Source of the DNA: Glaciihabitans tibetensis
GTDB lineage: Bacteria; Actinomycetota; Actinomycetes; Actinomycetales; Microbacteriaceae
Length of the DNA stretch: 64,000 bases
Assembly (NCBI RefSeq): GCF_003003265.1
Contig: NZ_PVTL01000006.1
Coordinates: forward strand, 248,001-312,000
Reading direction: 5' to 3'
Shown: positions 1-64,000 of the stretch, piece after piece
How positions within the stretch are numbered: position 1 is the stretch's first letter
Layout of the letters: the number at the start of each line of letters is the position of its first letter
The notes under the pieces: generated by a model
Database searches by the model: none
What the model was told of the DNA's origin: nothing
Seen by the model: only the letters and a program-made list of their open reading frames with translations
Translations under genes and position numbers: made by a program

Positions 1-108
1 GCGATGACCAAGGACCTTGCCCTTCTCGTCGGACCCGACCAGAAGTGGCAGACCACCGAGGAGTTCCTCGACACCCTTGACAAGAACCTGGCCGCACGCC
101 TGGGGTAG
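1..108 (+). CDS. icd: Isocitrate dehydrogenase (NADP+), C-terminal end
   Basis: Only the last 35 codons are present; the gene starts left of the window. The reading frame is open from base 1 to a TAG stop. The segment resembles the end of dimeric NADP-dependent isocitrate dehydrogenases: a TKDLALLVGP block, then a TTEEFLDTLDKNL helix. The enzyme oxidatively decarboxylates isocitrate to 2-oxoglutarate in the TCA cycle. The assignment rests on this short tail alone, so a related decarboxylating dehydrogenase cannot be excluded. Confidence 0.7.
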   Translation, partial: AMTKDLALLVGPDQKWQTTEEFLDTLDKNLAARLG

Positions 109-156
109 CCGGGAAATGCCCTGCGGAATCCCAGTCGGTAGTGGCATCGTCTAACC

Positions 157-1587
157 ATGAACACCAATCACTTTGACGTTGTCGTCATCGGCGCGGGCCC
201 CGCGGGCACCGCGGCCGCTCTCCGTGCCGCCGAGCTCGGGGCCCGAGTAGCCGTAGTGGAGGCCGCGCGCACCGGCGGCACCTGTGTCAACACGGGCTGC
301 GTGCCCACCCGGGTGCTCGCGAAGACAGCGCGGATCATGCGGGAGATGCGCACGGCCGGCGGGTACGGCATCGGGGTTGTTGACCAGGGCATTGACTGGC
401 CGTCCACCGTTCAGCGGGTACGGGCCACCGTCGATCGCGTACGCGCGCTCAAGAGTGAGCCCGCGCGATTCGCCGCGGCCGGGGTAGAGCTGATCCTCGA
501 GGGTCGCGCGCGCTTCGCCAACGCCACGACGCTCCGGCTCGACAGCGGGCGGCAGGTTACCGCCGAGACGATCATCGTCGCGGTCGGCGGGCACTCGCGC
601 CGACTCCCGATTCCCGGGGCCGAGTTCGCCACCGTGCCGGAGCACGTGCTCGATCTCCCGGCACTGCCGGGCCGGGTCGCCGTGATCGGAGCAGGAAACA
701 CCGGGGCGCAACTTGTCACGGTGTTCAGCTCCTTCGGGTCATCCGTCACCCTGCTCGATCTCGCCCCCCGCGTGCTTATGCCCTCGGACGAGGCGATTTC
801 CGCGGCGGTTGCTGGCGCCTTCACCGACCAGGGCGTGGCCGTGCACACCGGAATCGATGGTGTGGAGAGCATCGAGCGCGACGACTACGGGGTCCTCACC
901 CTGACATGGAGTAACGATGGCAGCCCCGTCTCGGGCCAGTTCGACGCGGTGATCATGGCCACCGGGTGGCCGGCGGACGTGGAGGACCTCGGTCTGGAAA
1001 ACGCCGGCATCGCGACCACCCGGTCGTCGATTCCGGTGGACCAGTACTTCCACAGCGTCGTGCCGCACGTGTACGCGGTGGGAGACTCCACCGGTAAGGA
1101 CATGCTGGTGCAGGCGGCGCAGTTCGAGGGGGAAGCCGCCGCGGAGAACGCGGTGCTCGGCGCAAACCGCCGCACTCCCCACCACCTGCTGCCCGCCGGG
1201 GGGTTCACCGACCCCGACTACGCCGGCGTGGGACTCACCGAAGCCCAGGCGCGCGAACGGGACCCGCGCTGCGTGGTGTCGGTGGTGCCGTACTCAAGCC
1301 TCGACCGCGCGGTCATCGACGATCGTGAACTCGGATTCCTCAAGCTCATCTCCGACCGCCGCCGGGAACTGATCCTGGGCGCGCACGCCGTGGGGGAGAA
1401 CGCGATCGAGGTGGTGCAGTCGGTGACCACCGCGATGGCCGCCGGAGTCGACGTGGCGACGCTGGCGAACGTGCGGTTCGCCTACCCGACCTACAGCGCG
1501 ATCATCGGGTTGGCCGCACGTGGGTTGCTCGCCGAGTCGGACGCTGCGGCGGCAGCGACATCCACCGCCTCGGCCTCGTTCGAATAA
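157..1587 (+). CDS. FAD-dependent pyridine nucleotide-disulfide oxidoreductase (dihydrolipoamide dehydrogenase / mercuric reductase-like)
   Basis: A 476-residue class I flavoprotein disulfide reductase. Residues 8-17 form the FAD-binding VVIGAGPAG motif, and the redox cysteines are Cys43 and Cys48 in GGTCVNTGCVPT. A second Rossmann motif (VAVIGAGNTG, near residue 173) binds NAD(P)H, and AVGDSTGKD binds FAD again. The dimerisation domain fills the C-terminus. The family's usual C-terminal catalytic HPTxxE is replaced by AYPTYSAI, so the acid-base histidine is missing. The natural substrate cannot be named. It faces cobA tail to tail with 26 bp between the stop codons. A CATCGT hexamer lies 6 nt before the ATG and may mark a leaderless promoter. 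Confidence 0.85.
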   Translation: MNTNHFDVVVIGAGPAGTAAALRAAELGARVAVVEAARTGGTCVNTGCVPTRVLAKTARIMREMRTAGGYGIGVVDQGIDWPSTVQRVRATVDRVRALKSEPARFAAAGVELILEGRARFANATTLRLDSGRQVTAETIIVAVGGHSRRLPIPGAEFATVPEHVLDLPALPGRVAVIGAGNTGAQLVTVFSSFGSSVTLLDLAPRVLMPSDEAISAAVAGAFTDQGVAVHTGIDGVESIERDDYGVLTLTWSNDGSPVSGQFDAVIMATGWPADVEDLGLENAGIATTRSSIPVDQYFHSVVPHVYAVGDSTGKDMLVQAAQFEGEAAAENAVLGANRRTPHHLLPAGGFTDPDYAGVGLTEAQARERDPRCVVSVVPYSSLDRAVIDDRELGFLKLISDRRRELILGAHAVGENAIEVVQSVTTAMAAGVDVATLANVRFAYPTYSAIIGLAARGLLAESDAAAAATSTASASFE

Positions 1588-1629
1588 AGCAGCCTCATTC
1601 GAATAAAGCGGCCTCATTCGAATAGAGCG
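1573..1629. repeat. Three 19-bp tandem units across two convergent stop codons
   Basis: Three nearly identical, exactly phased units of GCCTCATTCGAATAAAGCG start inside the last codons of the oxidoreductase gene and end inside the last codons of cobA on the other strand. Because TTCGAA is its own reverse complement, both proteins end in Phe-Glu encoded by the repeat. Confidence 0.9.
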
Positions 1630-2783
1630 AACTGTGCCGCCTCGCGGAGCAGCGCGTCCGCTGCCTCGTCTCCGCGTGCCGCCAGCGTCACCACGTCGCC
1701 GATGACCACAACCGCGGGGGACCGCACGCCCGTCGTGCGCATCATCTCGTCGGCGCGGTCGAGGGAACAGATTGTGGTGCGCTGGTCGTCGGCGAATCCG
1801 CGCTCGATGATCGCGACGGGCATGTCCGCGCGCATGCCCAGACGGGAAAGTCCTCCCAGCATCTGACCGAGCGTGCTGATGCCCATGAGCACGACGATCG
1901 TTCCGCCGAGGCCGATGAGGTGGGTCAGGTCGCGGTCGCCGATCGGCGTGTGCCCGGAGATGACCGTGAACAGTCGGCTCACCCCGCGATGGGTGACCGG
2001 GATTCCCGCGGCGGCCGGCACGGCGATCGCGCTGGTCACGCCCGGAATAACGGTGACGGCGACGCCCGCTTCGCGGCAGGCGATCACTTCTTCGCCGCCG
2101 CGTCCGAACACGAACGGGTCGCCTCCCTTGAGGCGCACAACCGTGTCGCCGCGGAGGGCCGCGGCAACCAGCATCCGCTCAATTTCACGCTGGGGACGCG
2201 CATGGTGACCCGGCGCCTTGCCGACGTCGACCAGCTCGGCTCCCGGTGCCCACTTCTCGAGCAGGTCAGACGGTCCGAGGCGGTCATAGAAGACGACGTC
2301 CGCGCGGCGAAGGGCGTCCATCGCGGCCACCGTGAGCAGGCCGGCTGACCCGGGTCCGCCTCCGACGAGCGTGACGGATCCCATGGCGGATGTCTCGGCC
2401 GCCGGCTCCCGCGTGAGCCAGGTTCGATGCCGCAGACACGCCGCGGTGATGAGGGCATCGGTCTGGGCGGTCGCCTCGACGAGCACCACGAGTTCGACCG
2501 CCGAGACCAGATCGCTCCAGGCTGTGGGGGAGCGGGGAGGCTGCACGGTGTGCACGTGAACGATTGGGGTCTGCGCCGCGTGGCCAGCGTGCTCGGCGTT
2601 GCCAGCGCGCCCGGCGGCGCCCGCGTGCTCTGCGTTGCCAGCGCGCCCGCGTTCGGGGAGCGGGCCGCCGAGGTGGAACACCTCTGCTCCGACGGCGAGG
2701 TACTGCGCAAGCACGCGCCGCGCAGGACGCGCGTCGCCCACCACCAGCACCCGGCGACCTCCGAAATCGAGTCCGGGGGTCAC
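1614..2783 (-). CDS. cobA: Uroporphyrinogen-III C-methyltransferase with degenerate siroheme-synthase N-terminus
   Basis: The C-terminal ~255 residues are a SAM-dependent uroporphyrinogen-III methyltransferase (SUMT), which makes precorrin-2 for siroheme. Visible motifs are LVGGGPGSAGLLT, FYDRL, VVRLKGGDPFVFGRGGEE and VIPGVTSAIA. The first ~130 residues look like a worn CysG-type dehydrogenase domain: VLVVGDARPARR replaces the canonical GGGxVAxRK, followed by a tandem insert (AGNAEHAG twice). It starts with GTG one base after the nirB stop, so it is probably co-transcribed and translationally coupled with nirB, supplying siroheme for nitrite reductase. Confidence 0.9.
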   Translation of the reverse strand: MTPGLDFGGRRVLVVGDARPARRVLAQYLAVGAEVFHLGGPLPERGRAGNAEHAGAAGRAGNAEHAGHAAQTPIVHVHTVQPPRSPTAWSDLVSAVELVVLVEATAQTDALITAACLRHRTWLTREPAAETSAMGSVTLVGGGPGSAGLLTVAAMDALRRADVVFYDRLGPSDLLEKWAPGAELVDVGKAPGHHARPQREIERMLVAAALRGDTVVRLKGGDPFVFGRGGEEVIACREAGVAVTVIPGVTSAIAVPAAAGIPVTHRGVSRLFTVISGHTPIGDRDLTHLIGLGGTIVVLMGISTLGQMLGGLSRLGMRADMPVAIIERGFADDQRTTICSLDRADEMMRTTGVRSPAVVVIGDVVTLAARGDEAADALLREAAQFALFE

Positions 2784-2784
2784 G

Positions 2785-5457
2785 TTACTCGCTGTCCGCG
2801 AGCTGCTCGGCCGGACGCATGGGGATGGTCAGGCCGGCCAGCTGAACCCGGCCGGCTTCGCTGGTGCCGTCGCGCTCTTCCGGGCGAGCCGGTCGGGGCT
2901 GTCCGCGCTCAATTACCTGGAGGAGAGACGGGTCGGGTGTGGTCGGCGCGTTGACAAAGGGACGGAACCGGCGCATGCGCTCGGGATCGGACAGCGTTGC
3001 AGCCCACTCGTCTTCGAACACGTTGACGTGCATGGCCATCGCGGCGTCGAGCTCCGCGGCGATGCCGAGCGAGTCGTTGCACACCACGTCGTACACGTGG
3101 TCGATGCCACCCTCGAGGTCTTCCTGCCAGCGCGCGGTGCGCTGCAGGCGGTCGGCAGTGCGGATGTAATACATCAGGTAGCGGTCGATGTACCGGATGA
3201 GGGTGTCTGCGTCGAGGTCCTTGGCGAGCAGAACCGCGTGCGCGGGCTGGAAGCCGCCGTTGCCGCCGACGTAGAGGTTCCAGCCGATCTCGGTCGCGAT
3301 GACGCCGATGTCTTTCGAGCGCGCTTCAGCGCACTCGCGGGCACAACCTGACACACCCAGCTTGAACTTGTGGGGTGAACGCAGCCCGCGGTAACGGTTT
3401 TCGAGTTCGATCGCCATTGCTACGGAGTCCTGAACGCCGAATCGGCACCAGGCTGACCCGACACACGACTTCGCCGTGCGCAGGCTCTTTCCGTAGGCCT
3501 GGCCCGATTCGAAGCCTGCGTCGACGAGTACTCGCCAGATGTCGGGCAGCTGGTCGAGGCGGGCGCCGAAGAGAGCGATCCGCTGGCCGCCGGTGATCTT
3601 GGTGTACAGGTTGAACTGCGCGGCGACTTCGCCAATGACGATGAGCTTCTCGGGGGTGATCTCGCCGCCGGGGATGCGGGGAACAACCGAGTAGCTGCCG
3701 TCCTTCTGCATGTTCGCCAGTGCGCGGTCGTTGGTGTCCTGCAGCCCGCCGCGGCCGGCATCGAGGATGTAGCCGCCAGTTTGTGATGCGAGCACCGACG
3801 CGATGGTGGGCTTGCACACATCGCAGCCGAGGCCGGTACCGAAGCGCTCCATGATCTGCTCGAAGGAGGTGAGTCCCAGGATGCGCACGGACTCAAACAG
3901 CTCGCTGCGGCTCAGCGTGATGTGCTCGCAGAGTGCGTGTGACACCGCGATTCCCGCGGCCTTCAGCTCGGTCTCGAGCACCTTCTTCAGCAACGGCACA
4001 CACGATCCACACTGGGTGCCCGCACGGGTGCAGGCCTTCAGTGCGCCGAGCTCGGTGACGGGGTCACCGTGGTCGCCGTGGATTGCAGCGCGAACGGTGC
4101 CGAACGACACGTCATTGCACGAGCAGAGCTGGGCGTCGTCGGGCATGTCGGAGCTCGAGGGCAGCTCTGCCCCAGAGGCCGACAGGTAGGCGCCGGGTTC
4201 CGCAGGCAGCTCTCGCCCGAGCATGGGGCGCAGCGACAGGTACGGCGACGCGTCGCCGACGAAGATTCCGCCGAGCAGGGTTTTCGCATCGCTCGACACC
4301 ACGATTTTTTGGTACAGCCCGCGGGCCGGGTCGGCGTAGACAACCTCGAGGGCGCGGTCGCCGGTGCCGAATGCATCACCGAAGCTCGCTACCTCGACAC
4401 CCGACAGCTTGAGCTTGGTGGCGTCGTCTATTCCGGGGAAGACCGCCTCGCCGCCGTTGATGCGGTCGGCAACAACTTCAGCCATCGCGTTTGCGGGAGC
4501 GACCAGGCCGATGCACCGGCCGTCAACGCTGGCAACCTCGCCGATCGCCCAGACGCCGGGAACGGAACTGGCGCAGTCGTCGCCGATCACGATGCCGCCG
4601 CGCTCGCCGATCTCGATGCCGGCGGCGCGAGCGAGCTCGTCTCGCGGGCGAATACCGATCGACCAGACGAGCAGGTCGGCGTGCAGCTGGCGGCCGTCAT
4701 CGAGGGTGAGGCCGAGCACCTGCCCGGACTCCGCGACCAGGATTTCACTGGGGCGGTGGCCCAGTTCGAGCGCGATGCCCTGGGAGTCGATGAGGCGGCC
4801 GAGCGCCATGCCGGCCCCCTGGTCGAGCTGGGTGGGCATAAGCCAGGTGGCGCCGTCAACGATGGTGGTGTTTGCGCCGAGACGCTGCACCCCGCCGGCG
4901 GCTTCGAGGCCGAGCAGTCCTCCACCTATAACGGTGACGTTCGCGGGCCGGCCGAACTTTTCTTTGAGGCGGGCCGTCTCGCTGACGAGAAAGTCGACGT
5001 CCTCGATCGTGCGGTAGACGACGCCCTTGTCACTGTTGGCCATCGGGGGCACAAAAGCAGACGAGCCGGTGGCAAACACCAGTTCGGTGTATCCGAGTAG
5101 TTCGCCGCTGCCGAGCGTCACTGTGCGGGCCGCGGTGTCCACGGCGGTGACGCGGCTGCCGCCGCGGTAGTGAATGCTTGGGGACTCCCAAAGGGTGCCG
5201 TCTCCGAGCGTCAGGTCTTCCGGCTCGGTGAGGCGGTGCGATAGCGACACGCGGTCGTAGGGAAGGTGAATTTCTTCGCCGATGACGGTGACGTCGATCG
5301 CCGGGGTGGAACGGTCCGCTGCGAGATTGCGGTCATTCATCGCCTCCGCGAATCGATGCGCCGCGGGTCCGCCGCCGATGACGATTACCCGGCGTGCCGG
5401 TGCGGAAGCGCCGTCGTCGGTGGTGGTGGCTTCCGGGGTCGTCTGGTCGAACGTCAT
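2785..5457 (-). CDS. nirB: NAD(P)H-dependent assimilatory nitrite reductase, large subunit
   Basis: An 890-residue cytoplasmic enzyme that reduces nitrite to ammonium. The order is an N-terminal FAD/NAD(P)H domain (VIVIGGGPAAHR near residue 24, LPYDRVSLS), a BFD-like [2Fe-2S] domain with a CSCND...CTRAGTQCGSC cysteine pattern, a second CDVCKP site, and the sulfite/nitrite reductase core. The 4Fe-4S/siroheme cysteines lie in TAKSCVGSAWCRFG and GVSGCARECAEA. Length is slightly above the family norm. An SD-like GAGAGG precedes the ATG. It is divergent from nirD and directly upstream of cobA, so enzyme and cofactor synthesis are grouped. Confidence 0.96.
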   Translation of the reverse strand: MTFDQTTPEATTTDDGASAPARRVIVIGGGPAAHRFAEAMNDRNLAADRSTPAIDVTVIGEEIHLPYDRVSLSHRLTEPEDLTLGDGTLWESPSIHYRGGSRVTAVDTAARTVTLGSGELLGYTELVFATGSSAFVPPMANSDKGVVYRTIEDVDFLVSETARLKEKFGRPANVTVIGGGLLGLEAAGGVQRLGANTTIVDGATWLMPTQLDQGAGMALGRLIDSQGIALELGHRPSEILVAESGQVLGLTLDDGRQLHADLLVWSIGIRPRDELARAAGIEIGERGGIVIGDDCASSVPGVWAIGEVASVDGRCIGLVAPANAMAEVVADRINGGEAVFPGIDDATKLKLSGVEVASFGDAFGTGDRALEVVYADPARGLYQKIVVSSDAKTLLGGIFVGDASPYLSLRPMLGRELPAEPGAYLSASGAELPSSSDMPDDAQLCSCNDVSFGTVRAAIHGDHGDPVTELGALKACTRAGTQCGSCVPLLKKVLETELKAAGIAVSHALCEHITLSRSELFESVRILGLTSFEQIMERFGTGLGCDVCKPTIASVLASQTGGYILDAGRGGLQDTNDRALANMQKDGSYSVVPRIPGGEITPEKLIVIGEVAAQFNLYTKITGGQRIALFGARLDQLPDIWRVLVDAGFESGQAYGKSLRTAKSCVGSAWCRFGVQDSVAMAIELENRYRGLRSPHKFKLGVSGCARECAEARSKDIGVIATEIGWNLYVGGNGGFQPAHAVLLAKDLDADTLIRYIDRYLMYYIRTADRLQRTARWQEDLEGGIDHVYDVVCNDSLGIAAELDAAMAMHVNVFEDEWAATLSDPERMRRFRPFVNAPTTPDPSLLQVIERGQPRPARPEERDGTSEAGRVQLAGLTIPMRPAEQLADSE

Positions 5458-5655
5458 TGCGGCACCTCTCGGGGTGGTTCAGGTCGGGGTGTTTCCCGAT
5501 CGCGAGTTCCTGCGCCGAGCCGTCCTATGGTGTTAACCCAGTACCGCACGGCAGCGCCGTCAGAATGAGAGTCCTTAGTCCCGTTCTCGCGTGGCCCCTA
5601 AAAGTGGTACGTTCGCCGCCTGCCACGCGGGCATTGCCCAACGATCGGGGAAAGC
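5458..5655. promoter_or_regulatory. Divergent nirB / nirD promoter region
   Basis: This 198-bp spacer separates the two divergently transcribed nitrite reductase genes and must hold both promoters. A GGTGTTAACCCAGTACC stretch near its centre resembles half-sites of nitrogen regulators such as GlnR, but spacing to a second half-site is not convincing. I see no hairpin. Confidence 0.5.
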
Positions 5656-6057
5656 ATGTTGAACACCGAGACCACCACGGCCACGAGCCGTGTCGACTCC
5701 GCCACCGGATGGGCTAGCGTGTGCGAGCTCACCCAGCTGGAGCCGCTCTTCGCCGAGGCCGCGCTGATTGATGGCGAACAGATCGCGCTGGTGCGAATGT
5801 CGGACGATTCCGTGCACGCGGTATCGAACCAGGACCCGGTGACCGGGTCGTTCGTGATGAGTCGGGGAATCGTTGGTTCACGCGGCGACCGCCCCACCCT
5901 GGCTTCTCCCCTCCACAAGCAGGTCTACGACCTCGCCACGGGGGAGTGCTTTGGCGACTCCGCCGTCACTTTGCGTACGTTCGAGACTCGCGTCGAGGCG
6001 GGCATTGTGCAGGTCAGACTGTCGTCGTCTGATTCGTCAGCCGAATCTGCGCTGTGA
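5656..6057 (+). CDS. nirD: Nitrite reductase (NAD(P)H) small subunit
   Basis: A 133-residue Rieske-fold protein, the small partner of NirB. The conserved blocks GEQIALVRMSDDSVHAVSNQDP, GSRGDRP, SPLHKQVYDLATGEC and LRTFETRVEAG are recognisable. As in other NirD proteins the Rieske [2Fe-2S] cysteine-histidine ligand pairs are absent, so it is expected to be structural or regulatory rather than an electron carrier. The N-terminal 15 residues are Thr-rich and unconserved. Its TGA overlaps the GTG start of the chelatase gene (GTGA), indicating translational coupling. Confidence 0.93.
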   Translation: MLNTETTTATSRVDSATGWASVCELTQLEPLFAEAALIDGEQIALVRMSDDSVHAVSNQDPVTGSFVMSRGIVGSRGDRPTLASPLHKQVYDLATGECFGDSAVTLRTFETRVEAGIVQVRLSSSDSSAESAL

Positions 6058-6791
6058 ATTCTGCCGGAGCCCCGGTGCTCCTGCTCGCGTCTCACGGAAC
6101 CCGCAATGAGACCGCGAGCGCAGCGGTCGCTGCCCTCGTCGACGCGGTGACCGAACGGATTGTCTCAGCGGATCCAGCCGCCCTGGTGGCGAGCGGGTTC
6201 ATCGATGTGCAGCAACCGGACGTTCCCGCTTGCCTCGCGGCCGTCGATCCCGGCGCGTCGGTTGTTATCGTTCCGCTTCTGATGTCCGCCGGCTACCACG
6301 TGGCCTTTGACCTCGCGAACGCGGCAGCCGGTGCAGCCCCGCGCAACGTACTCGTGGCCGGGGCTCTTGGCCCCGACATCCGCCTGGCCCATATTCTTGC
6401 CGAGCGGCTGGCCGCGAGCGGACTGCGGCACGACGACCGGGTGGTTCTCGCAGCGGCCGGATCGAGCGATGCCAACGCGGTTGATGACTGTCTCACCGCC
6501 GGTCGGCAGCTCGCGGAGGTGCTGGGACGCGAGGTCACCGTGGGTTTCATCGCCGCCGCCGAACCAGGATTGGCGGCCGCCGTCGCCACCGTGCGCGCGG
6601 AGTCTCCTGGAGCGCGGGTCGTCGTGGCCAGCTACCTGCTCGCCCCCGGCACCTTCGCTGAGCAGTCTCGCGAGGCGGGTGCGGACGTTGTGAGCGGCAC
6701 GATCCTCGTCGAGGGGGCGGAACCTCCGGCTGCCCTCGTCGACGTTGTGGTTGACCTGTATCGCGGAATGCTGGTCGACGCTCCTGCGTAG
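6054..6791 (+). CDS. CbiX/SirB-family sirohydrochlorin chelatase
   Basis: A 245-residue protein of the CbiX/SirB class that inserts Fe2+ (siroheme) or Co2+ into sirohydrochlorin. The N-terminal LLLASHGTRNETA holds the family's metal-binding histidine. The second half repeats the fold with AAAGSSDANA in place of a second His motif. Position directly after nirD argues for iron insertion to make siroheme. With CobA it gives two of three steps from uroporphyrinogen III; the middle precorrin-2 dehydrogenase could be the CobA N-terminus or lie elsewhere. GTG start overlapping nirD. Confidence 0.87.
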   Translation: MNSAGAPVLLLASHGTRNETASAAVAALVDAVTERIVSADPAALVASGFIDVQQPDVPACLAAVDPGASVVIVPLLMSAGYHVAFDLANAAAGAAPRNVLVAGALGPDIRLAHILAERLAASGLRHDDRVVLAAAGSSDANAVDDCLTAGRQLAEVLGREVTVGFIAAAEPGLAAAVATVRAESPGARVVVASYLLAPGTFAEQSREAGADVVSGTILVEGAEPPAALVDVVVDLYRGMLVDAPA

Positions 6792-6801
6792 CTCGCCCGC
6801 T

Positions 6802-6853
6802 CGTGGCGGGCTCGCTCTCCCGCACGTCGTGGCGGGCTCGCCCGCCCGCACGC
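6802..6853. repeat. Two 26-bp tandem units after the chelatase gene
   Basis: Two copies of CGTGGCGGGCTCGC plus a C-rich half lie end to end, starting 10 bp after the stop codon. They differ at three positions. Confidence 0.8.
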
Positions 6854-6905
6854 GATTCTGGGAGATAACTGATCGTTTCGCGGCGTTCGTCCATCGGAGC
6901 GTGAT

Positions 6906-6911
6906 TAAATT
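6906..6911 (+). promoter_or_regulatory. -10 box TAAATT of a probable leaderless gene
   Basis: TAAATT is separated from the ATG of the alcohol dehydrogenase by 6 nt (CACCTC), with no Shine-Dalgarno sequence. Transcription would start at or next to the A of ATG. Confidence 0.55.
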
Positions 6912-6917
6912 CACCTC

Positions 6918-7961
6918 ATGCCTACCGTCACCGCATACGCAGCCACATCCGCCACAGAGCCTCTCGTCAAGACCACCATCGAACGTCGCGAAGTCGGCGC
7001 GAAAGACGTACTGATCGAGATCAAGTACTCCGGCATCTGCCACTCCGACATCCACACCGTTCGCGGCGAGTGGGGAGACATCCAGTACCCGCAGGTCGTC
7101 GGCCACGAGATCGTCGGCTTCGTCACCGAGGTCGGATCCGACGTCACCCTGCACAACGTCGGCGACCGCGTGGGCGTCGGCTGTATGGTCAACTCCTGCC
7201 GCGAGTGTGAGAACTGCCTCGCCGGAATGCAGAACTACTGCCTCAAGGGCAACACCGGCACCTACGCGTCGGTCGACCTCGACGGCACCATCACCCAGGG
7301 CGGCTACTCGACCCACGTTGTTGTGGTCGAAGACTTCGTGCTGAAGGTGCCCGAGTCGATCCCGTTCGAGAAGGCCGCGCCCCTGCTCTGCGCCGGCATC
7401 ACCACGTACTCGCCGCTCGCGCACTGGAACGCCGGACCCGGCAAGAAGGTCGCGGTGGTCGGCATGGGCGGCCTTGGTCACATGGCCGTGAAGATCGCGC
7501 ACGCCATGGGCGCTGACGTCACCGTGCTGTCGCAGTCGCTCAGCAAGCAGGAGGACGGACTGCGTCTCGGCGCGGACCACTACTACGCCACGAGCGACCC
7601 GGCCACGTTCGAGGCACTCGGCAACAGCTTCGACCTCATGATCAACACGGTCAGTGCTCCCGTCGACCTCCAGTCGTACCTGTCGCTGCTCCGGCTCGAC
7701 GGCACGATGGTCAACGTCGGCGCTCCCGCCCAGCCCCTCCCGGTCTCGGTGTTCGGGCTGATGGCCAACCGTCGCTCCTTCGCTGCGTCCGGAATCGGCA
7801 GCATCGGCGAGACCCAGGAAATGCTGGACTTCTGCGCGGAGCACGGCATTGCGCCGGAGACCGAGCTCGTCGCGGCTGACTACATCAACGAGGCCTACGA
7901 GCGCGTGCTCGCCTCGGACGTGCGCTACCGCTTCGTCATCGACGTCGCCACGATGGCGTAA
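6918..7961 (+). CDS. Zinc-dependent NAD(P) alcohol dehydrogenase (cinnamyl alcohol dehydrogenase / YahK type)
   Basis: A 347-residue medium-chain dehydrogenase. Catalytic zinc ligands are Cys41 (GICHSDIH), His63-Glu64 (VGHEIVG) and the Cys of PLLCAG. The structural zinc site is intact: Cys94, Cys97, Cys100 and Cys108. The Rossmann motif is [13 protein letters not shown]. The family reduces aldehydes with NADPH or oxidises primary alcohols, but the substrate cannot be read from sequence. Monocistronic, with a repeat beginning exactly at its stop codon. Compare the second alcohol dehydrogenase at 18.9 kb, which lacks the structural zinc cysteines. Confidence 0.93.
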
Positions 7962-8027
7962 CTGCGTAACTGCGTAACTGCGCAACTGCGTAACTGCGTA
8001 ACCGCAGGACTGCGTAGCTGTGTGACC
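7956..8027. repeat. Octamer tandem array GCGTAACT starting at the stop codon
   Basis: About nine consecutive 8-bp units begin in the last sense codon of the dehydrogenase gene and contain its TAA. The first three are perfect and later ones decay. The period is not a multiple of three, so copies cannot extend the protein in frame. Confidence 0.9.
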
Positions 8028-8171
8028 GCTCGGGGAGCCCCTGCGCGGTTCAGCTTCGGCTCCGCGTAGCTCGCGGCCCCCGAAATCGCCTGGCGGCACC
8101 GGACATATCCGGTGCCGCCAGCGGTTAAAGGGGGCCGTGAGGGCGGTGGATGCCGGTGGGACGGGGCCGCG

Positions 8172-8303
8172 GCGGTGGGAAAGCGCTCGCGGCGGTAGAA
8201 AACCACTCGCCGCGGTAGTTCCACGACTGTGGGCGGGTTGCCCGCGGTAGAAAGATACTCGCCGCGGTAGAAACAACTACCGCATCGAGTAGGTTTCTAC
8301 CGC
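8172..8303. repeat. GCGGTAGAAAC repeat element with nested hairpin
   Basis: Five 20-bp-phased copies of a GCGGTAGAAA-type unit (consensus GCGGTAGAAAACCACTCGCC) fill the spacer between convergent genes. The last two copies plus inverted copies form a hairpin: outer arms GCGGTAGAAA and TTTCTACCGC (8244-8253, 8294-8303), inner arms GCGGTAG and CTACCGC around AAACAA. The rest of the 7962-8342 gap holds the octamer array and no convincing gene. Confidence 0.85.
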
Positions 8304-8342
8304 TCCGGGTCGATTCGGAGACGTATCGGTACCGGCGAAGTA

Positions 8343-9992
8343 TCAGTACCCGGAGAAGTAGTCCGACTTCACCCGCCGCACACCCGCTCGGCGTAGTGCC
8401 TGGCGCAGCGCGGTGACCAGCTGCGGCGGGCCGGAGACGAAGGTGTCCCGTGCGGTCGCGTCCGGCACGGCGTCCAGGAGCATCGGCCCGGTGAGAGGTC
8501 CCGCTCCGATCCAGGTCCAGCTCGCGGGCAGCTCGGTCGGCGCGGTCGGCGACACCAGCAGCACCCGGTGCTCTCCGCGTTCGAGGTGCTCCGCGTAGGC
8601 GATCTCGTCGGCGCTGCTGCTCGAATACACGAGCACGACATCACGCTTTTGTCCGGTGACCTCGAGGTGCTCGAGCTGGCTGATGAACGGTGTGATCCCG
8701 ATGCCGCCCGCGACGAGCAGGAGCGGTCGCGCCTGGTCGCGGGGCAGAACGAAGTCGCCCCCGATGGATGTCGCCGCCACAGTTTCACCCGGATTCAGCT
8801 CCAGCAGCGCGCGTTTGAACGAGCTCGACACCTCGGGTACGCGCAGCCCGAACCGCACAACTCCGGCCGCGCCCGTAGTGGCAGGTGCAGCCGCCCCACC
8901 AGTAACCCCACCAGCAACCCCACCAGTTGCCGTACCCGCAGCCGACCCGCTCCCGACCCCTGGGGCCGACGCGATGCTGAACACCCGGCGCAGCCCGCGT
9001 GGGTCGCGGTTCTTGTGCGGCAGCGTCAGTTCCATGTACTGACCGGGCAGAAACGACAGCCTGCGGTGCGGCTCGAACTCGAACTCCCAGCTGGTGGGGG
9101 TGAGCTGGGTGCGCCCACGGAAGGTGAGACGGATGCCGCGCCGCTGACCCACCGCGAACGCGAACAGGTTGCCCACCACGAGGGCAAGCTCGGGGGAGTT
9201 GTACAACGGACCGACCGAGAACGGCACCGCCAGGAGAACCGCGACGATGGCGGCGAGCACGAGCTGCTGCCAGCGACGCGGGGGCAGCGTCAGCGGTTCG
9301 CTGAGCATAAATCCGGCGAGGAACACGATCGGGTACGACGTGAATGCGGTGCCGATCGAGCCGAGCGTCACGGTAATGAGCACCGCGGCAAGGGCGATGA
9401 ACCCGAGCCCCATGGTCAGCCGGTGGGTGCGGTACAGGATCAGCAGGGTGGCGATTGCGGTGAACGGCAGCATCCACGGCGTCGCGATCCACCAGGCGGC
9501 GAAGTTCAGCTGGAGCAGTCCGACTATCAAGGCCCCGATGGCTGCGGGGTTGAAGATGTGCCGGCGGCGGATGGCGAGCAGGTACTTCGACGCCGACGCG
9601 ATGAGTGCGGCCAGCGCGATGGTGGCCAGCTCCGCGACATCCGTTGTCGGACGAAAAAGGAACAGCAGCAGCAGGCCCGTGATGAGCGACGACTCGACGT
9701 GGGCCCTCGTGCGGAACACCGCCGCAAACAGAATGCTCGTCAGGGAGGTGGCGCCCACCGCGACGACCCCGCTGAGAGCGATCTCCGCCGGAGTGTAGAA
9801 GATGAGCCCGGCCAGCGACAGCACGATGGCGATCGCGGCGAGGACGATCAGGCTGATCACCACGAGCCGGTACATCGTCACCCTGCCGGTCACCCGGTCG
9901 AGTGTCATCTTCAGCCTGAGCGGCACGGAAGTGTCCCGGGCGGCCGGTGGCACGGAGCTCGGAGCAGCGCTGGCTGCAGAAGCGTTGGTCAT
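8343..9992 (-). CDS. Membrane flavin electron-transfer protein: RnfD/NqrB-like domain fused to ferredoxin-NAD(P)+ reductase domain
   Basis: A 549-residue protein. Residues ~40-290 hold about ten hydrophobic helices resembling the RnfD/NqrB membrane subunit. Residues ~295-549 are a ferredoxin-NADP reductase module, with FAD-binding LPGQYMEL and RRVFSIA, NAD-binding VAGGIGITPFISQLEHL, and the C-terminal KSDYFSGY. A Gly/Thr/Ala-rich tandem insert splits the flavin domain at the loop after the FAD motif. It probably moves electrons from cytoplasmic NAD(P)H through the membrane to the FMN-bearing lipoprotein of the same operon. The start overlaps apbE by 4 nt. Function of the fusion is inferred from domains and context. 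Confidence 0.85.
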   Translation of the reverse strand: MTNASAASAAPSSVPPAARDTSVPLRLKMTLDRVTGRVTMYRLVVISLIVLAAIAIVLSLAGLIFYTPAEIALSGVVAVGATSLTSILFAAVFRTRAHVESSLITGLLLLFLFRPTTDVAELATIALAALIASASKYLLAIRRRHIFNPAAIGALIVGLLQLNFAAWWIATPWMLPFTAIATLLILYRTHRLTMGLGFIALAAVLITVTLGSIGTAFTSYPIVFLAGFMLSEPLTLPPRRWQQLVLAAIVAVLLAVPFSVGPLYNSPELALVVGNLFAFAVGQRRGIRLTFRGRTQLTPTSWEFEFEPHRRLSFLPGQYMELTLPHKNRDPRGLRRVFSIASAPGVGSGSAAGTATGGVAGGVTGGAAAPATTGAAGVVRFGLRVPEVSSSFKRALLELNPGETVAATSIGGDFVLPRDQARPLLLVAGGIGITPFISQLEHLEVTGQKRDVVLVYSSSSADEIAYAEHLERGEHRVLLVSPTAPTELPASWTWIGAGPLTGPMLLDAVPDATARDTFVSGPPQLVTALRQALRRAGVRRVKSDYFSGY

Positions 9993-10975
9993 GTAAACAT
10001 CTCCCCTTGGATGTCGCGCGAATACTCCACCGAACCATCGGCGAGCATCCGGACGTACTGAAAGTCAAAGTCGAACGCGGCGGCACCACGGAAAAACAGC
10101 CCGGTCGCCAGCCCATCGGCGTGCATCGTGTGCAGGGCGCTGCGGTGTTGAGTGGGCAGGGTGCCGGCGTGCATTGTGGGCTGGGTGGTTGTAGGCAGGG
10201 TGGTTGTGGGCAGGGTGGCGGATGCCGCGGGGCCCGGCCCACCGGCCGCGGGCACGACCGCCCAGGTAGCGATCACCCGGGTGGTCGGCTCGCCGGTCAG
10301 CGCGTCGAGCACGTGGTGCAGGCCCGAGCCCCACGCCCGGCGGTTGGACGCCGAGGCGCAGAGCGCGGCGTTGCTCAGGGTGTACACACCGATCGCTTTT
10401 GTCGGGTCACGCGGATGCTCGAGCGCGACGCGCAGCGGCGAGCTGCCGCGGTGCACCAGGTCGCCGCTCGCGTCGACCACATATTCGTCCACGCCTGCCT
10501 CGGTGAGGATGGCGGCCACCAGGTCGACCAGATACCCCTTGCCGGCGGCCCCGACATCCAGCAGCACCGGACGCACGGTGGTGAGTCGCTCGCCGTCCCA
10601 CGCCACCGCGTTGTCCCAGGAGGGAACACGCACCGACTCGGGATTCGGCGTGAGCGAGTAGCTGCGGTCGTAGCCGAGATTCTCCAGTCGCGCGCCGACC
10701 AGTGGACTGACCGCGCCGCCCGTGGCCTCGTAGAGGCTCCGATACAGGGCGAACAGCGGGGGAGCGTCGGGCGGGAACTCCCAGACACCGGGCTCGCGGT
10801 TGATGCGGCTGACAAGCGAGTCCGTGCGGAAGCGGGAGTAGGTGCGATCGAAGCTCTCGATTCGCTCCGCGATCGCCGCGACGACCTCAGGCGGGAGCGG
10901 TTCCGGCGTGTCAATGCGCCAGGGCGCGCCGATGGCGTCGAACCGGTGCTGCGCGTGCGGGGTGCTGGTGCGCAT
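9989..10975 (-). CDS. apbE: FAD:protein FMN transferase (ApbE family)
   Basis: A 328-residue ApbE-type enzyme, which attaches FMN from FAD to a Thr/Ser of partner proteins. Recognisable blocks are FDRTYSRFRTDSLVSRIN, the DVGAAGKGYLVD motif (family: DxGxxAKGYxxD), VVDASGDL and SNAALCASASNRRAW. It lies between the FMN-binding lipoprotein and the membrane reductase, which identifies its probable target. The segment between VPAAGG and the C-terminal domain carries an unconserved tandem Pro-Thr-Thr / Met-His-Ala insert. No clear signal peptide is visible, so on which side of the membrane it works is unclear. Confidence 0.9.
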   Translation of the reverse strand: MRTSTPHAQHRFDAIGAPWRIDTPEPLPPEVVAAIAERIESFDRTYSRFRTDSLVSRINREPGVWEFPPDAPPLFALYRSLYEATGGAVSPLVGARLENLGYDRSYSLTPNPESVRVPSWDNAVAWDGERLTTVRPVLLDVGAAGKGYLVDLVAAILTEAGVDEYVVDASGDLVHRGSSPLRVALEHPRDPTKAIGVYTLSNAALCASASNRRAWGSGLHHVLDALTGEPTTRVIATWAVVPAAGGPGPAASATLPTTTLPTTTQPTMHAGTLPTQHRSALHTMHADGLATGLFFRGAAAFDFDFQYVRMLADGSVEYSRDIQGEMFT

Positions 10976-10988
10976 GGGTGCCGACGCT

Positions 10989-11519
10989 TTAGGCGGCGGC
11001 TTCGGCTTTGATGGTCTCGACGGCTTCGTTGAAGCCGCCGCTGGTCAGTGAGGACCCAGCCACACGGTCGACATCGAGGTCGTCGATGTTCTCGCCGACC
11101 ACCACATCGGCGATGCCCTCGGCGAAGTCGGACTGGTAGCGCACCGAGTTGCCGCTGGTGGCGTTCGGCGTGACGGTGACCGCGGTGACGGTGTCTCCCT
11201 CGAGCGTGAGCTCAACGGAGATGCTCTCCGATCCGCCGGGGGAGGTGTACTCGCCCTCGGCGCTGTATGTGCCGTCGGCGTAGCTGCCGGCCTCGGTATC
11301 GGTGCCATCGTCGGAACCTGAGTCGGTGCCGGCGTCTGTCGAGGTGTCGGAGCCGGTCGAGCTCTCCGCGGGCGCGCTCGAGGAACTCGAGTCATCCGCG
11401 CCGGAGCCGGTGTCGGTGGAGGCGGTGCTGTCGTCGGCGGCGCAGCCCGCGAGGCTCCCGATGAGCGAGAGGCCAGCGAGGGCACCAAAGGTATAACGCG
11501 TGCGAAGGGAGATTGGCAT
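10989..11519 (-). CDS. FMN-binding-domain lipoprotein
   Basis: A 176-residue secreted lipoprotein. The signal peptide ends in the lipobox LAGC (lipidated Cys near residue 27). A Ser/Thr/Asp-rich linker spans ~30-85, and the C-terminal ~90 residues are an FMN_bind domain like RnfG/NqrC. The GSSLTSGGF segment is the likely covalent FMN site, with its Thr as acceptor. First gene of a three-gene operon with apbE (13-nt gap) and the RnfD-FNR fusion. A TAAAAT -10-like box and an AGAGGA SD precede the ATG. Expected to be an extracytoplasmic electron carrier. Confidence 0.88.
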   Translation of the reverse strand: MPISLRTRYTFGALAGLSLIGSLAGCAADDSTASTDTGSGADDSSSSSAPAESSTGSDTSTDAGTDSGSDDGTDTEAGSYADGTYSAEGEYTSPGGSESISVELTLEGDTVTAVTVTPNATSGNSVRYQSDFAEGIADVVVGENIDDLDVDRVAGSSLTSGGFNEAVETIKAEAAA

Positions 11520-11646
11520 GGAAATCCTCTGTTTGTTGTTGCCGATTTTAGTTGTCGGTACAAGAAATAAGGAAACACCCCTTTGCTATGGAAATGCCTA
11601 GAGTCCGCTGCCTTTCCGTCCTGCTGGCCCTACGACCGGCCGTGCA

Positions 11647-12285
11647 CTACGATGCGGGATACGCCGAGCCCTTCAGGAGTCTGGCGAGGTGTGCGGCGTT
11701 GGACGCGAGTGATTTTGTAGCGGATGCCACGGCCTCGGGTGTCTCGTCGAGGTCGTTGTAGTCCGTTCCCTGCATCGCTTCGCCGTTCCAGTAGGTTCCC
11801 CCCTGCGACGGGATCGTGAACCCCACGTCGTTGAGCGACTGGTACAGCACGGCGGTGATGTGGTGCGCGCCGTCTTCGTTGCCGACCACTCCGACAACGG
11901 CGACTTTGTCGTACAGGTCAGGGCGGCCCGCGGCATCCATCTCGGACAATTCGGCGTCAAGCCGCTCGAGAACCCGGTGGGCAACGCTGGAGGCCTGGCC
12001 CATCCAGGTCGGGGTGCAGACCACGAGGATGTCGGCGGCGAGCACTTGGTCGCGCAGCGTCGGCCACTGGTCGCCGTTGCCCATGTCGGTCTCAACGCCC
12101 GGCGCAACGTTGTAGTCGACAACGCGCACGCTCGAACCGGTGACGCCATGGCCGGCGAGCTCCGCGAGGATCTGGGATGCCATCAGCTCACTGCTCGACG
12201 GCGCGGGGGAGGGCTTGAGGGAACAGACGAGTGCGAGCGCGCTCAGCGGGGTGGTGCCGGACGAGGTAACTGAAGAGTTTTCCAT
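11647..12285 (-). CDS. NAD(P)H-dependent FMN reductase / flavodoxin-fold protein
   Basis: About 212 residues with a flavodoxin fold of the FMN-reductase superfamily: LALVCSLKPSPAPSSSE phosphate-binding loop, then ILVVCTPTWMGQASSVAHRVLERLD, then VVGNEDGAHHITAVLYQSLNDVGFTIPSQGGTYW. I chose the start at the ATG of MENSSV. The longer frame upstream runs into tandem repeats and gives a basic, unconserved N-terminus. It likely reduces or binds FMN and may support the flavin operon downstream on the same strand, though a ~130-bp gap with its own promoter-like site separates them. Confidence 0.8.
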   Translation of the reverse strand: MENSSVTSSGTTPLSALALVCSLKPSPAPSSSELMASQILAELAGHGVTGSSVRVVDYNVAPGVETDMGNGDQWPTLRDQVLAADILVVCTPTWMGQASSVAHRVLERLDAELSEMDAAGRPDLYDKVAVVGVVGNEDGAHHITAVLYQSLNDVGFTIPSQGGTYWNGEAMQGTDYNDLDETPEAVASATKSLASNAAHLARLLKGSAYPAS

Positions 12286-12334
12286 GGCGGCATTCTGTCG
12301 CCGGTTCCTGAGAATCCTGCTGGCCTGCGCACTG

Positions 12335-12460
12335 GCGCCGCGCGCGAACCGAGGGCGAGTAACCCCGGCACCAGCGCTGCGCGGCAACCGAGTGCGAGCC
12401 CCCCGGCACTAGCGTTGCGCGCGAACCGAGGGCGAGACACCCCGGTGCTACCGCTGCGCG
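12335..12460. repeat. ~39-bp tandem units at the nagA stop codon
   Basis: Three imperfect units (GCTGCGCG, AACCGAGGGCGAG, CCCCGGCAC) lie end to end in the spacer and run into the last codons of nagA, including its TAG. The copied stop triplet is kept in one unit. Confidence 0.8.
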
Positions 12461-13590
12461 ATGCGGCGGCCGTCGGCCCAGACCTCGTCCACTTCCCACG
12501 CCGAGTTCAGCAGCACCGCGTCGGCGACGAAACCGGGGGCGAGGAGCCCGTGGCGGTGTTCAATTCCCAGCACCTTCGCCGGCGTCAGGGTGAGCGCGGC
12601 GACAGCATCGACGGCCGGGATGTGTGCCCGCGTGATCGCCACGCGGAGGGCGCGGTCCTGGGTGAGGGTGGACCCGGCGATGGTGGTGGTGCCGCGGAGC
12701 AGCGCGGTGCCGTCGCGGACGGCAACGTTGAGCGAGCCCAGCCGGTAGTCGCCATCGGTCGAGCCCGCGGCGGCCATCGCGTCGGTGACCAACGCGACCC
12801 GGCCGGGCGCGGAGCGAAAGGTGAGCGCGGCAACATCGGGGTGCACGTGCTCTCCGTCGAGGATCAGCTCGAGGCTGACCCGGGCGTCCTCGAACGCGGC
12901 GACGACCGGACCGGGAGCGCGGTGGTGGATGCCCGACATCGCGTTGAACGCGTGGGTGAGCAGGCGGGCGCCGCGGTCGAACGCCTCCTGCGCGATCGCG
13001 AAGTCGGCGTAGCTGTGTCCGATCGCCACCACAACGCCGGCCTCGACGAGGACGTCGATCGACTCCATCGCGCCCACCAGCTCCGGCGCGATGGTGATCT
13101 GGCGCAGGGTGCCGCGCGCGGAGTTCAGCAGTTCCTCGAGCAGGGCGGGGTCGGGCTCGAGCAAAAACTGGGCGTTGTGCGCGCCGCGGCGACCGACCGC
13201 CATAAACGGGCCCTCGAGGTGGGCGCCGAGCACGAGCGGATCCGACCGCGCGAGATCCGCGATCGCCGCGAGGCTGGCGCGCAGCTCCGCAGGGGGGTTC
13301 GCGACCAGGCTGACGACGCTGCGGGTTGTGCCGTGCGCCCGGTGGGTGGCGAGCGCCCGCACGAGATGCTCGCCGCCATCGTCGAAGGCGAAGCCGCCAC
13401 CGCCGTGGCCGTGCAGGTCGAGGAATCCCGGGACCAGTCGCCGCCCCGCGACATCCACCTGAAAATCAGCGGGCGGATGCTGCGGGCCCGACCCGACCGA
13501 GATGATCGAGTTGCCCTCCACGAGCATCCAGAAGTCGTCGACCTGCCCGTGCGCATCGAGCTTGCGGGCACGGGAGAAAAGAGTAGTCAT
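12448..13590 (-). CDS. nagA: N-acetylglucosamine-6-phosphate deacetylase
   Basis: A 380-residue amidohydrolase that removes acetate from GlcNAc-6-phosphate in amino-sugar and cell-wall recycling. Seen in order: DLHGHGGGGF, the metal-binding HLEGPF, GHSYAD, HAFNAMSGIHHR, the catalytic-Asp motif VTDAMAAAGS, and the C-terminal GLLAPGFVADAV. All key residues are present. A GCAGGAG SD precedes the ATG. No nagB or GlcNAc transport gene is in view. The 3' end lies in a tandem repeat. Confidence 0.95.
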   Translation of the reverse strand: MTTLFSRARKLDAHGQVDDFWMLVEGNSIISVGSGPQHPPADFQVDVAGRRLVPGFLDLHGHGGGGFAFDDGGEHLVRALATHRAHGTTRSVVSLVANPPAELRASLAAIADLARSDPLVLGAHLEGPFMAVGRRGAHNAQFLLEPDPALLEELLNSARGTLRQITIAPELVGAMESIDVLVEAGVVVAIGHSYADFAIAQEAFDRGARLLTHAFNAMSGIHHRAPGPVVAAFEDARVSLELILDGEHVHPDVAALTFRSAPGRVALVTDAMAAAGSTDGDYRLGSLNVAVRDGTALLRGTTTIAGSTLTQDRALRVAITRAHIPAVDAVAALTLTPAKVLGIEHRHGLLAPGFVADAVLLNSAWEVDEVWADGRRIAQR

Positions 13591-13644
13591 GGCCTGGTCT
13601 CCTGCTTCGTTGCGAGGTGAACGGGGTGCTCGGTGCTCTGCTGC

Positions 13645-13690
13645 GAGCCCTACTCAGCGCGAGCCCTACTGAGCGCGAGCCCTACTTAAA
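13645..13690. repeat. Three 16-bp units carrying the purU stop codon
   Basis: Units of GAGCCCTACTSAGCGC are repeated with the purU stop inside the gene-proximal copy. Read on the minus strand, each unit contains AGTAGGGCTCGC, so the TAG stop is present three times. Confidence 0.88.
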
Positions 13691-14539
13691 GATGATGGTG
13701 CGTGCGCGGTCGAGAAGCACCCGGTCTTCGGCAAACCACTTCACGGCCTGGGTGAGCGTGCGGGACTCCTCGTCCTGCCCGATGGCCACGAGCTCCGCCG
13801 GGGTGCGCGAGTGGTCGACCCGCACCACATTCTGCTCGATGATCGGACCCTCGTCGAGGTCGCTCGTGACGAAGTGCGCCGTCGCGCCGATCAGCTTCAC
13901 GCCGCGGGCGTGGGCCTGCTTGTACGGGCTTGCTCCCTTGAAGCCGGGGAGGAAGGAGTGGTGGATGTTGATGATCCGACCGCTGAGCGCCGCACAGAAC
14001 TCCGGCGACAGGATCTGCATGTAGCGGGCGAGAACCACCAGCTCGATGTCGTTCTCCTCCACGACCTGCAGCACGCGGGCCTCGAATGCCGCTTTTTCTT
14101 CTGCGGATGTCACGGGGCGCGACTCAAACGGAACCCCGTAGAACTCGGCAAGCCCAGCCAGATCGGGATGGTTGGCGAGCACAAGCGGGATCTCGACGGA
14201 CAGCTGCCCCGCACGCTGGCGGAAGAGCATGTCGTTGAGGCAGTGGCCGGCCTTCGACACCAGCACGAGCGTGCGCAGCGGGCGACCCACCACGTCCAGC
14301 CGCCAGGTCATCTCGTAGCGCTGCGTGATCGGCTCGAGGGCGGCGCTGAACTCCTCCTGGGAGATCGCGGCCTCGACCTGCAGGCGCATAAAGAAGGTTC
14401 CGGTGTCATCGCTCGAGAACTGTTGCGACTCGGTGATGTTGCCGTTGGCCCCCACAATCGCACCGCTGATGGCATGCACGATGCCCGGGCGGTCTTCGCA
14501 GACGAGGGTCAGGATCCAGTGGGTCGAAAGCTCAGTCAC
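13682..14539 (-). CDS. purU: Formyltetrahydrofolate deformylase
   Basis: A 285-residue enzyme that hydrolyses 10-formyl-THF to THF and formate. An N-terminal ACT domain (WILTLVCEDRPGIVHAISG) is followed by the hydrolase domain with ARYMQILSP, IINIHHSFLPGFKGASPY and the catalytic GATAHFVTSDLDEGPII (His, Asp). I place the start at GTG (MTELSTHW), matching the family length of ~280-290; a longer frame adds 27 unconserved residues. No SD is visible, and a TACTCT box lies 6 nt before the GTG, so the mRNA is probably leaderless. With glyA and folD nearby it forms a folate-centred neighbourhood. Confidence 0.93.
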   Translation of the reverse strand: MTELSTHWILTLVCEDRPGIVHAISGAIVGANGNITESQQFSSDDTGTFFMRLQVEAAISQEEFSAALEPITQRYEMTWRLDVVGRPLRTLVLVSKAGHCLNDMLFRQRAGQLSVEIPLVLANHPDLAGLAEFYGVPFESRPVTSAEEKAAFEARVLQVVEENDIELVVLARYMQILSPEFCAALSGRIINIHHSFLPGFKGASPYKQAHARGVKLIGATAHFVTSDLDEGPIIEQNVVRVDHSRTPAELVAIGQDEESRTLTQAVKWFAEDRVLLDRARTIIFK

Positions 14540-14545
14540 GACACA

Positions 14546-14551
14546 AGAGTA
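14546..14551 (-). promoter_or_regulatory. -10 box TACTCT of leaderless purU
   Basis: TACTCT stands 6 nt (TGTGTC) before the GTG start of purU on the minus strand. This supports the GTG as the real start and a leaderless transcript. Confidence 0.55.
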
Positions 14552-14646
14552 TTGCCCCGGGGTACGCTGGATGTGACGCCGCAGCTGACCGCCGCGTCCC
14601 GCGGGCGGCGAACGCACCACAGCAATCTGGAACGGAATGCCTCGTT

Positions 14647-15915
14647 ATGGGCGCCCCCACCTCAAAGACAGCTCCTGCATCCACGTCTGAATACGCCTTC
14701 CCCTGGGCCCCACTGCTGATCCTCGCGTCCGCGATCTTCGTCGCCGTCACCAGCGAGTTTGTGCCCGTCGGACTGCTCCCGGATCTCGCCGAAACCTTCG
14801 ATGTGTCGGAGTCGCAGGTCGGGCTGCTGGTCACGATCTTCGCCGGGTCGGTCGTTGTCTCCGCGGCGCCGCTGACGGCGCTCACCCGCAACGTTCCGCG
14901 CAAGAAGCTTGTGATCGCGGTGCTCGTGGTCTTCGCCATAGGCAACCTGCTCGCCGCTCTCGCGCCCACCTACACGGTGCTGGTCATCGCGCGCGTCATC
15001 GGCGGCGTCGCCCACGGCCTGTTCTGGTCGATCGTGGGCGCCTACACGGGGTACCTCGTTCCCAAGCATCACCTCGGACGCGCCGTGGCGATCACCAGCG
15101 GTGGTGGCAGCGCCGCGTTTGTGCTCGGCGTGCCGCTCGGCACCGCGCTGGGGCAGGCCCTCGGCTGGCGCCTCACCTTCGCGGTCATCGCCGCCGTCAT
15201 CGCGGTGATCCTGGTGCTGGTGCTGAAGTTTTTGCCCGCAATCAGCCACCGGGTCGAGCTGAAGACGGGCGAGATCGCCGTGCCGATGCGCAAGGACCGT
15301 TCGGTGGTCGGAGTGGTGCTGCTCTGCGTGATCGTGCTCATCACCATGAACGCTCACTACGTCTTCTATACCTACATCTCGCCGTACTTGACGGGCGTGG
15401 CCGGTTTCGACGAGACATCCATCGCCCCGCTCCTGTTCTTGTTTGGAGGCGCGGGCGCGATCGGTCTCGTGATCTCCGGTTTCGTGAGCGACAAGTACCC
15501 GCGGGCAGGCCTCGCGGTCGCGTTCACCGTGGTCGCCGCCTGCGTGCTGGTCATCGCCGTGTGGCACAGCAACACCGCGATCGTGCTCGTGGCAATCGTG
15601 ATCTGGGCGATCGCGTTCGGTGGAGCCCCGGCGATGATGCAGACCCGGCTGCTGCACACCGCGTCGCCCCGCATTCGTGACGCCGCTTCGGCCTGGTACA
15701 CGACCGCGTTCAACGCTGCGATCGGCGCGGGTGCCCTGATCGGCGGCGGCCTGCTCGACAGGTACGGCCTCGAAATTCTTCCCTATGTGGATGTCGCGCT
15801 GCTCCTCATCGGAATCGTCGTGCTTCTCGTCTCCAACGTGATCGTGCGGCGCAGGTCTCTGCCGCGTGACGTGTCGCTGTCGACCGGGTCGATCTCGACG
15901 ATCGGTTCGCCGTAG
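14647..15915 (+). CDS. MFS transporter, AraJ/DHA1-type exporter
   Basis: A 422-residue, 12-helix major facilitator protein. The N-terminal LPDLAETFDVSESQVGLLVTIFAGSVVVSAAP and the RARVIGGVAHGLFWS-like helix 4 motif (seen as ARVIGGVAHGLFWS) are typical of the DHA1 sugar/arabinose efflux and drug-export branch. The A-motif loop (TRNVPRKK) is intact. It is divergent from purU with ~105 bp between them. The substrate cannot be inferred; annotations in this branch range from sugars to chloramphenicol. Confidence 0.88.
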   Translation: MGAPTSKTAPASTSEYAFPWAPLLILASAIFVAVTSEFVPVGLLPDLAETFDVSESQVGLLVTIFAGSVVVSAAPLTALTRNVPRKKLVIAVLVVFAIGNLLAALAPTYTVLVIARVIGGVAHGLFWSIVGAYTGYLVPKHHLGRAVAITSGGGSAAFVLGVPLGTALGQALGWRLTFAVIAAVIAVILVLVLKFLPAISHRVELKTGEIAVPMRKDRSVVGVVLLCVIVLITMNAHYVFYTYISPYLTGVAGFDETSIAPLLFLFGGAGAIGLVISGFVSDKYPRAGLAVAFTVVAACVLVIAVWHSNTAIVLVAIVIWAIAFGGAPAMMQTRLLHTASPRIRDAASAWYTTAFNAAIGAGALIGGGLLDRYGLEILPYVDVALLLIGIVVLLVSNVIVRRRSLPRDVSLSTGSISTIGSP

Positions 15916-15951
15916 CGGAGTCGGTTCTGCGGCTACAGCGGGCCAGGTCCC

Positions 15952-16015
15952 TCGCGACCAGCACATCGGTTGATGCTGCACGGTCGCGACCAGCGCGCCG
16001 GTTGATGCTGCACGC
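15952..16015. repeat. Two and a half 32-bp tandem units before the ZTP riboswitch
   Basis: Two full copies of a unit with TCGCGACCAGC and GGTTGATGCTGCACG differ at four positions; a third copy begins and decays. The CTGCACGGTCGCGACC junction resembles the 5' strand of the riboswitch that follows. Confidence 0.85.
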
Positions 16016-16050
16016 TCGCGACCCACAAACCCGCGTTCGGCTGGTAGTCT

Positions 16051-16132
16051 GCAACGGTCGCAACTGGCGTTGAGATGGGCAACCATCGGGGAGCGACTGA
16101 CACTCGAATTGGCCGTACGCCTGGGCCGATCG
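16051..16132 (+). promoter_or_regulatory. ZTP (pfl) riboswitch upstream of glyA
   Basis: The segment matches the conserved layout of the ZTP/ZMP-sensing pfl motif. The 5' strand has ACTGGCG, then a small hairpin GATGGGCAACCATC, then GGGGAGCGAC, a variable linker of ~20 nt, and the invariant CGCCTGGGC. P1 can pair GTCGC (before ACTGGCG) with GCGAC, and CGCC can pair with GGCG as the pseudoknot. ZTP accumulates when 10-formyl-THF is short, so the switch should turn on folate one-carbon genes. It lies ~60 nt before glyA, with folD next, which are known targets of this class. Confidence 0.88.
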
Positions 16133-16191
16133 GATAGCAGTACGCCGTGACCGCGGCGCAAATGAGTCCAGAGATTGTCATAGGGAGCGCC

Positions 16192-17478
16192 ATGTCTTCG
16201 TCCTTCACATCCCCCCTCTCCGAGGTTGACCCGGAGATCGCCGCCATCCTCGACAGCGAACTCGGCCGCCAGCGCGGCACCCTCGAGATGATCGCAAGCG
16301 AGAACTTCGTTCCCCGCGCCGTGCTCGAGGCCCAGGGTTCCGTGCTCACCAACAAGTACGCCGAGGGCTACCCCGGCCGTCGCTACTACGGCGGCTGCGA
16401 GTTCGTCGACGTCGCCGAGACTCTCGCGCTCAGCCGGGCGAAAGCTCTGTTCGGGGCGGCTTACGCCAACGTGCAACCTCACTCCGGGGCATCCGCCAAC
16501 GCCGCCGTCCTCGCTGCAATTGCGCAGCCCGGCGACAAGATCCTCGGCCTGGAGCTCGCCCACGGTGGCCACCTCACCCACGGCATGAAGCTCAACTTCT
16601 CCGGCAAGCTCTACGAGGCGCACGCCTACGGTGTTGACCCGACGACGTTCCGCATCGACATGGACGCCGTGCGCGCCAAGGCCCTCGAGGTGCGCCCGCA
16701 GGTGCTCATCGCCGGGTGGTCCGCGTACTCCCGCCAGCTCGACTTCGAGGCCTTCCGCGCCATCGCCGACGAGGTAGGCGCCAAGCTCTGGGTGGACATG
16801 GCCCACTTCGCCGGTCTGGTCGCCGCGGGACTGCACCCGAACCCGGTGCCGTTCGCGGACGTGACATCCAGCACCGTGCACAAGACCATCGGCGGACCGC
16901 GCTCGGGATTCATCCTGACCAACGACCTCGAGCTGCAGAAGAAGATCAACTCGAACGTATTCCCCGGCCAGCAGGGCGGACCGCTCATGCACGTCATCGC
17001 GGCCAAGGCCACCGCGTTCAAGCTCGCGGGTGAGCCCGAGTTCAAGGACCGCCAGGAGCGCACCATCCGCGGAGCCCAGATTCTCGCCGAGCGCCTCACC
17101 GCTCCGGACGCCGTCTCCGCGGGCATCGACGTTCTCACCGGAGGCACCGATGTGCACCTGGTGCTTGTCGACCTGCGTAACTCTGCGATCCACGGTAAGG
17201 ACGCGGAGGACATCCTGCACGAGGCGGGCATCACCGTGAACCGTAACTCGGTGCCGTTCGACCCGCGCCCGCCGCTCACCCCGTCGGGCGTGCGCATCGG
17301 TACCCCGGCGCTGGCGACCCGCGGCTTCGGCGACGAAGAGTTCACCGAGGTCGCCGACATCATCGCGACCGCGCTGAAGCCGGCTCCGGATGTTGCGGCG
17401 CTGCGAGCACGCGTGCTCACCCTCACTGACGGATTCCCGCTGTACCCGGGACTCGTCAGCCCCGGCACCTGGTCGTAG
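16192..17478 (+). CDS. glyA: Serine hydroxymethyltransferase
   Basis: A 428-residue PLP enzyme that converts serine and THF to glycine and 5,10-methylene-THF. Signature blocks are [65 protein letters not shown] and the PLP-lysine motif [16 protein letters not shown] chose the ATG of MSSSFTSPL because AGGGAG lies 5 nt upstream and the length fits; a longer frame would overlap the riboswitch expression platform. Controlled by the upstream ZTP riboswitch; folD follows after a 400-bp repeat region. Confidence 0.95.
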
Positions 17479-17599
17479 CGCGGACTGCTGCCGCCGCAGA
17501 AACCTGGCTCCACCCCTCGCCCAACCCTCGCGGCACCGGAAAACGTGTCGCGGAGGGGGACATTTCCACCGCCGCGAGCAGGTATCCGGTGCCGCGAGC

Positions 17600-17839
17600 T
17601 CGCCGCGGCAGATGTACCCCCGCCGCGGCAGAAACCAATCGCTTCCGGATGCTGCGCTGCTGGCCGCGGTAGAAACCAGTCGCTTCCCGAGGCGCGGGCG
17701 GCCCACCGCGGTAGATACTTACTCGATGCGGTAGAAACAACTGCCGCATCGAGAAGGTATCTACCGCGCCGACATCGCGGGGCGACAGTATCTACCGCGC
17801 CGACATCGCGGGGCGACAGCAACTACCGCGCCGAGCAGC
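17600..17839. repeat. Second GCGGTAGAAAC repeat locus with nested hairpin and 31-bp tandem
   Basis: Direct copies of CCGCGGYAGAAACCARTCGC lead into a hairpin: outer arms CGCGGTAGATAC and GTATCTACCGCG (17707-17718, 17757-17768), inner arms CTCGATGCGG and CCGCATCGAG (17722-17731, 17744-17753) around TAGAAACAACTG. The right outer arm starts two identical 31-bp units (17757-17787, 17788-17818) plus a partial third. The 401-bp gap between glyA and folD holds no gene beyond this. Confidence 0.88.
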
Positions 17840-17879
17840 TAACTACGACATTCCACACCCGAAGACTCGGAGAATCCGA

Positions 17880-18755
17880 ATGACTGCAACACTCCTCGAC
17901 GGCGTCGCCACCGCGACCGCGGTGAAGTCCGAACTGGCCGAACGCATCACGGCGCTGAAGGCGCGCGGCATCACGCCGGGGCTCGGCACCCTGCTGGTCG
18001 GCAGTGACCCGGGCTCCCTCTCCTACGTGGCAGGCAAGCACCGCGACTGCGCTGAGGTCGGCATCGAATCGATCCGGGTCGACCTGCCGGCTACCGCGAC
18101 CGCCGGCGAGGTGCGCGCGGCCATCGCCGGCCTCAACGAGAACCCCGCCGTGACGGGGTACATCATTCAGTTGCCCCTCCCTGCGGGCCTGGATGAGAAC
18201 GCGATGCTCGAGCTGATGGACCCCGCCAAGGACGCCGATGGCCTGCACCCGACCAACCTCGGCCGACTGGTGCTCGGCGTCGGTGGCCCGCTGGACTCGC
18301 CGCTTCCCTGCACCCCGGCCGGAATCGTCGAGATGTTGCAGCGCTACCACGTGTCGATCCCGGGCAAGCGCGTGGTCGTCATCGGTCGCGGCCTTACCGT
18401 CGGTCGCCCGCTCGGCTTGCTGCTCACCCGCAAGGGTCTCGACGCCACCGTCACCCTCACCCACTCGCGGTCGCTCGACCTGGAGTCGCACGTGCGCGAG
18501 GCGGACATCGTCGTCGCCGCCGTCGGTGTGGCCGGCCTGGTGAAGCCCGAGTGGGTCAAGCCCGGGGCAGCGGTACTCGACGTCGGCATCACGCGGGTCG
18601 TCAACTCCGAGACGGGCAAGGCACGTCTGGTTGGCGACGTTGATCCTGATGTGCGGGATGTCGCGGGCTACCTGTCACCCGTCCCCGGCGGTGTCGGCCC
18701 GATGACAAGGGCGATGCTGCTGAAGAACGTGGTCGAGGCAGCCGAGCGGCTCTAG
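17880..18755 (+). CDS. folD: Methylene-THF dehydrogenase / methenyl-THF cyclohydrolase
   Basis: A 291-residue bifunctional enzyme that links 5,10-methylene-THF to 10-formyl-THF with NADP+. Visible are [15 protein letters not shown] (catalytic Lys), [30 protein letters not shown], the Rossmann stretch [21 protein letters not shown] and the C-terminal [17 protein letters not shown]. It follows glyA on the same strand and completes the one-carbon pair under the ZTP riboswitch, though hairpin-forming repeats lie between. Its last eight codons are duplicated downstream. Confidence 0.95.
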
Positions 18756-18788
18756 TCGAGGAGGGTCGAGGCAGCCGAGCGGCTCCAG
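18731..18788. repeat. Duplicated 3' end of folD
   Basis: The last ~25 bp of folD including the stop are repeated 33 bp downstream with one change that turns TAG into CAG. The period is a multiple of three, so the copy lies in the same frame beyond the stop. Confidence 0.85.
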
Positions 18789-18908
18789 CTCATAAGGGGT
18801 GTACTGCTGGTACCTCCACAAGCGGTACCTCGCGCGTGCGTGAGATCAGTCGTTGAATGTTAATCGTCAAGCGACTCGAATTTCTCACCGCGGGCTTCGG
18901 CCCGCAGA

Positions 18909-19982
18909 ATGGACGATCACGTGCCCAAGAACATCGGATACGCCGCCACCGACGCCAAGACTCCGCTCGCTCCATTTCCTTTCGACCGTCGTGAAGTCGG
19001 GGCCGAGGATGTCCGGATCGACATCAAATTTTGCGGAATCTGTCACTCCGACATCCACCAGGCTCGTGACGAGTGGGGCAATGCGCTGGCCACAAACTAC
19101 CCCTGCATGCCCGGGCATGAGATCGCCGGGATCGTCGCGGATGTAGGCGACAAGGTGACCACCTTCGCGGTCGGCGACCGTGTCGGCGTCGGCTGCATGA
19201 TCTACTGGGGCTCCGATGACCAGCGCGGGGGCACCGACGAGCAGTACCAGAACCCGCCGGCCGTCTTCACCTACAACTCACCCGACGCCGAGACCGGTGA
19301 GGTCACGTTCGGTGGCTACTCGGACGAGATCGTGGTGAACCAGCACTTCGTGCTGAACATCCCGGACTCGATTCCGCTCGAAAAGGCAGCGCCGCTCCTG
19401 TGTGCCGGCGTCACCACCTGGTCGCCCTTGAAGCACTGGAACATCGGACCCGGCTCCGTTGTGGCTGTTGCCGGCATTGGCGGCCTCGGCCACCTCGCGG
19501 TTCAGCTCGCGAAGGCCCTCGGTGCCACGGTGACAGCGCTCACCACCACGGAGGAGAAGACCGACGAGATCCTGGCCCTCGGCGCAGACGAGGTCGTCGT
19601 GATGAGCAACGAGGATGCTGTGAAGGCCCATGCAGCCACCTTCGACCTGGTGCTCTCAACGATCCCGACCGCGTTCGACATGAACCCGTACCTCGCGCTG
19701 GTGAAGCACGACGGCGCGTTTGTCACGGTCGGAATGCTCGAGCCATCGGAACCCATCGACTTCGCTTTGGTGACCTTGATGCGTATCACGCTGGCCGGGT
19801 CGGCGATCGGCAGCATTGCCGAGACGCAGGAGGTGCTCGACTTCTGCGCGGCGAACGGCATCGCCTCTGACATCGAGCTCGTTGCCGCTGACCAGATCAA
19901 CGCGGCCTTCGAGAAGGTCATCGCCAACGACGCGCGCTTCCGCTACGTCATCGACAACTCGACCCTGCCCGCTGCCGTCTAA
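18909..19982 (+). CDS. Medium-chain alcohol dehydrogenase lacking the structural zinc cysteines
   Basis: A 357-residue paralogue of the dehydrogenase at 6.9 kb. Catalytic zinc ligands are present: Cys45 (GICHSDIH), His70-Glu71 (PGHEIAG) and the Cys of PLLCAG. The Rossmann motif is VAGIGGLGHLAVQ. The lobe that normally holds four structural-zinc cysteines is replaced by an Asp/Gln/Gly-rich loop (about residues 98-128, CMIYWGSDDQRGG then TDEQYQNPP), with only one Cys at its start. Either ATG (MDDHV) or the GTG four codons later could start it. A GCGGGCTTCGGCCCGC hairpin ends just before the ATG. The substrate is unknown. Confidence 0.9.
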   Translation: MDDHVPKNIGYAATDAKTPLAPFPFDRREVGAEDVRIDIKFCGICHSDIHQARDEWGNALATNYPCMPGHEIAGIVADVGDKVTTFAVGDRVGVGCMIYWGSDDQRGGTDEQYQNPPAVFTYNSPDAETGEVTFGGYSDEIVVNQHFVLNIPDSIPLEKAAPLLCAGVTTWSPLKHWNIGPGSVVAVAGIGGLGHLAVQLAKALGATVTALTTTEEKTDEILALGADEVVVMSNEDAVKAHAATFDLVLSTIPTAFDMNPYLALVKHDGAFVTVGMLEPSEPIDFALVTLMRITLAGSAIGSIAETQEVLDFCAANGIASDIELVAADQINAAFEKVIANDARFRYVIDNSTLPAAV

Positions 19983-19990
19983 AAACCGCC

Positions 19991-20029
19991 GCCTGGCAGC
20001 GCGGCCTGGCAGCGCCGTCTGCCACCGCG
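19991..20029. repeat. Three 13-bp units after the second alcohol dehydrogenase
   Basis: GCCTGGCAGCGCG is repeated twice almost exactly and a third time with three changes, starting 9 bp after the TAA. Confidence 0.75.
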
Positions 20030-20134
20030 TATCAGGGTGCTACCGGTCGTCGAACCCGACATCCAGCGCGAAAGCGACGAGCAACGCGGTAGCGGCAGAC
20101 CTACGGGGACGAGCGCCAGCGACTCCCGCCATCG

Positions 20135-20464
20135 CTACAGGATCTTCGCTGCGGCGAGCAGCGCGAGCGTGATCGTGATGACGAGTGCGGCGATGCTGAT
20201 GATGAGCGCGGCGATGACCAGGCCGCGCCCGGGGCCGCCGGAGGTCGTGTGGCGGAACGCCCGGATCGTGAAACCGAGCGCGAGAATCCCGAAAGGCACG
20301 CAGAGCAACGGAATCGTGCAGCACACCAACGCGATGACCGCCCAGATGAACGCGGCGGTGCGTCCGGGCGCGGTCGCCGCGGCGGGAACTGACGCACGCG
20401 CAGCGGCGGTGGCAGGTGCAGCTCCGCTGCGGGCTTTGGGGCGACGGGGAGTAGGTGCGGCCAT
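20135..20464 (-). CDS. Small membrane protein, DUF4190-like
   Basis: A 109-residue protein with an Ala/Pro/Arg-rich cytoplasmic N-terminus (1-34) and two transmembrane helices at about 36-60 and 82-106, with TIRAFRHTTSGGPGRGLVIA between them. This layout is that of DUF4190 proteins, whose function is unknown. TAGCCT lies 6 nt before the ATG. It sits between the second alcohol dehydrogenase and the SorC regulator without clear link to either. Confidence 0.75.
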   Translation of the reverse strand: MAAPTPRRPKARSGAAPATAAARASVPAAATAPGRTAAFIWAVIALVCCTIPLLCVPFGILALGFTIRAFRHTTSGGPGRGLVIAALIISIAALVITITLALLAAAKIL

Positions 20465-20470
20465 GCGCCA

Positions 20471-20476
20471 AGGCTA
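20471..20476 (-). promoter_or_regulatory. -10 box TAGCCT of a probable leaderless gene
   Basis: TAGCCT stands 6 nt (TGGCGC) before the ATG of the DUF4190-like gene; no Shine-Dalgarno sequence is visible. Confidence 0.55.
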
Positions 20477-20487
20477 GCGCGAGCCAG

Positions 20488-21534
20488 CTACTCCACCAGC
20501 GCGCGAGCCGTGCCCTCGTCGATGACAAGGTCGGTGATGAGACCCGCGGCCAACGCTCCGCGCACGGCGTCCAGTTTGGAGATGCCCGAACTCACACACA
20601 CCCGGCGCGCGACCTGGCGGAGGGTGGCGAAGTCCGGTCCGGTGGCGCGGGCGTTAAGCGGGATGCCGTCGTGCGAACCATCGGCGCGGAGGAAGATCGT
20701 CGCCACATCTCCCACCACCGAGGCATCCCGCAGTGATTGGAAGTCCGTATCGTCGAGGTACCCGGTCGTGTACACGTGGCTGGGGACGTCTGCGTAGGGG
20801 CTTCCGATGCCGAACAGCGCGACATCCATTCGGCCCTGAATTTCAAGGACGCGCCGGGTGGAGCGCTCCCGCCAGAACGCCTCTTTGGTTGCCGGATCGT
20901 CGAAGAATGCCGGCACGGGGAAGTGCTGCACGAAGGCGCCGTACGCGTTGCCGAAGCGCTGCAGGATCTCGCTCGCGTAGACGATTCCGGTGGTGCGGGT
21001 GTTCGCGGCGCCATTGAGCTGAACGATCTGCGCATTGTGGGTCGTTTTGCTGACGAGGTGACGGCTGACGGCGCTCATCGTGGAGCCCCAGGCGACCCCC
21101 ATCGTCATATTTGAGTCGAAGAACGAGCCGAGAATACGTGCAGCGGACAGGGCCACCCGCTCGAGCCGGTCCACCTCGCTGGCGTGGTCGGGCACCGGCA
21201 CAATGTGCGGGGCGACACCGTAGCGGTCACGCAAATCGTTCTGCACGCGGGAGATTTGGTCGAGCGGCGACTTGATCTGGATTTCGACCAGGCCGGTGGC
21301 GCGGGCGAAACTGAGCAGGCGGGACACCGACGAGCGGGAAACATGCAGCTCGCGGGCGATCGCATCCATTGTCAGGTCCTGCATGTAGTAGAGGTGTGCC
21401 GCGCGCAGCGCCTCCTGCGTTTTGTCGTCCCCCTGCCCTGAGCCCGAGCCCCGGCCTGTGCCGTGACCTCCGCCCTGACCTGTGCCATGGGCGGCAATCG
21501 GGCTCGACCCGGGTCCCTCTAGTGACGCTGACAT
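20488..21534 (-). CDS. SorC/DeoR-family (sugar-binding) transcriptional regulator
   Basis: A 348-residue SorC-family regulator. After a Gly/His-rich N-terminus, an HTH domain (AAHLYYMQDLTMDAIA and then VSRSSVSRLLSFARATGLV, about residues 45-90) is followed by the phosphosugar-binding domain with MGVAWGSTMSAVSRHL, QLNGAANTRT, ALFGIGSPYADVP and GIPLNARATG. I chose the second in-frame start (MSASLEG) because AGGGAG lies 5 nt before it; a GTG five codons upstream is the alternative. It is divergent from glpD with palindromic sites between them, so it probably controls glpD in response to a phosphorylated C3 or sugar ligand. Confidence 0.9.
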   Translation of the reverse strand: MSASLEGPGSSPIAAHGTGQGGGHGTGRGSGSGQGDDKTQEALRAAHLYYMQDLTMDAIARELHVSRSSVSRLLSFARATGLVEIQIKSPLDQISRVQNDLRDRYGVAPHIVPVPDHASEVDRLERVALSAARILGSFFDSNMTMGVAWGSTMSAVSRHLVSKTTHNAQIVQLNGAANTRTTGIVYASEILQRFGNAYGAFVQHFPVPAFFDDPATKEAFWRERSTRRVLEIQGRMDVALFGIGSPYADVPSHVYTTGYLDDTDFQSLRDASVVGDVATIFLRADGSHDGIPLNARATGPDFATLRQVARRVCVSSGISKLDAVRGALAAGLITDLVIDEGTARALVE

Positions 21535-21553
21535 GGCGACTCCCTGCACGTTT

Positions 21554-21654
21554 GTGCAACTGTCTTGATCGAATGTGTTGCACGGATGACACTTAACTCA
21601 CCACACCTGACGCCCGCGCGCAATGTAGCCGCGCCGCAGGTGCAACGATGCACC
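21554..21654. promoter_or_regulatory. Operator-like dyads between the SorC regulator and glpD
   Basis: Two related inverted repeats lie in the divergent spacer. One is GTGCAAC...GTTGCAC (21554-21560 and 21577-21583, 16-bp spacer). The other is the tight palindrome GGTGCA-ACGA-TGCACC (21639-21654), 30 bp before the glpD start. The shared GTGCAAC half-site suggests one regulator, most simply the adjacent SorC protein. Confidence 0.6.
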
Positions 21655-21684
21655 AACTACTCACCTTGAAGAGGCGGAAATACC

Positions 21685-23478
21685 ATGGGCTCCCAGTCCA
21701 AGAATGAAGGACACACTCGCACGGATGTGGCGGCCATCTCCGCGCGCCCCACAGCCGAGGTCCTGATCATTGGCGGCGGTATCAACGGCATCGCAACGTT
21801 CCGCGATCTGGCGCTGCAGGGTGTCGACGTTGTGCTGGTCGAGCGCGGCGATTACGTCTCGGGCGCATCATCCGCCTCATCCCACATGATCCACGGAGGT
21901 GTTCGCTACCTCGAGAACGGCGAGCTGCGCCTGGTGCGCGAGTCGGTGCAGGAGCGCAATGGCCTGCTCAAGACCGCGCCGCACTACGTCAAGCCGCTGA
22001 AGACGACCATTCCGATCTTCTCGACTGTTTCGGGCGTGCTCAACGCGCCGATCCGTCTGCTCAGCCACAAGCAGCGTTCCACCAAGGAGCGCGGCGCTGC
22101 GCTCATCAAGATCGGCCTGACCCTCTACGACTCCTTCAGCCGCGACGGTGGATCGGTGCCCCGCCACGAGTTCCGCGGACGCAAGGCGTCGCTGGCCCAG
22201 CTTCCCGCGCTCAACCCGGACATCAAGTTCACCGCGACCTACTACGACGCGTCGATGCACGACCCGGAGCGCCTCGCCCTCGACGTGCTTCGCGACGGCC
22301 AGAACGCCGGTGCACACGCCGCCGGTGCACACGCCGCAGACAAGAACGCCGCCGGCAACCGCGCCCGCAGCGCGAACTACCTCGAAGCCGTAGCTCTCAC
22401 CGCCGAAGGCGTGCGCGTACGCGACCGCGTCACGGGCAACGAATTCACCATCGCGTCCGACGTGGTCGTCAACACGTCAGGACCGTGGACGGATGTCACC
22501 AACGGCGCCCTCGGGATGCCGACCACCTTCATGGGCGGCACCAAGGGCTCGCACATCGTGCTCGACCACCCCGATCTCTACAACGAGCTCGCGGGCCGGG
22601 AGCTGTTCTTCGAGAACAACGACGGCCGGATCGTGCTCATCTACCCGCTCAAGGGTCGCGTTATGGTCGGCACCACCGACATCGAGGCCGACGTCAACGA
22701 GGTGAGCGTCTGCACCGAAGACGAGGTCGACTACTTCTTCGACCTCGTGAAGCACGTCTTCCCCGCGTTCACCCTAAACCGCTCGCAGATCGTCTTCCGC
22801 TTCGCCGGCATCCGCCCGCTCCCGCAGCACGACGACGAGGCCCCGGGCTTTGTATCCCGCGACTACCGCATCGAACGCGCTCCGATCTTCGCCCGCCCCG
22901 GAGCAACCCTGATCAGCCTCGTCGGCGGCAAGTGGACCACGTTCCGCGCGCTCGCCGAGCACCTCGGCAACGAGATCCTCGGCCTGCTCGGAAAGCCCCG
23001 AACGGTCAGCACCGAGGGACTCGCGATCGGCGGCGGCGTGGGCTTCCCGACCACGGAAGACACCCTGCGGGTCTGGCTCGCGAGCAATGGAGACCTCATC
23101 GGCACGTGCCGCGCCGAGGCGCTGCTGAACCGCTACGGCACCCGTGCCTCCGACGTCATCGACTACATCACCGAGCACGGCGACGTGATGCTCGACTCCA
23201 CGAGCGAGTACACCCGCACCGAGTTGCAGTTCCTCGTTGCCGACGAGTCGGTTGTGCATCTGGACGACGTCTTCCTGCGCCGCACCAGCCTCGCCTTCAC
23301 GGGTTCGATCACCCCTGCCGTTCTTGAAGAGGTGGCGGATGTCGTCGCCGCCGGCCTCGGCTGGGACGACGCACACCGTGCTGAAGAAGTGAGCCGGGTG
23401 CGCACGCTCCTCGCCGACGTGCACGGGGTAGTCATCCCCGCTGCGGCGCAGACGCGCGCGACCGCGACCGCGAGCTGA
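21685..23478 (+). CDS. glpD: Aerobic glycerol-3-phosphate dehydrogenase
   Basis: A 597-residue FAD enzyme that oxidises glycerol-3-phosphate to DHAP and passes electrons to the quinone pool at the membrane. Motifs are LIIGGGINGIATFRDLALQG, SGASSASSHMIHGGVRYLENGELRLVRESVQER, KGSHIVLDHP, IYPLKGRVMVGTTDIEAD, FRFAGIRPLP and VGGKWTTFRALAEH. It is longer than the usual ~500-560 residues partly because of a tandem Ala/His/Gly insert (GAHAAGAHAADKNAAG) between the DVLRDG helix and the NYLEAV strand. GAGGCGGA serves as SD. Divergent SorC regulator and palindromic sites lie upstream. Confidence 0.95.
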   Translation: MGSQSKNEGHTRTDVAAISARPTAEVLIIGGGINGIATFRDLALQGVDVVLVERGDYVSGASSASSHMIHGGVRYLENGELRLVRESVQERNGLLKTAPHYVKPLKTTIPIFSTVSGVLNAPIRLLSHKQRSTKERGAALIKIGLTLYDSFSRDGGSVPRHEFRGRKASLAQLPALNPDIKFTATYYDASMHDPERLALDVLRDGQNAGAHAAGAHAADKNAAGNRARSANYLEAVALTAEGVRVRDRVTGNEFTIASDVVVNTSGPWTDVTNGALGMPTTFMGGTKGSHIVLDHPDLYNELAGRELFFENNDGRIVLIYPLKGRVMVGTTDIEADVNEVSVCTEDEVDYFFDLVKHVFPAFTLNRSQIVFRFAGIRPLPQHDDEAPGFVSRDYRIERAPIFARPGATLISLVGGKWTTFRALAEHLGNEILGLLGKPRTVSTEGLAIGGGVGFPTTEDTLRVWLASNGDLIGTCRAEALLNRYGTRASDVIDYITEHGDVMLDSTSEYTRTELQFLVADESVVHLDDVFLRRTSLAFTGSITPAVLEEVADVVAAGLGWDDAHRAEEVSRVRTLLADVHGVVIPAAAQTRATATAS

Positions 23479-23550
23479 GGCGTGTGACCGCGAACTGACA
23501 CGGCTACACCGTCGTATCAGTTCCCACGGGCGTAGTGCGCGGCGCTCCGG

Positions 23551-23889
23551 CTAAACCTCCGTCGTGTATACCGGAGGTTGCCCGTAGATCGCGGCGGCAG
23601 CTGCCCCGCGGTTGGCCTTGCGGATGCGGTTGCTCCGTCGGATCAGCAGGATCCCGGGGATCGCGAAGACCGCCAGGAAGATGAATGCGGCAATGGCCTG
23701 GCCGAAGATGTACGGGTCTGCTCGAATGATCGCGAGCAGTCCGAGCGAGAGGAACCGGATACTCGGAAACAGCGCGATGAAGCACAGGATTATGCCGAAA
23801 ACCAGCGGAGTCGTTCCCGTCGAGCGTGTCTTGAGTGGCGCGGACGGCGCTGCTGGCGCGGGCGGCGGAGTGGGTGGCAAAGTCGTCAT
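23551..23889 (-). CDS. Small two-helix membrane protein
   Basis: A 112-residue protein with a Pro/Ala-rich N-terminus (1-25), hydrophobic segments at about 28-56 and 62-82, then a basic RRSNRIRKANRG stretch and a short tail. I do not recognise a family. TAAGCT lies 5 nt before the ATG, so it is probably leaderless. Confidence 0.65.
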   Translation of the reverse strand: MTTLPPTPPPAPAAPSAPLKTRSTGTTPLVFGIILCFIALFPSIRFLSLGLLAIIRADPYIFGQAIAAFIFLAVFAIPGILLIRRSNRIRKANRGAAAAAIYGQPPVYTTEV

Positions 23890-23894
23890 GGTCG

Positions 23895-23900
23895 AGCTTA
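23895..23900 (-). promoter_or_regulatory. -10 box TAAGCT of a probable leaderless gene
   Basis: TAAGCT stands 5 nt (CGACC) before the ATG of the small membrane protein gene on the minus strand. Confidence 0.5.
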
Positions 23901-23920
23901 GCGACGAGTGTTGTTCAAAA

Positions 23921-23960
23921 ACGGCTGCCGCGAAGTCTGGTGAGACTTCGCGGCAGCCGT
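23921..23960 (-). terminator. Intrinsic terminator after the GH53 gene
   Basis: A perfect 18-bp stem (ACGGCTGCCGCGAAGTCT and its complement) with a 4-nt loop lies 43 bp past the galactanase stop. On the minus strand it is followed by TTTTGAACAA, a short U-tract. Confidence 0.85.
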
Positions 23961-24002
23961 TTGTTGTGGCAGGTGCGGCGTGCGGTTACGAGCTGCGTGC
24001 GG

Positions 24003-26336
24003 TTAGTTGCTGCGCCGCACCCTGCGCGAGCGCGTGATCACCGCTGCAACCAGACCCGCGACAAGCAGGCCAAGCCCGGCGAGCAGGACTCCGGCGGAGT
24101 CCGTGCCGGTTGTCGGGAGGGCGGAGATACCCGCCGAACCGGCCGTCGACACCGATCCGGACCCAGCTCCAGCTCCCGAGCCAACCGCGCCCGTTCCGGT
24201 CCCCGTGCCCGGCGCTCCCGTGCCTGGCGTGCCCGAACCGGGCGTGCCGTCACCGGGAGCATCGACCACGACCGCGCGGACAGTGCCCGCCACCGGCACG
24301 TGCAGCGCGCTGGTGTCGGTCGTCACTCGCGCGGCCGTGGAAGTGGAGGAGGGCGTGATGGTTACCGACGCGCGGTACGCACCGACCGTGGCAGCGCTGG
24401 TCTCGTCGAGGGATACCGTGCCGACCCGGGCCGTGGCGCCGGGAGCAATAACCACCGAGGACACGACATCCCGCAGCCTGAATCCGGCGCCAACCGTGAC
24501 CGCGACGGTGCCACTGAAGGTTGCCGTGCCCGTGTTGGTGACCGTGAGGGGAGTGGCGACCGACGGGGCGTTGACTTCGATCTCGCCGAGAACTAGAGCG
24601 CCGTCGGCGTCCGCTCCGGTCACCGCGAGGGTTGCGCTCGCGGTGCTGTCCGGTGCAAACGTCGACATTCCCGGAAGCGCGACGCCCTCAAAGTCGAACA
24701 GGGCCTGGTTCTCCCACGCATTGCCCGATGCGGGGTCTGCGGGGTCCCAGCCGTTGCCTTCAACCGAGGTCCACGCCGGTTCCCAGTAGACGACGCCGAG
24801 CCCGCGGCCACCCGCGGCCGAAGCCACAACGTCCTGTACGGCCCGCACGTTCGCGGCTTGTCCCTCGGGTGTCGCCGGGTAGCCGGTCACGAGCATCGCC
24901 GGGTCGCGGACGACGTTCTCCCAGGCGGAGGATGGCGCGGTGGCGTCGTCCTCGAGGGTGAACGGGTACGACGTCTCCACCACGAGCACGTCGCGGTCGT
25001 AGCGGTCAGACAGAGTCGAGACGGCGTTCTGCAGGTCGGCGAGCGACCCGTGCCAGTACCCGTAGTAGGACAGGCCGATCACGTCGAACGGCACGTTGCG
25101 CGCCGTGGCCTCGTCGTACCACCAGGTGAGGCCGCCGATCCCGTTGTTGATGTTGGTGAGGTGCAGAATGATCTCCGCGGTGGGCGTCACGTCGCGGACG
25201 GCGTTTGCACCAGCGGTCAGGAAAGCCGCGAGGTTGTCCCACTGCGCACCCGACACGGTGTCGGTCGGGTCGACGTCCCAGGTCTGGCCGAGCGGCCAGA
25301 GCATTCCGGGGTTGATCTCGTTGCCGACCTGCACCGACGCGGGGATGACCCCGGCCGCGACGATCGCCGTGAGCACCTCGTGGGTGTGCTCGTAGACCTT
25401 GTCCGCGACAGCGGCGGCATCCAGGCCAACCCACGCGGCAGGCATTCCCTGCGCTCCCGGGTCTGTCCAGCGGTCGGAGTAGTGGAAGTCAACGAGAACG
25501 CCCATGCCCGCGGCATCCGCTCTCACGGCCGTATCGACCACCTGCGGAATCATGTTGTAGCCATCCGCCGGATTGACCCACACCTTCAGGCGCACGAGGT
25601 TGGCGCCGGCATCGGCAATGATCTCGACGGGGTCGCCGGGCGTGCCGTCGGCGGTGCGGTATTCGGCGCCGAACGCTTCGTTCTTGTTGACTCCCGAGAG
25701 GTCGGCCCCGCGGATGTCCCTGTCCACAGTGCCCTGCTCGAGAGTCACGGCATCGATACTGGCCCACGCGCCCGCGGCCCCGGTTGTCGTGAGGCCGATC
25801 GTGCACTCGCCCCCCGAGACGTAGCCGCTGACCGCAAGCTCGAGCCAGGCGTCATCCGTTTCTGTAGAGGGAAGCACTGTCTCTCCATCTACACCACAGC
25901 CTGTGAGGGACAGGGCGGATGCCGCGAGGGCTCCGCCCGCTTTCACGTGCGCGCGCACGGTCCACCAGCCCTCACTGAGTCCGGAGACCCGCTGAGTGGC
26001 GGCGGCGGATCCGTCGGAGGCGAGCCACTGGCTCAGGCGCGAGTTCGACGCGTAGCCGCTTGACTCGATGGTTACACCCGCGGTGGTCGTCCAGCCGTCC
26101 AGGCCGGATTCGAAGCCGGCGTTGGTGATGGTCGGCGCGGTCGCCGGCGGTGTGGGCGCCGCGGCGGCGGCACTGGCGCTGAGGCTCGGGCCGAGCCCCG
26201 CGCCACTGCCCACGACGAGCGCGAGAATCGCCACGCCGGCACCCAGGGCGCTGGCGCGCAGGGTGCCGACACGCAGCGCACGGGTTTGTGGCCCCCTCGC
26301 TTCCCGTCGTCGACCGGAATTGTGGTTGTGCTGCAT
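24003..26336 (-). CDS. Cell-wall-anchored arabinogalactan endo-beta-1,4-galactanase (GH53)
   Basis: A 777-residue surface enzyme that cuts beta-1,4-galactan in pectin side chains. Order: signal peptide (to ~55), a carbohydrate-binding module (ITNAGFESGLDGWTT, ~70-205), the GH53 barrel (~208-550), an immunoglobulin-like domain (~560-670), then a sorting signal LPTTG near residue 740 with a hydrophobic helix and RRVRR tail. GH53 catalytic residues are the Glu of VGNEINPGML and the Glu of VVETSYPF. LPTTG implies covalent anchoring by sortase. Products would feed the ABC importer and GH42 enzyme next door. A strong terminator follows. Confidence 0.94.
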   Translation of the reverse strand: MQHNHNSGRRREARGPQTRALRVGTLRASALGAGVAILALVVGSGAGLGPSLSASAAAAAPTPPATAPTITNAGFESGLDGWTTTAGVTIESSGYASNSRLSQWLASDGSAAATQRVSGLSEGWWTVRAHVKAGGALAASALSLTGCGVDGETVLPSTETDDAWLELAVSGYVSGGECTIGLTTTGAAGAWASIDAVTLEQGTVDRDIRGADLSGVNKNEAFGAEYRTADGTPGDPVEIIADAGANLVRLKVWVNPADGYNMIPQVVDTAVRADAAGMGVLVDFHYSDRWTDPGAQGMPAAWVGLDAAAVADKVYEHTHEVLTAIVAAGVIPASVQVGNEINPGMLWPLGQTWDVDPTDTVSGAQWDNLAAFLTAGANAVRDVTPTAEIILHLTNINNGIGGLTWWYDEATARNVPFDVIGLSYYGYWHGSLADLQNAVSTLSDRYDRDVLVVETSYPFTLEDDATAPSSAWENVVRDPAMLVTGYPATPEGQAANVRAVQDVVASAAGGRGLGVVYWEPAWTSVEGNGWDPADPASGNAWENQALFDFEGVALPGMSTFAPDSTASATLAVTGADADGALVLGEIEVNAPSVATPLTVTNTGTATFSGTVAVTVGAGFRLRDVVSSVVIAPGATARVGTVSLDETSAATVGAYRASVTITPSSTSTAARVTTDTSALHVPVAGTVRAVVVDAPGDGTPGSGTPGTGAPGTGTGTGAVGSGAGAGSGSVSTAGSAGISALPTTGTDSAGVLLAGLGLLVAGLVAAVITRSRRVRRSN

Positions 26337-26368
26337 ATCGTCCTCCTTGACGTGGGTGGGTGATTCGG

Positions 26369-26422
26369 TTGTGCTGGTCGTGCTCGTGCTGGCCGTGATG
26401 GTGCTGGCCGTGCTCGTTGTGC
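26369..26422. repeat. 9-bp (GTGCTGGYC) tandem array upstream of GH53
   Basis: About six imperfect units read AGCACGRCC in the direction of the galactanase gene. They lie between the GH42 stop and the GH53 start. The same unit occurs in the same orientation upstream of the first permease gene. Confidence 0.75.
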
Positions 26423-26459
26423 TGCCGCCCCCTAGGGGAGGCGGCCCGAGGCCGAAGCC

Positions 26460-28589
26460 TCAGCTGGTGGCGGAGGTGAGCACGACGCTCACGCCCCGGG
26501 CGGGTACTTCGGCTGCGGACGCGGCGCCCGTGAGCAGGTCGATTCCCTGCACGGGGGCCGCGATCGGCTGCTCGCTGTGGTTGATCAGGAACGTGTACGT
26601 CTCTGACTCGGTGCGTCGCGTCGTGATCTCGAGGCCCTCGGGAAGCAGTTCGGACACGATCCCGGCGTCTGCGAGCACATCGCTCACAAAACGACCGAGG
26701 TCGTCGTTCTCCAGCTTGGTCGAGGTGTACCAGGCAGACCCAGATCCATGCGCATTGCGCGTGATCGCCGGGATACCGGCGCCTGGACCGCTGGTGAAGC
26801 TGGCGACGGCTTCCGCGCCGTCGAGCGCGAGGTCTTCGCTCCAGGCGGAGCCGATCATGCCGTTGTCGAGCGTGACCGTCTCGTTCTCGTGAAGCGGCAG
26901 GAATTCCTCGACCGCGATACCGAGCGTCGAGCGCAGGGCGCCCGGGAAGGCGCCCGCGTAGACGGTGTCGGTCTCGTCGACGATTCCGGAGAAGAACGAC
27001 GTCGCCAGGTGCCCGCCGCCGCGAACGTAGGAATCGAGGTTCGCAGCGGAATCCCGATCGACGAGGTAGAGCGCCGGGGCGAAGACCACGTCGTAGCCGC
27101 TGAGGTCGTCACGGGGGTGGGCGAAGTCGACGCTCACGCCGCGCAGGTACAGCTGCGTGTAGAAGGCCTCGATGCGCTCGCGGTGGCCGAGCTCCATGCT
27201 CGGGCGCCACTCGAGGTCCTGGGCCCAGAACGATTCGATGTCCCAGAGGATGGCGACGCGGGAGGTCACGCGGGATCCGCGCACCGCGGCCAGCCGCTGC
27301 AGGTCGGCGCCCAGCTGCACGACCTCGCGCCAGACCCGGCTGGAGGTGCCGGCGTGGGGGAGCATCGCCGAGTGGAACTTCTCGGCACCGTAGCGGGAGG
27401 CGCGGAACTGGAAGAACATGATCGCATCGGCGCCGCGACCCATGTGGGACAGGCTGTTGCGCGCCATTTCGCCCGGACGCTTGGCGATGTTGCGGGGCTG
27501 CCAGTTGACGGCCGAGGTCGAGTGCTCGAGCAGCATCCACGGCTTGCCCTTCGCGAGCGAGCGGGTGAAGTCGGCGTCCATGGCGAGGTGGATGTGGTTG
27601 TCGAGGCGCTCCGCGACCAGGTAGTGGTCGTTTGCGACGACATCCACCTCTTTGGCCCACTTCCAGTAATCGACGGACGGGCAGTTGGTGGCCATGAAGT
27701 TGGTGGTGACCGCGAGGTCGGGGGTGAAGCGGCGGATCGCGTCGCGCTCGGCGACGAAGCAGGCCAGCAGCGCGTCTGAGGTGAAGCGCTGGAAGTCGAG
27801 CCGGTGGGTCGGGTTGGTGATGCTCGCCGAGGTGCGCGGAGCATCGATCTCGTCCCACTGCCCGTAACGCTGGCCCCAGAAGGTGGTGCCCCAGGCCTCG
27901 TTCACGGCGTCGAGGGAGCCATAGCGGTCGGCAAGCCACGCGCGGAACGCCGTAACGGAGGCGTCGTCATAGGAATCGCTGATCGGGGCGCCGTATTCGT
28001 TGTGCACGTGCCACATCGCCAGAGCGGGGTGGCTTGCGTAGCGCTCCGCCAGCTTCTCAACCAGGGCGACCGACGCGCGCCGGTACTCGGGCGAGGACGG
28101 GCTGACCATTCCGCGCGATCCGAATGCGAGCGGCAGTCCGTCGCGGGTCACCGGACGCGACTGCGGGTACTTCTTCCAGAACCAGGCCGGGGGAGCGGCG
28201 GTCGGCGTGCCGAGGTCGACGTCGATGCCGGCGTCGGCGAGCAGGCTGAAGATGTCATCGAGGAACGAGAAGTCGTAGACGCCCTCGCTCGGCTCGAGTA
28301 GCACCCAGGAGAAGATGCCGATGCTGACGAGGTTGATGCCCGCATCTTTCATGAGCGCGATGTCTTCGATCCACACCTCGCGCGGCCACTGCTCGGGGTT
28401 GTAATCCCCGCCGTATCGGATGTCGGCGGTGCCCCGGGGCCAGTCGCGAACGGGAGCCGGTGAGGGAGCGGGGAATAGGGCTGAGGATGGGGCGGCGGAT
28501 GTCTCGGGGGCCAGGCCCGGCAGTGCATCCGCTTTCGGGGTCGTACCCACGGTCGTGCTCGCGTCGGCTGCGGTCGTTGTAGTCGGCAT
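26460..28589 (-). CDS. Beta-galactosidase (GH42)
   Basis: A 709-residue GH42 beta-galactosidase, predicted cytoplasmic since no signal peptide is visible. After a ~55-residue Thr/Ala/Pro-rich extension comes IRYGGDYNPEQWPREVW. The acid/base Glu lies in MWHVHNEYGAP and the nucleophile Glu in WMLLEHSTSAVNWQPRN. A trimerisation domain and a C-terminal beta domain follow. It would release galactose from imported galacto-oligosaccharides. It starts the galactanase operon on the minus strand and is divergent from the ABC importer. Confidence 0.95.
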   Translation of the reverse strand: MPTTTTAADASTTVGTTPKADALPGLAPETSAAPSSALFPAPSPAPVRDWPRGTADIRYGGDYNPEQWPREVWIEDIALMKDAGINLVSIGIFSWVLLEPSEGVYDFSFLDDIFSLLADAGIDVDLGTPTAAPPAWFWKKYPQSRPVTRDGLPLAFGSRGMVSPSSPEYRRASVALVEKLAERYASHPALAMWHVHNEYGAPISDSYDDASVTAFRAWLADRYGSLDAVNEAWGTTFWGQRYGQWDEIDAPRTSASITNPTHRLDFQRFTSDALLACFVAERDAIRRFTPDLAVTTNFMATNCPSVDYWKWAKEVDVVANDHYLVAERLDNHIHLAMDADFTRSLAKGKPWMLLEHSTSAVNWQPRNIAKRPGEMARNSLSHMGRGADAIMFFQFRASRYGAEKFHSAMLPHAGTSSRVWREVVQLGADLQRLAAVRGSRVTSRVAILWDIESFWAQDLEWRPSMELGHRERIEAFYTQLYLRGVSVDFAHPRDDLSGYDVVFAPALYLVDRDSAANLDSYVRGGGHLATSFFSGIVDETDTVYAGAFPGALRSTLGIAVEEFLPLHENETVTLDNGMIGSAWSEDLALDGAEAVASFTSGPGAGIPAITRNAHGSGSAWYTSTKLENDDLGRFVSDVLADAGIVSELLPEGLEITTRRTESETYTFLINHSEQPIAAPVQGIDLLTGAASAAEVPARGVSVVLTSATS

Positions 28590-28610
28590 GTAGATACGAT
28601 CTCCCTTTAC

Positions 28611-28713
28611 TGTGTGCGGTCACAGTTCTATCACAGCTTAGTTGAACTGTCTCTAACGGGTATCCCTTCGTTTGACAGCGAGCAGATGATGTGAGTAACT
28701 GGAACCGCTCACA
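28611..28713. promoter_or_regulatory. Divergent galactan promoter with LacI-type operator candidates
   Basis: The 204-bp spacer between the GH42 gene and the binding-protein gene holds TGTGTGCGGTCACA (28611-28624, CG-centred imperfect palindrome, 22 bp before the GH42 start) and TGTGAG...CTCACA (28690-28695 and 28708-28713). CG-centred TGTG/CACA dyads are typical of LacI-family sites, and a LacI gene ends the importer operon. Confidence 0.45.
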
Positions 28714-28793
28714 GGTACCCCGGCTAATCTTCATGATCGACGGTGGAACCTCTACAACGCCGTTAAGCAGCAGCTTTCGACAAGGAGGACGAA

Positions 28794-30095
28794 ATGCACC
28801 GAATTTTTCGCTCAAGCGCCATCGCGGCCGTAGCCGCCGCCGCGCTTCTCACCACGGGTTGCTCTGCGGGATCCGGCGGTGACTCCGGTCCCGTTGAGCT
28901 GAGCTACTGGGCCTGGGCCCCGAACCTCGAGCAGGTCGTCGAGATCTGGAACGAGCAGAACCCCGACATCCAGGTGACGGTCAACAAGCAGGACGGTGGC
29001 GACCCCGCCATCACCAAGCTGCTCACAGCGATCAAAGCCGGAAGCGGCGCCCCGGACATGATCCAGGCCGAGTACCAGAAGATCGCGACACTCGTCGGGT
29101 CGGACGCGCTCGCGGACCTCTCGGATCAGGGTGCGGGCGACCTCGAAGACGTCTTCTCCGAGGGCGACTGGGACCAGGTCACCCTTGGCGGCGACGCGAT
29201 CTACGCGATCCCGCAGGACACCGCTCCCATGATGTTCTTTTACCGCGCCGACATTCTCGACTCGCTCGGCCTGACCGCCCCCACGACGTGGGAAGAGTAC
29301 GCGGAGCTCGCTCGCGCTGTTCACACGGCAAACCCCGACCAGCTCCTCGGCACCTTCTCCGCGAACGACGCGGGTTGGTTCACCGGCCTTGCACAGCAGG
29401 CTGACGCCGAGTGGTGGGGAATCGACGGCGAGGCCTGGACGGTTGGCGTCGACGAAGAGCCCACTCAGAAGGTCGCCGAGTACTGGGGCGGACTCGTCGA
29501 GGAGGGTGTCATCGGCAACCAGCCCATGTACACGCCCGAGTGGAACGCCGGCCTGAACGATGGCTCGCAGGTCGGATGGCTCAGTGCCGTCTGGGCTCCG
29601 GGAGTTCTGAGCGGTAACGCACCGGACACGGCTGGCCTCTGGGAGGCAGCACCGATGCCGCAGTGGGATGCCGACGAACCGGCCACCGGAAACTGGGGTG
29701 GCTCGACCACGGCAGTGACCACGCAGTCCGAGCACCCGGAAGAAGCCATGGAGTTCATCACCTGGCTGAACACCGACCCCGAGGCCGTCACCGCCCTCGC
29801 CGATGTTTCCGGTGTGTACCCGGCAGCGCAGGAGGCTGCAGCCGAGGCCCTCACCACCGCGCCGGAGTTCTTCTCCAACCAGACCGACTTCTACGACGTC
29901 GTCGCCGAAGTTGCGGAGACCGCGAATCCCTTCACCTACGGACCCAACGTGAACGTCGCCTACAGCGCGTACAACGACGAGTTCGCCAAGGCCGCGGACG
30001 CCAAGACGCAGGCTGCGTTCATCGAAGCGGTCACGCAGATGCAGAAGATTACGATTGACGACCTGAAGAGCGCTGGCTTCACCGTCAAGGAGTAG
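28794..30095 (+). CDS. Sugar ABC transporter, extracellular solute-binding lipoprotein
   Basis: A 433-residue family 1 solute-binding protein. The signal peptide ends in a lipobox (LTTGC, lipidated Cys near residue 24). The mature part begins VELSYWAWAPNLEQVVEIWNEQNP; further blocks are KLLTAIKAGSGAPDMIQAEYQ and GNWGGSTTAVTTQSEHPEEAMEFITWL. A strong AAGGAGG SD precedes the ATG. With two permeases and a LacI regulator downstream and GH42/GH53 divergent, it most likely captures galacto-oligosaccharides. No ATPase gene is present, as in other actinobacterial CUT1 systems that share one multi-sugar ATPase. Confidence 0.93.
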   Translation: MHRIFRSSAIAAVAAAALLTTGCSAGSGGDSGPVELSYWAWAPNLEQVVEIWNEQNPDIQVTVNKQDGGDPAITKLLTAIKAGSGAPDMIQAEYQKIATLVGSDALADLSDQGAGDLEDVFSEGDWDQVTLGGDAIYAIPQDTAPMMFFYRADILDSLGLTAPTTWEEYAELARAVHTANPDQLLGTFSANDAGWFTGLAQQADAEWWGIDGEAWTVGVDEEPTQKVAEYWGGLVEEGVIGNQPMYTPEWNAGLNDGSQVGWLSAVWAPGVLSGNAPDTAGLWEAAPMPQWDADEPATGNWGGSTTAVTTQSEHPEEAMEFITWLNTDPEAVTALADVSGVYPAAQEAAAEALTTAPEFFSNQTDFYDVVAEVAETANPFTYGPNVNVAYSAYNDEFAKAADAKTQAAFIEAVTQMQKITIDDLKSAGFTVKE

Positions 30096-30118
30096 TTCGC
30101 CCCGCGGCATCCCGCATC

Positions 30119-30215
30119 ACCAGCACGACAGCACGACAAGCACGACAAGCACGACCAGCACGACCAGCACGACCAGCACGACCCTGAATGAGTACGACCC
30201 TGAATGAGTACGACC
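30119..30215. repeat. AGCACGAC tandem array between binding protein and permease genes
   Basis: Six to seven 9-bp AGCACGACM units are followed by two 16-bp units (TGAATGAGTACGACCC), ending just before a hairpin. The 9-bp unit matches the array upstream of the GH53 gene in transcription orientation. Confidence 0.85.
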
Positions 30216-30246
30216 CTGAGGGGAACACCCATGGTGTTCCCCTCAG
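30216..30246 (+). promoter_or_regulatory. Intercistronic hairpin between binding protein and permeases
   Basis: CTGAGGGGAACACC and its perfect complement form a 14-bp stem with a 3-nt loop (CAT). No U-tract follows. Such hairpins commonly protect the upstream binding-protein mRNA and lower permease expression. It lies 26 bp before the permease GTG. Confidence 0.75.
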
Positions 30247-30272
30247 GCACCCCCGTTAGGAAAGGACACCCA

Positions 30273-31259
30273 GTGGCCACGACCACCAGGATCGAAGGCG
30301 ATGCGGCTCCGCCCCGCGATCGGTCTGCCGCTTCTCCCCGCAAGCGCCTGAATGGGTCGCGCTGGACACGCATTGGTATCCCCTACGCGATGCTTGCGCC
30401 GGCGATCATCCTTTTCGCCGCGTTTATGGCAGCGCCGATTCTCTACACCCTCTACCTCAGCTTCCAGAAGAAGCAGGTCGTCGGTCTTGGTCTCGGCTCG
30501 GGTGGCAGCAGCCAGGTCTTCGCCGGCTGGGAGAACTACGCCGCCGCGTTCGGTGACCCGGAGTTCGGCGCGAGCGTTGGACGCGTGTTTCTCTATGGGC
30601 TCGTCCTGGTGCCGTGCATGCTCGGGCTCGCACTGTTGTTCGCCCTGCTGCTGGACTCGCCGCGCACCCGCGCCGCCGGCTTCACGCGGGTCGCGATCTT
30701 TATGCCCTATGCCGTTCCCGCGGTCATCAGCTCGCTGCTCTGGGGTTTCCTCTACCTTCCGGCCGTCAGCCCGTTCTATTACATCTTCGACAAGCTTGGC
30801 TGGGACGCACCCCAGGTGCTCTCGTCGAACCTGATCCTGTTCGGCATTGCGAACATTGCTCTCTGGGGCGGTGTCGGCTTCAACATGATCGTCATCTACA
30901 CCTCGCTGAAGGCCGTACCGCAGGACATTTACGAGGCCGCCAGACTGGACGGTGCATCCGAAATCCAGATGGCTCTGCGCATCAAGATCCCGATCATCGC
31001 GCCCTCGATCGTGATGACCGCGCTCTTCTCGATGGTCGCCACGCTTCAGGTCTTCGCCGAACCGACCACCCTGCGCCCGCTCACCAACACCCTCTCCACC
31101 AGCTGGACACCGCTGATGAAGGTCTACCGTGACGCGTTCACTCGTGACGACATTTACTCTGCCGCCGCGACATCCATCATCATCGCCCTTGCCACGTTCG
31201 CGCTCTCGTTCCTGTTCCTCAAGATCGTTCAGCGCCGCGCATTCGGACAGGAAGACTGA
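30273..31259 (+). CDS. Sugar ABC transporter permease (MalF type)
   Basis: A 328-residue inner-membrane permease. I place the start at GTG (MATTTRIEGD), preceded by AGGAAAGGA; an ATG 23 codons upstream lies inside the repeat and hairpin. After a basic N-terminus come six helices, the first at about 28-52. The EAA loop reads YEAARLDGASEIQMALRIKIPIIAP, the contact site for the shared ATPase. Partner of the next permease and of the binding protein upstream. Confidence 0.92.
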   Translation: MATTTRIEGDAAPPRDRSAASPRKRLNGSRWTRIGIPYAMLAPAIILFAAFMAAPILYTLYLSFQKKQVVGLGLGSGGSSQVFAGWENYAAAFGDPEFGASVGRVFLYGLVLVPCMLGLALLFALLLDSPRTRAAGFTRVAIFMPYAVPAVISSLLWGFLYLPAVSPFYYIFDKLGWDAPQVLSSNLILFGIANIALWGGVGFNMIVIYTSLKAVPQDIYEAARLDGASEIQMALRIKIPIIAPSIVMTALFSMVATLQVFAEPTTLRPLTNTLSTSWTPLMKVYRDAFTRDDIYSAAATSIIIALATFALSFLFLKIVQRRAFGQED

Positions 31260-31264
31260 CCGCC

Positions 31265-32194
31265 ATGTCACGTTCCGCTCTCGAAGCCCCGTCGTCCGAC
31301 CCGACGATCGCCGCGTCTGCCTCCGCCCCCGCGCCGACACCGACCTCGCGATCTCTGCTCGGGCGGCCGAAGGCCAGCCCGCTGTCGACGACGATTCTGA
31401 TCCTCGGCGCGGTGTACTGCCTGTTCCCCGTGCTGTGGGTTGTCATGGCCGCCAGCAAGGACGGCGGCGAGCTCTTCTCCACGTTCACGCTCGCACCGAG
31501 CGGCAACTTCTTCAACAACATCGTCGAGCTGTCGCAGTACCGTGGCGGGCTCTACTGGCGCTGGATGCTGAACACCGCCCTGTACGCGGGCGTCGGCGCT
31601 CTGGCCTCCACCTGGGTCTCCGCCATCGCCGGTTACGTGCTGGCGAAGTTCACCTTCCCCGGCAAGAGCACGGTCTTCACCGTGCTGCTGATGGGTGTTC
31701 TGGTACCCGGCGTGATCCTCGCGATCCCGCAGTACTTCCTGATGGCGCAGATCGGACTGACCAACACGTACTGGTCAGTGCTCCTGCCGCAGATCATCAG
31801 CCCGTACGGCATCTACCTCTCGCGCATCTACGCGGCCGGTTCTGTTCCTACCGAGGTCATCGAGGCCGCCCGAACCGAGGGTGCGCGCGAGTTCTCGATC
31901 TTCAACCGCGTCGCGCTGCCGATGATGGGCCCGGGTCTCGTGACGATCTTCCTGTTCCAGTTCGTCGCAATCTGGAACAACTTCATGCTGCCCTACATCA
32001 TGCTCGGCGACGACAAGCTGTTCCCCATCACCGTTGGGCTCAGCGGTCTCCTCAACCAGGGTGCCTCGGTTCCGTCGATGTACACCCTCGTGATCATGGG
32101 CGCATTGCTGTCGATCATCCCGCTCATCGCGATGTTCCTTCTGCTGCAACGCTTCTGGAAGGTCGACCTGGCCGCCGGAGCGGTGAAGGCGTAG
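31265..32194 (+). CDS. Sugar ABC transporter permease (MalG type)
   Basis: A 309-residue permease with an Ala/Pro-rich N-terminus (1-30) and six helices. The EAA loop reads IEAARTEGAREFSIFNRVALPMMGPG, and the periplasmic loops match MalG-class subunits. It starts 5 bp after the first permease stop, so the two are translated together to form the heterodimeric channel. Confidence 0.93.
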   Translation: MSRSALEAPSSDPTIAASASAPAPTPTSRSLLGRPKASPLSTTILILGAVYCLFPVLWVVMAASKDGGELFSTFTLAPSGNFFNNIVELSQYRGGLYWRWMLNTALYAGVGALASTWVSAIAGYVLAKFTFPGKSTVFTVLLMGVLVPGVILAIPQYFLMAQIGLTNTYWSVLLPQIISPYGIYLSRIYAAGSVPTEVIEAARTEGAREFSIFNRVALPMMGPGLVTIFLFQFVAIWNNFMLPYIMLGDDKLFPITVGLSGLLNQGASVPSMYTLVIMGALLSIIPLIAMFLLLQRFWKVDLAAGAVKA

Positions 32195-32310
32195 TGGTCG
32201 CGCGCCGCGTCGGGCGCTGCGTCCCGCGCCGTGTCGGGCGCTGCGGGGGATGCCGTGTTGGATGCCGCGTCCCGCACCGCGGAGGAGGCCGTGTCGGATG
32301 CCGCGGCCAT
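32195..32310. repeat. Imperfect ~24-bp repeats after the permease gene
   Basis: GCCGYGTCGGGCGCTGCG and GCCGYGTYGGATGCCGCG variants recur four times between the permease stop and the LacI promoter. Degenerate but clearly periodic. Confidence 0.65.
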
Positions 32311-32315
32311 TCCAA

Positions 32316-32321
32316 TAGGCT
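32316..32321 (+). promoter_or_regulatory. -10 box TAGGCT of a leaderless LacI gene
   Basis: TAGGCT stands 6 nt (GTCGGC) before the GTG start of the LacI gene; no Shine-Dalgarno sequence is present. It gives the regulator its own promoter apart from the importer operon. Confidence 0.55.
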
Positions 32322-32327
32322 GTCGGC

Positions 32328-33344
32328 GTGACCCCGCCCCCCGCAAAGAAGCGCCCGACCATCGACGACGTGGCAAGGGTCGCGGGAGTCTCGCGGGGAA
32401 CCGTCTCGCGGGTGCTCACCGGTGGACATTGGGTGAGTCCGGATGCCTCGGCGGCGGTGACTGCGGCAATCGCAGAAACCGGTTACCGAGTGAACCCGCA
32501 CGCGCGGTCGCTGGCCACGAGCAAGGCCAACTCCGTCGCGTTTTTACTCACTGAGTCGTATGAGCGCCTGTTCGACGATCCGAACTTCGCGATCCTGTTA
32601 CGCGGAGCCTCCACGGCGCTCGCGCAAAGCGACATCCCCCTGGTCCTCCTTATGGCAGGGAACGAGGCGGAACAGCGCAGGGCGACCGAGTTCATCACCG
32701 GTGGTCACGTTGACGGTGTGCTGCTGGTCTCCAGCCACCAGGGCAGGCAGGACTTTCTTCCCGAGATCTCACGGGCCGGGGTTCCCGCGATTTCCTGCGG
32801 TATTCCGCTCGGGTTCGAGCGCAAGATCGGATACGTCGCGGCGGACGACTTTTCTGGCGCCCAGGAGATGGTGCGCTACCTGCGCAGTATCGGGCGCACC
32901 CGCATTGGTACGGTCGCGGGACCGCAGGACACCTCCGGTGGCCTCTCGCGTTTGCGGGGCTACCGCGACGAACTCGGTGACGACGTGGTGGAAGACCGGA
33001 TCGCGTACGGCGACTACGGGTTCGCCAGCGGTGAACGAGCGATGCACGAGCTACTCGAGCGCGCCCCCGACATCGACGCGGTGTTTGTCGGCAACGACCT
33101 GATGGCGCGCGGGGCAATCAAGGCGATCGAGTCGACCGGTCGGCGCGTGCCCGAAGATATCGCGGTTGGTGGTTTCGACGATTCACCGGCAGCCCTGGAC
33201 GGAAGCCCCACCATAACGACGATGCGCCAGCCGTTCGAGCGCATCAGCCAGGAAATGGTGCGCCTGCTGCTTGCCGCCATCGCCGGCGAGGCCACGGCGG
33301 CGATGACGATCCCCACGCAGCTGGTACGGCGCGAGTCGGCGTAG
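32328..33344 (+). CDS. LacI-family transcriptional regulator of the galactan locus
   Basis: A 338-residue LacI/GalR repressor. The HTH (TIDDVARVAGVSRGTVSRVL) spans about residues 10-30 and the hinge helix is NPHARSLATSKANSVAFLL. The periplasmic-binding-protein-like domain includes DGVLLVSSHQ, GNDLMARGAIKAIESTGRRVPEDIAVGGFDDS and the C-terminal TTMRQPFERIS. The hinge lacks the usual Ala-Leu at the minor-groove position (RSLATSKA instead). It likely represses the divergent GH42-GH53 and importer operons until galacto-oligosaccharide or galactose binds. Confidence 0.93.
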   Translation: MTPPPAKKRPTIDDVARVAGVSRGTVSRVLTGGHWVSPDASAAVTAAIAETGYRVNPHARSLATSKANSVAFLLTESYERLFDDPNFAILLRGASTALAQSDIPLVLLMAGNEAEQRRATEFITGGHVDGVLLVSSHQGRQDFLPEISRAGVPAISCGIPLGFERKIGYVAADDFSGAQEMVRYLRSIGRTRIGTVAGPQDTSGGLSRLRGYRDELGDDVVEDRIAYGDYGFASGERAMHELLERAPDIDAVFVGNDLMARGAIKAIESTGRRVPEDIAVGGFDDSPAALDGSPTITTMRQPFERISQEMVRLLLAAIAGEATAAMTIPTQLVRRESA

Positions 33345-33360
33345 GCTGCCCGACTGACCC

Positions 33361-33480
33361 CGCGCTGGGACGACTGCCCGCGCGTTGGGGCGAGTGCGCG
33401 AGCGTTGGGGCGCGTGCCCGCGCGTTGGGGCGACTGCCCGCGCGCCGGGGCGGACTGCCCCCGCGCTGGGGCGTACGCGC
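33361..33480. repeat. Six 20-bp tandem units after the LacI gene
   Basis: Consecutive units of CGCGTTGGGGCGACTGCCCG in perfect 20-bp phase, with 1-5 changes each. They start 17 bp after the stop of the LacI gene. Confidence 0.88.
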
Positions 33481-33585
33481 GCCTACGTGCCCGTGCGTCG
33501 CCGCTGGTAGCCTCTGCACATCTAGCCTCTGCGCACTTATCCGCTGCACAACGGAGGCCACTGGGTTTGCACTGGGGAGTAGAGC

Positions 33586-34476
33586 ATGCGAATTCTCGAT
33601 CGGGTCGCGGCGATGACGATGCTGCTGCTGGCGCTCGCGCTGACCGGCAGTGCTCTGGCTGGGTGCGCTGCGACTCCAGCCACCAGGTCTGACCGAAACC
33701 CGGATTCGCCTCCGCTGGCTGGCGCGGGCGTCGGTCCTGAGTCAGCGGCGATTGGCCTGGTGAACCTGTGGCGGGTTTCGGGGGCCGCCGGCGAAGGTGT
33801 CGACACGTGGTTGCGCTTGGATGTGCCGGAGTTTCAGCTGTGGAGCGACTGCGGTCTGGTTGTGGGGTCGTGGTTGACGACGGAGACCCTGTTTGTGGCA
33901 ACCACCTCGGGGGCCAGCAGTGGATGTGCCAGTGGCGGTGGAATCCCGGGGGTCCCGTGGCTTGAATCGGTGGTGTCCTACAGCGCGTCGGGAGACGGCT
34001 GGCAGCTGAGCAATTCAGACGGCGAGGTGGTCGCAACCCTCACGCTTGACGGGGCGCCCGAACCAGACCCCAACGCTGCCGAGATTTATACCAAGCCCCC
34101 CGTAATTACGGACGCCGTGCGCGCAGCGATGCACCAGGCCGCAGCGGTGCCGCCTGGCCTCACCCCCGCTACAGGGGACGAGCTGATAGGGCGCTGGGTG
34201 CCGGTGGCCTACAGCGTTTCTACCGGTCCACACGTCGTTTTCAACGCGGACGGAACGTGGACCGGGTCGGATGGGTGCAACGGCGGTGGGGGCCGCTGGG
34301 TGGCTGATGATGCGGGAGCGTTCTTGGCGGCCGCGGGGCCGTCCACCCTGATGGGTTGTGAGGGTGCGCCGGTTCCGTACTGGGTGGCGCAGGCAAGATC
34401 AGCTGTGATCGACGACGGCTGGCTGCTGTTACTGGACGCGAGTGGCTCCGAGGTCGGGCGACTCGAGCGCGGGTAA
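33586..34476 (+). CDS. META-domain lipoprotein
   Basis: A 296-residue exported lipoprotein. The signal peptide ends in a lipobox LAGC (Cys near residue 26). The C-terminal ~110 residues form a META/HslJ-like domain: GRWVPVAYS, FNADGTWTGSDGCNGGGGRW, GPSTLMGCEG, then a VGRLERG end. The preceding part repeats a weaker version (WRVSGAAGEGV, SDCGLVVGSW), so two META-like units may be present. The role of these domains is poorly known; HslJ is linked to outer stress and novobiocin resistance. Monocistronic, flanked by tandem repeats on both sides. Confidence 0.82.
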   Translation: MRILDRVAAMTMLLLALALTGSALAGCAATPATRSDRNPDSPPLAGAGVGPESAAIGLVNLWRVSGAAGEGVDTWLRLDVPEFQLWSDCGLVVGSWLTTETLFVATTSGASSGCASGGGIPGVPWLESVVSYSASGDGWQLSNSDGEVVATLTLDGAPEPDPNAAEIYTKPPVITDAVRAAMHQAAAVPPGLTPATGDELIGRWVPVAYSVSTGPHVVFNADGTWTGSDGCNGGGGRWVADDAGAFLAAAGPSTLMGCEGAPVPYWVAQARSAVIDDGWLLLLDASGSEVGRLERG

Positions 34477-34583
34477 CGCTTCTTGAGCGCGGATAACGAG
34501 GCTCGAGGGCGCTGTTGCGGGTTGCTACCGGGCTAAAGGAGCCGCGGGTAAACCGGTTCGAGGGCGCTACCGCGGGTTAACGC
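34463..34583. repeat. 20-bp and 54-bp repeats across the META-protein stop codon
   Basis: TCGAGCGCGGGTAACGCTTC (containing the stop TAA) is followed by TTGAGCGCGGATAACGAGGC, then TCGAGGGCGCT...GTTGCTACC that recurs 54 bp later. Confidence 0.8.
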
Positions 34584-34619
34584 TACCTAGGCGTAGGGCA
34601 GCCCAGCCCAGCTCCCGGC

Positions 34620-36383
34620 CTATCTGTTCATGCGGTTGGTGTTGCGGGTGGTGTAGCGGGCTTTGCCGAGGGCTTTCATGGCTTGGGTGGGGTCGAGGTA
34701 GCGGGGTGCGAGGAGGAAGGGTTTTCCGTTGACCATTTTTATGGTGAAGGGGGAGGTGTGGATTTGTCTGTGGTGTTCGGGGCAGAGGAGGACGGCGTTG
34801 TCGATGTTGGTTTTTCCGCCGTGGGACCAGGGGGTGACGTGGTGGACGTCGCAGTGGGTGGGGGGTTTGTGGCAGTCGCCCCAGGCGCAGCTTCCGTCGC
34901 GGATGGCGACGGCTTTGCGGATTGTTTTGCCGAAGAGGCGGCGTTTGTGGCCGAGGTAGAGCAGTTCGCCGTGGGTGCCGAGGATGGCGGTGCGGATGCC
35001 GCCGGTGCAGGCGAGTTGTTCGATGGTGGCGAGGGATACGGGTTCCTCGACTCCGTCGAGCCAGCCGACTCCGATGCCGGATTGGAGGTCGGCGGCGGTG
35101 ACGACGGCGGTGACTTCGGCGAGGGAGCGGGTGCCGCCGAGGGTGTCTGCGGAGGCGCGGAGTCCTGCGCGGAGGTAGCCGGACATGGTGTCGGCGTGGC
35201 GTTGTTCGCGGGTGCGGAGGTCGGTGACTTTGGTGACTACCGCGGTGGTTTCCGGGTCGACGTCGCCGTCGGTGTGGGGGTGGGTGATGTTGGGGTTGGT
35301 GATGTCGAGTTGTCCGGTGTTGAGCAGTCGGGCGGTTTCGGTGGGGTCGGCGATGGTGATGCCGTTGTGGGTGAGGTGGAGGGCGTCGTCTTCGCAGTAG
35401 AACTTGGGGGTCGCGGCGGCGTCGGATTCGGCGAAGAGTGCTTTGAGCAGCGCGGTGTCTTCGCCGGTGGTGTCCCAGGTGTTGCGGGTGATGCCGTTTC
35501 GTTCGCGGCCTTGGCGAAATCCGCGGCGGGAGCGGATGTCGTCTTCGCGGGGTTCGGCGCCGTCGGGGTCGAGAGCTTCGCGCCATTGCCGGATGTGGAT
35601 GGCGACGGTGTCGGGGGCGGTATCGGTGGCGGTGTCGACGAGGTGGGCTTCGGCAGCGCGGACGCTGTCTTGCCAGTGTTCCTCGGTGTCGGGGTCGCTT
35701 TCGTTGTGGTGTTTGCGGGCTTCGTCGAGGCCGGTGATGATGCGTGCGCTGGTGTCGATACTGAGGTGTCCGCTGTGGAGGGCGGCGCTGACGGCGGGGT
35801 AGGGGGCGGGGAGGGTGTCGCCGGTGAGGGTGAGGTGGGTGCGGGTCGCTGTGGCGACGCGGATGCGGCGGGTCGCTTCGCTGCTGCTGATCCGGGCGAC
35901 GGATTCGATGAGGTGGTGGGCGCGGCGGTGGCCGTGTCGGGACGATAGCCCGGATGCGCCGGCGGTGTAGGGGGAGCGGTCGTCGATGACGGCTGCTGTG
36001 GAGATTTGCACGGACCCGACGAGCCGGGCTACGGCTTCGGTGCGCACCAGCACGCTGAGGACGGTGGCGTCGTTTTGGGCGGCGAGGCATTCGGTGCCGG
36101 TGGTGGCTGTGGCAAGTTCTGCTGCGCGGGCCAGGTCGCGGGTGATCTGGTCGAGTAGCTCGACCAGATCCCCCGACACGGCCGAATTCGCCCCATTGTC
36201 GATTTGGGGGACGCTCCCTGCCTCCGCCGACCCACCCGCGACCGACCCACCCGCGACCGACCCACCCGCGACCGGCTCGGTCGCGGTCGGTGGCAGCGCC
36301 CACGCCTCGACCGGCGGCTCGATCCGGACTCCGGGCACAGTCCAGTGCTCTACCGGGGCGGTGTGTTCGAAGGTGAGGGCCAT
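34620..36383 (-). CDS. DUF222 / HNH endonuclease-domain protein (13E12 family)
   Basis: A 587-residue member of the DUF222 plus HNH family abundant in Actinobacteria. DUF222 spans about 60-380 (SGLSSRHGHRRAHHLIES, RIITGLDEARKHH). The HNH nuclease near 490-550 has GSCAWGDCHKPPTHCDVHHV, TPWSHGG and LLCPEHHRQIH, so zinc ligands and catalytic His are intact. The N-terminus has a VAGGS triplicate from a 15-bp tandem. The DNA is codon-biased like its neighbours. Function is unproven; mycobacterial relatives belong to the LexA regulon, and SOS-like boxes lie upstream here. Confidence 0.9.
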   Translation of the reverse strand: MALTFEHTAPVEHWTVPGVRIEPPVEAWALPPTATEPVAGGSVAGGSVAGGSAEAGSVPQIDNGANSAVSGDLVELLDQITRDLARAAELATATTGTECLAAQNDATVLSVLVRTEAVARLVGSVQISTAAVIDDRSPYTAGASGLSSRHGHRRAHHLIESVARISSSEATRRIRVATATRTHLTLTGDTLPAPYPAVSAALHSGHLSIDTSARIITGLDEARKHHNESDPDTEEHWQDSVRAAEAHLVDTATDTAPDTVAIHIRQWREALDPDGAEPREDDIRSRRGFRQGRERNGITRNTWDTTGEDTALLKALFAESDAAATPKFYCEDDALHLTHNGITIADPTETARLLNTGQLDITNPNITHPHTDGDVDPETTAVVTKVTDLRTREQRHADTMSGYLRAGLRASADTLGGTRSLAEVTAVVTAADLQSGIGVGWLDGVEEPVSLATIEQLACTGGIRTAILGTHGELLYLGHKRRLFGKTIRKAVAIRDGSCAWGDCHKPPTHCDVHHVTPWSHGGKTNIDNAVLLCPEHHRQIHTSPFTIKMVNGKPFLLAPRYLDPTQAMKALGKARYTTRNTNRMNR

Positions 36384-36398
36384 ACATCAATGATTGCG

Positions 36399-36455
36399 TC
36401 GAACAGGGTTCGAAGATAGGGCTTGACATTGCCACCGACATTCGAAACTATGTTC
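36399..36455 (-). promoter_or_regulatory. Two LexA/SOS-box-like palindromes upstream of the DUF222/HNH gene
   Basis: TCGAAC-AGG-GTTCGA (36399-36413) has perfect SOS half-sites but a 3-bp rather than 4-bp spacer. GAAACTATGTTC (36444-36455) matches GAAC-N4-GTTC at 7 of 8 positions with correct spacing. They lie 16 and 61 bp before the ATG. Confidence 0.5.
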
Positions 36456-36493
36456 TAATGAATACCAAGGCGGCGGTGCTCAAGCGCATGGCC

Positions 36494-38068
36494 CTAAACT
36501 GCTGGGGCGTCCAACGCGAGCGCCGTAGCATCGTCCGATCCTCGGTAGCGAAAGTGCTTGAAGGCGGGCTGCCCGTCGGCACTAACGATTCCGAACAGGC
36601 GCCCCGTGAATCCTCCCGCGACTTCGGTGCAGAGGTAACGGCCATCGAGGCGCGCCAATTCCACTCGCTCGCCGTCCTTCATGTAACCGAGCGCCACGCA
36701 GTCTGGACCGCCCGAACCGGATGTTTCCGGCACAACCGCCACGTAGACCGTCACGCTCGTGCTTTCGCGGCTGCTTCCCGGCCACTCTGTCGAGTGCGTT
36801 CGCTGAACCACGACCGCCCGTACCGCGCCGACCTGACTGACCGCAGCGACCGTGCTGGCCGACACCTCTACCGAATACTCGTGGGTCGGTGTGAGACGCA
36901 ATACCAAGGCGCCTCGCCCGCTGCCCGGCTCGATCGAGACCGTGGCTTCTGCGAACAGCTGTTCCTGGCGGCGCCCCAGGAACACGTCGCTGTACCGGGC
37001 CGAGTTCAGCAGCAGCGAGCCGTCACCCAAGGCCGCTACTGGAGAGCCAGAGGCCGGTCCGGACGAAACCCACTCGTAGCCGAGTTGCGCAGAGAAATCC
37101 GTGAGAACGTCGGTGACCGTGCTGACGGCTGTGCCGGAGGACGTACCGGTGACCGTGCTGGAGATCGCGCTGGGGTGCGCGACGGTCGGGGACAGCAGAT
37201 CGCCGACCACGGGCCATCCGTCTTGCCATCGCACCTCGGCCGCGAACGTTTCCCGACCGAGGCCGTGGAAGCCGTGGGAGCCGCCACGAACCCGCACGCC
37301 AAGGAACACCATGGCCCAGCTGCCGTCCGGGCGCTGAACCAGGTCGGCGTGGCCCGTGTTCTGCAGAGTGCCCGGGTAACCGCGGCGGGTGAGAATCGGC
37401 CCGGTCGGGTTCGCTTCGAATGGGCCCTGCGGGGTGGGTCCGCGCGCGATGACCACCGAGTGACCGCGTTCAGTGCCTCCCTCGGCGAGCATGAGATACC
37501 AGTAGTCGTTGATGCGGTACAGGTGCGGGCCCTCCGGAAACTTGTGCCCGGTGCCCTGCCACAGTTCGATCGGCTCGCCCTGCACGTTTCCCGTTACAGG
37601 GTCAACTTCTGCCTGGCGGATGACTGAGGTGATGGTGGCAGCGTCAAAGGTTGCAAAGGTGACGAACAATCTTCCCGCGTCATCCCACGCCAGGTCAGGG
37701 TCGATGCCCGCGGCTCCGGGAATCCGGACCGGATCGGACCACGGGCCGCGTGGGTCGGTTGCCGACACCAAGATCTGGCCACCATCGTCGTCGACGTTGG
37801 TCGTGATCATCCAGAACCGGCCGCCGTGATGGCGGATTGTGGGGGCGTAGATGCCGCCTGAGGGCTTTGCGCGGCTGAGATCCAGCTGCGCGCGGCGGTT
37901 CAGCACGTGGCCGATCTGCGTCCAGTCGGTGAGGTTTGTGCTGTGAAAAAGGGGAACGCCGGGAAAGTACTCGAAGGACGACGTGACAAGGAAGTAATCC
38001 TCTTCCACGCGCACCACGCTCGGATCAGGATGGAAGCCCGGGATGACGGGGCGGGGCTCCTGTGCCAC
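36494..38068 (-). CDS. Glycoside hydrolase family 43 (beta-xylosidase / alpha-L-arabinofuranosidase)
   Basis: A 524-residue GH43 enzyme with no signal peptide. The five-blade propeller carries catalytic-base Asp15 (PGFHPDPSVVRV), the pKa-tuning Asp of GIDPDLAWDD (~123) and the acid Glu of FPEGPHLYR (~183). A C-terminal beta-sandwich (~330-520) is typical of the xylosidase branch. I chose the GTG start (MAQEPRPVIPGF), preceded by AAAGGA; the frame stays open far upstream without family similarity. It lies alone, divergent from bioY, and likely trims xylo- or arabino-oligosaccharides. Confidence 0.92.
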   Translation of the reverse strand: MAQEPRPVIPGFHPDPSVVRVEEDYFLVTSSFEYFPGVPLFHSTNLTDWTQIGHVLNRRAQLDLSRAKPSGGIYAPTIRHHGGRFWMITTNVDDDGGQILVSATDPRGPWSDPVRIPGAAGIDPDLAWDDAGRLFVTFATFDAATITSVIRQAEVDPVTGNVQGEPIELWQGTGHKFPEGPHLYRINDYWYLMLAEGGTERGHSVVIARGPTPQGPFEANPTGPILTRRGYPGTLQNTGHADLVQRPDGSWAMVFLGVRVRGGSHGFHGLGRETFAAEVRWQDGWPVVGDLLSPTVAHPSAISSTVTGTSSGTAVSTVTDVLTDFSAQLGYEWVSSGPASGSPVAALGDGSLLLNSARYSDVFLGRRQEQLFAEATVSIEPGSGRGALVLRLTPTHEYSVEVSASTVAAVSQVGAVRAVVVQRTHSTEWPGSSRESTSVTVYVAVVPETSGSGGPDCVALGYMKDGERVELARLDGRYLCTEVAGGFTGRLFGIVSADGQPAFKHFRYRGSDDATALALDAPAV

Positions 38069-38290
38069 GGTGGTCCTTTCGTTGGGGACGCAGTTTTCGT
38101 CCACTTGTGATGCGCGCCGATCCCGGATGCCGAACAAGATCCACACGGAGAACGCTACTCCTGCGCAGAATTGCGGTTGCCCACATAAGAAATTCGCTTT
38201 TTCAGAAGGAGTCCTCCAGTCGTGCTCGGTGTAATAGTCCCCTAGTCTGATTCTCTGGGTGGTGCAGATGCCGCCCGATGAGGAGACCAT

Positions 38291-38884
38291 ATGTCGCAAG
38301 CAGCCCTGGCCGGTGGCCGATCCACTCTCGTGGACCAGTTCATCACCCGTACTCTCGCCACTGACGTGGCTCTCGTTGTTGGCGGAGCCGCCCTCGTCGG
38401 TGTCGCCGCCCAGATCGCCGTTCCGTTGTGGCCCGTGCCAATCACAGGTCAAACCCTCGCGGTACTCGTTGTCGGCAGCGCCCTCGGTGCCGTTCGTGGC
38501 GCGCTCTCCATGGTTGTTTACGCGCTGCTGGGAATCGTTGGTCTGCCCGTCTTCTCCGACGCAGCTGCGGGACTCGGTGTCATCGCCGGCCCGACCGGTG
38601 GTTACATCATCGGCTTTATTGCTTCCGCGGCCCTCGTGGGCTGGATCGCAGAGCGCGCTGGAGACCGCAAGTTCCTCGGTGCCAGCCTCGCCTTCGCCTC
38701 CGGAACCGTCGTCACCTTCGCCTTCGGTTTGATCTGGCTCTCCGCCGCGCTCAACCTGAACCTCGAGCAGACGCTCCAGGCGGGCCTCTACCCGTTCATC
38801 ATCGGAGGCGCCGTCAAGGCGCTGCTGGCCGCGGGCATCATCCCGTCCGTCTGGCAGATCGCCCGCCGCCGCACCAAGAAATAG
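38291..38884 (+). CDS. bioY: Biotin transporter substrate-binding subunit
   Basis: A 197-residue BioY protein, the S-component of an ECF-type biotin importer, with six helices. Signature blocks are AAQIAVPLWPVPITGQTLAVL, GALSMVVYALLGIVGLPVF and AGPTGGYIIGFIASA. Neither bioM nor bioN is adjacent; BioY may work alone or with a shared energy-coupling module. A short GAGGAGAC SD precedes the ATG, and a CTAGTCTGA stretch ~45 bp upstream may be its -10 region. A strong terminator follows. Confidence 0.94.
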   Translation: MSQAALAGGRSTLVDQFITRTLATDVALVVGGAALVGVAAQIAVPLWPVPITGQTLAVLVVGSALGAVRGALSMVVYALLGIVGLPVFSDAAAGLGVIAGPTGGYIIGFIASAALVGWIAERAGDRKFLGASLAFASGTVVTFAFGLIWLSAALNLNLEQTLQAGLYPFIIGGAVKALLAAGIIPSVWQIARRRTKK

Positions 38885-38939
38885 CGAGTCGCTCCGGCGA
38901 CAGCCGTTCCGGCAACAGCCGCCGCAGGACCCGAACAGA

Positions 38940-38974
38940 GAACGACCCCGCCGAGAGTCTCGACGGGGTCGTTC
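38940..38974. terminator. Bidirectional hairpin between bioY and galK
   Basis: A 17-bp stem with one mismatch (GAACGACCCCG...CGGGGTCGTTC) lies between the convergent stops of bioY and galK. No long U-tract on either side, so it may act as a GC-rich terminator for both. Confidence 0.7.
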
Positions 38975-39041
38975 TGCGTTGCTGGGCCAAGGCTGTGCGC
39001 TGGGCCCAGACCCGAGTTGCTGAGCTGGGCCGAGTTGCTGG

Positions 39042-40304
39042 CTAGACCTCGCGCACGGCTCCATCGGCGGCGCTCACGACGAACATCGTCGGAGCGGTGA
39101 AGTTCCGCTCGGAGAAGGCCGCCGTGATGGCGATCTTGAGCGCGGGAATGCTCTCGCTCGGCACCAGTGCGATAGCGGCGCCTCCAAATCCGCCTCCGGT
39201 CATGCGGGCGCCGATAGCGCCGTTCGCCTGCGCGGTCTCGACCGCGACATCCAGCTCGGCGACTGAGATCTCGAAGTCATCCCGCATGGACGCGTGGGAG
39301 GCGTCAAGGAGAGACCCGATCGCGGCCGGACCCTCGAGGCGCAGGGTGCGCACGGTGTCGAGCACACGCTGGTTCTCGGTAACGATGTGGCGCACGCGGC
39401 GGAACGTTTCCTCGCTGAGCACCTCCTGGGCGCGGGGAAGGTCGTCGACGTCGAGGTAACGCAGCGACGGGACATCCATCAGGCGGGCGCCCTCTTCGCA
39501 GGAGGCTCGTCGAGCGGCGTACCCACCGGTGGAGTGCGCGTGCGCGACGTTGGTGTCGATGATCAGCAGCTCGAGGCCCGCGGCGGCGAAGCCGAGGTCG
39601 ACCACTTCGGCGTCGAGGCTGCGGCAGTCGAGGAACACGGCGGCGTCGCGGCGGCCGAGTAGCGATGCAGACTGGTCCATGATGCCGGTGGGGGCACCCA
39701 CTGCCTTGTTCTCGGCGAGCTGACCGACCTTCGCGAGGGTCTGGCGGTCGAATTCGAGACGCCACGAGTCGTTCAACGCCAGGGCGATGGAGCTTTCGAT
39801 GGCCGCAGACGACGAAAGGCCGGCACCGACGGGAACCGTAGACTCCAGGTAGGCGTCGAACCCGGTCACCGAGCCGGTCACTGCGCCGGCAGCCAAGCCG
39901 TCAACCGCGTCGCCGGCTCCGCTGAGGTCCGCGCCGAAGCGTCCCAGCGCCCAGGCGACGCCGAGCGGGTACGCCGACCAGCCCGAAAGCACGTCGGGCC
40001 CGAGCTCCTCCACAGCGAGGTCGTCGAGGTTGATCTCCACAACTCCCTCGGCGAAGGCGCTGGAGATGCGGATGACGCGGTCATCGCGCAGCGCGAGCGC
40101 CAGCACCGTGCGGCGGTTGATCGCGAACGGCAGCACAAAGCCCTCGTTGTAGTCGGTGTGCTCACCGATCAGGTTCACCCGGCCCGGGGCGGACCAGAGG
40201 CCATCGGGGGATTTGCCGTAGAGCGCGCTGAAGGTGGACTGCACCCGCTCGAGGAGCGCAGCGTCATCCGCTTCAGGCATCGAGGTGTTATCTGTGGTGG
40301 TCAT
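39042..40304 (-). CDS. galK: Galactokinase
   Basis: A 420-residue GHMP kinase that phosphorylates galactose at C1. The signature is GRVNLIGEHTDYNEGFVLP, the ATP loop is VPVGAGLSSSAAIE, and the C-terminal GHMP motif is RMTGGGFGGAAIAL. The catalytic Asp is in APTGIMDQSASL. The start ATG overlaps the galT stop by 4 nt (ATGA). The 3' end has a CAGCAACTCGG repeat on and after the stop. Uses the galactose freed by GH42. Confidence 0.96.
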   Translation of the reverse strand: MTTTDNTSMPEADDAALLERVQSTFSALYGKSPDGLWSAPGRVNLIGEHTDYNEGFVLPFAINRRTVLALALRDDRVIRISSAFAEGVVEINLDDLAVEELGPDVLSGWSAYPLGVAWALGRFGADLSGAGDAVDGLAAGAVTGSVTGFDAYLESTVPVGAGLSSSAAIESSIALALNDSWRLEFDRQTLAKVGQLAENKAVGAPTGIMDQSASLLGRRDAAVFLDCRSLDAEVVDLGFAAAGLELLIIDTNVAHAHSTGGYAARRASCEEGARLMDVPSLRYLDVDDLPRAQEVLSEETFRRVRHIVTENQRVLDTVRTLRLEGPAAIGSLLDASHASMRDDFEISVAELDVAVETAQANGAIGARMTGGGFGGAAIALVPSESIPALKIAITAAFSERNFTAPTMFVVSAADGAVREV

Positions 40305-41413
40305 GCTCGGCTAATTCCTTCTCGGATGAATGCTGCGGTCTGTTCGGGCAGGACGTCGCCGATGAAGGCGCCCATCGCAGCCTCCGACCCGGCAAGGTAC
40401 TTGAGTTTGTTTGCGGCGCGCCTCGGCGACGTGATTTGAAGCATGAGGCGGATGTCGTCACGCCCCACGTTCACGGGAGCCTGGTGCCACGCGGCGATGT
40501 AGGGGGTCGGGGTGTCATACAGCTTGTCGATGCCGCGGAGCAGCTGCAGGTAGAGGGTGGCGAGCTCGTCGCGCTCCTCGTCGTTGGTCGCGGCGAAGTC
40601 CGGGATGTGGCGGTGCGGCAGCATGTGCACCTCGATGGGCCAGCGCGCGGCGAACGGCACGTACGCGGTCCAGTTCTTGCCCTCGAGCACGACCCGCTCC
40701 GAGGCGCGTTCGCTCTGCAGGATCTGTTCGAACAGGTCGGGTCCGACCTTCTCGATCGACTCGAGCAGGCGCGTGGTGCGCGGGGTGACGTACGGGTAGG
40801 AGTAGATCTGCCCGTGCGGGTGCTGCAGGGTGACGCCAATTTCCTGGCCGCGGTTCTCGAACGGGAACACCTGCTGGATGCCGGGCATCGCCGACAGAGC
40901 GGCGGTGCGGTCGGCCCACGCCTCGATCACCGTGCGGGCGCGCGACGGGGTGAGTGAGCCGAACGAGCCCTCGTGCTGGGGGCTGAAGCAGACGACCTCG
41001 CAGCGGCCGATCGATGTGTAGCTGCGGCCGAGTCCGACCTCGCTGAGGGCTTCGAGCGACTCGGGAGCGCCGGCATCGCCCGCAAGAGCCGGGCCGAACG
41101 ACGGCGACTTGTTCTCGAACACGGCGACGTCGTACATGCTCGGCACCTCGGTCGCGTTGTCCGGGGTGGTCGGCGCGAGCGGGTCCTGGTTGGCCGGCGG
41201 GAGAAAGACGCGGTTCTGGCGCGCAGCGGCGATGGAGATCCACTCGCCGGTCAGCACGTCCTGGCGCATCGTGGCGGTGTCGGGCCGCGGGTCGAGGTGG
41301 CGCGCGTCGGCCGTGCGCTCCGGGGGCAGAACGGTGTCTGCGTCGTCGAAGTAGATCAGTTCCCGTCCGTCGTTGAGCACCGTGGGCCGTTTGACGATTC
41401 CGCTCGTAGTCAT
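40301..41413 (-). CDS. galT: Galactose-1-phosphate uridylyltransferase
   Basis: A 370-residue enzyme that exchanges galactose-1-P with UDP-glucose. The HIT-like catalytic motif is LQHPHGQIYSYPY, with second-shell residues in VPFAARWPIEVHMLPHRHIPDF. FENRGQEIGVT and FSPQHEGSFGSL are also family blocks. First gene of galTK, with no SD; two TTACGATATCGTAA-type palindromes begin 6 bp upstream, placing the operator over the promoter. TATCGT lies 7 nt before the ATG, so it may be leaderless. galE is not in the window. Confidence 0.96.
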   Translation of the reverse strand: MTTSGIVKRPTVLNDGRELIYFDDADTVLPPERTADARHLDPRPDTATMRQDVLTGEWISIAAARQNRVFLPPANQDPLAPTTPDNATEVPSMYDVAVFENKSPSFGPALAGDAGAPESLEALSEVGLGRSYTSIGRCEVVCFSPQHEGSFGSLTPSRARTVIEAWADRTAALSAMPGIQQVFPFENRGQEIGVTLQHPHGQIYSYPYVTPRTTRLLESIEKVGPDLFEQILQSERASERVVLEGKNWTAYVPFAARWPIEVHMLPHRHIPDFAATNDEERDELATLYLQLLRGIDKLYDTPTPYIAAWHQAPVNVGRDDIRLMLQITSPRRAANKLKYLAGSEAAMGAFIGDVLPEQTAAFIREGISRA

Positions 41414-41418
41414 GGTGA

Positions 41419-41455
41419 TTACGATATCGTAAGTAGGCTACTTTCGATATCGTAA
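41419..41455. promoter_or_regulatory. Paired operators for galT-galK and the DeoR regulator
   Basis: TTACGATATCGTAA (41419-41432) is a perfect 14-bp palindrome; TTTCGATATCGTAA (41442-41455) is a one-base variant. Their centres are 23 bp apart, about two helical turns, with GTAGGCTAC between. They fill the divergent galT / DeoR spacer. Confidence 0.78.
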
Positions 41456-41533
41456 ATAGACGCTGGAGCGGCGAAGCGGGGCGCGCCTGGCGCGCGAGGC
41501 GCAATGCTTCATCAACGGGAGACAGGGCACCGG

Positions 41534-42382
41534 ATGGCACGTGACAGCACCGCGGAACGCCGGGAGAAGCTGGCGGATCTGGTGACCAAGCGCGGATTCC
41601 TGCGGGTCGCCGATGCCAGCGCGATTCTCGGGGTGAGCGAGGTCACGGTTCGGGCCGACCTGACCGCGCTCGAAGCGACCGACCGGGTGCTGCGGGTGCA
41701 CGGGGGCGCGATGCCGGTACACGGCGGCGCGATGCCGGTACCCGGCGCGGGCGTGGGCACCGCGACATCCCACGACCCAAAATCCGACGCGGTGCCTGAG
41801 CCCACCTTCGAGCAGGCTCTGATTCGCGAGACGGAGTCCAAGCGCGCGATCGGCGAAGCAGCCGCCGCCCTCGTCACCAGCGGGCAGAGCGTGATTCTCG
41901 ACGTCGGATCGACCGCGCTGGCCGTGGCGGAGGCGCTGGTGCGGCGTGTTGATCTGGTGGATGTCGCGGTCATCACCAACGGGATCAGCATCGCCCTCGC
42001 GCTCGAGGCGGCGATCCCGCGCTTCACCGTTGTCGTTACCGGCGGCACCCTTCGGCCGCTCCAGCACTCGCTCGTGAACCCGTCGGCCTCCGCGTTCCTC
42101 GAGTCGGTGCACGTCGACATCGCGTTCATCGGGTGCAACGGGATCGACCCGGTGCGCGGGGTCACGAATATCAACTATCCCGAGGCCGAGGTGAAGCGCA
42201 GGATGGTTCAGTCGTCGAGCCGCCAGGTGCTCATCGCCGACGGGAGCAAGCTCGGGCAGGCGCACCTCGGAGTCATTGGGGCGGTGGCGGAGTTCGCGCA
42301 GCTGGTGACGGGCGGGGTGGTGGACGAGGTCATCGTCGACTCGTTGCGGAGCGCCGGCCTTGAGGTTCTGGTCGTGGCCTGA
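41534..42382 (+). CDS. DeoR-family transcriptional regulator of galactose genes
   Basis: A 282-residue DeoR repressor. The HTH (LRVADASAILGVSEVTVRADLTALEA) spans about 18-50, followed by VLRVHGGAM. The sugar-phosphate sensor has SVILDVGSTALAVAEAL, VITNGISIALAL, VTGGTLRPLQHSLV, FIGCNGI and LIADGSKLG. The HGGAMPV segment is duplicated (24-bp tandem) and a Pro/Ala/Thr linker follows, an unusual insert after the HTH. I chose the second ATG (MARDSTAERR); one ten codons earlier is the alternative. Divergent from galTK over two palindromes, hence the likely regulator, possibly sensing galactose-1-P. Confidence 0.92.
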   Translation: MARDSTAERREKLADLVTKRGFLRVADASAILGVSEVTVRADLTALEATDRVLRVHGGAMPVHGGAMPVPGAGVGTATSHDPKSDAVPEPTFEQALIRETESKRAIGEAAAALVTSGQSVILDVGSTALAVAEALVRRVDLVDVAVITNGISIALALEAAIPRFTVVVTGGTLRPLQHSLVNPSASAFLESVHVDIAFIGCNGIDPVRGVTNINYPEAEVKRRMVQSSSRQVLIADGSKLGQAHLGVIGAVAEFAQLVTGGVVDEVIVDSLRSAGLEVLVVA

Positions 42383-42417
42383 TCCTGAGATTTCTCCACA
42401 TCCGCCGGGGAACTCGG

Positions 42418-42423
42418 TAGCCT
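42418..42423 (+). promoter_or_regulatory. -10 box TAGCCT of a probable leaderless gene
   Basis: TAGCCT stands 7 nt before the GTG start of the membrane protein gene; no Shine-Dalgarno sequence is seen. Confidence 0.5.
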
Positions 42424-42430
42424 CGCAGGC

Positions 42431-43180
42431 GTGACCCGCACCTACGACGTACCCGCCGGCTGGCTCGCTCGCTCTGCATCCCGCACCCCGCTGCGCCTGG
42501 TGAACGCGTTCGCCTTCGCTAAGTCGTCTACCCCACCGCCAGACCAGTGGACGCACTTCGCCAAGCTCAGGCCCGTGCCGTGGAAGCTGGTTGGAGCGTT
42601 TGCCCTCATCGCAGCGTTCTGCGTCTGGGGGATTGTCAGCACGCTCATCCAGTTCGCCGAAGAACTCGAGTACGCGATCTTTCCCCTCGTTCTGATGGCC
42701 GCGGGCGCGCTGTTCTTCGGCTGGGCCACAGTAAACTCCGTCGTCTCCTACGGCACGCGAACGGGCTGGCCGCACCTCCACGGGGTGGGCATTGGCGAAT
42801 CGGGCATCGCGTTTCGCCTCACCGGTGGCGATGCGGACGTGCCATGGGACGCCGTCACCTCGATCAGGGCGACATTCACGAACGAGGACAACCCCCGAAA
42901 GGCGAACATCCCGGTCTTGCGCGTGGAGTACGCCGGTTCGCGGGTTGACCTGAACACCCAGATCCTCGGGGCATCTCCGATCGTGACCTACTGGGCGCTC
43001 ATCTACTACTGGATGACAAAGGAAAGCCGTGGCGAACTGGGAACGACAGTCGCGCAAGAGCGGATGGACGGTTGGCTCACGCAGGTCACCGCAACCGCAG
43101 CGCCACGAGGTCTGGCAGCGCCCGAAGGCCCGGCAGCGCCCGGGACCCCAGGTGCGACTCTGGCCGAGCCGAGCCAATAG
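42431..43180 (+). CDS. Two-helix membrane protein with cytoplasmic PH-like domain, unknown function
   Basis: A 249-residue protein I do not recognise. Two hydrophobic segments at about 54-76 and 82-106 precede a beta-rich part with GVGIGESGIAFRL, VPWDAVTSIRATFTNEDNPRK and VLRVEYAGSRVDLNTQILGASP. The pattern of hairpin helices followed by a strand-rich module recalls bacterial PH-domain membrane proteins. The C-terminus is an Ala/Pro-rich tail made of near repeats (LAAPEGPAAPG). GTG start, leaderless by its -10 spacing. Confidence 0.72.
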   Translation: MTRTYDVPAGWLARSASRTPLRLVNAFAFAKSSTPPPDQWTHFAKLRPVPWKLVGAFALIAAFCVWGIVSTLIQFAEELEYAIFPLVLMAAGALFFGWATVNSVVSYGTRTGWPHLHGVGIGESGIAFRLTGGDADVPWDAVTSIRATFTNEDNPRKANIPVLRVEYAGSRVDLNTQILGASPIVTYWALIYYWMTKESRGELGTTVAQERMDGWLTQVTATAAPRGLAAPEGPAAPGTPGATLAEPSQ

Positions 43181-43183
43181 GCT
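43178..43183 (+). promoter_or_regulatory. -10 box TAGGCT of the aldose epimerase gene
   Basis: TAGGCT overlaps the stop codon of the preceding gene and lies 6 nt (TGCGGC) before the ATG, implying a leaderless transcript starting independently of the upstream gene. Confidence 0.55.
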
Positions 43184-43189
43184 TGCGGC

Positions 43190-44155
43190 ATGCGTGCTTC
43201 CACTGGTGAACAGTTCGTCCTGACCCGCTCAACGCCGTTCGGCCCGGCCGAGGCGATCATCACGGAGGTGGCGGCCTCGATCCGCACCCTCCGCATCAAC
43301 GGCGTAGACCTCACCCAGCCGTACCCGGAACATGTGCCTCCGCCCTTCGGATGCGGCATCGTTCTCGTGCCGTGGCCGAACCGGATCGAAGATGGCCTCT
43401 GGCAGCACGACGGTCAGCCCCAGCAGCTGGTGCTGTCTGAACCGAAACTGCACAACGCGATCCACGGCCTGCTCGTGCACACCGCCTATTGGATGGTGAG
43501 CCGCACCGACGATTCGGTCACGCTTGCCGCGTCGGTGTTTCCCGAGCGCGGCTACCCCTTCGCCCTCGAGACACAGGTCACCTACCAGCTCGTCGACGAT
43601 GGCCTGACGGTCACCCATGAGATTCGCAACGAGGGCGCGACTCCCGCTCCCGCCGCGATCGGCACCCATCCGTTCTTCCAGATCGGCGATGTGCCCACGA
43701 AAGACCTCACCCTGACGGTGCACGCGGCCTCACGGTTTCCGGTCGACGAGCGCCTGAACGTCAGCGCGGAAGTGCCGGTCGAGGGACGTTTCGATCTGCG
43801 TGCCGGCCAGAAGGTCGAAACCCTGAAGTTGGATGACGCCTTCGGAGACGTCACACCCATCGACCAGGTCACCGCAACGCTCACTGCACCAGACGGCCGC
43901 ACGGTGTCACTCTGGCAGGACGAGAACTTTCCGTATGTACAGGTCTTCACCACGCCGAACTTTCCCGTTGGCGACAACCTCACGGTAATGAACGCCCTGG
44001 AACCGGACACCACCCCGCCCGAGTCGCGCACCCTCGCCATCGCGATCGAGCCGATGACAGCGCCCGCGGACGCGTTCAACTCCGGCCAGTCGCTTCGCTG
44101 GATAGAACCTGAGCAAACCTGGACTGCCAGCTGGGGGATTCGCTACACGGTCTAG
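43190..44155 (+). CDS. Aldose 1-epimerase family protein (galactose mutarotase-like)
   Basis: A 321-residue mutarotase-fold protein. Conserved blocks are the substrate-site arginine segment LVPWPNRIEDGLW, LHNAIHGLLVHTAYW (first His), AIGTHPFFQIGD (second His) and LDDAFGD. The C-terminal Glu region reads TMNALEPDTTPPES in outline. It converts beta- to alpha-galactose, the form used by GalK, which fits galTK 2 kb away. The subfamily is the GalM/LacX-like one with sugar specificity not proven. Confidence 0.9.
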   Translation: MRASTGEQFVLTRSTPFGPAEAIITEVAASIRTLRINGVDLTQPYPEHVPPPFGCGIVLVPWPNRIEDGLWQHDGQPQQLVLSEPKLHNAIHGLLVHTAYWMVSRTDDSVTLAASVFPERGYPFALETQVTYQLVDDGLTVTHEIRNEGATPAPAAIGTHPFFQIGDVPTKDLTLTVHAASRFPVDERLNVSAEVPVEGRFDLRAGQKVETLKLDDAFGDVTPIDQVTATLTAPDGRTVSLWQDENFPYVQVFTTPNFPVGDNLTVMNALEPDTTPPESRTLAIAIEPMTAPADAFNSGQSLRWIEPEQTWTASWGIRYTV

Positions 44156-44175
44156 GCAGGCGCGGCGACGCCGAC

Positions 44176-44181
44176 CATAAT
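44176..44181 (+). promoter_or_regulatory. -10 box CATAAT of a probable leaderless gene
   Basis: CATAAT stands 6 nt (TGCGGA) before the ATG of the 156-residue protein gene; no Shine-Dalgarno sequence is visible. Confidence 0.55.
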
Positions 44182-44187
44182 TGCGGA

Positions 44188-44658
44188 ATGAGTACGACCG
44201 CCGCAACAACGATCTCTCCCGAGCTGGCCCGGGCGCTGCGCGATTCTGGCCTGGTGTGGCATCCCGCGGTCGGCGACGCGTTCTCCATCGACCGGCTCGA
44301 GGTCGACGCCGACGTCTTCATCCTGAGCGACATGACCGTGGAAGCGCACCAATACTCCACCGGCACCGTCCTCGGATTCAACGGCACGACCGAGTGGGCG
44401 CTCGACTCGGTTTCCCTCGAGGACACCCTGTGGCTGCCGCGCGAGGACCAGCTGCGCACCCTCCTGCGCCGCTGCTTCCGCAGCCTTGAGGTGCTGCCCG
44501 GCGGTGGATTCCGGGTGTCCACGATCTTCAGCGACCTGCCGCAGAGCTTCGAGGCGCGCACCGCCGTCGACGCCTACGCGAAGGCGCTGCTCCTGTTCAT
44601 CGACGAGTCCATCGGCGACCCGTTTCCCGACCTGGAGCACGAGCTGCCCCGCATCTGA
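44188..44658 (+). CDS. Conserved actinobacterial protein of unknown function
   Basis: A 156-residue soluble protein. Visible features are ISPELARALRDSGLVWHPAVGD near the N-terminus, VFILSDMTVEAH, GFNGTTEWALDSVSLEDTLWLPREDQLRTLL and a C-terminal helix AYAKALLLFIDE. I recall similar proteins in other Microbacteriaceae, some loosely labelled pilus assembly protein, but no motif here supports that. Leaderless -10 box. Its last six codons and stop are tandemly copied. Confidence 0.72.
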   Translation: MSTTAATTISPELARALRDSGLVWHPAVGDAFSIDRLEVDADVFILSDMTVEAHQYSTGTVLGFNGTTEWALDSVSLEDTLWLPREDQLRTLLRRCFRSLEVLPGGGFRVSTIFSDLPQSFEARTAVDAYAKALLLFIDESIGDPFPDLEHELPRI

Positions 44659-44694
44659 CGAGCTGCCCCTGATCTGACGAGCTGCCCCTGACGT
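44641..44694. repeat. Three 19-bp units at a stop codon
   Basis: GAGCTGCCCCTGATCTGAC is repeated almost three times; the stop TGA of the 156-residue protein lies in the first unit and is copied in the second. Confidence 0.9.
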
Positions 44695-44806
44695 CGAGCG
44701 CCTCGCACCGCGGTCGCCCGTGCGCACTGCAGCCCGCCGCCCGCGCCTCGTCCGTTACAGTGTGAACGCTGCCGCTCGAAAGACGCTGCTGCTCGAAAGG
44801 AACCTT

Positions 44807-45379
44807 GTGCCTGCTCTGGATACTCTGAAGCTCCCCGCCCGCCGCGACGTGAAGGGCCTCGGTACGGTACTGACGGAGATCGAGGCGCCCACCCCGATGC
44901 GAGCGACGTTCGTAGAGGACCGCTACGGCACCTTCGTGGTGGTCGGCGACGCCGTGCTGTCCGCGTCCGCGCGCACCCTCACCATGGCGGGCCGGTTCAT
45001 CGAACAAGGCATGAAGCCCGACCGCACTCTGCGCCTGCTCGCCCCGGTCACTCCGGACTCCTCGACGGCCGATGACGTCGTCATCCCCGCCTCCGACACC
45101 GCCGAACTGCGCGCGACCGTCGCGGCGGTGCACCACGGTGATCTCGTGCGCGCGGGGTTCCACGTTCGTGCGTACGGCAGCTTCACGATTACCGGCATGG
45201 CCGTATGGTCGGATGTCGCTGGCGCCTTCCTGGTCGGAGGCTGGTACGTCTCCGGCGCCCAAGAACAACCCGCGCCCCTGCTAGAGAGCCTGGCGATCCT
45301 CGCTACCGCCGCCGAGCACGGCGCCCCGGTGCCACCCCGCATCACCGGCACGCTCGGCGAGGACGACCTCGGCGCGTAG
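44807..45379 (+). CDS. Hypothetical protein, beta-rich, two similar halves
   Basis: A 190-residue protein without a recognised family. I chose GTG (MPALDTLKLPARRD) because AAAGGA precedes it by 4 nt; the longer frame passes through a promoter-like TACAGT and a 17-bp duplication of the SD region (CTGCTGCTCGAAAG). The two halves each contain a GRFIEQGM / GGWYVSGA strand-turn with an ATF or AVWSDVAGAFLV core, which suggests an internal duplication. No membrane segment or signal peptide. Confidence 0.65.
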   Translation: MPALDTLKLPARRDVKGLGTVLTEIEAPTPMRATFVEDRYGTFVVVGDAVLSASARTLTMAGRFIEQGMKPDRTLRLLAPVTPDSSTADDVVIPASDTAELRATVAAVHHGDLVRAGFHVRAYGSFTITGMAVWSDVAGAFLVGGWYVSGAQEQPAPLLESLAILATAAEHGAPVPPRITGTLGEDDLGA

Positions 45380-45455
45380 CCGGCGCGTTGCTTCGGTCGA
45401 GCCGGTCGAGCGCTAGCCCGACTGCTAGCCCGAGCCAGAGCGTGGCCATGGAACG

Positions 45456-45625
45456 GGCACTCGACGACCAAGCCTCATCGACCGGACAGCTATCGACCCT
45501 CGACGGGGAAAACGCTCGCTGGCCGGACAGCAATCGACCCGTTCCGCGAGAAAAAGCGACGGGAGCGCCCACTCGACGGGGTGTTTCGACCCGGAGCGGC
45601 GCGAACTGCCCGGTCGACGAATCCA
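45456..45625. repeat. Degenerate GGTCGATnGCTGTCCGG repeat region
   Basis: Within a 477-bp gene-free gap, CTCGACGGGG occurs twice, CCGGACAGCWATCGACC twice, and TCGACCGG recurs in inverted form as CGGTCGACGA. No open frame here looks coding. Confidence 0.6.
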
Positions 45626-45628
45626 GGG

Positions 45629-45673
45629 AGCCCCTCACCTCAGTCACGACTTGGCAGGAAGAGGTGAGGGGCT
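45629..45673 (+). terminator. Long-loop stem in the 45.6-kb gap
   Basis: AGCCCCTCACCTC pairs perfectly with GAGGTGAGGGGCT (13 bp) around a 19-nt loop, with no U-tract. It may be a weak terminator or part of the structured region that follows. Confidence 0.4.
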
Positions 45674-45690
45674 TACTGCTGACTTTCCAG

Positions 45691-45778
45691 CCGAGGCCGG
45701 AATGAAGGAACCCCCAGCTGCAGCGGTGAACGCCGTGACCAGGGGCGATGAAACACCCGGGGCGACGATAACACGAAG
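45691..45778 (+). promoter_or_regulatory. Possible degenerate ydaO/yuaA (c-di-AMP) riboswitch without a gene
   Basis: The order AAGGAACCCCCAGC, GCAGCGGTGAACGCC, CCAGGGGCGA, CACCCGG, GCGACGATAACACG parallels the c-di-AMP riboswitch landmarks (GGGGACCC, GGGGTGAATC, AGGGCGA, CCCG, GTCAGCTAACC). The last landmark is damaged. No plus-strand gene follows within 800 bp, so if real it is a relic. AT-rich DNA with GAGAAAAAATC follows. Confidence 0.3.
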
Positions 45779-45856
45779 TTGAGAAAAAATCTAGGTTTGT
45801 AGCACGTATCGCCCCTGATATTCCGCTTCGCATGGTTCCGGGTTCACTATTGCAGG

Positions 45857-46447
45857 CTATCCCAGAGTCGATATCTCGTCACTTGTATCGCGCGACGTTT
45901 CGAGTAGGGCCACGATCGCGTGGGTCGAATCGAGCTGTCCGAGAGCCGGGAACACCCGCTCGACGCTGCCCGTGTGGGCTTCGAGGCGCGGATCGGTGAT
46001 CGCATCGACGGCCACCACCACGCTGTACCCGAGGTCGTAGGCCTGGCGGGCAGTGGACTCGATCCCGAAGCTCGTTGCGATGCCGGCGAGCACCACCTGC
46101 GTGACGCCGAGGGCTCGCAGGTGCATGTCGAGATCGGTGCCGGCGAAGGCGCTCCAGGTGGCGCGCGAGACCGTGAGGTCGGAGGGTTGCTGGTCGAGTG
46201 CGGGCAGCATCGCGCTCCATTCGGCCGGGAACGCGCGAGCGCCGGCGCCGTACTGGGTCTGGCCGGCCGGCGTTCCCGTGACGTTCGCCAGCACAACGGG
46301 CAGTCCGCGCTCGCGGAATGCGGCGAGCAACTCGACGTTGCGTGCGACGACATCCGCAATGGGGTGGGCCGTCGGGTTGGCCGCGGTTCCCGCCTGCAGG
46401 TCAACAACAATCAGGGCAACGGTCGGGTCGAGGTTGGTGATAGGCAC
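45857..46447 (-). CDS. Isochorismatase-superfamily hydrolase, catalytic Cys absent
   Basis: A 196-residue alpha/beta hydrolase of the isochorismatase superfamily. The catalytic Asp is in ALIVVDLQAGT and the Lys position falls near VSRATWSAF. The nucleophile loop reads LAGIATSFGIESTARQAYDLGY, with Gly where nicotinamidase-like members have Cys. EntB/PhzD-type isochorismatases also lack this Cys. I chose GTG (MPITNLDP), 6 nt after GAGGAGA. It is divergent from a TetR gene over a long dyad, which likely represses it. Confidence 0.88.
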   Translation of the reverse strand: MPITNLDPTVALIVVDLQAGTAANPTAHPIADVVARNVELLAAFRERGLPVVLANVTGTPAGQTQYGAGARAFPAEWSAMLPALDQQPSDLTVSRATWSAFAGTDLDMHLRALGVTQVVLAGIATSFGIESTARQAYDLGYSVVVAVDAITDPRLEAHTGSVERVFPALGQLDSTHAIVALLETSRDTSDEISTLG

Positions 46448-46524
46448 AGTGGTTCTCCTCTTGCGTAGTGGGATGTCGGGTCGAGCACTCACGGCCGGCT
46501 GTCGGGTGGAGCACTCAGATCGTC

Positions 46525-46560
46525 GTGATACGGAGTCTCATCTGTGAGATAGCGTATCAC
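46525..46560. promoter_or_regulatory. 36-bp nested palindromic operator for the TetR regulator
   Basis: Outer arms GTGATACG (46525-46532) and CGTATCAC (46553-46560) are perfect. Inside them TCTCA and TGAGA form a second dyad. The site lies midway between the divergent starts of the isochorismatase-like gene and the TetR gene. Confidence 0.75.
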
Positions 46561-46578
46561 TGGCTAGACTCAAACATC

Positions 46579-47175
46579 ATGGATGTCGGCGTTCGAGAAC
46601 TCACCCGGGACGCGGTGCGCGCGCGGCTCGCGGAGTCGATCTACGACTGCTTTCTCGAGAACGGCTTCGACGGCACCACGGTCGAAGAGGCGGCCAAGGC
46701 GGCGGGGATCTCCCGAGCAACCTTCTTCCGCTACTTCCCGTCCAAGGAAGACGCCGTGATCGTGGCTATGCAGTCGACCCAGCTCGACTACGCGAGCCTG
46801 CTGCGCACTTTCGATCTGACAAACGCGGAGCCGATCTGGACGCATCTGCGTCGCGCCTTCGAACCGGCGGTGCTGGTGGCGGAGGCCGAGGCCGACCCGA
46901 CACGACTGCGCGCCAAGGTGAATCTCATCAGCTCGATACCGTCGCTCCGTGCGCACCTCGGCGAGCGGCGCCTGCTCCAGGAGGAGTTGCTCGCCGCTGC
47001 CCTGGTGGAAAAGATCAGCGACCCGCTCACCGCCAAGGTCCTCGTCGCCGCGGCTTTGTCGGCGTTCGATGTCGCCTGGCGCGAATGGGCGGAGCTGCCC
47101 GACACGTCGTTCCGCGAGCTGCTCGACGGGATCTTCGTCCGGCTGTCGGACCCCGCCATTGGGCACAGCCGGTGA
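46579..47175 (+). CDS. TetR-family transcriptional regulator
   Basis: A 198-residue TetR regulator. The HTH lies at about 15-60 (AESIYDCFLENGFDGTTVEEAAKAAGISRATFFRYFPSK). The C-terminal part is helical with the ligand pocket. TAGACT lies 8 nt before the ATG, so the mRNA is almost leaderless. The palindrome upstream and the divergent isochorismatase-like gene make that gene its likely target. The TGA stop overlaps the GTG of the TupA-like gene. Confidence 0.92.
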   Translation: MDVGVRELTRDAVRARLAESIYDCFLENGFDGTTVEEAAKAAGISRATFFRYFPSKEDAVIVAMQSTQLDYASLLRTFDLTNAEPIWTHLRRAFEPAVLVAEAEADPTRLRAKVNLISSIPSLRAHLGERRLLQEELLAAALVEKISDPLTAKVLVAAALSAFDVAWREWAELPDTSFRELLDGIFVRLSDPAIGHSR

Positions 47176-48173
47176 CGGCAGAAGAAGTGTCAGAAGCGCG
47201 CGGGCCAGAAGCGAGCGAGCCAGAAGCGACGGTGCCGGACGCGAGCGTGCCCGTAGCCAGCCCCGCGCCGGCGAGCCCGCCAAACTCCAGGCCGGTCTGG
47301 CGGGAGCGCAGCAGGCTGGTGCGCGCGTGGCGGCTGTTCGTGACGCGCCGCCCGCGCACCTTCACCGAGAAGGTGCGCTACAAGATGTTGCGGGACCGTC
47401 GTCCCTTGGTCATCACCTTTGCTGACAAGGCGGCGGTGCGTGAGTACGTGACATCCACCATCGGCGCCCAATATTTGCCCGTTGCCTACGCGATCACGGC
47501 CGACCCCCGCGATCTGCTCACGCTCGACCTGCCGGAGGCGTACGTCGTGAAGCCTACGCACGGCAGCGGGGTTGCGGTTGTCGTGTCCCCGCGGGCGTCG
47601 CCGGATGCCACGTTGCCGACCGACCCCGGGAGCTGGGTATACCGCCACGTACTTCCTGCGGCGGTTGATCGCACTCATCTCGCGTGGCTTGCAGAGGGCT
47701 GGATCGCGCAGCTGTACGGCCAGGGGCCGAACCGAGAGTGGGCGTACGGGCACGTGCCGCGGCAGGTCATCGTGGAGGAGCTGCTGACCGGTGAAGACGG
47801 CGGTATCCCCGATGACCTCAAGTTCTTCGTGTTCCACGGGTCCTGCCGCTACATCGAAGTCGACGCCGGCCGGTTCGGCCAGCGGACCCAGGACTTCTTC
47901 GACCGGGACTGGAACCACCTCGCGCTCAGCGGCGGACCGGCCTGGGCAGACCCGTCGCACCCCCGGCCCGCGGGCCTGGACGCGATGATCGCGCTCGCGG
48001 AGCGTCTCGCCGCAGAAACCGATTTCGTGCGGGTCGACCTCTACAACCTGCCCGACCGGGTGGTGTTCGGCGAACTCACCAGCTACCCCGCGGGCGGCAC
48101 CAGTCCGTTCGAGCCGCGGCGGTTCAACGCGGAGTTCGGCGCCCACTGGAGCGTGCCGAAGCGGTATCGGTGA
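47172..48173 (+). CDS. TupA-like ATP-grasp protein
   Basis: A 333-residue member of the TupA-like ATPgrasp family, found in polysaccharide and teichuronopeptide gene clusters. Blocks: RRPRTFTEKVRYKMLRDRRPLV, ADKAAVREYVTSTIGAQYLP, YVVKPTHGSGVAVVV (ATP-grasp Lys), VIVEELL, DDLKFFVFHG, FVRVDLYNLPDRVVFGELTSYPAGG (metal-binding Glu/Asp). The N-terminal ~40 residues are Glu/Pro/Ala-rich from short tandem repeats. GTG start coupled to tetR. It may ligate amino acids or peptides to a surface glycan; glycosyltransferase genes follow in the opposite direction. Confidence 0.85.
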   Translation: MTAEEVSEARGPEASEPEATVPDASVPVASPAPASPPNSRPVWRERSRLVRAWRLFVTRRPRTFTEKVRYKMLRDRRPLVITFADKAAVREYVTSTIGAQYLPVAYAITADPRDLLTLDLPEAYVVKPTHGSGVAVVVSPRASPDATLPTDPGSWVYRHVLPAAVDRTHLAWLAEGWIAQLYGQGPNREWAYGHVPRQVIVEELLTGEDGGIPDDLKFFVFHGSCRYIEVDAGRFGQRTQDFFDRDWNHLALSGGPAWADPSHPRPAGLDAMIALAERLAAETDFVRVDLYNLPDRVVFGELTSYPAGGTSPFEPRRFNAEFGAHWSVPKRYR

Positions 48174-48265
48174 CCGGGCGCGGCCGAACCGACGGGGCAC
48201 CGGCGCCTTGGCGCTCGCCGCAGAGGTGGCTCGTTGCCGTCACCGAGTAGGCCGACGCAGACCGC

Positions 48266-49186
48266 TCAGGCCCGCACCCAGCCGTCGCCGTCGCGCCGGA
48301 CCGCGCCTCCGCGTTCGAAGGCCTCCAGCCAGCCCGTCATCGGCCACTGTCCCCACCGGTCGGCGAAGCGACGCCCGTTGCGCAGGATGTCGTCGAGGTG
48401 CTGCCACGGCGGAGACGAGGTGGGGTGGTGCTGGTGGTACGCGTGAGCGCCGCCGACCCAGGCCATCGGGATACCCGAGGAGCGCAGCGCAAACGCGAAG
48501 TCGGTGTCTTCCCCGCCGTACCCCTCGTATCCCTCGTCGAATCGTGGTGTGGTGGCCCAGGTGCTCGCGGTCATCGAGAAGGACAGCGACCAGAAGAGGG
48601 TGTACTGGTCGGGCGTCGCCGGCAGTACCTGCCCGGGCGGGGGTGCCGGGCGGGCGGTGTGGGGGTTGGTGGCGGTGACAAGCGCCGTGGCATCCGTCAC
48701 ATCAATGCCCGGCGGGAGGTAGGTGACCGGGCCGCAGAACACGGTATCGGGGTGCTCGGACGCCGCCGCGGTGTACCGGTCGATGAGGTCGGGACCGGGC
48801 ACGCAGTCGGCGTCGAGGAAGATGAGCACGTCGGCGCCCGCCGCGACTGCCCGGTCGGCTCCCGCGTTGCGTGCGGCCGCGAGGCGGAGCCCATGCGGGC
48901 CGGGCGGCACGTGGAGGGTGTGGTTGACGAGGGTGCCCTCGGCGAGAGCACGGCCGGCGTCGAGGGAGTGGTCGTCTAGCGTGCCGTCGGAGGCGAGCCG
49001 CGGCGGAGTGTCATCGCCGACCCAGACCAGCACGCTGGTGACGCCGCCTATCTTCCTCACGGCTCGCAGCTGGTTATGCACGTGGGCGCGTCGGGGTGCG
49101 GACGCGAGCGTGATGACGGTCGGGGTCATGGCGTGCGTGCTCGACGGCGCACTGGATTCGGCGTGGCTGGACCTCTCGCGGTTCAC
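48266..49186 (-). CDS. Glycosyltransferase, GT2 / GT7 (galactosyltransferase-like) fold
   Basis: A GT-A glycosyltransferase of ~290-306 residues. The N-terminal TPTVITLASAPRRAHVHNQLRAV is followed by ADVLIFLDADCVPGPDLIDRY (DxD metal site) and a C-terminal RFDEGYEGYGGEDTDFAFALR (GT7-like EDxD acceptor motif). I give the GTG that overlaps the preceding stop (GTGA), as seen between the other genes here; the ATG 19 codons later (MTPTVITLA) is the alternative and matches the conserved start better. Fourth gene of the cluster. Confidence 0.82.
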   Translation of the reverse strand: MNRERSSHAESSAPSSTHAMTPTVITLASAPRRAHVHNQLRAVRKIGGVTSVLVWVGDDTPPRLASDGTLDDHSLDAGRALAEGTLVNHTLHVPPGPHGLRLAAARNAGADRAVAAGADVLIFLDADCVPGPDLIDRYTAAASEHPDTVFCGPVTYLPPGIDVTDATALVTATNPHTARPAPPPGQVLPATPDQYTLFWSLSFSMTASTWATTPRFDEGYEGYGGEDTDFAFALRSSGIPMAWVGGAHAYHQHHPTSSPPWQHLDDILRNGRRFADRWGQWPMTGWLEAFERGGAVRRDGDGWVRA

Positions 49187-50325
49187 GAGCGGACCGCCCC
49201 GGCCGTAGCCTCGATCACCGTAGCCTCGATTTCCGCGGCAGCGCGCTCGGCAGCACCGGCGGTCTGCCAGCGGGACCACTCCGGACGCAGCGAGCGCGCC
49301 TTCTCGAGCAGGCCGGGCCACGCGTCTGCGGCGGGCCAGCACGTTTCGACGACGGCGAGGCCAGCTTGCGCGAGGGCTTGGGCGGTCTGCGCCTGTTCTT
49401 CAAACGGACGTTCCTGGGGGATGATGACGGCGCGTGCATTCGCAGCAGCCAGATCCGCGATCGAACTCTGGCCGGCCCAGGCGACGACGATGTCCGCGCG
49501 ACGGAGCTGCACCCACGGGTCTTCCGACCAGCCGCCGCCGAACCCGGGTATACCGAGGGCGCTCCAAGTGTATCCCGGTGTTGCTGCGGCGGCCGCGGTG
49601 ATGGACTCCGCGGTCACGTCGCTACCTCCGGCGCCGCCCAGCACGAGAACCTCGGGACGCGCGTTTCCCGAGCGGGCGGGACGGTCGGACGCAGCGGCGG
49701 GCAGGTCGGACGCAGCGGCGGGCAGGCTGGGCGCGGCGGCGGGCAGGCTGGCCGCGGCGTCGTCGAGGCTGGGAGTAGCGTCCTGCCTGCCGGCAAAGCG
49801 GCTGATTCCCCCGACGTAGGCGACGCGCGGCAGGGCGTTCAGGTGGGCAGGCCGCATCAGGTCGCCCGGCCACGGCGCGATGACCGAGGTCGCGGCGCGA
49901 AACGCGAGGTCATGGGGGATGTCGTCGCGCGTGCCTGGCTGCGTAATCAATACGGTCGGGATCCCCAGCAGTCGCACGAACAGGGTGACCTCCGCCGAGA
50001 CATCCACCACAAATGCGCTGACCGGGCTGTGATCAAGCTGGGTAGCAATCGCGGTCAGGCGACGCCGGTGCCCGTTGTGCAGCAGTGGTGCCCAGTGCAG
50101 CAGGCCGCCGGCGTCGGTGTTTCTGTGCCGGACCGGTCCGCCCGTTTCTGGTTCTTCGGCGTCGTCGCGGTCGAGCAGCACCCAGCGGCAGTTGGCCGGC
50201 AGGGTGGCTGGCTGCGGAAGGGAGCTGAAGCAGACGATCTCGCCGGCGACATGCGGAGCGATTGCGAGCAGCCGGCCGAGGTGGCCCCGTCCGTGGTGGT
50301 GGACGTACCAGCCGATTCGCGTCAC
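49183..50325 (-). CDS. Glycosyltransferase, MurG/GT28-like
   Basis: A 380-residue GT-B protein. The N-terminus RIGWYVHHHGRGHLGRLLAIAPHV matches the glycine-rich acceptor loop of GT28-type enzymes. The C-terminal donor site shows VLVLGGAGGSDV, RADIVVAWAGQSSIADLAAANARAVIIPQERPFEEQ. A variable insert of repeated LPAAAS units (12-15 bp DNA tandem) separates the two halves. GTG start overlapping the upstream GT4 stop (GTGA). Substrate unknown. Confidence 0.82.
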   Translation of the reverse strand: MTRIGWYVHHHGRGHLGRLLAIAPHVAGEIVCFSSLPQPATLPANCRWVLLDRDDAEEPETGGPVRHRNTDAGGLLHWAPLLHNGHRRRLTAIATQLDHSPVSAFVVDVSAEVTLFVRLLGIPTVLITQPGTRDDIPHDLAFRAATSVIAPWPGDLMRPAHLNALPRVAYVGGISRFAGRQDATPSLDDAAASLPAAAPSLPAAASDLPAAASDRPARSGNARPEVLVLGGAGGSDVTAESITAAAAATPGYTWSALGIPGFGGGWSEDPWVQLRRADIVVAWAGQSSIADLAAANARAVIIPQERPFEEQAQTAQALAQAGLAVVETCWPAADAWPGLLEKARSLRPEWSRWQTAGAAERAAAEIEATVIEATAGAVRS

Positions 50326-51479
50326 GCCGCCTGCTCCGGGAGCGAGTCCAGCGACCCGAGCGAGTCTGCGCCGGCCATCAGCCGCGCGAAGTGCGCTTCG
50401 AGCGCCCCGATGCGGGCGGTAAGTGAAAAGCGCGCGATCGCACTCGCGCGCGTGGCCTCCCGGAAGCCCGACTCGGTGCGCGAGCGGGCGATGAGCGCGT
50501 GCGCCGCAGCAGCAAGCCCGGCGACGTCGCCGCGGTCGGCGGTCGCCATTCCCACACTCCCGCTGGCGATCTCGGAGACGCCGCCCACCGCGAAGCTCGC
50601 AACCGGGGTGCCGCACATAAGGGCTTCGGGCGCGACGAGACCGAATGGCTCCTCCCACGCGGGGGTGCCGATGGAGCAGGCGCTTCGCCCCACGACATCC
50701 GCCAGCTCCTCGGGAGAAAGGTGGCCAACGTATCGAATCGTGTCACTGAGGCGGGGAAAGAGGTGCTGTTCGGCATACCGCTCGTCACCGATGCGCCCCG
50801 CGATGACGAGCGGCAGACCGAGACGCTCGGCGACGTCGATCGCGAGATGCGGCGCCTTCTCTTCGACGATGCGTCCGAACCACACGAGGTTCTCGCCCCC
50901 CTGACCGAGCGGCCAGGCTGCCGGATCCACCGCGTTGCTCAGCACGGTCGACTCGATCCCGGCGGCGGCCCACTGGGCGCGGGTGTGCTCGCTCACCGAG
51001 AGGAAGTGGCTGGGCCGACCGGTCCCGGCCCGGTGCGCCGCGGCCAGGTGGGCTTCGACCATGTCCCGGTCCACCGGGGTGTGCAGCGTCGAGATCATCG
51101 GCACCCCGAGCTCGGCCGCGCGGCGAAGCGGAAGGCTGTGCAGGCAATGGTTGGAGATGACGTCGAATCGTTCCGGATGCGCCGCGATTACGTCAAGGGC
51201 ATGTGCCAGCGCGGGAACAGACGACGTCTCGTAGCTCGCCGGGTAGGTGTCATCCGTCGGGTGAGCGCCCTCCGGCCAGGTGAGTGCGGGGGTGGTAAAC
51301 GGGCTGCCCGCAGTGGTGCCGTCCGAGCCCTCCGCCGCGATGATCGTGACCTCGTGTCCTCGCGCGCGCAGCTGGTCGGCCTCGTTCCACACCGCGGACT
51401 CCAACCCTCCGGCGTGCGGACGGCGAATCGGAAACCGGAGGGGAGCGATGACAACGATACGGAGGCGGTTCGCGGCCAT
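50322..51479 (-). CDS. Glycosyltransferase family 4
   Basis: A 385-residue GT-B retaining glycosyltransferase. The N-terminal RIVVIAPLRFPIRRPHAGGLESAVWNEADQLRARGHEVTIIAAEG is the GT4 acceptor-site loop. The donor site has NLVWFGRIVEEKAPHLAIDVAERLGLPLVIAG and the E-x7-E motif in GTPAWEEPFGLVAPEALMCGTPVASFAVGG. The start overlaps the upstream gene by one base (TGATG). The four coupled genes probably build one surface glycan. Confidence 0.9.
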   Translation of the reverse strand: MAANRLRIVVIAPLRFPIRRPHAGGLESAVWNEADQLRARGHEVTIIAAEGSDGTTAGSPFTTPALTWPEGAHPTDDTYPASYETSSVPALAHALDVIAAHPERFDVISNHCLHSLPLRRAAELGVPMISTLHTPVDRDMVEAHLAAAHRAGTGRPSHFLSVSEHTRAQWAAAGIESTVLSNAVDPAAWPLGQGGENLVWFGRIVEEKAPHLAIDVAERLGLPLVIAGRIGDERYAEQHLFPRLSDTIRYVGHLSPEELADVVGRSACSIGTPAWEEPFGLVAPEALMCGTPVASFAVGGVSEIASGSVGMATADRGDVAGLAAAAHALIARSRTESGFREATRASAIARFSLTARIGALEAHFARLMAGADSLGSLDSLPEQAA

Positions 51480-52678
51480 CACGATCGGAGCTCGGATGGT
51501 GTTCTGTCGAGAACGAGCTGGCGGTAGAGCGCCGCGTGCGCGGACGTGAGCGAGTCGCGCTCCGTCTCGCGCTGCGCCTGCCGCCGCCGCACTTCTGCCG
51601 CCCGGTCGTCGGAGCCCGGTCGGGTTGCGCGGGGTGAGTCGAGCGCTGCCGCGATGGCCGCGGCAAGCGACATCCCATCCGACATCCCATCCGGCTCTGC
51701 AGACGGCGCTACAGAACGCTCCGCGGAGAATGACGCAACGCTGCCATCGGCGTGCTGCTCGGCGTAGAAGCCGAGCGCCGGTGCGGCGATGCCGGTGCCG
51801 AGGTCCCAGCACAGCTCCAGCCAGCCGGAGTGCGTGCCGTGCCGGTAGGGCAGCACGCAGACGTCCGAGCCCGCAATCGCGTGGGCCAGCGCGGAATCGT
51901 CGAGTCGGTCGTGCTCGAGGAGCTCGACTCTCTCGCTGCCGGCGGTGATCGCCCGGATCTCGGCGCGCGCGGCGGCATCGCGCACCCGGTGGTGCATCCG
52001 CACGAGGGCGGTCACCTCGCGTCCGGCGCGGGCGAGGTCGTCGATCGCGCCGCACAATGCCGTCACCATGGCGACGGAATCGATGTTGGAGCGCAGGTCT
52101 TTGAGGTGCATTTCGACACGATATGAGGCGGATGCCGGGGGCTGCGGCATCGCGGAAGCGTCCGACACCACCGCAGGGTGAGGCAAGACGAGAGCGGAAC
52201 GGCCCCACCGGCGCTGGATCTCGCGGGCGGCCCCAGCGGTGAGGGTGATGAGCGCGTCCGCGGCCGGGATCAGAACGTCGAGCTGCTCGCGGTAGCCGCT
52301 CTGGTCGCTGTCGCTTAACTGCGGGTGCTCGAGGTCGTGCACGGTGAATACCACCGGCCAGCCGACGTCGTGCGCCGCCGCCACGCAGGCCGCGAGGTGC
52401 TCGGGAGTGAACGACTCGGTGCCGAAATGGATGTGCACCAGGTCCGCCGCGGACGCGTTATCGCGGATCCAGGACGGGTCCAGCGCAACGGGAGGCCACC
52501 ACTGGCCAGCGGGTACGCCCGCGGGCACCGGATCGGGCAGGACCGTGATCCCCTCGGACCCGCTGACCCGCTGGGGATAGGGGTGCGCTGCCGGAACGGA
52601 TACCACTCTGATGCTGGGCTGGGACGGAGTGAGCGGAGCAGAAGATTTACCCAGGAGAGTCGGAGTCGTCCGGTGCAA
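51479..52678 (-). CDS. Glycosyltransferase (GT4-like)
   Basis: First of four coupled glycosyltransferase genes; ~399 residues. Recognisable parts are ADLVHIHFGTESF, PVVFTVHDLEHPQLSD, ADALITLTAGAAREIQRRWG, ALVLPHPAV and the donor-site segment VCVLPYRHGTHSGWLELCWDLG, where the usual second Glu motif is altered. I chose a TTG start with GAGGGAGAG 2-4 nt upstream; a TTG 15 codons earlier is the alternative and overlaps a TATATT promoter-like box. Inserted Ser/Asp repeats (DGMSDGMS) occur near the C-terminus. Confidence 0.75.
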   Translation of the reverse strand: MHRTTPTLLGKSSAPLTPSQPSIRVVSVPAAHPYPQRVSGSEGITVLPDPVPAGVPAGQWWPPVALDPSWIRDNASAADLVHIHFGTESFTPEHLAACVAAAHDVGWPVVFTVHDLEHPQLSDSDQSGYREQLDVLIPAADALITLTAGAAREIQRRWGRSALVLPHPAVVSDASAMPQPPASASYRVEMHLKDLRSNIDSVAMVTALCGAIDDLARAGREVTALVRMHHRVRDAAARAEIRAITAGSERVELLEHDRLDDSALAHAIAGSDVCVLPYRHGTHSGWLELCWDLGTGIAAPALGFYAEQHADGSVASFSAERSVAPSAEPDGMSDGMSLAAAIAAALDSPRATRPGSDDRAAEVRRRQAQRETERDSLTSAHAALYRQLVLDRTPSELRS

Positions 52679-52804
52679 TACTCTCCCTCTCGCTCGTAAG
52701 CGCTCAAGGCAGAGCGCATTCAAAATATACGGGCCGCCCCTAGCGGGAATGGGGCCTTGACACTATGTGAACGGGATAGTAGGCATGCGGGATGCCCTCC
52801 GTGC

Positions 52805-53644
52805 CTACAGGCGCGCGTACTTCGCCCGGGCGAAGCAGTACACGCCGTAGAAGATCAGTCCGAGCGCGACGAGGGTGAGGATAGCGACACCGAACGGCAG
52901 CGCAACCAGCGACTTGAGCGCACCGTCCAGACCCGTCGCGGCCGAGGGGTCGGCGGTCGCCGCTGCGATTCCGAACAGGCCCCCGACAACAACGAGCGCT
53001 ATTCCCTTGGCGATGTAGCCGCCGACACCGAGCACGACGATTGCCGTGGTCGCGGCCCCCCGCGGCTCCGCGATGTCCGAGAGGAACTTCTTGCGGGCGC
53101 CCTTGACGATGAAGTAGACACCGATAGCGGCGATGGCGAGCGCAACCGCCACGAGCGCGAACACCCCACCGGGAGCGGCGAGCAGGCTTGCGCTCAAGTC
53201 CTGCGTCTGGCCGGAGCTGTCGGAGCTGCCGCCGCGCGCGTAGGTCGCGGCACTCGCACCGACGGCGAGGTAGGCAATGCCCTTGCCGCCTTCCTTGGCG
53301 CGATCGACCCAGGCGTCCTTGTCGGTGCCGCGGACGAGCACAGCCTCGAGCAGCTGGAACAGGCCAAGCGCCAAGAGCCCGATCACCACCACGACGAGAA
53401 CAAAAACCCCGCCGGGGTTGGCCGCGAGCGAACCGAGCGCGCCGGACTGATCGGCCTCGCCGCCACCACCGAAGGCGACGCTCAGCGCGATTCCCCCGAT
53501 CAGGATGTGCAGGAGCCCGTTCATCGCGAAGCCGCCGCGGGCGAGGACTTTCAGCACGGGACTGTCCTGCATACGGTCGGCCGCGCGGCGCGACGAGGTT
53601 GCGGCGGCGGAGGCTGCGTCGGAGGCATCGTTCAGATCAGGCAT
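52805..53644 (-). CDS. DUF1206 membrane protein
   Basis: A 279-residue protein with six helices in three repeats of about 70 residues, each beginning with a LARGGFAMNGLLHILIG, EGGKGIAYLAVG or VGGYIAKGIALVVVG segment. This is the DUF1206 layout. Function is unknown. TAATGT lies 6 nt before the ATG, so it is probably leaderless. Confidence 0.9.
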   Translation of the reverse strand: MPDLNDASDAASAAATSSRRAADRMQDSPVLKVLARGGFAMNGLLHILIGGIALSVAFGGGGEADQSGALGSLAANPGGVFVLVVVVIGLLALGLFQLLEAVLVRGTDKDAWVDRAKEGGKGIAYLAVGASAATYARGGSSDSSGQTQDLSASLLAAPGGVFALVAVALAIAAIGVYFIVKGARKKFLSDIAEPRGAATTAIVVLGVGGYIAKGIALVVVGGLFGIAAATADPSAATGLDGALKSLVALPFGVAILTLVALGLIFYGVYCFARAKYARL

Positions 53645-53650
53645 GCCCCA

Positions 53651-53656
53651 ACATTA
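53651..53656 (-). promoter_or_regulatory. -10 box TAATGT of the DUF1206 gene
   Basis: TAATGT stands 6 nt (TGGGGC) before the ATG. Together with the hairpin just beyond it, this separates the gene from the adhesin genes upstream. Confidence 0.55.
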
Positions 53657-53666
53657 GGGCCCAACC

Positions 53667-53702
53667 GATGCGGACTCACCCCAGCAGGGGTGAGTCCGCA
53701 TC
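53667..53702 (-). terminator. Terminator hairpin after the adhesin anchor frame
   Basis: A perfect 16-bp stem (GATGCGGACTCACCCC and its complement) with a 4-nt loop starts 3 bp past the stop. No U-tract follows, as is common for GC-rich actinobacterial terminators. Confidence 0.75.
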
Positions 53703-53704
53703 GC

Positions 53705-54238
53705 TCAGCTGTGTTGTGCGCGACTGCGTCGCTGGGCGCTGCGACCCGCGAGCAGCAACAGGCCACCCAGGAGCAGCAGCAGCGACGCCAGCAGCGCGGG
53801 CGCTCCCACCGAGCCCACACCGGTCGACGGAAGCGCGCCGGTGCGCACGGGAGCATCAAACGTGTTCACGGCCGCAATCGTGAGCACCTGCTCCCGTTCT
53901 GGCGAGCCAGCGGCAACCGGCTGCGCGTCGGCGAAGGTAGACGGGGTCACCGTGCTTCTGGTGGCGCCCCCCGTTTCTGTTTCGACGCCGAAGCAGCGTG
54001 CCCCCACCGGCAGCCGGAGCGTGTCGAGACGAATGGTTTCATTCGCCCCGATGTCAACCTTGCCGCTGAACACGGTGGCCAGTGTCTCGTCGCCCGGAGC
54101 CGTGTCCGTCTGAACGACCACGGGCACCTGGCAGGTGACAAGCACGGTGAAGGTTGCGGAAGCAACGGCGGGCGTGCCCGCGAGAGCCCCCTCAGCCTTC
54201 TTGCTCAGCTCCACAACGCCGCCGGAGAAGGCGTTCAC
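53705..54238 (-). CDS. C-terminal LPXTG anchor part of the split adhesin
   Basis: A 177-residue frame that begins in the middle of a DUF5979-type repeat (VNAFSGGVVELSKKAEG aligns with VTNRFDAGSIVITKTLTG upstream) and ends with LPSTG near residue 137, a hydrophobic helix and a RRSRAQHS tail. It lacks a signal peptide. Its GTG overlaps the stop of the large adhesin frame (GTGA). Either one base has been lost and both frames form one gene, or the anchor is made separately by coupled translation, in which case it could not be exported without the signal peptide. I favour a frameshift. Confidence 0.75.
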   Translation of the reverse strand: MNAFSGGVVELSKKAEGALAGTPAVASATFTVLVTCQVPVVVQTDTAPGDETLATVFSGKVDIGANETIRLDTLRLPVGARCFGVETETGGATRSTVTPSTFADAQPVAAGSPEREQVLTIAAVNTFDAPVRTGALPSTGVGSVGAPALLASLLLLLGGLLLLAGRSAQRRSRAQHS

Positions 54239-57200
54239 AACCCGACAGTGACCGTGTTGTCGGTCAGCGGGTCAGCGACAACCACCACCGTGACGGGGTC
54301 AGGAACGGTGTCCGCCCCTCCCGCGTCCGTCTCGGTGACCACACACTCGGCCCCCAGGGGAAGGCCGGTGATGGGTTCTGACGTGATCGTGTCCGCGTCG
54401 CCCACTGCTCGGAGCGTGACATCCCCCGTATAGACGTGGTCGACGCCGTTGAAGGAACAGTCCACGCTGAACACGTAATCGCGGTCGGGGTTGGCCGCCA
54501 CCCCCACGCCGGTGAGCGTCTTGGTGATCACGATCGAACCCGCATCGAACCGGTTGGTGACCACCACCGGTGCGAGATAGACCCCGCCGGTGTCCACGGC
54601 CGGAATCACCACCGGGGTGGACGGCGTGATGCTGGTGTCGGTCGCGCCACCCGCGTTCGTCTCGGTGATTGTGCAGGCTGCCCCCACGGGTGCGGCGACC
54701 TCCTGCGTCTGCGCACCCCGGAAGGTCAGCGTGAGCGGGAAGCCAGAGACGACCGCCCCGTTGTATTCGCAGCTGACCCTCACCGAGAACGGCCCGACAC
54801 CGTAGGAGGCGGCATCTCCCGTCACCGCTTTGGTCACCCGCAGAACGCCCATCGGGTAGCTATTGGTGATGGGTGCCGTCGCCACCGGGATCGGGGCGGG
54901 GGCCGGCGTACCGAAGTGCGGTTCGATGGTTACCCGGTGGGCTGTTGCGCGCGAGGGGTGGTCGCTTACAGCACCCTTCGCGTCGCTCTCCCAGACAAGA
55001 CACTCCGCGCCAGCCGGTATCGCGTCAATGACCTTCTTGGCGCCGACGGAGAGGCGCTCCGTACCGGACGCGACCACGGTTTTTGTGGTCCCGTCGCCGG
55101 GAGCGATGGTGCACTCGTACTGGAAGGTGTATTTCAGGTCACCGGTTTGCACCTTCGCGGGGTTTGCGCCCAGCGTCTTCTCGAGCACGAGCGACCCGTA
55201 GCTCGTCGCCACACCGACCTTGATGGGTTCGATGGGGGCGAGAATGCGGGCGCTGCCGTCGCCGCGCTGGGTCACTTCGCTGTGCGCGATCGAGTTCCAC
55301 GCGATGGTGGGGTCGCTCACCTGGGTGACGCGGAGCGGTGTCACCATCTGGAACGCGATGGTCACGCCGGCTCCGGGGGAGAGGGGTTTCTGCGAGAAGT
55401 CCATCGCAGCCTGGAATGCGGTCGCGTCTGCGGCAAAGGTCGGCGTCCAGTCGTCGGGCGCACAGGTGCCCGGCGTTCCGTAGTCGATGTCCTCGGTGCA
55501 GAGCGTTTTGCCCGAACTATAGTCGAGCGCGAGAGCAGACCCGCCGCCCGTCACCACGGGTGCCGCAGCGAGGGTCGGACGGTTATCCCACTGCGTTCCC
55601 CGGTCGGCGCCGAGAACACCGGTGTCTCCCGCGGCCGGGAGGCGGTCGATGATCGTCATCTGGGTGCCGGGCTCGGTGCCGGCGTTTCTCACCCGGATGA
55701 GGAAGTTGATCGGGTCGCCGGGATTCACGAGAGCGACACACGGGGTTGCCGTGTAGGTTTCGCCATTCTCAGTGAAACTGGGGCAGCTTGCGTCTCCGAT
55801 CGGAACGGGCCGGGCGCTCTCGCCGTTGTACCAGCCGAGATCGTGATTGCCGGCGATCCACTTTCGCGACTCGAACGACGCACCGGCGCGGGTACGCGCG
55901 GTAGCGGTGTCGGTGCAGAAGGTGCCCACGCCGAATGAACCGTCGCCCGACGTTCCATCACCCTTCTCGCAGGCCAGCCCCGCAATGGGGGAGCCGGCCG
56001 CCATGGTGTTGGTGAGCAGCTGGCCCGCCAGCACGCCGGGCTCCAGCTTCATCTGCACCACGATGCTGAAGGTTGCCCCCGGGGCGAGCATCCACGCACC
56101 GAAGTCAAACGTCGCCTGGGCCACGTGCTCGCCCTCGCGCACCACACTGAATGTGGGCGCGGGAACTGCCGGAGTTCCGGCGGGCAGATCGACGGCGGTG
56201 ATACTGAAGGGCTGGCCGTTGTCGCCCGCGTACTCCTCGTCGAAGCTCAGGCCCGCAGGAATCGAGTCCACCACCCGCAGGTTCGGAATGCTGGCGGTTC
56301 CCGTGTTGGTGACCTTCAGGGTGAACGGCACTCGTTCCCCGGGGGAGATCACGGCGTTCGGGGTCTTGTCGACGTCCAGACGCGGTGTGCCACCGTTCAG
56401 TTCCAGGGTGCTGGTGACCGGGTCGGTCTTTTCCGTCACTCCGGGAGCCTGAAGCCAGGTGGCGTAGAACCCGGTCGCCGTATTGTGAATGGGGCTGGCG
56501 ACCGCGGTCGACGCGTCGCTGCGCAGGGTGGCGCGTGGGGTGACCCTGAACGTGACTTTTCCCGTGCAACGCTCGTCGCCGCACGGCGTGAACACGTGAC
56601 CGCCGTTGGCTGTAGACGTGCTGCCGAACGTTGCACGGATACCCGTCACCTCGCCCTCGGCGACGCCGGTGGGCAGTGCTGCGCGCTCCGCCGGCACTCC
56701 GCGTACCCAGGCGCCCTTCACATAGGCGTCGATCCGGACCGTGCTTCCAGAGGCGGATGCCGCGGGCGGGGTCATCGCGGTGAAGTCCACAAAATCGACC
56801 GACTCGAAGAACTTCGTGTCCCCGTCTTCGATGCCCAACTCGCGGGCGCTGAGGTTTCCGGTATTGCGAACCGTGAGGTTCACCGAGGTGTACTGCTCGG
56901 GCAGACCCGCGACCCGCACCGGCAGTGCGCTCGGGGTGATCATCTTGTTCACGGAGGCGCCGTCTGCCGTCGGCCCGGTGCTGGTGGCCGGCGAACAGGC
57001 GGGTTCTGCACCGACGTAGCCCGTCGCGGTCAGCACGAAGCAGTTACTGAGCGCCGTGCCATCGGGCGTACCCGAGCGGCGCTCGGCGGTGAGGTTGAGC
57101 TGGAAGTACTGGGTGGTCGGAAGCTCACCCGCGAGTGAGGCGCGGATTCCGGTCGCACGGTCGAGCAGCGCTGCGTTTGCGGGATCGAAGGCGACCCACG

Positions 57201-59160
57201 CGTCGGCCGCCGGATCAAACACCTCGATCGTTGCCTCCCCGGTTCCGGATGATTTGGTCACCGCGGCGTCCACGATGCGAAGAACCGCGAAAGGGTTGCC
57301 GGCCACCGTCGGGCGATCGCTCGCGTCGACGGGGGGATCGGTGATCACGGGAGTGGTGAGGGGCAGATTGCCACTGTTGGTGAAGCGGAGCGTGAACGGA
57401 ATGGGTTCACCGAACGGGATGCTGGCGCGCCCGACGGTCTTGACCCCGGTACCGGCCAGGTGCGCTGTTTCCACGGCGACCGTGTCGCAGGCATTTGCCG
57501 CCGATGCGCCCGTGCCGTTCGTGGTGTTCGCGATACCGGACACCCGGGCGCAGTTGTCGACGCCGGCGCTGCTGCCGCCGGCCAGGTCGTCGTTGGTCAC
57601 CAGCGCGTTGAGGAGTCCGGACAAGCCGAGCGATGCTGACGCACCGGGAACGATGGTGGCCGCGCCTGCGGCTCCCCGGTAGGTGACCGAAACGCTCGTG
57701 ATGCGCACGCCCGGGCGGGCGGCGTCACTGATCAGGGTGTTCTCCGTGTGGGTCGTGGTGGTGGATGAGCCGTCGGAGTAGCCGATCAACAGGAGAGCGG
57801 ATGCTGCGCCCTCGGGAAGTGTGAGACGCACGATCTCCGTGTCGAACTTTGCGAATTCGGCGGGCGCGGTGGCCGCCGGTTCGGCGATGGTGACCTCGGC
57901 GAGAGCAAACGGCGATTCGTTGGTGGCGCGCACCACTGCGGACACGGGTGAGCGCTTGTTGATGACCGCGTGCTCCCCGGCATCCCGCGAGAAATTCTGA
58001 TTGGTGTCGGCAAAGAACGACTTGGTGGCGGTGAGAACCAACGTGTCGGGAAGGATGTCCTTCGACGCGCAGGCAGCGGTGCCGACCGTGGTCGCGCCCG
58101 TGGAATCTGTCGCGCTGGGGGTCGCGCAGTTGGCCACCGTGGTGCGTTCCGTTGGTTTCTGCTCCGCGCCCGTCGAGCGGATTGTGCTGCGGAGGGCGAG
58201 GGTGAGGTCGATGAAGCCCGCCGTCGCTGAGGTGGGGATCGGGGTTCCTGCGGAGTGGGAGAACACGACCCGTACGCCCGTGATTGTGGCGGGGTCGACC
58301 CCGGCAGGGAACGCGAACGCTGCGGCCGCCGTCAGGGTACCGCCGCCCGTGTACGCGCCGTCGGCGCACTCGAGTGTGGGGTCGGTGCAGAAAAAGACCT
58401 GCGCCCGATCCGTGCCGGCGGGCAAAGACACGAGTGCGACCTCGCGCAGGTTGAACCGATCGAATACCTCAGATCCGTCGTCGGTAACGGCGAGAGAAGT
58501 AACTTTGGCTGAGCTGGACGACGCGTTGCGCACACCCAGGTGCACTGTGCTCGTCGCCGCACTTCCGGCGACGGCCGCTGATCCTGGCCACTGCTTGGTG
58601 GCAACGGGCGTGACCACACGGGGAACGGTCACCTGAACGACATCGGTCGCCGTCTGGGGCGTCGCATTGTCGGCGGTCACGGTGGCGCTGTTGCTGATGG
58701 AGGCGCCGTCGAGGAGCGGGGTGTCCGCGGGCAGCGTCATCTTGATGTCGAGTGTCTCGTTGGTGCCGGCGAGCAGCCCGGTGCCCGTCGGATTGTCGAG
58801 GCGCTGCTGGTAGACGATCGTGAGCTTGTGCGACGCGCTGTCGTAGGTGACCAGGCGTGACGGTGTCGAGGTGGGCAGGCTCGCGACATCCACCACCAGC
58901 TCAGCCGGGAGAGTGTCTTCGAAGGTGAAGTTCGCGCAGTCGATTTCGATGCTCGAGCAGGAGAGGTACAGGGTGTAGTTGATGTCGTCCCCCGCTTGCA
59001 GCGGCGCACCGGCGAGATCGTTTGCCTTGGTGATGGCGAGCGTGGCCGTGCCGGCGGCAATCGCAGCTCCGGCGGGCACGGTCATGGTGGCGAGAACCAG
59101 GGCAGCTGTCACTGCAGCGATCACGGGTTTTCGGCGCGACGAATAACGGGTACGTAGCAA
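54235..59160 (-). CDS. Giant secreted surface adhesin with DUF11 and DUF5979 repeats
   Basis: A 1641-residue repeat protein. The start is a TTG (MLRTRYSSRRKP) placed 7 nt after a perfect GGAGGT SD. A signal peptide (cleavage after AIAAG, ~residue 35) is followed by about eight DUF11/isopeptide-type beta-sandwich modules (for example LDVDKTPNAVISPGERVPF and LEKTLGANPAKVQTGDLKYTF) and then three DUF5979 modules (LRVTKAVTG, IVITKTLTG). It stops after DNTVTVGL without an anchor; the LPSTG tail lies in the next frame. The sigma/anti-sigma fusion gene directly upstream is its likely regulator. Confidence 0.88.
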   Translation of the reverse strand: MLRTRYSSRRKPVIAAVTAALVLATMTVPAGAAIAAGTATLAITKANDLAGAPLQAGDDINYTLYLSCSSIEIDCANFTFEDTLPAELVVDVASLPTSTPSRLVTYDSASHKLTIVYQQRLDNPTGTGLLAGTNETLDIKMTLPADTPLLDGASISNSATVTADNATPQTATDVVQVTVPRVVTPVATKQWPGSAAVAGSAATSTVHLGVRNASSSSAKVTSLAVTDDGSEVFDRFNLREVALVSLPAGTDRAQVFFCTDPTLECADGAYTGGGTLTAAAAFAFPAGVDPATITGVRVVFSHSAGTPIPTSATAGFIDLTLALRSTIRSTGAEQKPTERTTVANCATPSATDSTGATTVGTAACASKDILPDTLVLTATKSFFADTNQNFSRDAGEHAVINKRSPVSAVVRATNESPFALAEVTIAEPAATAPAEFAKFDTEIVRLTLPEGAASALLLIGYSDGSSTTTTHTENTLISDAARPGVRITSVSVTYRGAAGAATIVPGASASLGLSGLLNALVTNDDLAGGSSAGVDNCARVSGIANTTNGTGASAANACDTVAVETAHLAGTGVKTVGRASIPFGEPIPFTLRFTNSGNLPLTTPVITDPPVDASDRPTVAGNPFAVLRIVDAAVTKSSGTGEATIEVFDPAADAWVAFDPANAALLDRATGIRASLAGELPTTQYFQLNLTAERRSGTPDGTALSNCFVLTATGYVGAEPACSPATSTGPTADGASVNKMITPSALPVRVAGLPEQYTSVNLTVRNTGNLSARELGIEDGDTKFFESVDFVDFTAMTPPAASASGSTVRIDAYVKGAWVRGVPAERAALPTGVAEGEVTGIRATFGSTSTANGGHVFTPCGDERCTGKVTFRVTPRATLRSDASTAVASPIHNTATGFYATWLQAPGVTEKTDPVTSTLELNGGTPRLDVDKTPNAVISPGERVPFTLKVTNTGTASIPNLRVVDSIPAGLSFDEEYAGDNGQPFSITAVDLPAGTPAVPAPTFSVVREGEHVAQATFDFGAWMLAPGATFSIVVQMKLEPGVLAGQLLTNTMAAGSPIAGLACEKGDGTSGDGSFGVGTFCTDTATARTRAGASFESRKWIAGNHDLGWYNGESARPVPIGDASCPSFTENGETYTATPCVALVNPGDPINFLIRVRNAGTEPGTQMTIIDRLPAAGDTGVLGADRGTQWDNRPTLAAAPVVTGGGSALALDYSSGKTLCTEDIDYGTPGTCAPDDWTPTFAADATAFQAAMDFSQKPLSPGAGVTIAFQMVTPLRVTQVSDPTIAWNSIAHSEVTQRGDGSARILAPIEPIKVGVATSYGSLVLEKTLGANPAKVQTGDLKYTFQYECTIAPGDGTTKTVVASGTERLSVGAKKVIDAIPAGAECLVWESDAKGAVSDHPSRATAHRVTIEPHFGTPAPAPIPVATAPITNSYPMGVLRVTKAVTGDAASYGVGPFSVRVSCEYNGAVVSGFPLTLTFRGAQTQEVAAPVGAACTITETNAGGATDTSITPSTPVVIPAVDTGGVYLAPVVVTNRFDAGSIVITKTLTGVGVAANPDRDYVFSVDCSFNGVDHVYTGDVTLRAVGDADTITSEPITGLPLGAECVVTETDAGGADTVPDPVTVVVVADPLTDNTVTVGL

Positions 59161-59265
59161 GGGACTTACCTCCGGGTAGTAAGAATCGATGGGGCGCGCA
59201 GGTCCCTCACGGGAGTGCTGTCGTGCGCCGCACGTCGAGAGCATTCGCCCTCTTTTATAGAGAGG

Positions 59266-59291
59266 GACTCAGCTCAAAAACGTGACGTTCC
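59266..59291 (-). promoter_or_regulatory. ECF-type promoter candidate for the adhesin
   Basis: On the minus strand GGAAC (59287-59291) and GAGTC (59266-59270) are 16 bp apart, the spacing and -35 sequence typical of ECF sigma factors. The -35 lies in a TGACG-GAA-CGTCA dyad. A sigma-70-like TATAAA (59253-59258) lies closer to the gene as an alternative. Confidence 0.4.
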
Positions 59292-59303
59292 GTCAGAAAG
59301 AAT

Positions 59304-61319
<2,016 letters not shown>

Positions 61320-61535
61320 TTACCAAATTTTGTCTCATTAACTACCGTGAGCACCAGAGAAACTTGACAACGTTTCGTTTTTTCCTGCCAACGCTGCGGC
61401 GGGGTTGATGTCGATTCACCGAGACTCCGGCACGGGGCCTAGCCAGCAGAGGTGCAGAATTCTATGTTGAGGGTGGCGCAGCTTCCGCAGCAGGCGGGGT
61501 GCCCGATGTGTGTCGTGAGGATGTCTGTCGTGAGT
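61320..61535. promoter_or_regulatory. Divergent promoter region of the sigma fusion and TPM gene
   Basis: The spacer holds an AT-rich ACTTGACAACGTTTCG stretch (TTGACA-like -35 on the plus strand) and TACCAAATTTTG next to the sigma gene start. A 15-bp duplication (GATGTSTGTCGTGAG twice) lies just before the TPM gene start and blurs which ATG is used. Confidence 0.45.
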
Positions 61536-63644
61536 ATGAAAATGCAGAGAATGTTGTTCTCCGTGGCCGTGCTGGCCACTGCGCTGGTCTCCGTGGGCGC
61601 CCTGCCCGCCTCGGCTGAGGAACCGGTCGAGCTCGGGTCGACCCACGTCGTCGACGCCGCGGGCGTGCTGGGCGGCGACACCGCTGCTATCGAGGAGGCC
61701 GCCGACGAGCTCTACAACGCCGACGGAATCGACCTCTACGTTGTCTACGTCGACCAGTTCACGGGCCCCGAAAACGCCGCGGACTGGGCAAACAGCACGG
61801 CCTCCCTCAACAACCTCGGCCCCACCGACTACCTGCTCGCCGTCGCAGTCGGCGGGCGCGCGTACTACCTGTCCGGGGATTCGGCCGGCCCGGTCAGCGA
61901 AGACCAGCTCGCGAGCATCGAGAACGACCTGGTCGAGCCGCAGCTGCGCGAAGACAACTGGGAGGGCGCCGCGATCGCCGCGGCCGAAGGGCTCGGTGAC
62001 GCCGTCGGGGGCGGAGGCGCCACGGAAAGCGGTACAGGCAGCGGCTTCGGCGGCGGCCTGATCGTGGTCGCGCTGGTTGTGCTCGCCGGGTTTGCCCTGA
62101 TCGTGTTGCTGATTGCCCGGTCCCGCCGCAAGTCTGCCGCGGGCGTCCAGAGCGGTGAGCGGCGAGCGGGTTCCGCGGCGGTCCAGCCGCCGCCCATTCC
62201 TCTCGCCGAGTTGCAGCAGCGAGCGGGCAGTGCCCTCGTGCAGACGGATGATGCGGTGCAAACCAGCGAGGAAGAACTCGGTTTCGCCATCGCCTCCTAC
62301 GGCGCCGCTGCCGAGCCGTTCACCCGCGCCCTCGCCCTGTCGAAGACCCAGCTCGAGGAAGCATTCCGGCTGAAGCAGAAGCTCGATGACGCCGAGCCGG
62401 ACTCTGAAGCCCAGGCCCGCGACTGGAACTCCCGGATCATCGAGCTCTGTGAAGAAGCGAACGCCGTGCTCGACGAGCAGGCAGACGCGTTCGACGAGTT
62501 GCGCGAACTTGAGAAGAACGTGCCGACCGCCATCGCCGCCGTGCGGGCTGACCTGGCCGCGACAGAGCCCCGGATCGAGGCCGCCCGCGCCACCCTGCAG
62601 GCGCTAAGTCAACGATTCACCGACACCACCCTGAACACCGTCGCCGACAACCCCGAGCAGGCGGCCGAGCGGCTGACCTTCGCGAGCACCGCCCTTGCCG
62701 GAGCCGAGGAGGATGTCGCTGCCGCCGAACTGAGCGAGGCAGCCGTCGGTGTCCAGGCGGCCCAGGAGGCTGTCGCGCAGGCGCAGCGTCTGCTCGACGC
62801 CATCGACAAGGTGGGCACCGACCTCGCGGCCACCCGCGCGGCGATCGATACCGCCATCGCCGACCTGCAGCGTGACCTCGTGGACGCCCGCGCCCTTGCT
62901 GCGGCGGGTGACTCGCAGGGTTCCATTGCGGCGGTCGCATCATCCACCACCACAGCCGTCGCCGAAGTTCAGCGCCAGCTCGGTGCTGAGGCCGTCGATG
63001 CTCACGGCCTGGCCCAGCAGCTCGAACTCGCCAATCGCGACATCGACGGTGTTCTCGCCGCGGTGCGCGACCGCCAGTCGCAGGACCGCCGGGCCAGCGC
63101 GGCCCTCCGGCAGGTGCTCGGGTCCGCCGAGAGCAAGGTGTCGGCGGCGACCGACTTCATCTCCGCGCGCCGAGGGGGCGTCGGGGCAGAGGCGCGCACC
63201 CGTCTGGCCGAGGCCAGCAGGCTCGTGTCCGCCGCCCACGCTGCCGCCCCGACCGACCCCGCGCTCGCGCTGGCGCACGCCCAGCGGGCCGACGACCTCG
63301 CCGGCCAGTCCATCCAGCTCGCCGAACAGGACGTCAGCGGGTTCAGCTCTAACATGGGCGGGTTCGGCGGTATGCCCGGGACGGGCGGTGGATCGAGCGG
63401 AAACGGGATGATGGGGGCCGTGCTGGGCGGCATCATCATCAATTCCGTTCTCGGTGGGGGCAACCGTGGGGGAGGCCTGTTCGGTGGCGGCGGCTTCGGT
63501 GGAGGCGGTTTTGGTGGTGGAGGCGGCGGGGGCGGCTTCGGCGGGTTTGGCGGCGGTGGCGGTGGTCGCGGCGGCGGAAGTCGCGGACCCGGCAGCTTCG
63601 GTGGCGGCGGCACCCGCTCCCGCCGCGGCGGCGGCCGGTTCTAG
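61536..63644 (+). CDS. TPM-domain membrane protein with coiled-coil and glycine-rich tail
   Basis: About 702 residues. A signal peptide (MKMQRMLFSVAVLATALVSVGALPASA) leads an external TPM domain (HVVDAAGVLGGDTAAIEEAAD, DLYVVYVDQF, DYLLAVAVGGRAYYLS), then a membrane helix near 140-165, a long cytoplasmic helical region rich in Ala/Glu/Leu (~190-600), and a tail of Gly-Gly-Phe repeats ending RSRRGGGRF. TPM domains have been linked to photosystem repair and phosphatase activity in plants; the bacterial role is open. The start is uncertain between two ATGs 15 nt apart. Divergent from the sigma fusion. Confidence 0.85.
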   Translation: MKMQRMLFSVAVLATALVSVGALPASAEEPVELGSTHVVDAAGVLGGDTAAIEEAADELYNADGIDLYVVYVDQFTGPENAADWANSTASLNNLGPTDYLLAVAVGGRAYYLSGDSAGPVSEDQLASIENDLVEPQLREDNWEGAAIAAAEGLGDAVGGGGATESGTGSGFGGGLIVVALVVLAGFALIVLLIARSRRKSAAGVQSGERRAGSAAVQPPPIPLAELQQRAGSALVQTDDAVQTSEEELGFAIASYGAAAEPFTRALALSKTQLEEAFRLKQKLDDAEPDSEAQARDWNSRIIELCEEANAVLDEQADAFDELRELEKNVPTAIAAVRADLAATEPRIEAARATLQALSQRFTDTTLNTVADNPEQAAERLTFASTALAGAEEDVAAAELSEAAVGVQAAQEAVAQAQRLLDAIDKVGTDLAATRAAIDTAIADLQRDLVDARALAAAGDSQGSIAAVASSTTTAVAEVQRQLGAEAVDAHGLAQQLELANRDIDGVLAAVRDRQSQDRRASAALRQVLGSAESKVSAATDFISARRGGVGAEARTRLAEASRLVSAAHAAAPTDPALALAHAQRADDLAGQSIQLAEQDVSGFSSNMGGFGGMPGTGGGSSGNGMMGAVLGGIIINSVLGGGNRGGGLFGGGGFGGGGFGGGGGGGGFGGFGGGGGGRGGGSRGPGSFGGGGTRSRRGGGRF

Positions 63645-63787
63645 CCCGCCAGGCTGGCCGAAGTATCACCGGGCAGCGACTGGCTCCGGCATCGTCTCTC
63701 GCACGACGTTGTTCGGAGTTTTCCTCGGTAGCGTACTCTTCGTTCGGTCGGTTGTGACGACGGTGGTCGCAAGAAAGTAGGGATTCG

Positions 63788-64000
63788 ATGAGCGGAAACT
63801 GGGGCGAAAGCACGGTCATGGCGCGCCTGCGCGCCGGGTCGCCTCAGCTCGGACCCAGCGAAAGACGGGTCGCCAGCGTCATTCTGGCGCGACCCTCCGA
63901 GGTCACCGACTGGTCCACCTCCGAGCTCGCTGCCGCCGCTGAGACGTCGGCCGCGACGGTCATCCGTGCCTGCCAGAGCCTGGGCTTTCGGGGCTTCCAG
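63788..64000 (+). CDS. RpiR/MurR-family transcriptional regulator, N-terminal part
   Basis: The first 71 codons of a gene cut by the window edge. LGPSERRVASVILARPSEVTDWSTSELAAAAETSAATVIRACQSLGFRGFQ matches the HTH_6 domain of RpiR/MurR regulators, which usually sense sugar phosphates through a following SIS domain. TAGGGAT 5 nt upstream may serve as SD. Target genes lie outside the window. Confidence 0.88.
   Translation, partial: MSGNWGESTVMARLRAGSPQLGPSERRVASVILARPSEVTDWSTSELAAAAETSAATVIRACQSLGFRGFQ

Follow-up and report, generated by a model that had tools for sequence, protein, structure and literature searches.

The window (the whole 64,000-nucleotide stretch of Glaciihabitans tibetensis analysed here, positions 248,001 to 312,000 of contig NZ_PVTL01000006.1) carries on its minus strand, at 8343-11519, linked genes for an FMN_bind lipoprotein, an ApbE flavin transferase and a protein in which an RnfD-fold membrane domain is fused to a reductase. 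These three genes most likely form a small relay that would pass electrons from the cytosol to a flavin-bearing lipoprotein outside the cell. The operon is not a new kind of system; it belongs to the 'NQR/RNF-like' flavinylation systems published by Meheust et al. in 2021 (PMC8238504; follow-up in 2024, PMC10979944/PMC11334425). We consider it likely to be an actinobacterial version of this relay with cytosolic flavinylation and PhoP-type control. New here are a branch that is widespread in the family and mostly missed by the Pfam model PF03116, an ApbE without signal peptide, and a PhoP-type repeat upstream. The features are as follows.

8343..9992, minus strand: fusion of an RnfD/NqrB-like membrane domain and an NAD(P)H:FAD reductase, 549 aa (PF00175; structure matches)
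8346..9143, minus strand: FNR/NqrF-like FAD- and NAD(P)H-binding domain, residues 284-549 of the fusion (PF00175; 4eh1_A, 8acw_F)
9144..9878, minus strand: RnfD-fold membrane domain, residues 39-283 of the fusion, covalent-flavin loop absent (8ahx_D, Z 23.4)
9989..10975, minus strand: ApbE, FAD:protein FMN transferase, 328 aa, without signal peptide (PF02424, 1.3e-34)
10989..11519, minus strand: FMN_bind lipoprotein, 176 aa, proposed exported electron carrier (PF04205 match and lipobox)
11043..11045, minus strand: Thr159, predicted flavin-ring contact (invariant in 40/40; aligns with Thr74 of 8p2a)
11049..11051, minus strand: Ser157, predicted covalent FMN acceptor (VAG-S-S157-LTS; invariant in 40/40; aligns with Thr72 of 8p2a)
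11442..11444, minus strand: Cys26 of the lipobox (LAGC), predicted lipidation site (Cys in 40/40 aligned homologues)
11579..11606, minus strand: PhoP-type direct repeat (degenerate), at -87 to -60 relative to the lipoprotein start (PWM 12.1 bits)

The operon had been proposed in a sequence-only reading, and its coordinates proved exact. The lipoprotein stop is followed after 13 nt by the ApbE start, and the fusion start overlaps the ApbE stop by 4 nt. Among 41 loci (the window and 40 homologues), the fusion is a single open reading frame in all, the lipoprotein is present in 40 (in the exception, L012, the contig ends) and ApbE likewise in 40 (none in L065). The gene order is conserved wherever all three genes occur, and in one locus (L034) ~2.4 kb lie between lipoprotein and ApbE. 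The triad is thus not a chance grouping. A search of related genomes, which the same reading had suggested, found fusion and lipoprotein in an identical set of 98 of the 249 genomes of the host family (Microbacteriaceae); ApbE accompanies the fusion in 79 of 84 further loci. An apparent ApbE-RnfD-reductase triple fusion (L056) is one open frame whose joining stretch is unlike the relatives' N-terminus, and it was put down to a frameshift or an error in the sequence.

Both halves of the fusion were recognised in its predicted model. The membrane half superimposes on RnfD (8ahx_D) over 228 residues at 2.5 A, so that the RnfD-like helix topology, whose absence would have spoken against the proposal, is supported. 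RnfD surfaced in a second structural comparison; Foldseek with the whole fusion gave only reductases or whole flavoproteins among the matches listed. The reductase half resembles 4eh1_A (Z 26.5) and NqrF (8acw_F, Z 25.0), and the fusion matches PF00175 (2.7e-06, 28.4 bits, cut-off 22), as expected for the NAD(P)H:FAD reductase read from the sequence. This C-terminal domain would lie on the cytosolic side. PF03116 (NqrB/RnfD) does not match the window fusion alone; 15 of 40 aligned fusions match it (best 1.2e-08) and 25, including the window's, are missed, so the protein falls into the NqrB/RnfD part of the class through homology and the RnfD fold rather than through the published Pfam model. 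Furthermore, in the alignment the loop of E. coli RsxD that contains SQATPL, with the threonine for covalent FMN, falls in a gap. The idea that the RnfD part carries flavin is therefore upheld as to the fold and fails as to the covalent FMN of RnfD, and any flavin there would be non-covalent. A GAT at residues 80-82 was rejected as a flavin site, as it is not conserved and is predicted to form part of a helix.

The lipoprotein consists of a Ser/Thr-rich linker and, from about residue 80, an FMN_bind domain. It shows both marks of the published class, a PF04205 score above the cut-off (barely; 23.2 bits, cut-off 22) and a predicted export signal, the lipobox. The best matches of its fold model are the FMN_bind structures 8p2b/8p2a and RnfG (8rb8_G), which are weak (E 0.006-0.014; none at E 0.001), and hhalign gave no meaningful match with E. 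coli RsxG. The motif GSSLT is invariant in all 40 aligned lipoproteins, and the profile alignment places VAGSSLTS opposite VSGATYTS of SaFMN3-D2 (8p2a). In that protein FMN is reported to sit on Thr72 of SGAT, with Thr74 hydrogen-bonding the flavin N3, i.e., contacting the ring (PMC10339131). By alignment with these two residues, Ser157 is the expected flavin acceptor and Thr159 the contact. The motif GSSLTSGGF, in which FMN had been placed on the threonine, is thus present, and the assignment within it shifts from Thr159 to Ser157. Compared with D-x-x-[ST]-G-A-[ST], the window reads D-R-V-A-G-S-S, where Asp, Gly and the terminal Ser match and the other positions differ; across the 40 rows two or three positions differ, and the first Asp is replaced by Ser in 24 and by Thr or Gly in 6. 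A Thr-to-Ser exchange has been reported to reduce flavinylation.

In the window's ApbE, His220, His221, Asp224, Ser208 and Asp287 are invariant (30 rows) and occupy the conserved active-site positions, which suggests a catalytic role among them; a profile comparison with solved ApbEs gave 1.2e-28. A search of its N-terminus and start codons for an export signal revealed no signal peptide, a point which the sequence-only reading had overlooked. Further ApbE loci of the family (20 fetched, 19 readable, L193 being masked) show no obvious signal by eye upstream of the core. Moreover, 55 of the 98 triad genomes have only one ApbE match, so that no additional, secreted enzyme came to light in them. 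Taken together, the missing signal and the sole ApbE in these genomes imply that FMN is probably attached to the carrier in the cytosol before export.

Direct repeats are enriched upstream of the operons. Repeats at 11-bp spacing occur in 31 of 100 upstream regions versus 4.2 in shuffles, and at the group level their density is 1.44 per kb upstream of the operons versus 0.076 elsewhere (~19-fold). In a held-out test, 10 of 40 loci were above the 99th percentile of shuffles and 20 (17 after redundancy removal) above the 95th, so many loci have no clear repeat. The score of the window's site, from a matrix trained without this and similar sequences, is reached by 0.5-0.7% of random 250-nt pieces. 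Compared with the M. tuberculosis PhoP site (7-bp direct repeat TCACAGC, 4-bp spacer), the group-level enrichment is strong and the window's copy degenerate. In 16 of 18 Microbacterium loci a PhoP-like regulator gene is found close to the operon, and that of the host genome is itself preceded by an 11-bp direct repeat. Across the whole genome, exact two-repeat sites are no more frequent than in the control (3 versus 9), so that counts alone show nothing; the positions of the three are suggestive. No sigma-70-like promoters were found. A PhoP-type response regulator, which would bind these repeats, probably acts as the transcriptional switch; in the openly accessible literature, as far as its text was available, we found no report of PhoP control of such operons.

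Clustering of open reading frames around the 41 family loci (clusters mostly named by eye only) and the 84 further loci, in search of an acceptor, revealed no fourth gene shared across taxa, apart from regulator genes (Microbacterium), P-type ATPases of mixed kind (17 loci, mostly Microbacterium) and NRAMP (3 loci). A DUF3500 gene was rejected as a required partner, since 25 of 98 triad genomes have it, as do 20 of 151 others (hand count). The DUF3500 gene of the host genome has a triple repeat upstream.

The same relay might instead serve as an assimilatory ferric reductase producing Fe2+ outside for uptake. In its favour, 3 of 84 loci (two Uhrbacteria, MAG WY1) have a gene for an NRAMP metal transporter behind the fusion and in the same orientation, and Meheust et al. 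report 6 clusters with VIT1. However, the recurring neighbours at the 41 family loci, most of them named by eye only, included no gene recognisable as a metal transporter, and no iron-type box was seen by eye in the upstream sequences displayed, where the repeat found is of the PhoP type; we regard this function as rather unlikely. Descent from an ion-pumping Nqr/Rnf complex, as a remnant or variant, would explain why one half is homologous to NqrB/RnfD and the other to NqrF, but the flavin-bearing loop is absent, there is a single membrane path (as noted for the class) and no further Nqr/Rnf-like gene was recognised among recurring neighbours. PF03116 matches nowhere in the genome, a weak point since the model misses this fusion too. 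We think such an origin highly improbable.

Two other alternatives concern the flavin. The carrier might hold FMN loosely or have lost it, the cytosolic ApbE modifying another protein, as the non-canonical motif and the location of ApbE and mature carrier on opposite sides of the membrane would allow. Against this speak the invariant G-S-S-L-T, the nearly constant association of ApbE with the fusion and the single FMN_bind and single ApbE match in the host genome, which make it improbable. Similarly, there is little probability that ApbE leaves the cell without a classical signal (e.g., with a Tat partner as its carrier) and acts there in the usual way. ApbE is itself exported in the exported-carrier systems considered here, but none of the 40 signals of the lipoproteins shows a Tat-like motif, just 4 containing RR, and in a second cluster type (Patescibacteria, Dictyobacter) ApbE likewise starts at the catalytic core.

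In the relay with cytosolic flavinylation, which we prefer, NAD(P)H would reduce FAD in the reductase half, electrons would pass the membrane by way of the RnfD-fold half and a non-covalent flavin, and the FMN on Ser157 of the lipoprotein would receive them at the outer face and pass them to an outside acceptor. Cytosolic ApbE would load the carrier, which would then be exported by Sec and lipidated. The one-way NAD(P)H chain to an exported FMN carrier put forward from the sequence is supported, and Meheust et al. proposed the same path for the class, where it is a proposal as well.

With that class the operon shares the FMN_bind carrier, the NqrB/RnfD-like domain fused to a PF00175 reductase and lacking a covalent-flavin site, and the hosts (Actinobacteria and candidate phyla). 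In contrast, the present branch mostly escapes PF03116, is far commoner in its family than the 127 clusters in 31,910 genomes counted for the class suggest, and is marked by an A-G-S-S acceptor motif, an ApbE that lacks a signal peptide, and a PhoP-type repeat, these last three not being discussed in the accessible parts of these papers. Na+-NQR (NqrB, NqrC, NqrF) and RNF (RnfD, RnfG) share the folds of all three parts and ApbE-type flavinylation, but comprise six or more proteins instead of two; here there is no second membrane path, the covalent flavin loop is absent and no pump is expected. Extracellular electron transfer in Listeria (FmnB, PplA; PMC9973259) also uses a Gram-positive carrier and ApbE-family flavinylation; there, FmnB acts outside and requires exported FAD, whereas the present ApbE lacks an export signal and the membrane protein resembles RnfD. 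Likewise, the openly accessible literature, to the extent of its available text, contained no report of a signal-less ApbE paired with an exported carrier.

Tentatively, as a proposal somewhat more apt to fail than to hold, we suggest that in Actinobacteria and candidate phyla an unfolded precursor is flavinylated in the cytosol and the FMN-bearing chain then passes through Sec and is lipidated, the relay standing under a PhoP-type stress regulator. If so, the accepted order (export, followed by modification by an ApbE that has itself been exported and draws on exported FAD) would be reversed, and FAD export would no longer be needed. The topology of ApbE thereby turns protein flavinylation ahead of Sec export into a testable question, and the PhoP-type repeat is a first hint of when the relay is used. 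Common in soil-dwelling and plant-associated Actinobacteria, the operon would represent a very small chain for outward electron flow and has probably been undercounted.

All three genes that the sequence-only reading had joined into a compact operon, encoding an FMN_bind lipoprotein (the carrier), ApbE and an RnfD-reductase fusion, were found in the window, together with two repetitive elements beyond the end of the fusion gene:

8343-11519, minus strand: triad operon in the order lipoprotein, apbE, fusion
7956-8035: tandem 8-bp repeat of the GCGTAACT type, about 8 copies, decaying, directly after the stop of an alcohol dehydrogenase gene
8164-8310: 27-nt element GCGGTAGAAA...CGCCGCGGTAG, repeated several times in direct and inverted orientation shortly past the fusion

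The start of apbE lies 13 nt past the stop of the lipoprotein gene, and the 3' end of apbE shares 4 nt with the start of the fusion; by this layout the triad is a single transcription unit. The 27-nt element may be a terminator or a REP-like element. In one same-genus genome, the carrier gene and apbE lie about 2.4 kb apart.

The structure model of the fusion is confident (mean pLDDT 89.5). Its membrane half (model residues 39-283) aligns with Azotobacter RnfD (8ahx_D, Z 23.4, 2.5 Å, 228 residues) and its C-terminal half with NAD(P)H:flavin reductases (NqrF 8acw_F, Z 25.0; 4eh1_A, Z 26.5); the predicted fold thus agrees with the RnfD-like membrane domain and the NAD(P)H:FAD reductase proposed earlier. 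Two in-frame low-complexity inserts, fusion residues 349-374 (window 8871-8948; low model confidence) and ApbE residues about 245-283 (window 10127-10243), are missing in nearly all aligned relatives, and most relatives' matches to the fusion end on each side of its insert. When E. coli RsxD is aligned, the flavin-Thr loop falls in a gap of the fusion family.

The triad belongs to the already published NQR/RNF-like class. Meheust 2021 (PMC8238504) defines such a cluster as a single protein with PF03116 and PF00175 next to a flavinylation gene, counts 127 clusters, chiefly in Actinobacteria and candidate phyla, and proposes that electrons run one way, outward from NAD(P)H. According to a 2024 study (PMC10979944/PMC11334425), which modelled a two-subunit complex, the class lacks the covalent-flavin Thr of NqrB/RnfD; like these members, the fusion family has no covalent-flavin loop. 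Since PF03116 was matched by just 15 of 40 aligned fusion members, the published count is likely too low for the window's branch.

Strong matches to the fusion (E ≤ 1e-50) and to the carrier (E ≤ 1e-28) were each present in 98 of 249 Microbacteriaceae genomes, and the two sets, compared from genome lists transcribed by hand, are identical (61 and 12 weaker rows, respectively, were excluded). Two same-genus genomes (G052, G122) each possess a second carrier-like gene. Among 41 loci inspected closely (mostly one per genus, the window included), the fusion is always a single ORF, and carrier and ApbE are each present in 40. Named relatives come from Microbacterium, Arthrobacter, Pseudolysinimonas, Agreia, Leifsonia, Nakamurella, Cellulomonas, Nocardioides and Aeromicrobium, more distant ones from Saccharibacteria, Uhrbacteria and Dictyobacter. 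In a sample of 346 genomes of the phylum, just 28 reached E 1e-30 with the fusion; judged by the listed query ranges, seven of these cover the whole protein (three from the same family, the window's own genome among them) and 21 the reductase half alone. At loci L083-L097, from another family of the phylum, a relative of the reductase half occurs as a protein by itself and matches that part of the profile only. A Microbacterium-like operon on a contig labelled Stenotrophomonas maltophilia (L182) is probably contamination.

From the domain order we infer that electrons would move outward, starting from NAD(P)H. Iron is suggested as the outside acceptor by an NRAMP metal-transporter gene directly 3' of the fusion at three of 84 loci (L149, L180 and L183, from Uhrbacteria and an unclassified MAG) and by VIT1 in six of the published clusters (Meheust 2021, PMC8238504); however, nothing pointing to iron was seen at the Microbacteriaceae loci.

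In the carrier, a lipobox (Cys26) is followed by a linker rich in Ser and Thr and then by an FMN_bind domain, whose score narrowly exceeds the Pfam cut-off. The structure model of the carrier has the family's three strands and two helices, with FMN_bind domains (8p2b, 8p2a) and RnfG as the best, though weak, solved matches. In a weak match (E 0.02) of a 40-carrier profile to 8p2a, V-A-G-S-S-L-T-S pairs with V-S-G-A-T-Y-T-S. The paper on 8p2a (PMC10339131) describes FMN bonded to Thr72 and Thr74 touching the flavin ring; as the neighbours named there are Gly70, Tyr73 and Thr74, Thr72 is the T of SGAT. By this alignment, Ser157 is the expected FMN acceptor and Thr159, on which the sequence-only reading had placed the flavin (Thr of GSSLTSGGF), a predicted ring contact. 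None of the 40 aligned carriers deviates at G155, S156, S157, L158 or T159; the leading Asp of the motif is retained in 10 and replaced by Ser in 24.

All 40 aligned carriers have the lipobox Cys and a preceding hydrophobic stretch; none has a Tat-like motif, and RR occurs in four. For the window's apbE, the sole possible start yields MRTSTPHAQHRFDAIG, eleven residues ahead of the catalytic core. Across 39 family loci with carrier and apbE, taking for each the first start codon not lying before the carrier stop (30 nt tolerance) puts a median of 9 residues ahead of the core; by this rule seven loci lack any start before the core, and the longest extensions (33 and 46 residues) are Ala/Pro-rich and do not look signal-like by eye. 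ApbE adjoins the fusion in 79 of 84 further loci, with a usable start in 76; a hydrophobic run within residues 1-35 occurs in ten of these, where it was read as part of the core because the core begins within the first 10 residues. A single ApbE match is present in 55 of the 98 triad genomes, including the window's. Nor was a signal seen by eye in the 19 readable other ApbEs of the family, so signal-less ApbE may be general in these bacteria. A signal-less, often single ApbE and an exported carrier imply that FMN is attached in the cytosol ahead of export, that ApbE leaves the cell by some route without a recognised signal, or that the carrier is unmodified. Cytosolic attachment is the simplest of these readings, as ApbE reportedly requires just a seven-residue motif (according to a review).

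Upstream of carrier genes, an 11-bp direct repeat resembles the PhoP site of M. tuberculosis, given as TCACAGC-N4-TCACAGC in PMC4832192. With one mismatch permitted per copy, [TC]CA[CT]AG pairs occurred in 31 of 100 regions upstream of the carrier gene at 11 bp spacing (4.2 in shuffles) and in 23 at 22 bp (3.6 in shuffles), remaining spacings and the reverse strand of these regions being close to background; pair density was 1.44 per kb versus 0.076 elsewhere on the same strand. With sequences similar to the test loci taken out of training, 10 of 40 held-out loci scored above the 99th shuffle percentile, and 14 of 40 lay above the corresponding percentile of real sequence; the site in the window itself falls at the 0.5-0.7% level. 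Exact pairs are not enriched genome-wide, as the window's genome has three versus nine in the control. All three lie a short distance upstream of a correctly oriented gene. One gene encodes a response regulator (best solved match M. tuberculosis PhoP, 3.3e-80, then PrrA, 2.4e-59); another, a DUF3500 lipoprotein (199-1517, minus strand, of L213, a locus in the same genome), follows a perfect triple 11-bp repeat, the sole one genome-wide at up to one mismatch. The third is in the window:

28620-28636: direct repeat matching the PhoP type exactly, with about 158 nt between it and the next gene
28794-30095, plus strand: solute-binding lipoprotein gene

Some DUF3500 loci elsewhere in the family (L242, L243) likewise have a strong repeat site. 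At 16 of 18 named Microbacterium loci, which as members of one genus are not independent cases, the operon has a gene for a PhoP-like regulator (about 65-71% identity) no more than about 6 kb away; L068 adds one further case, and at L147 a kinase gene, named by eye, adjoins the regulator gene. Flavinylation before export and PhoP-type control would be the two additions to the published class, and both are testable.
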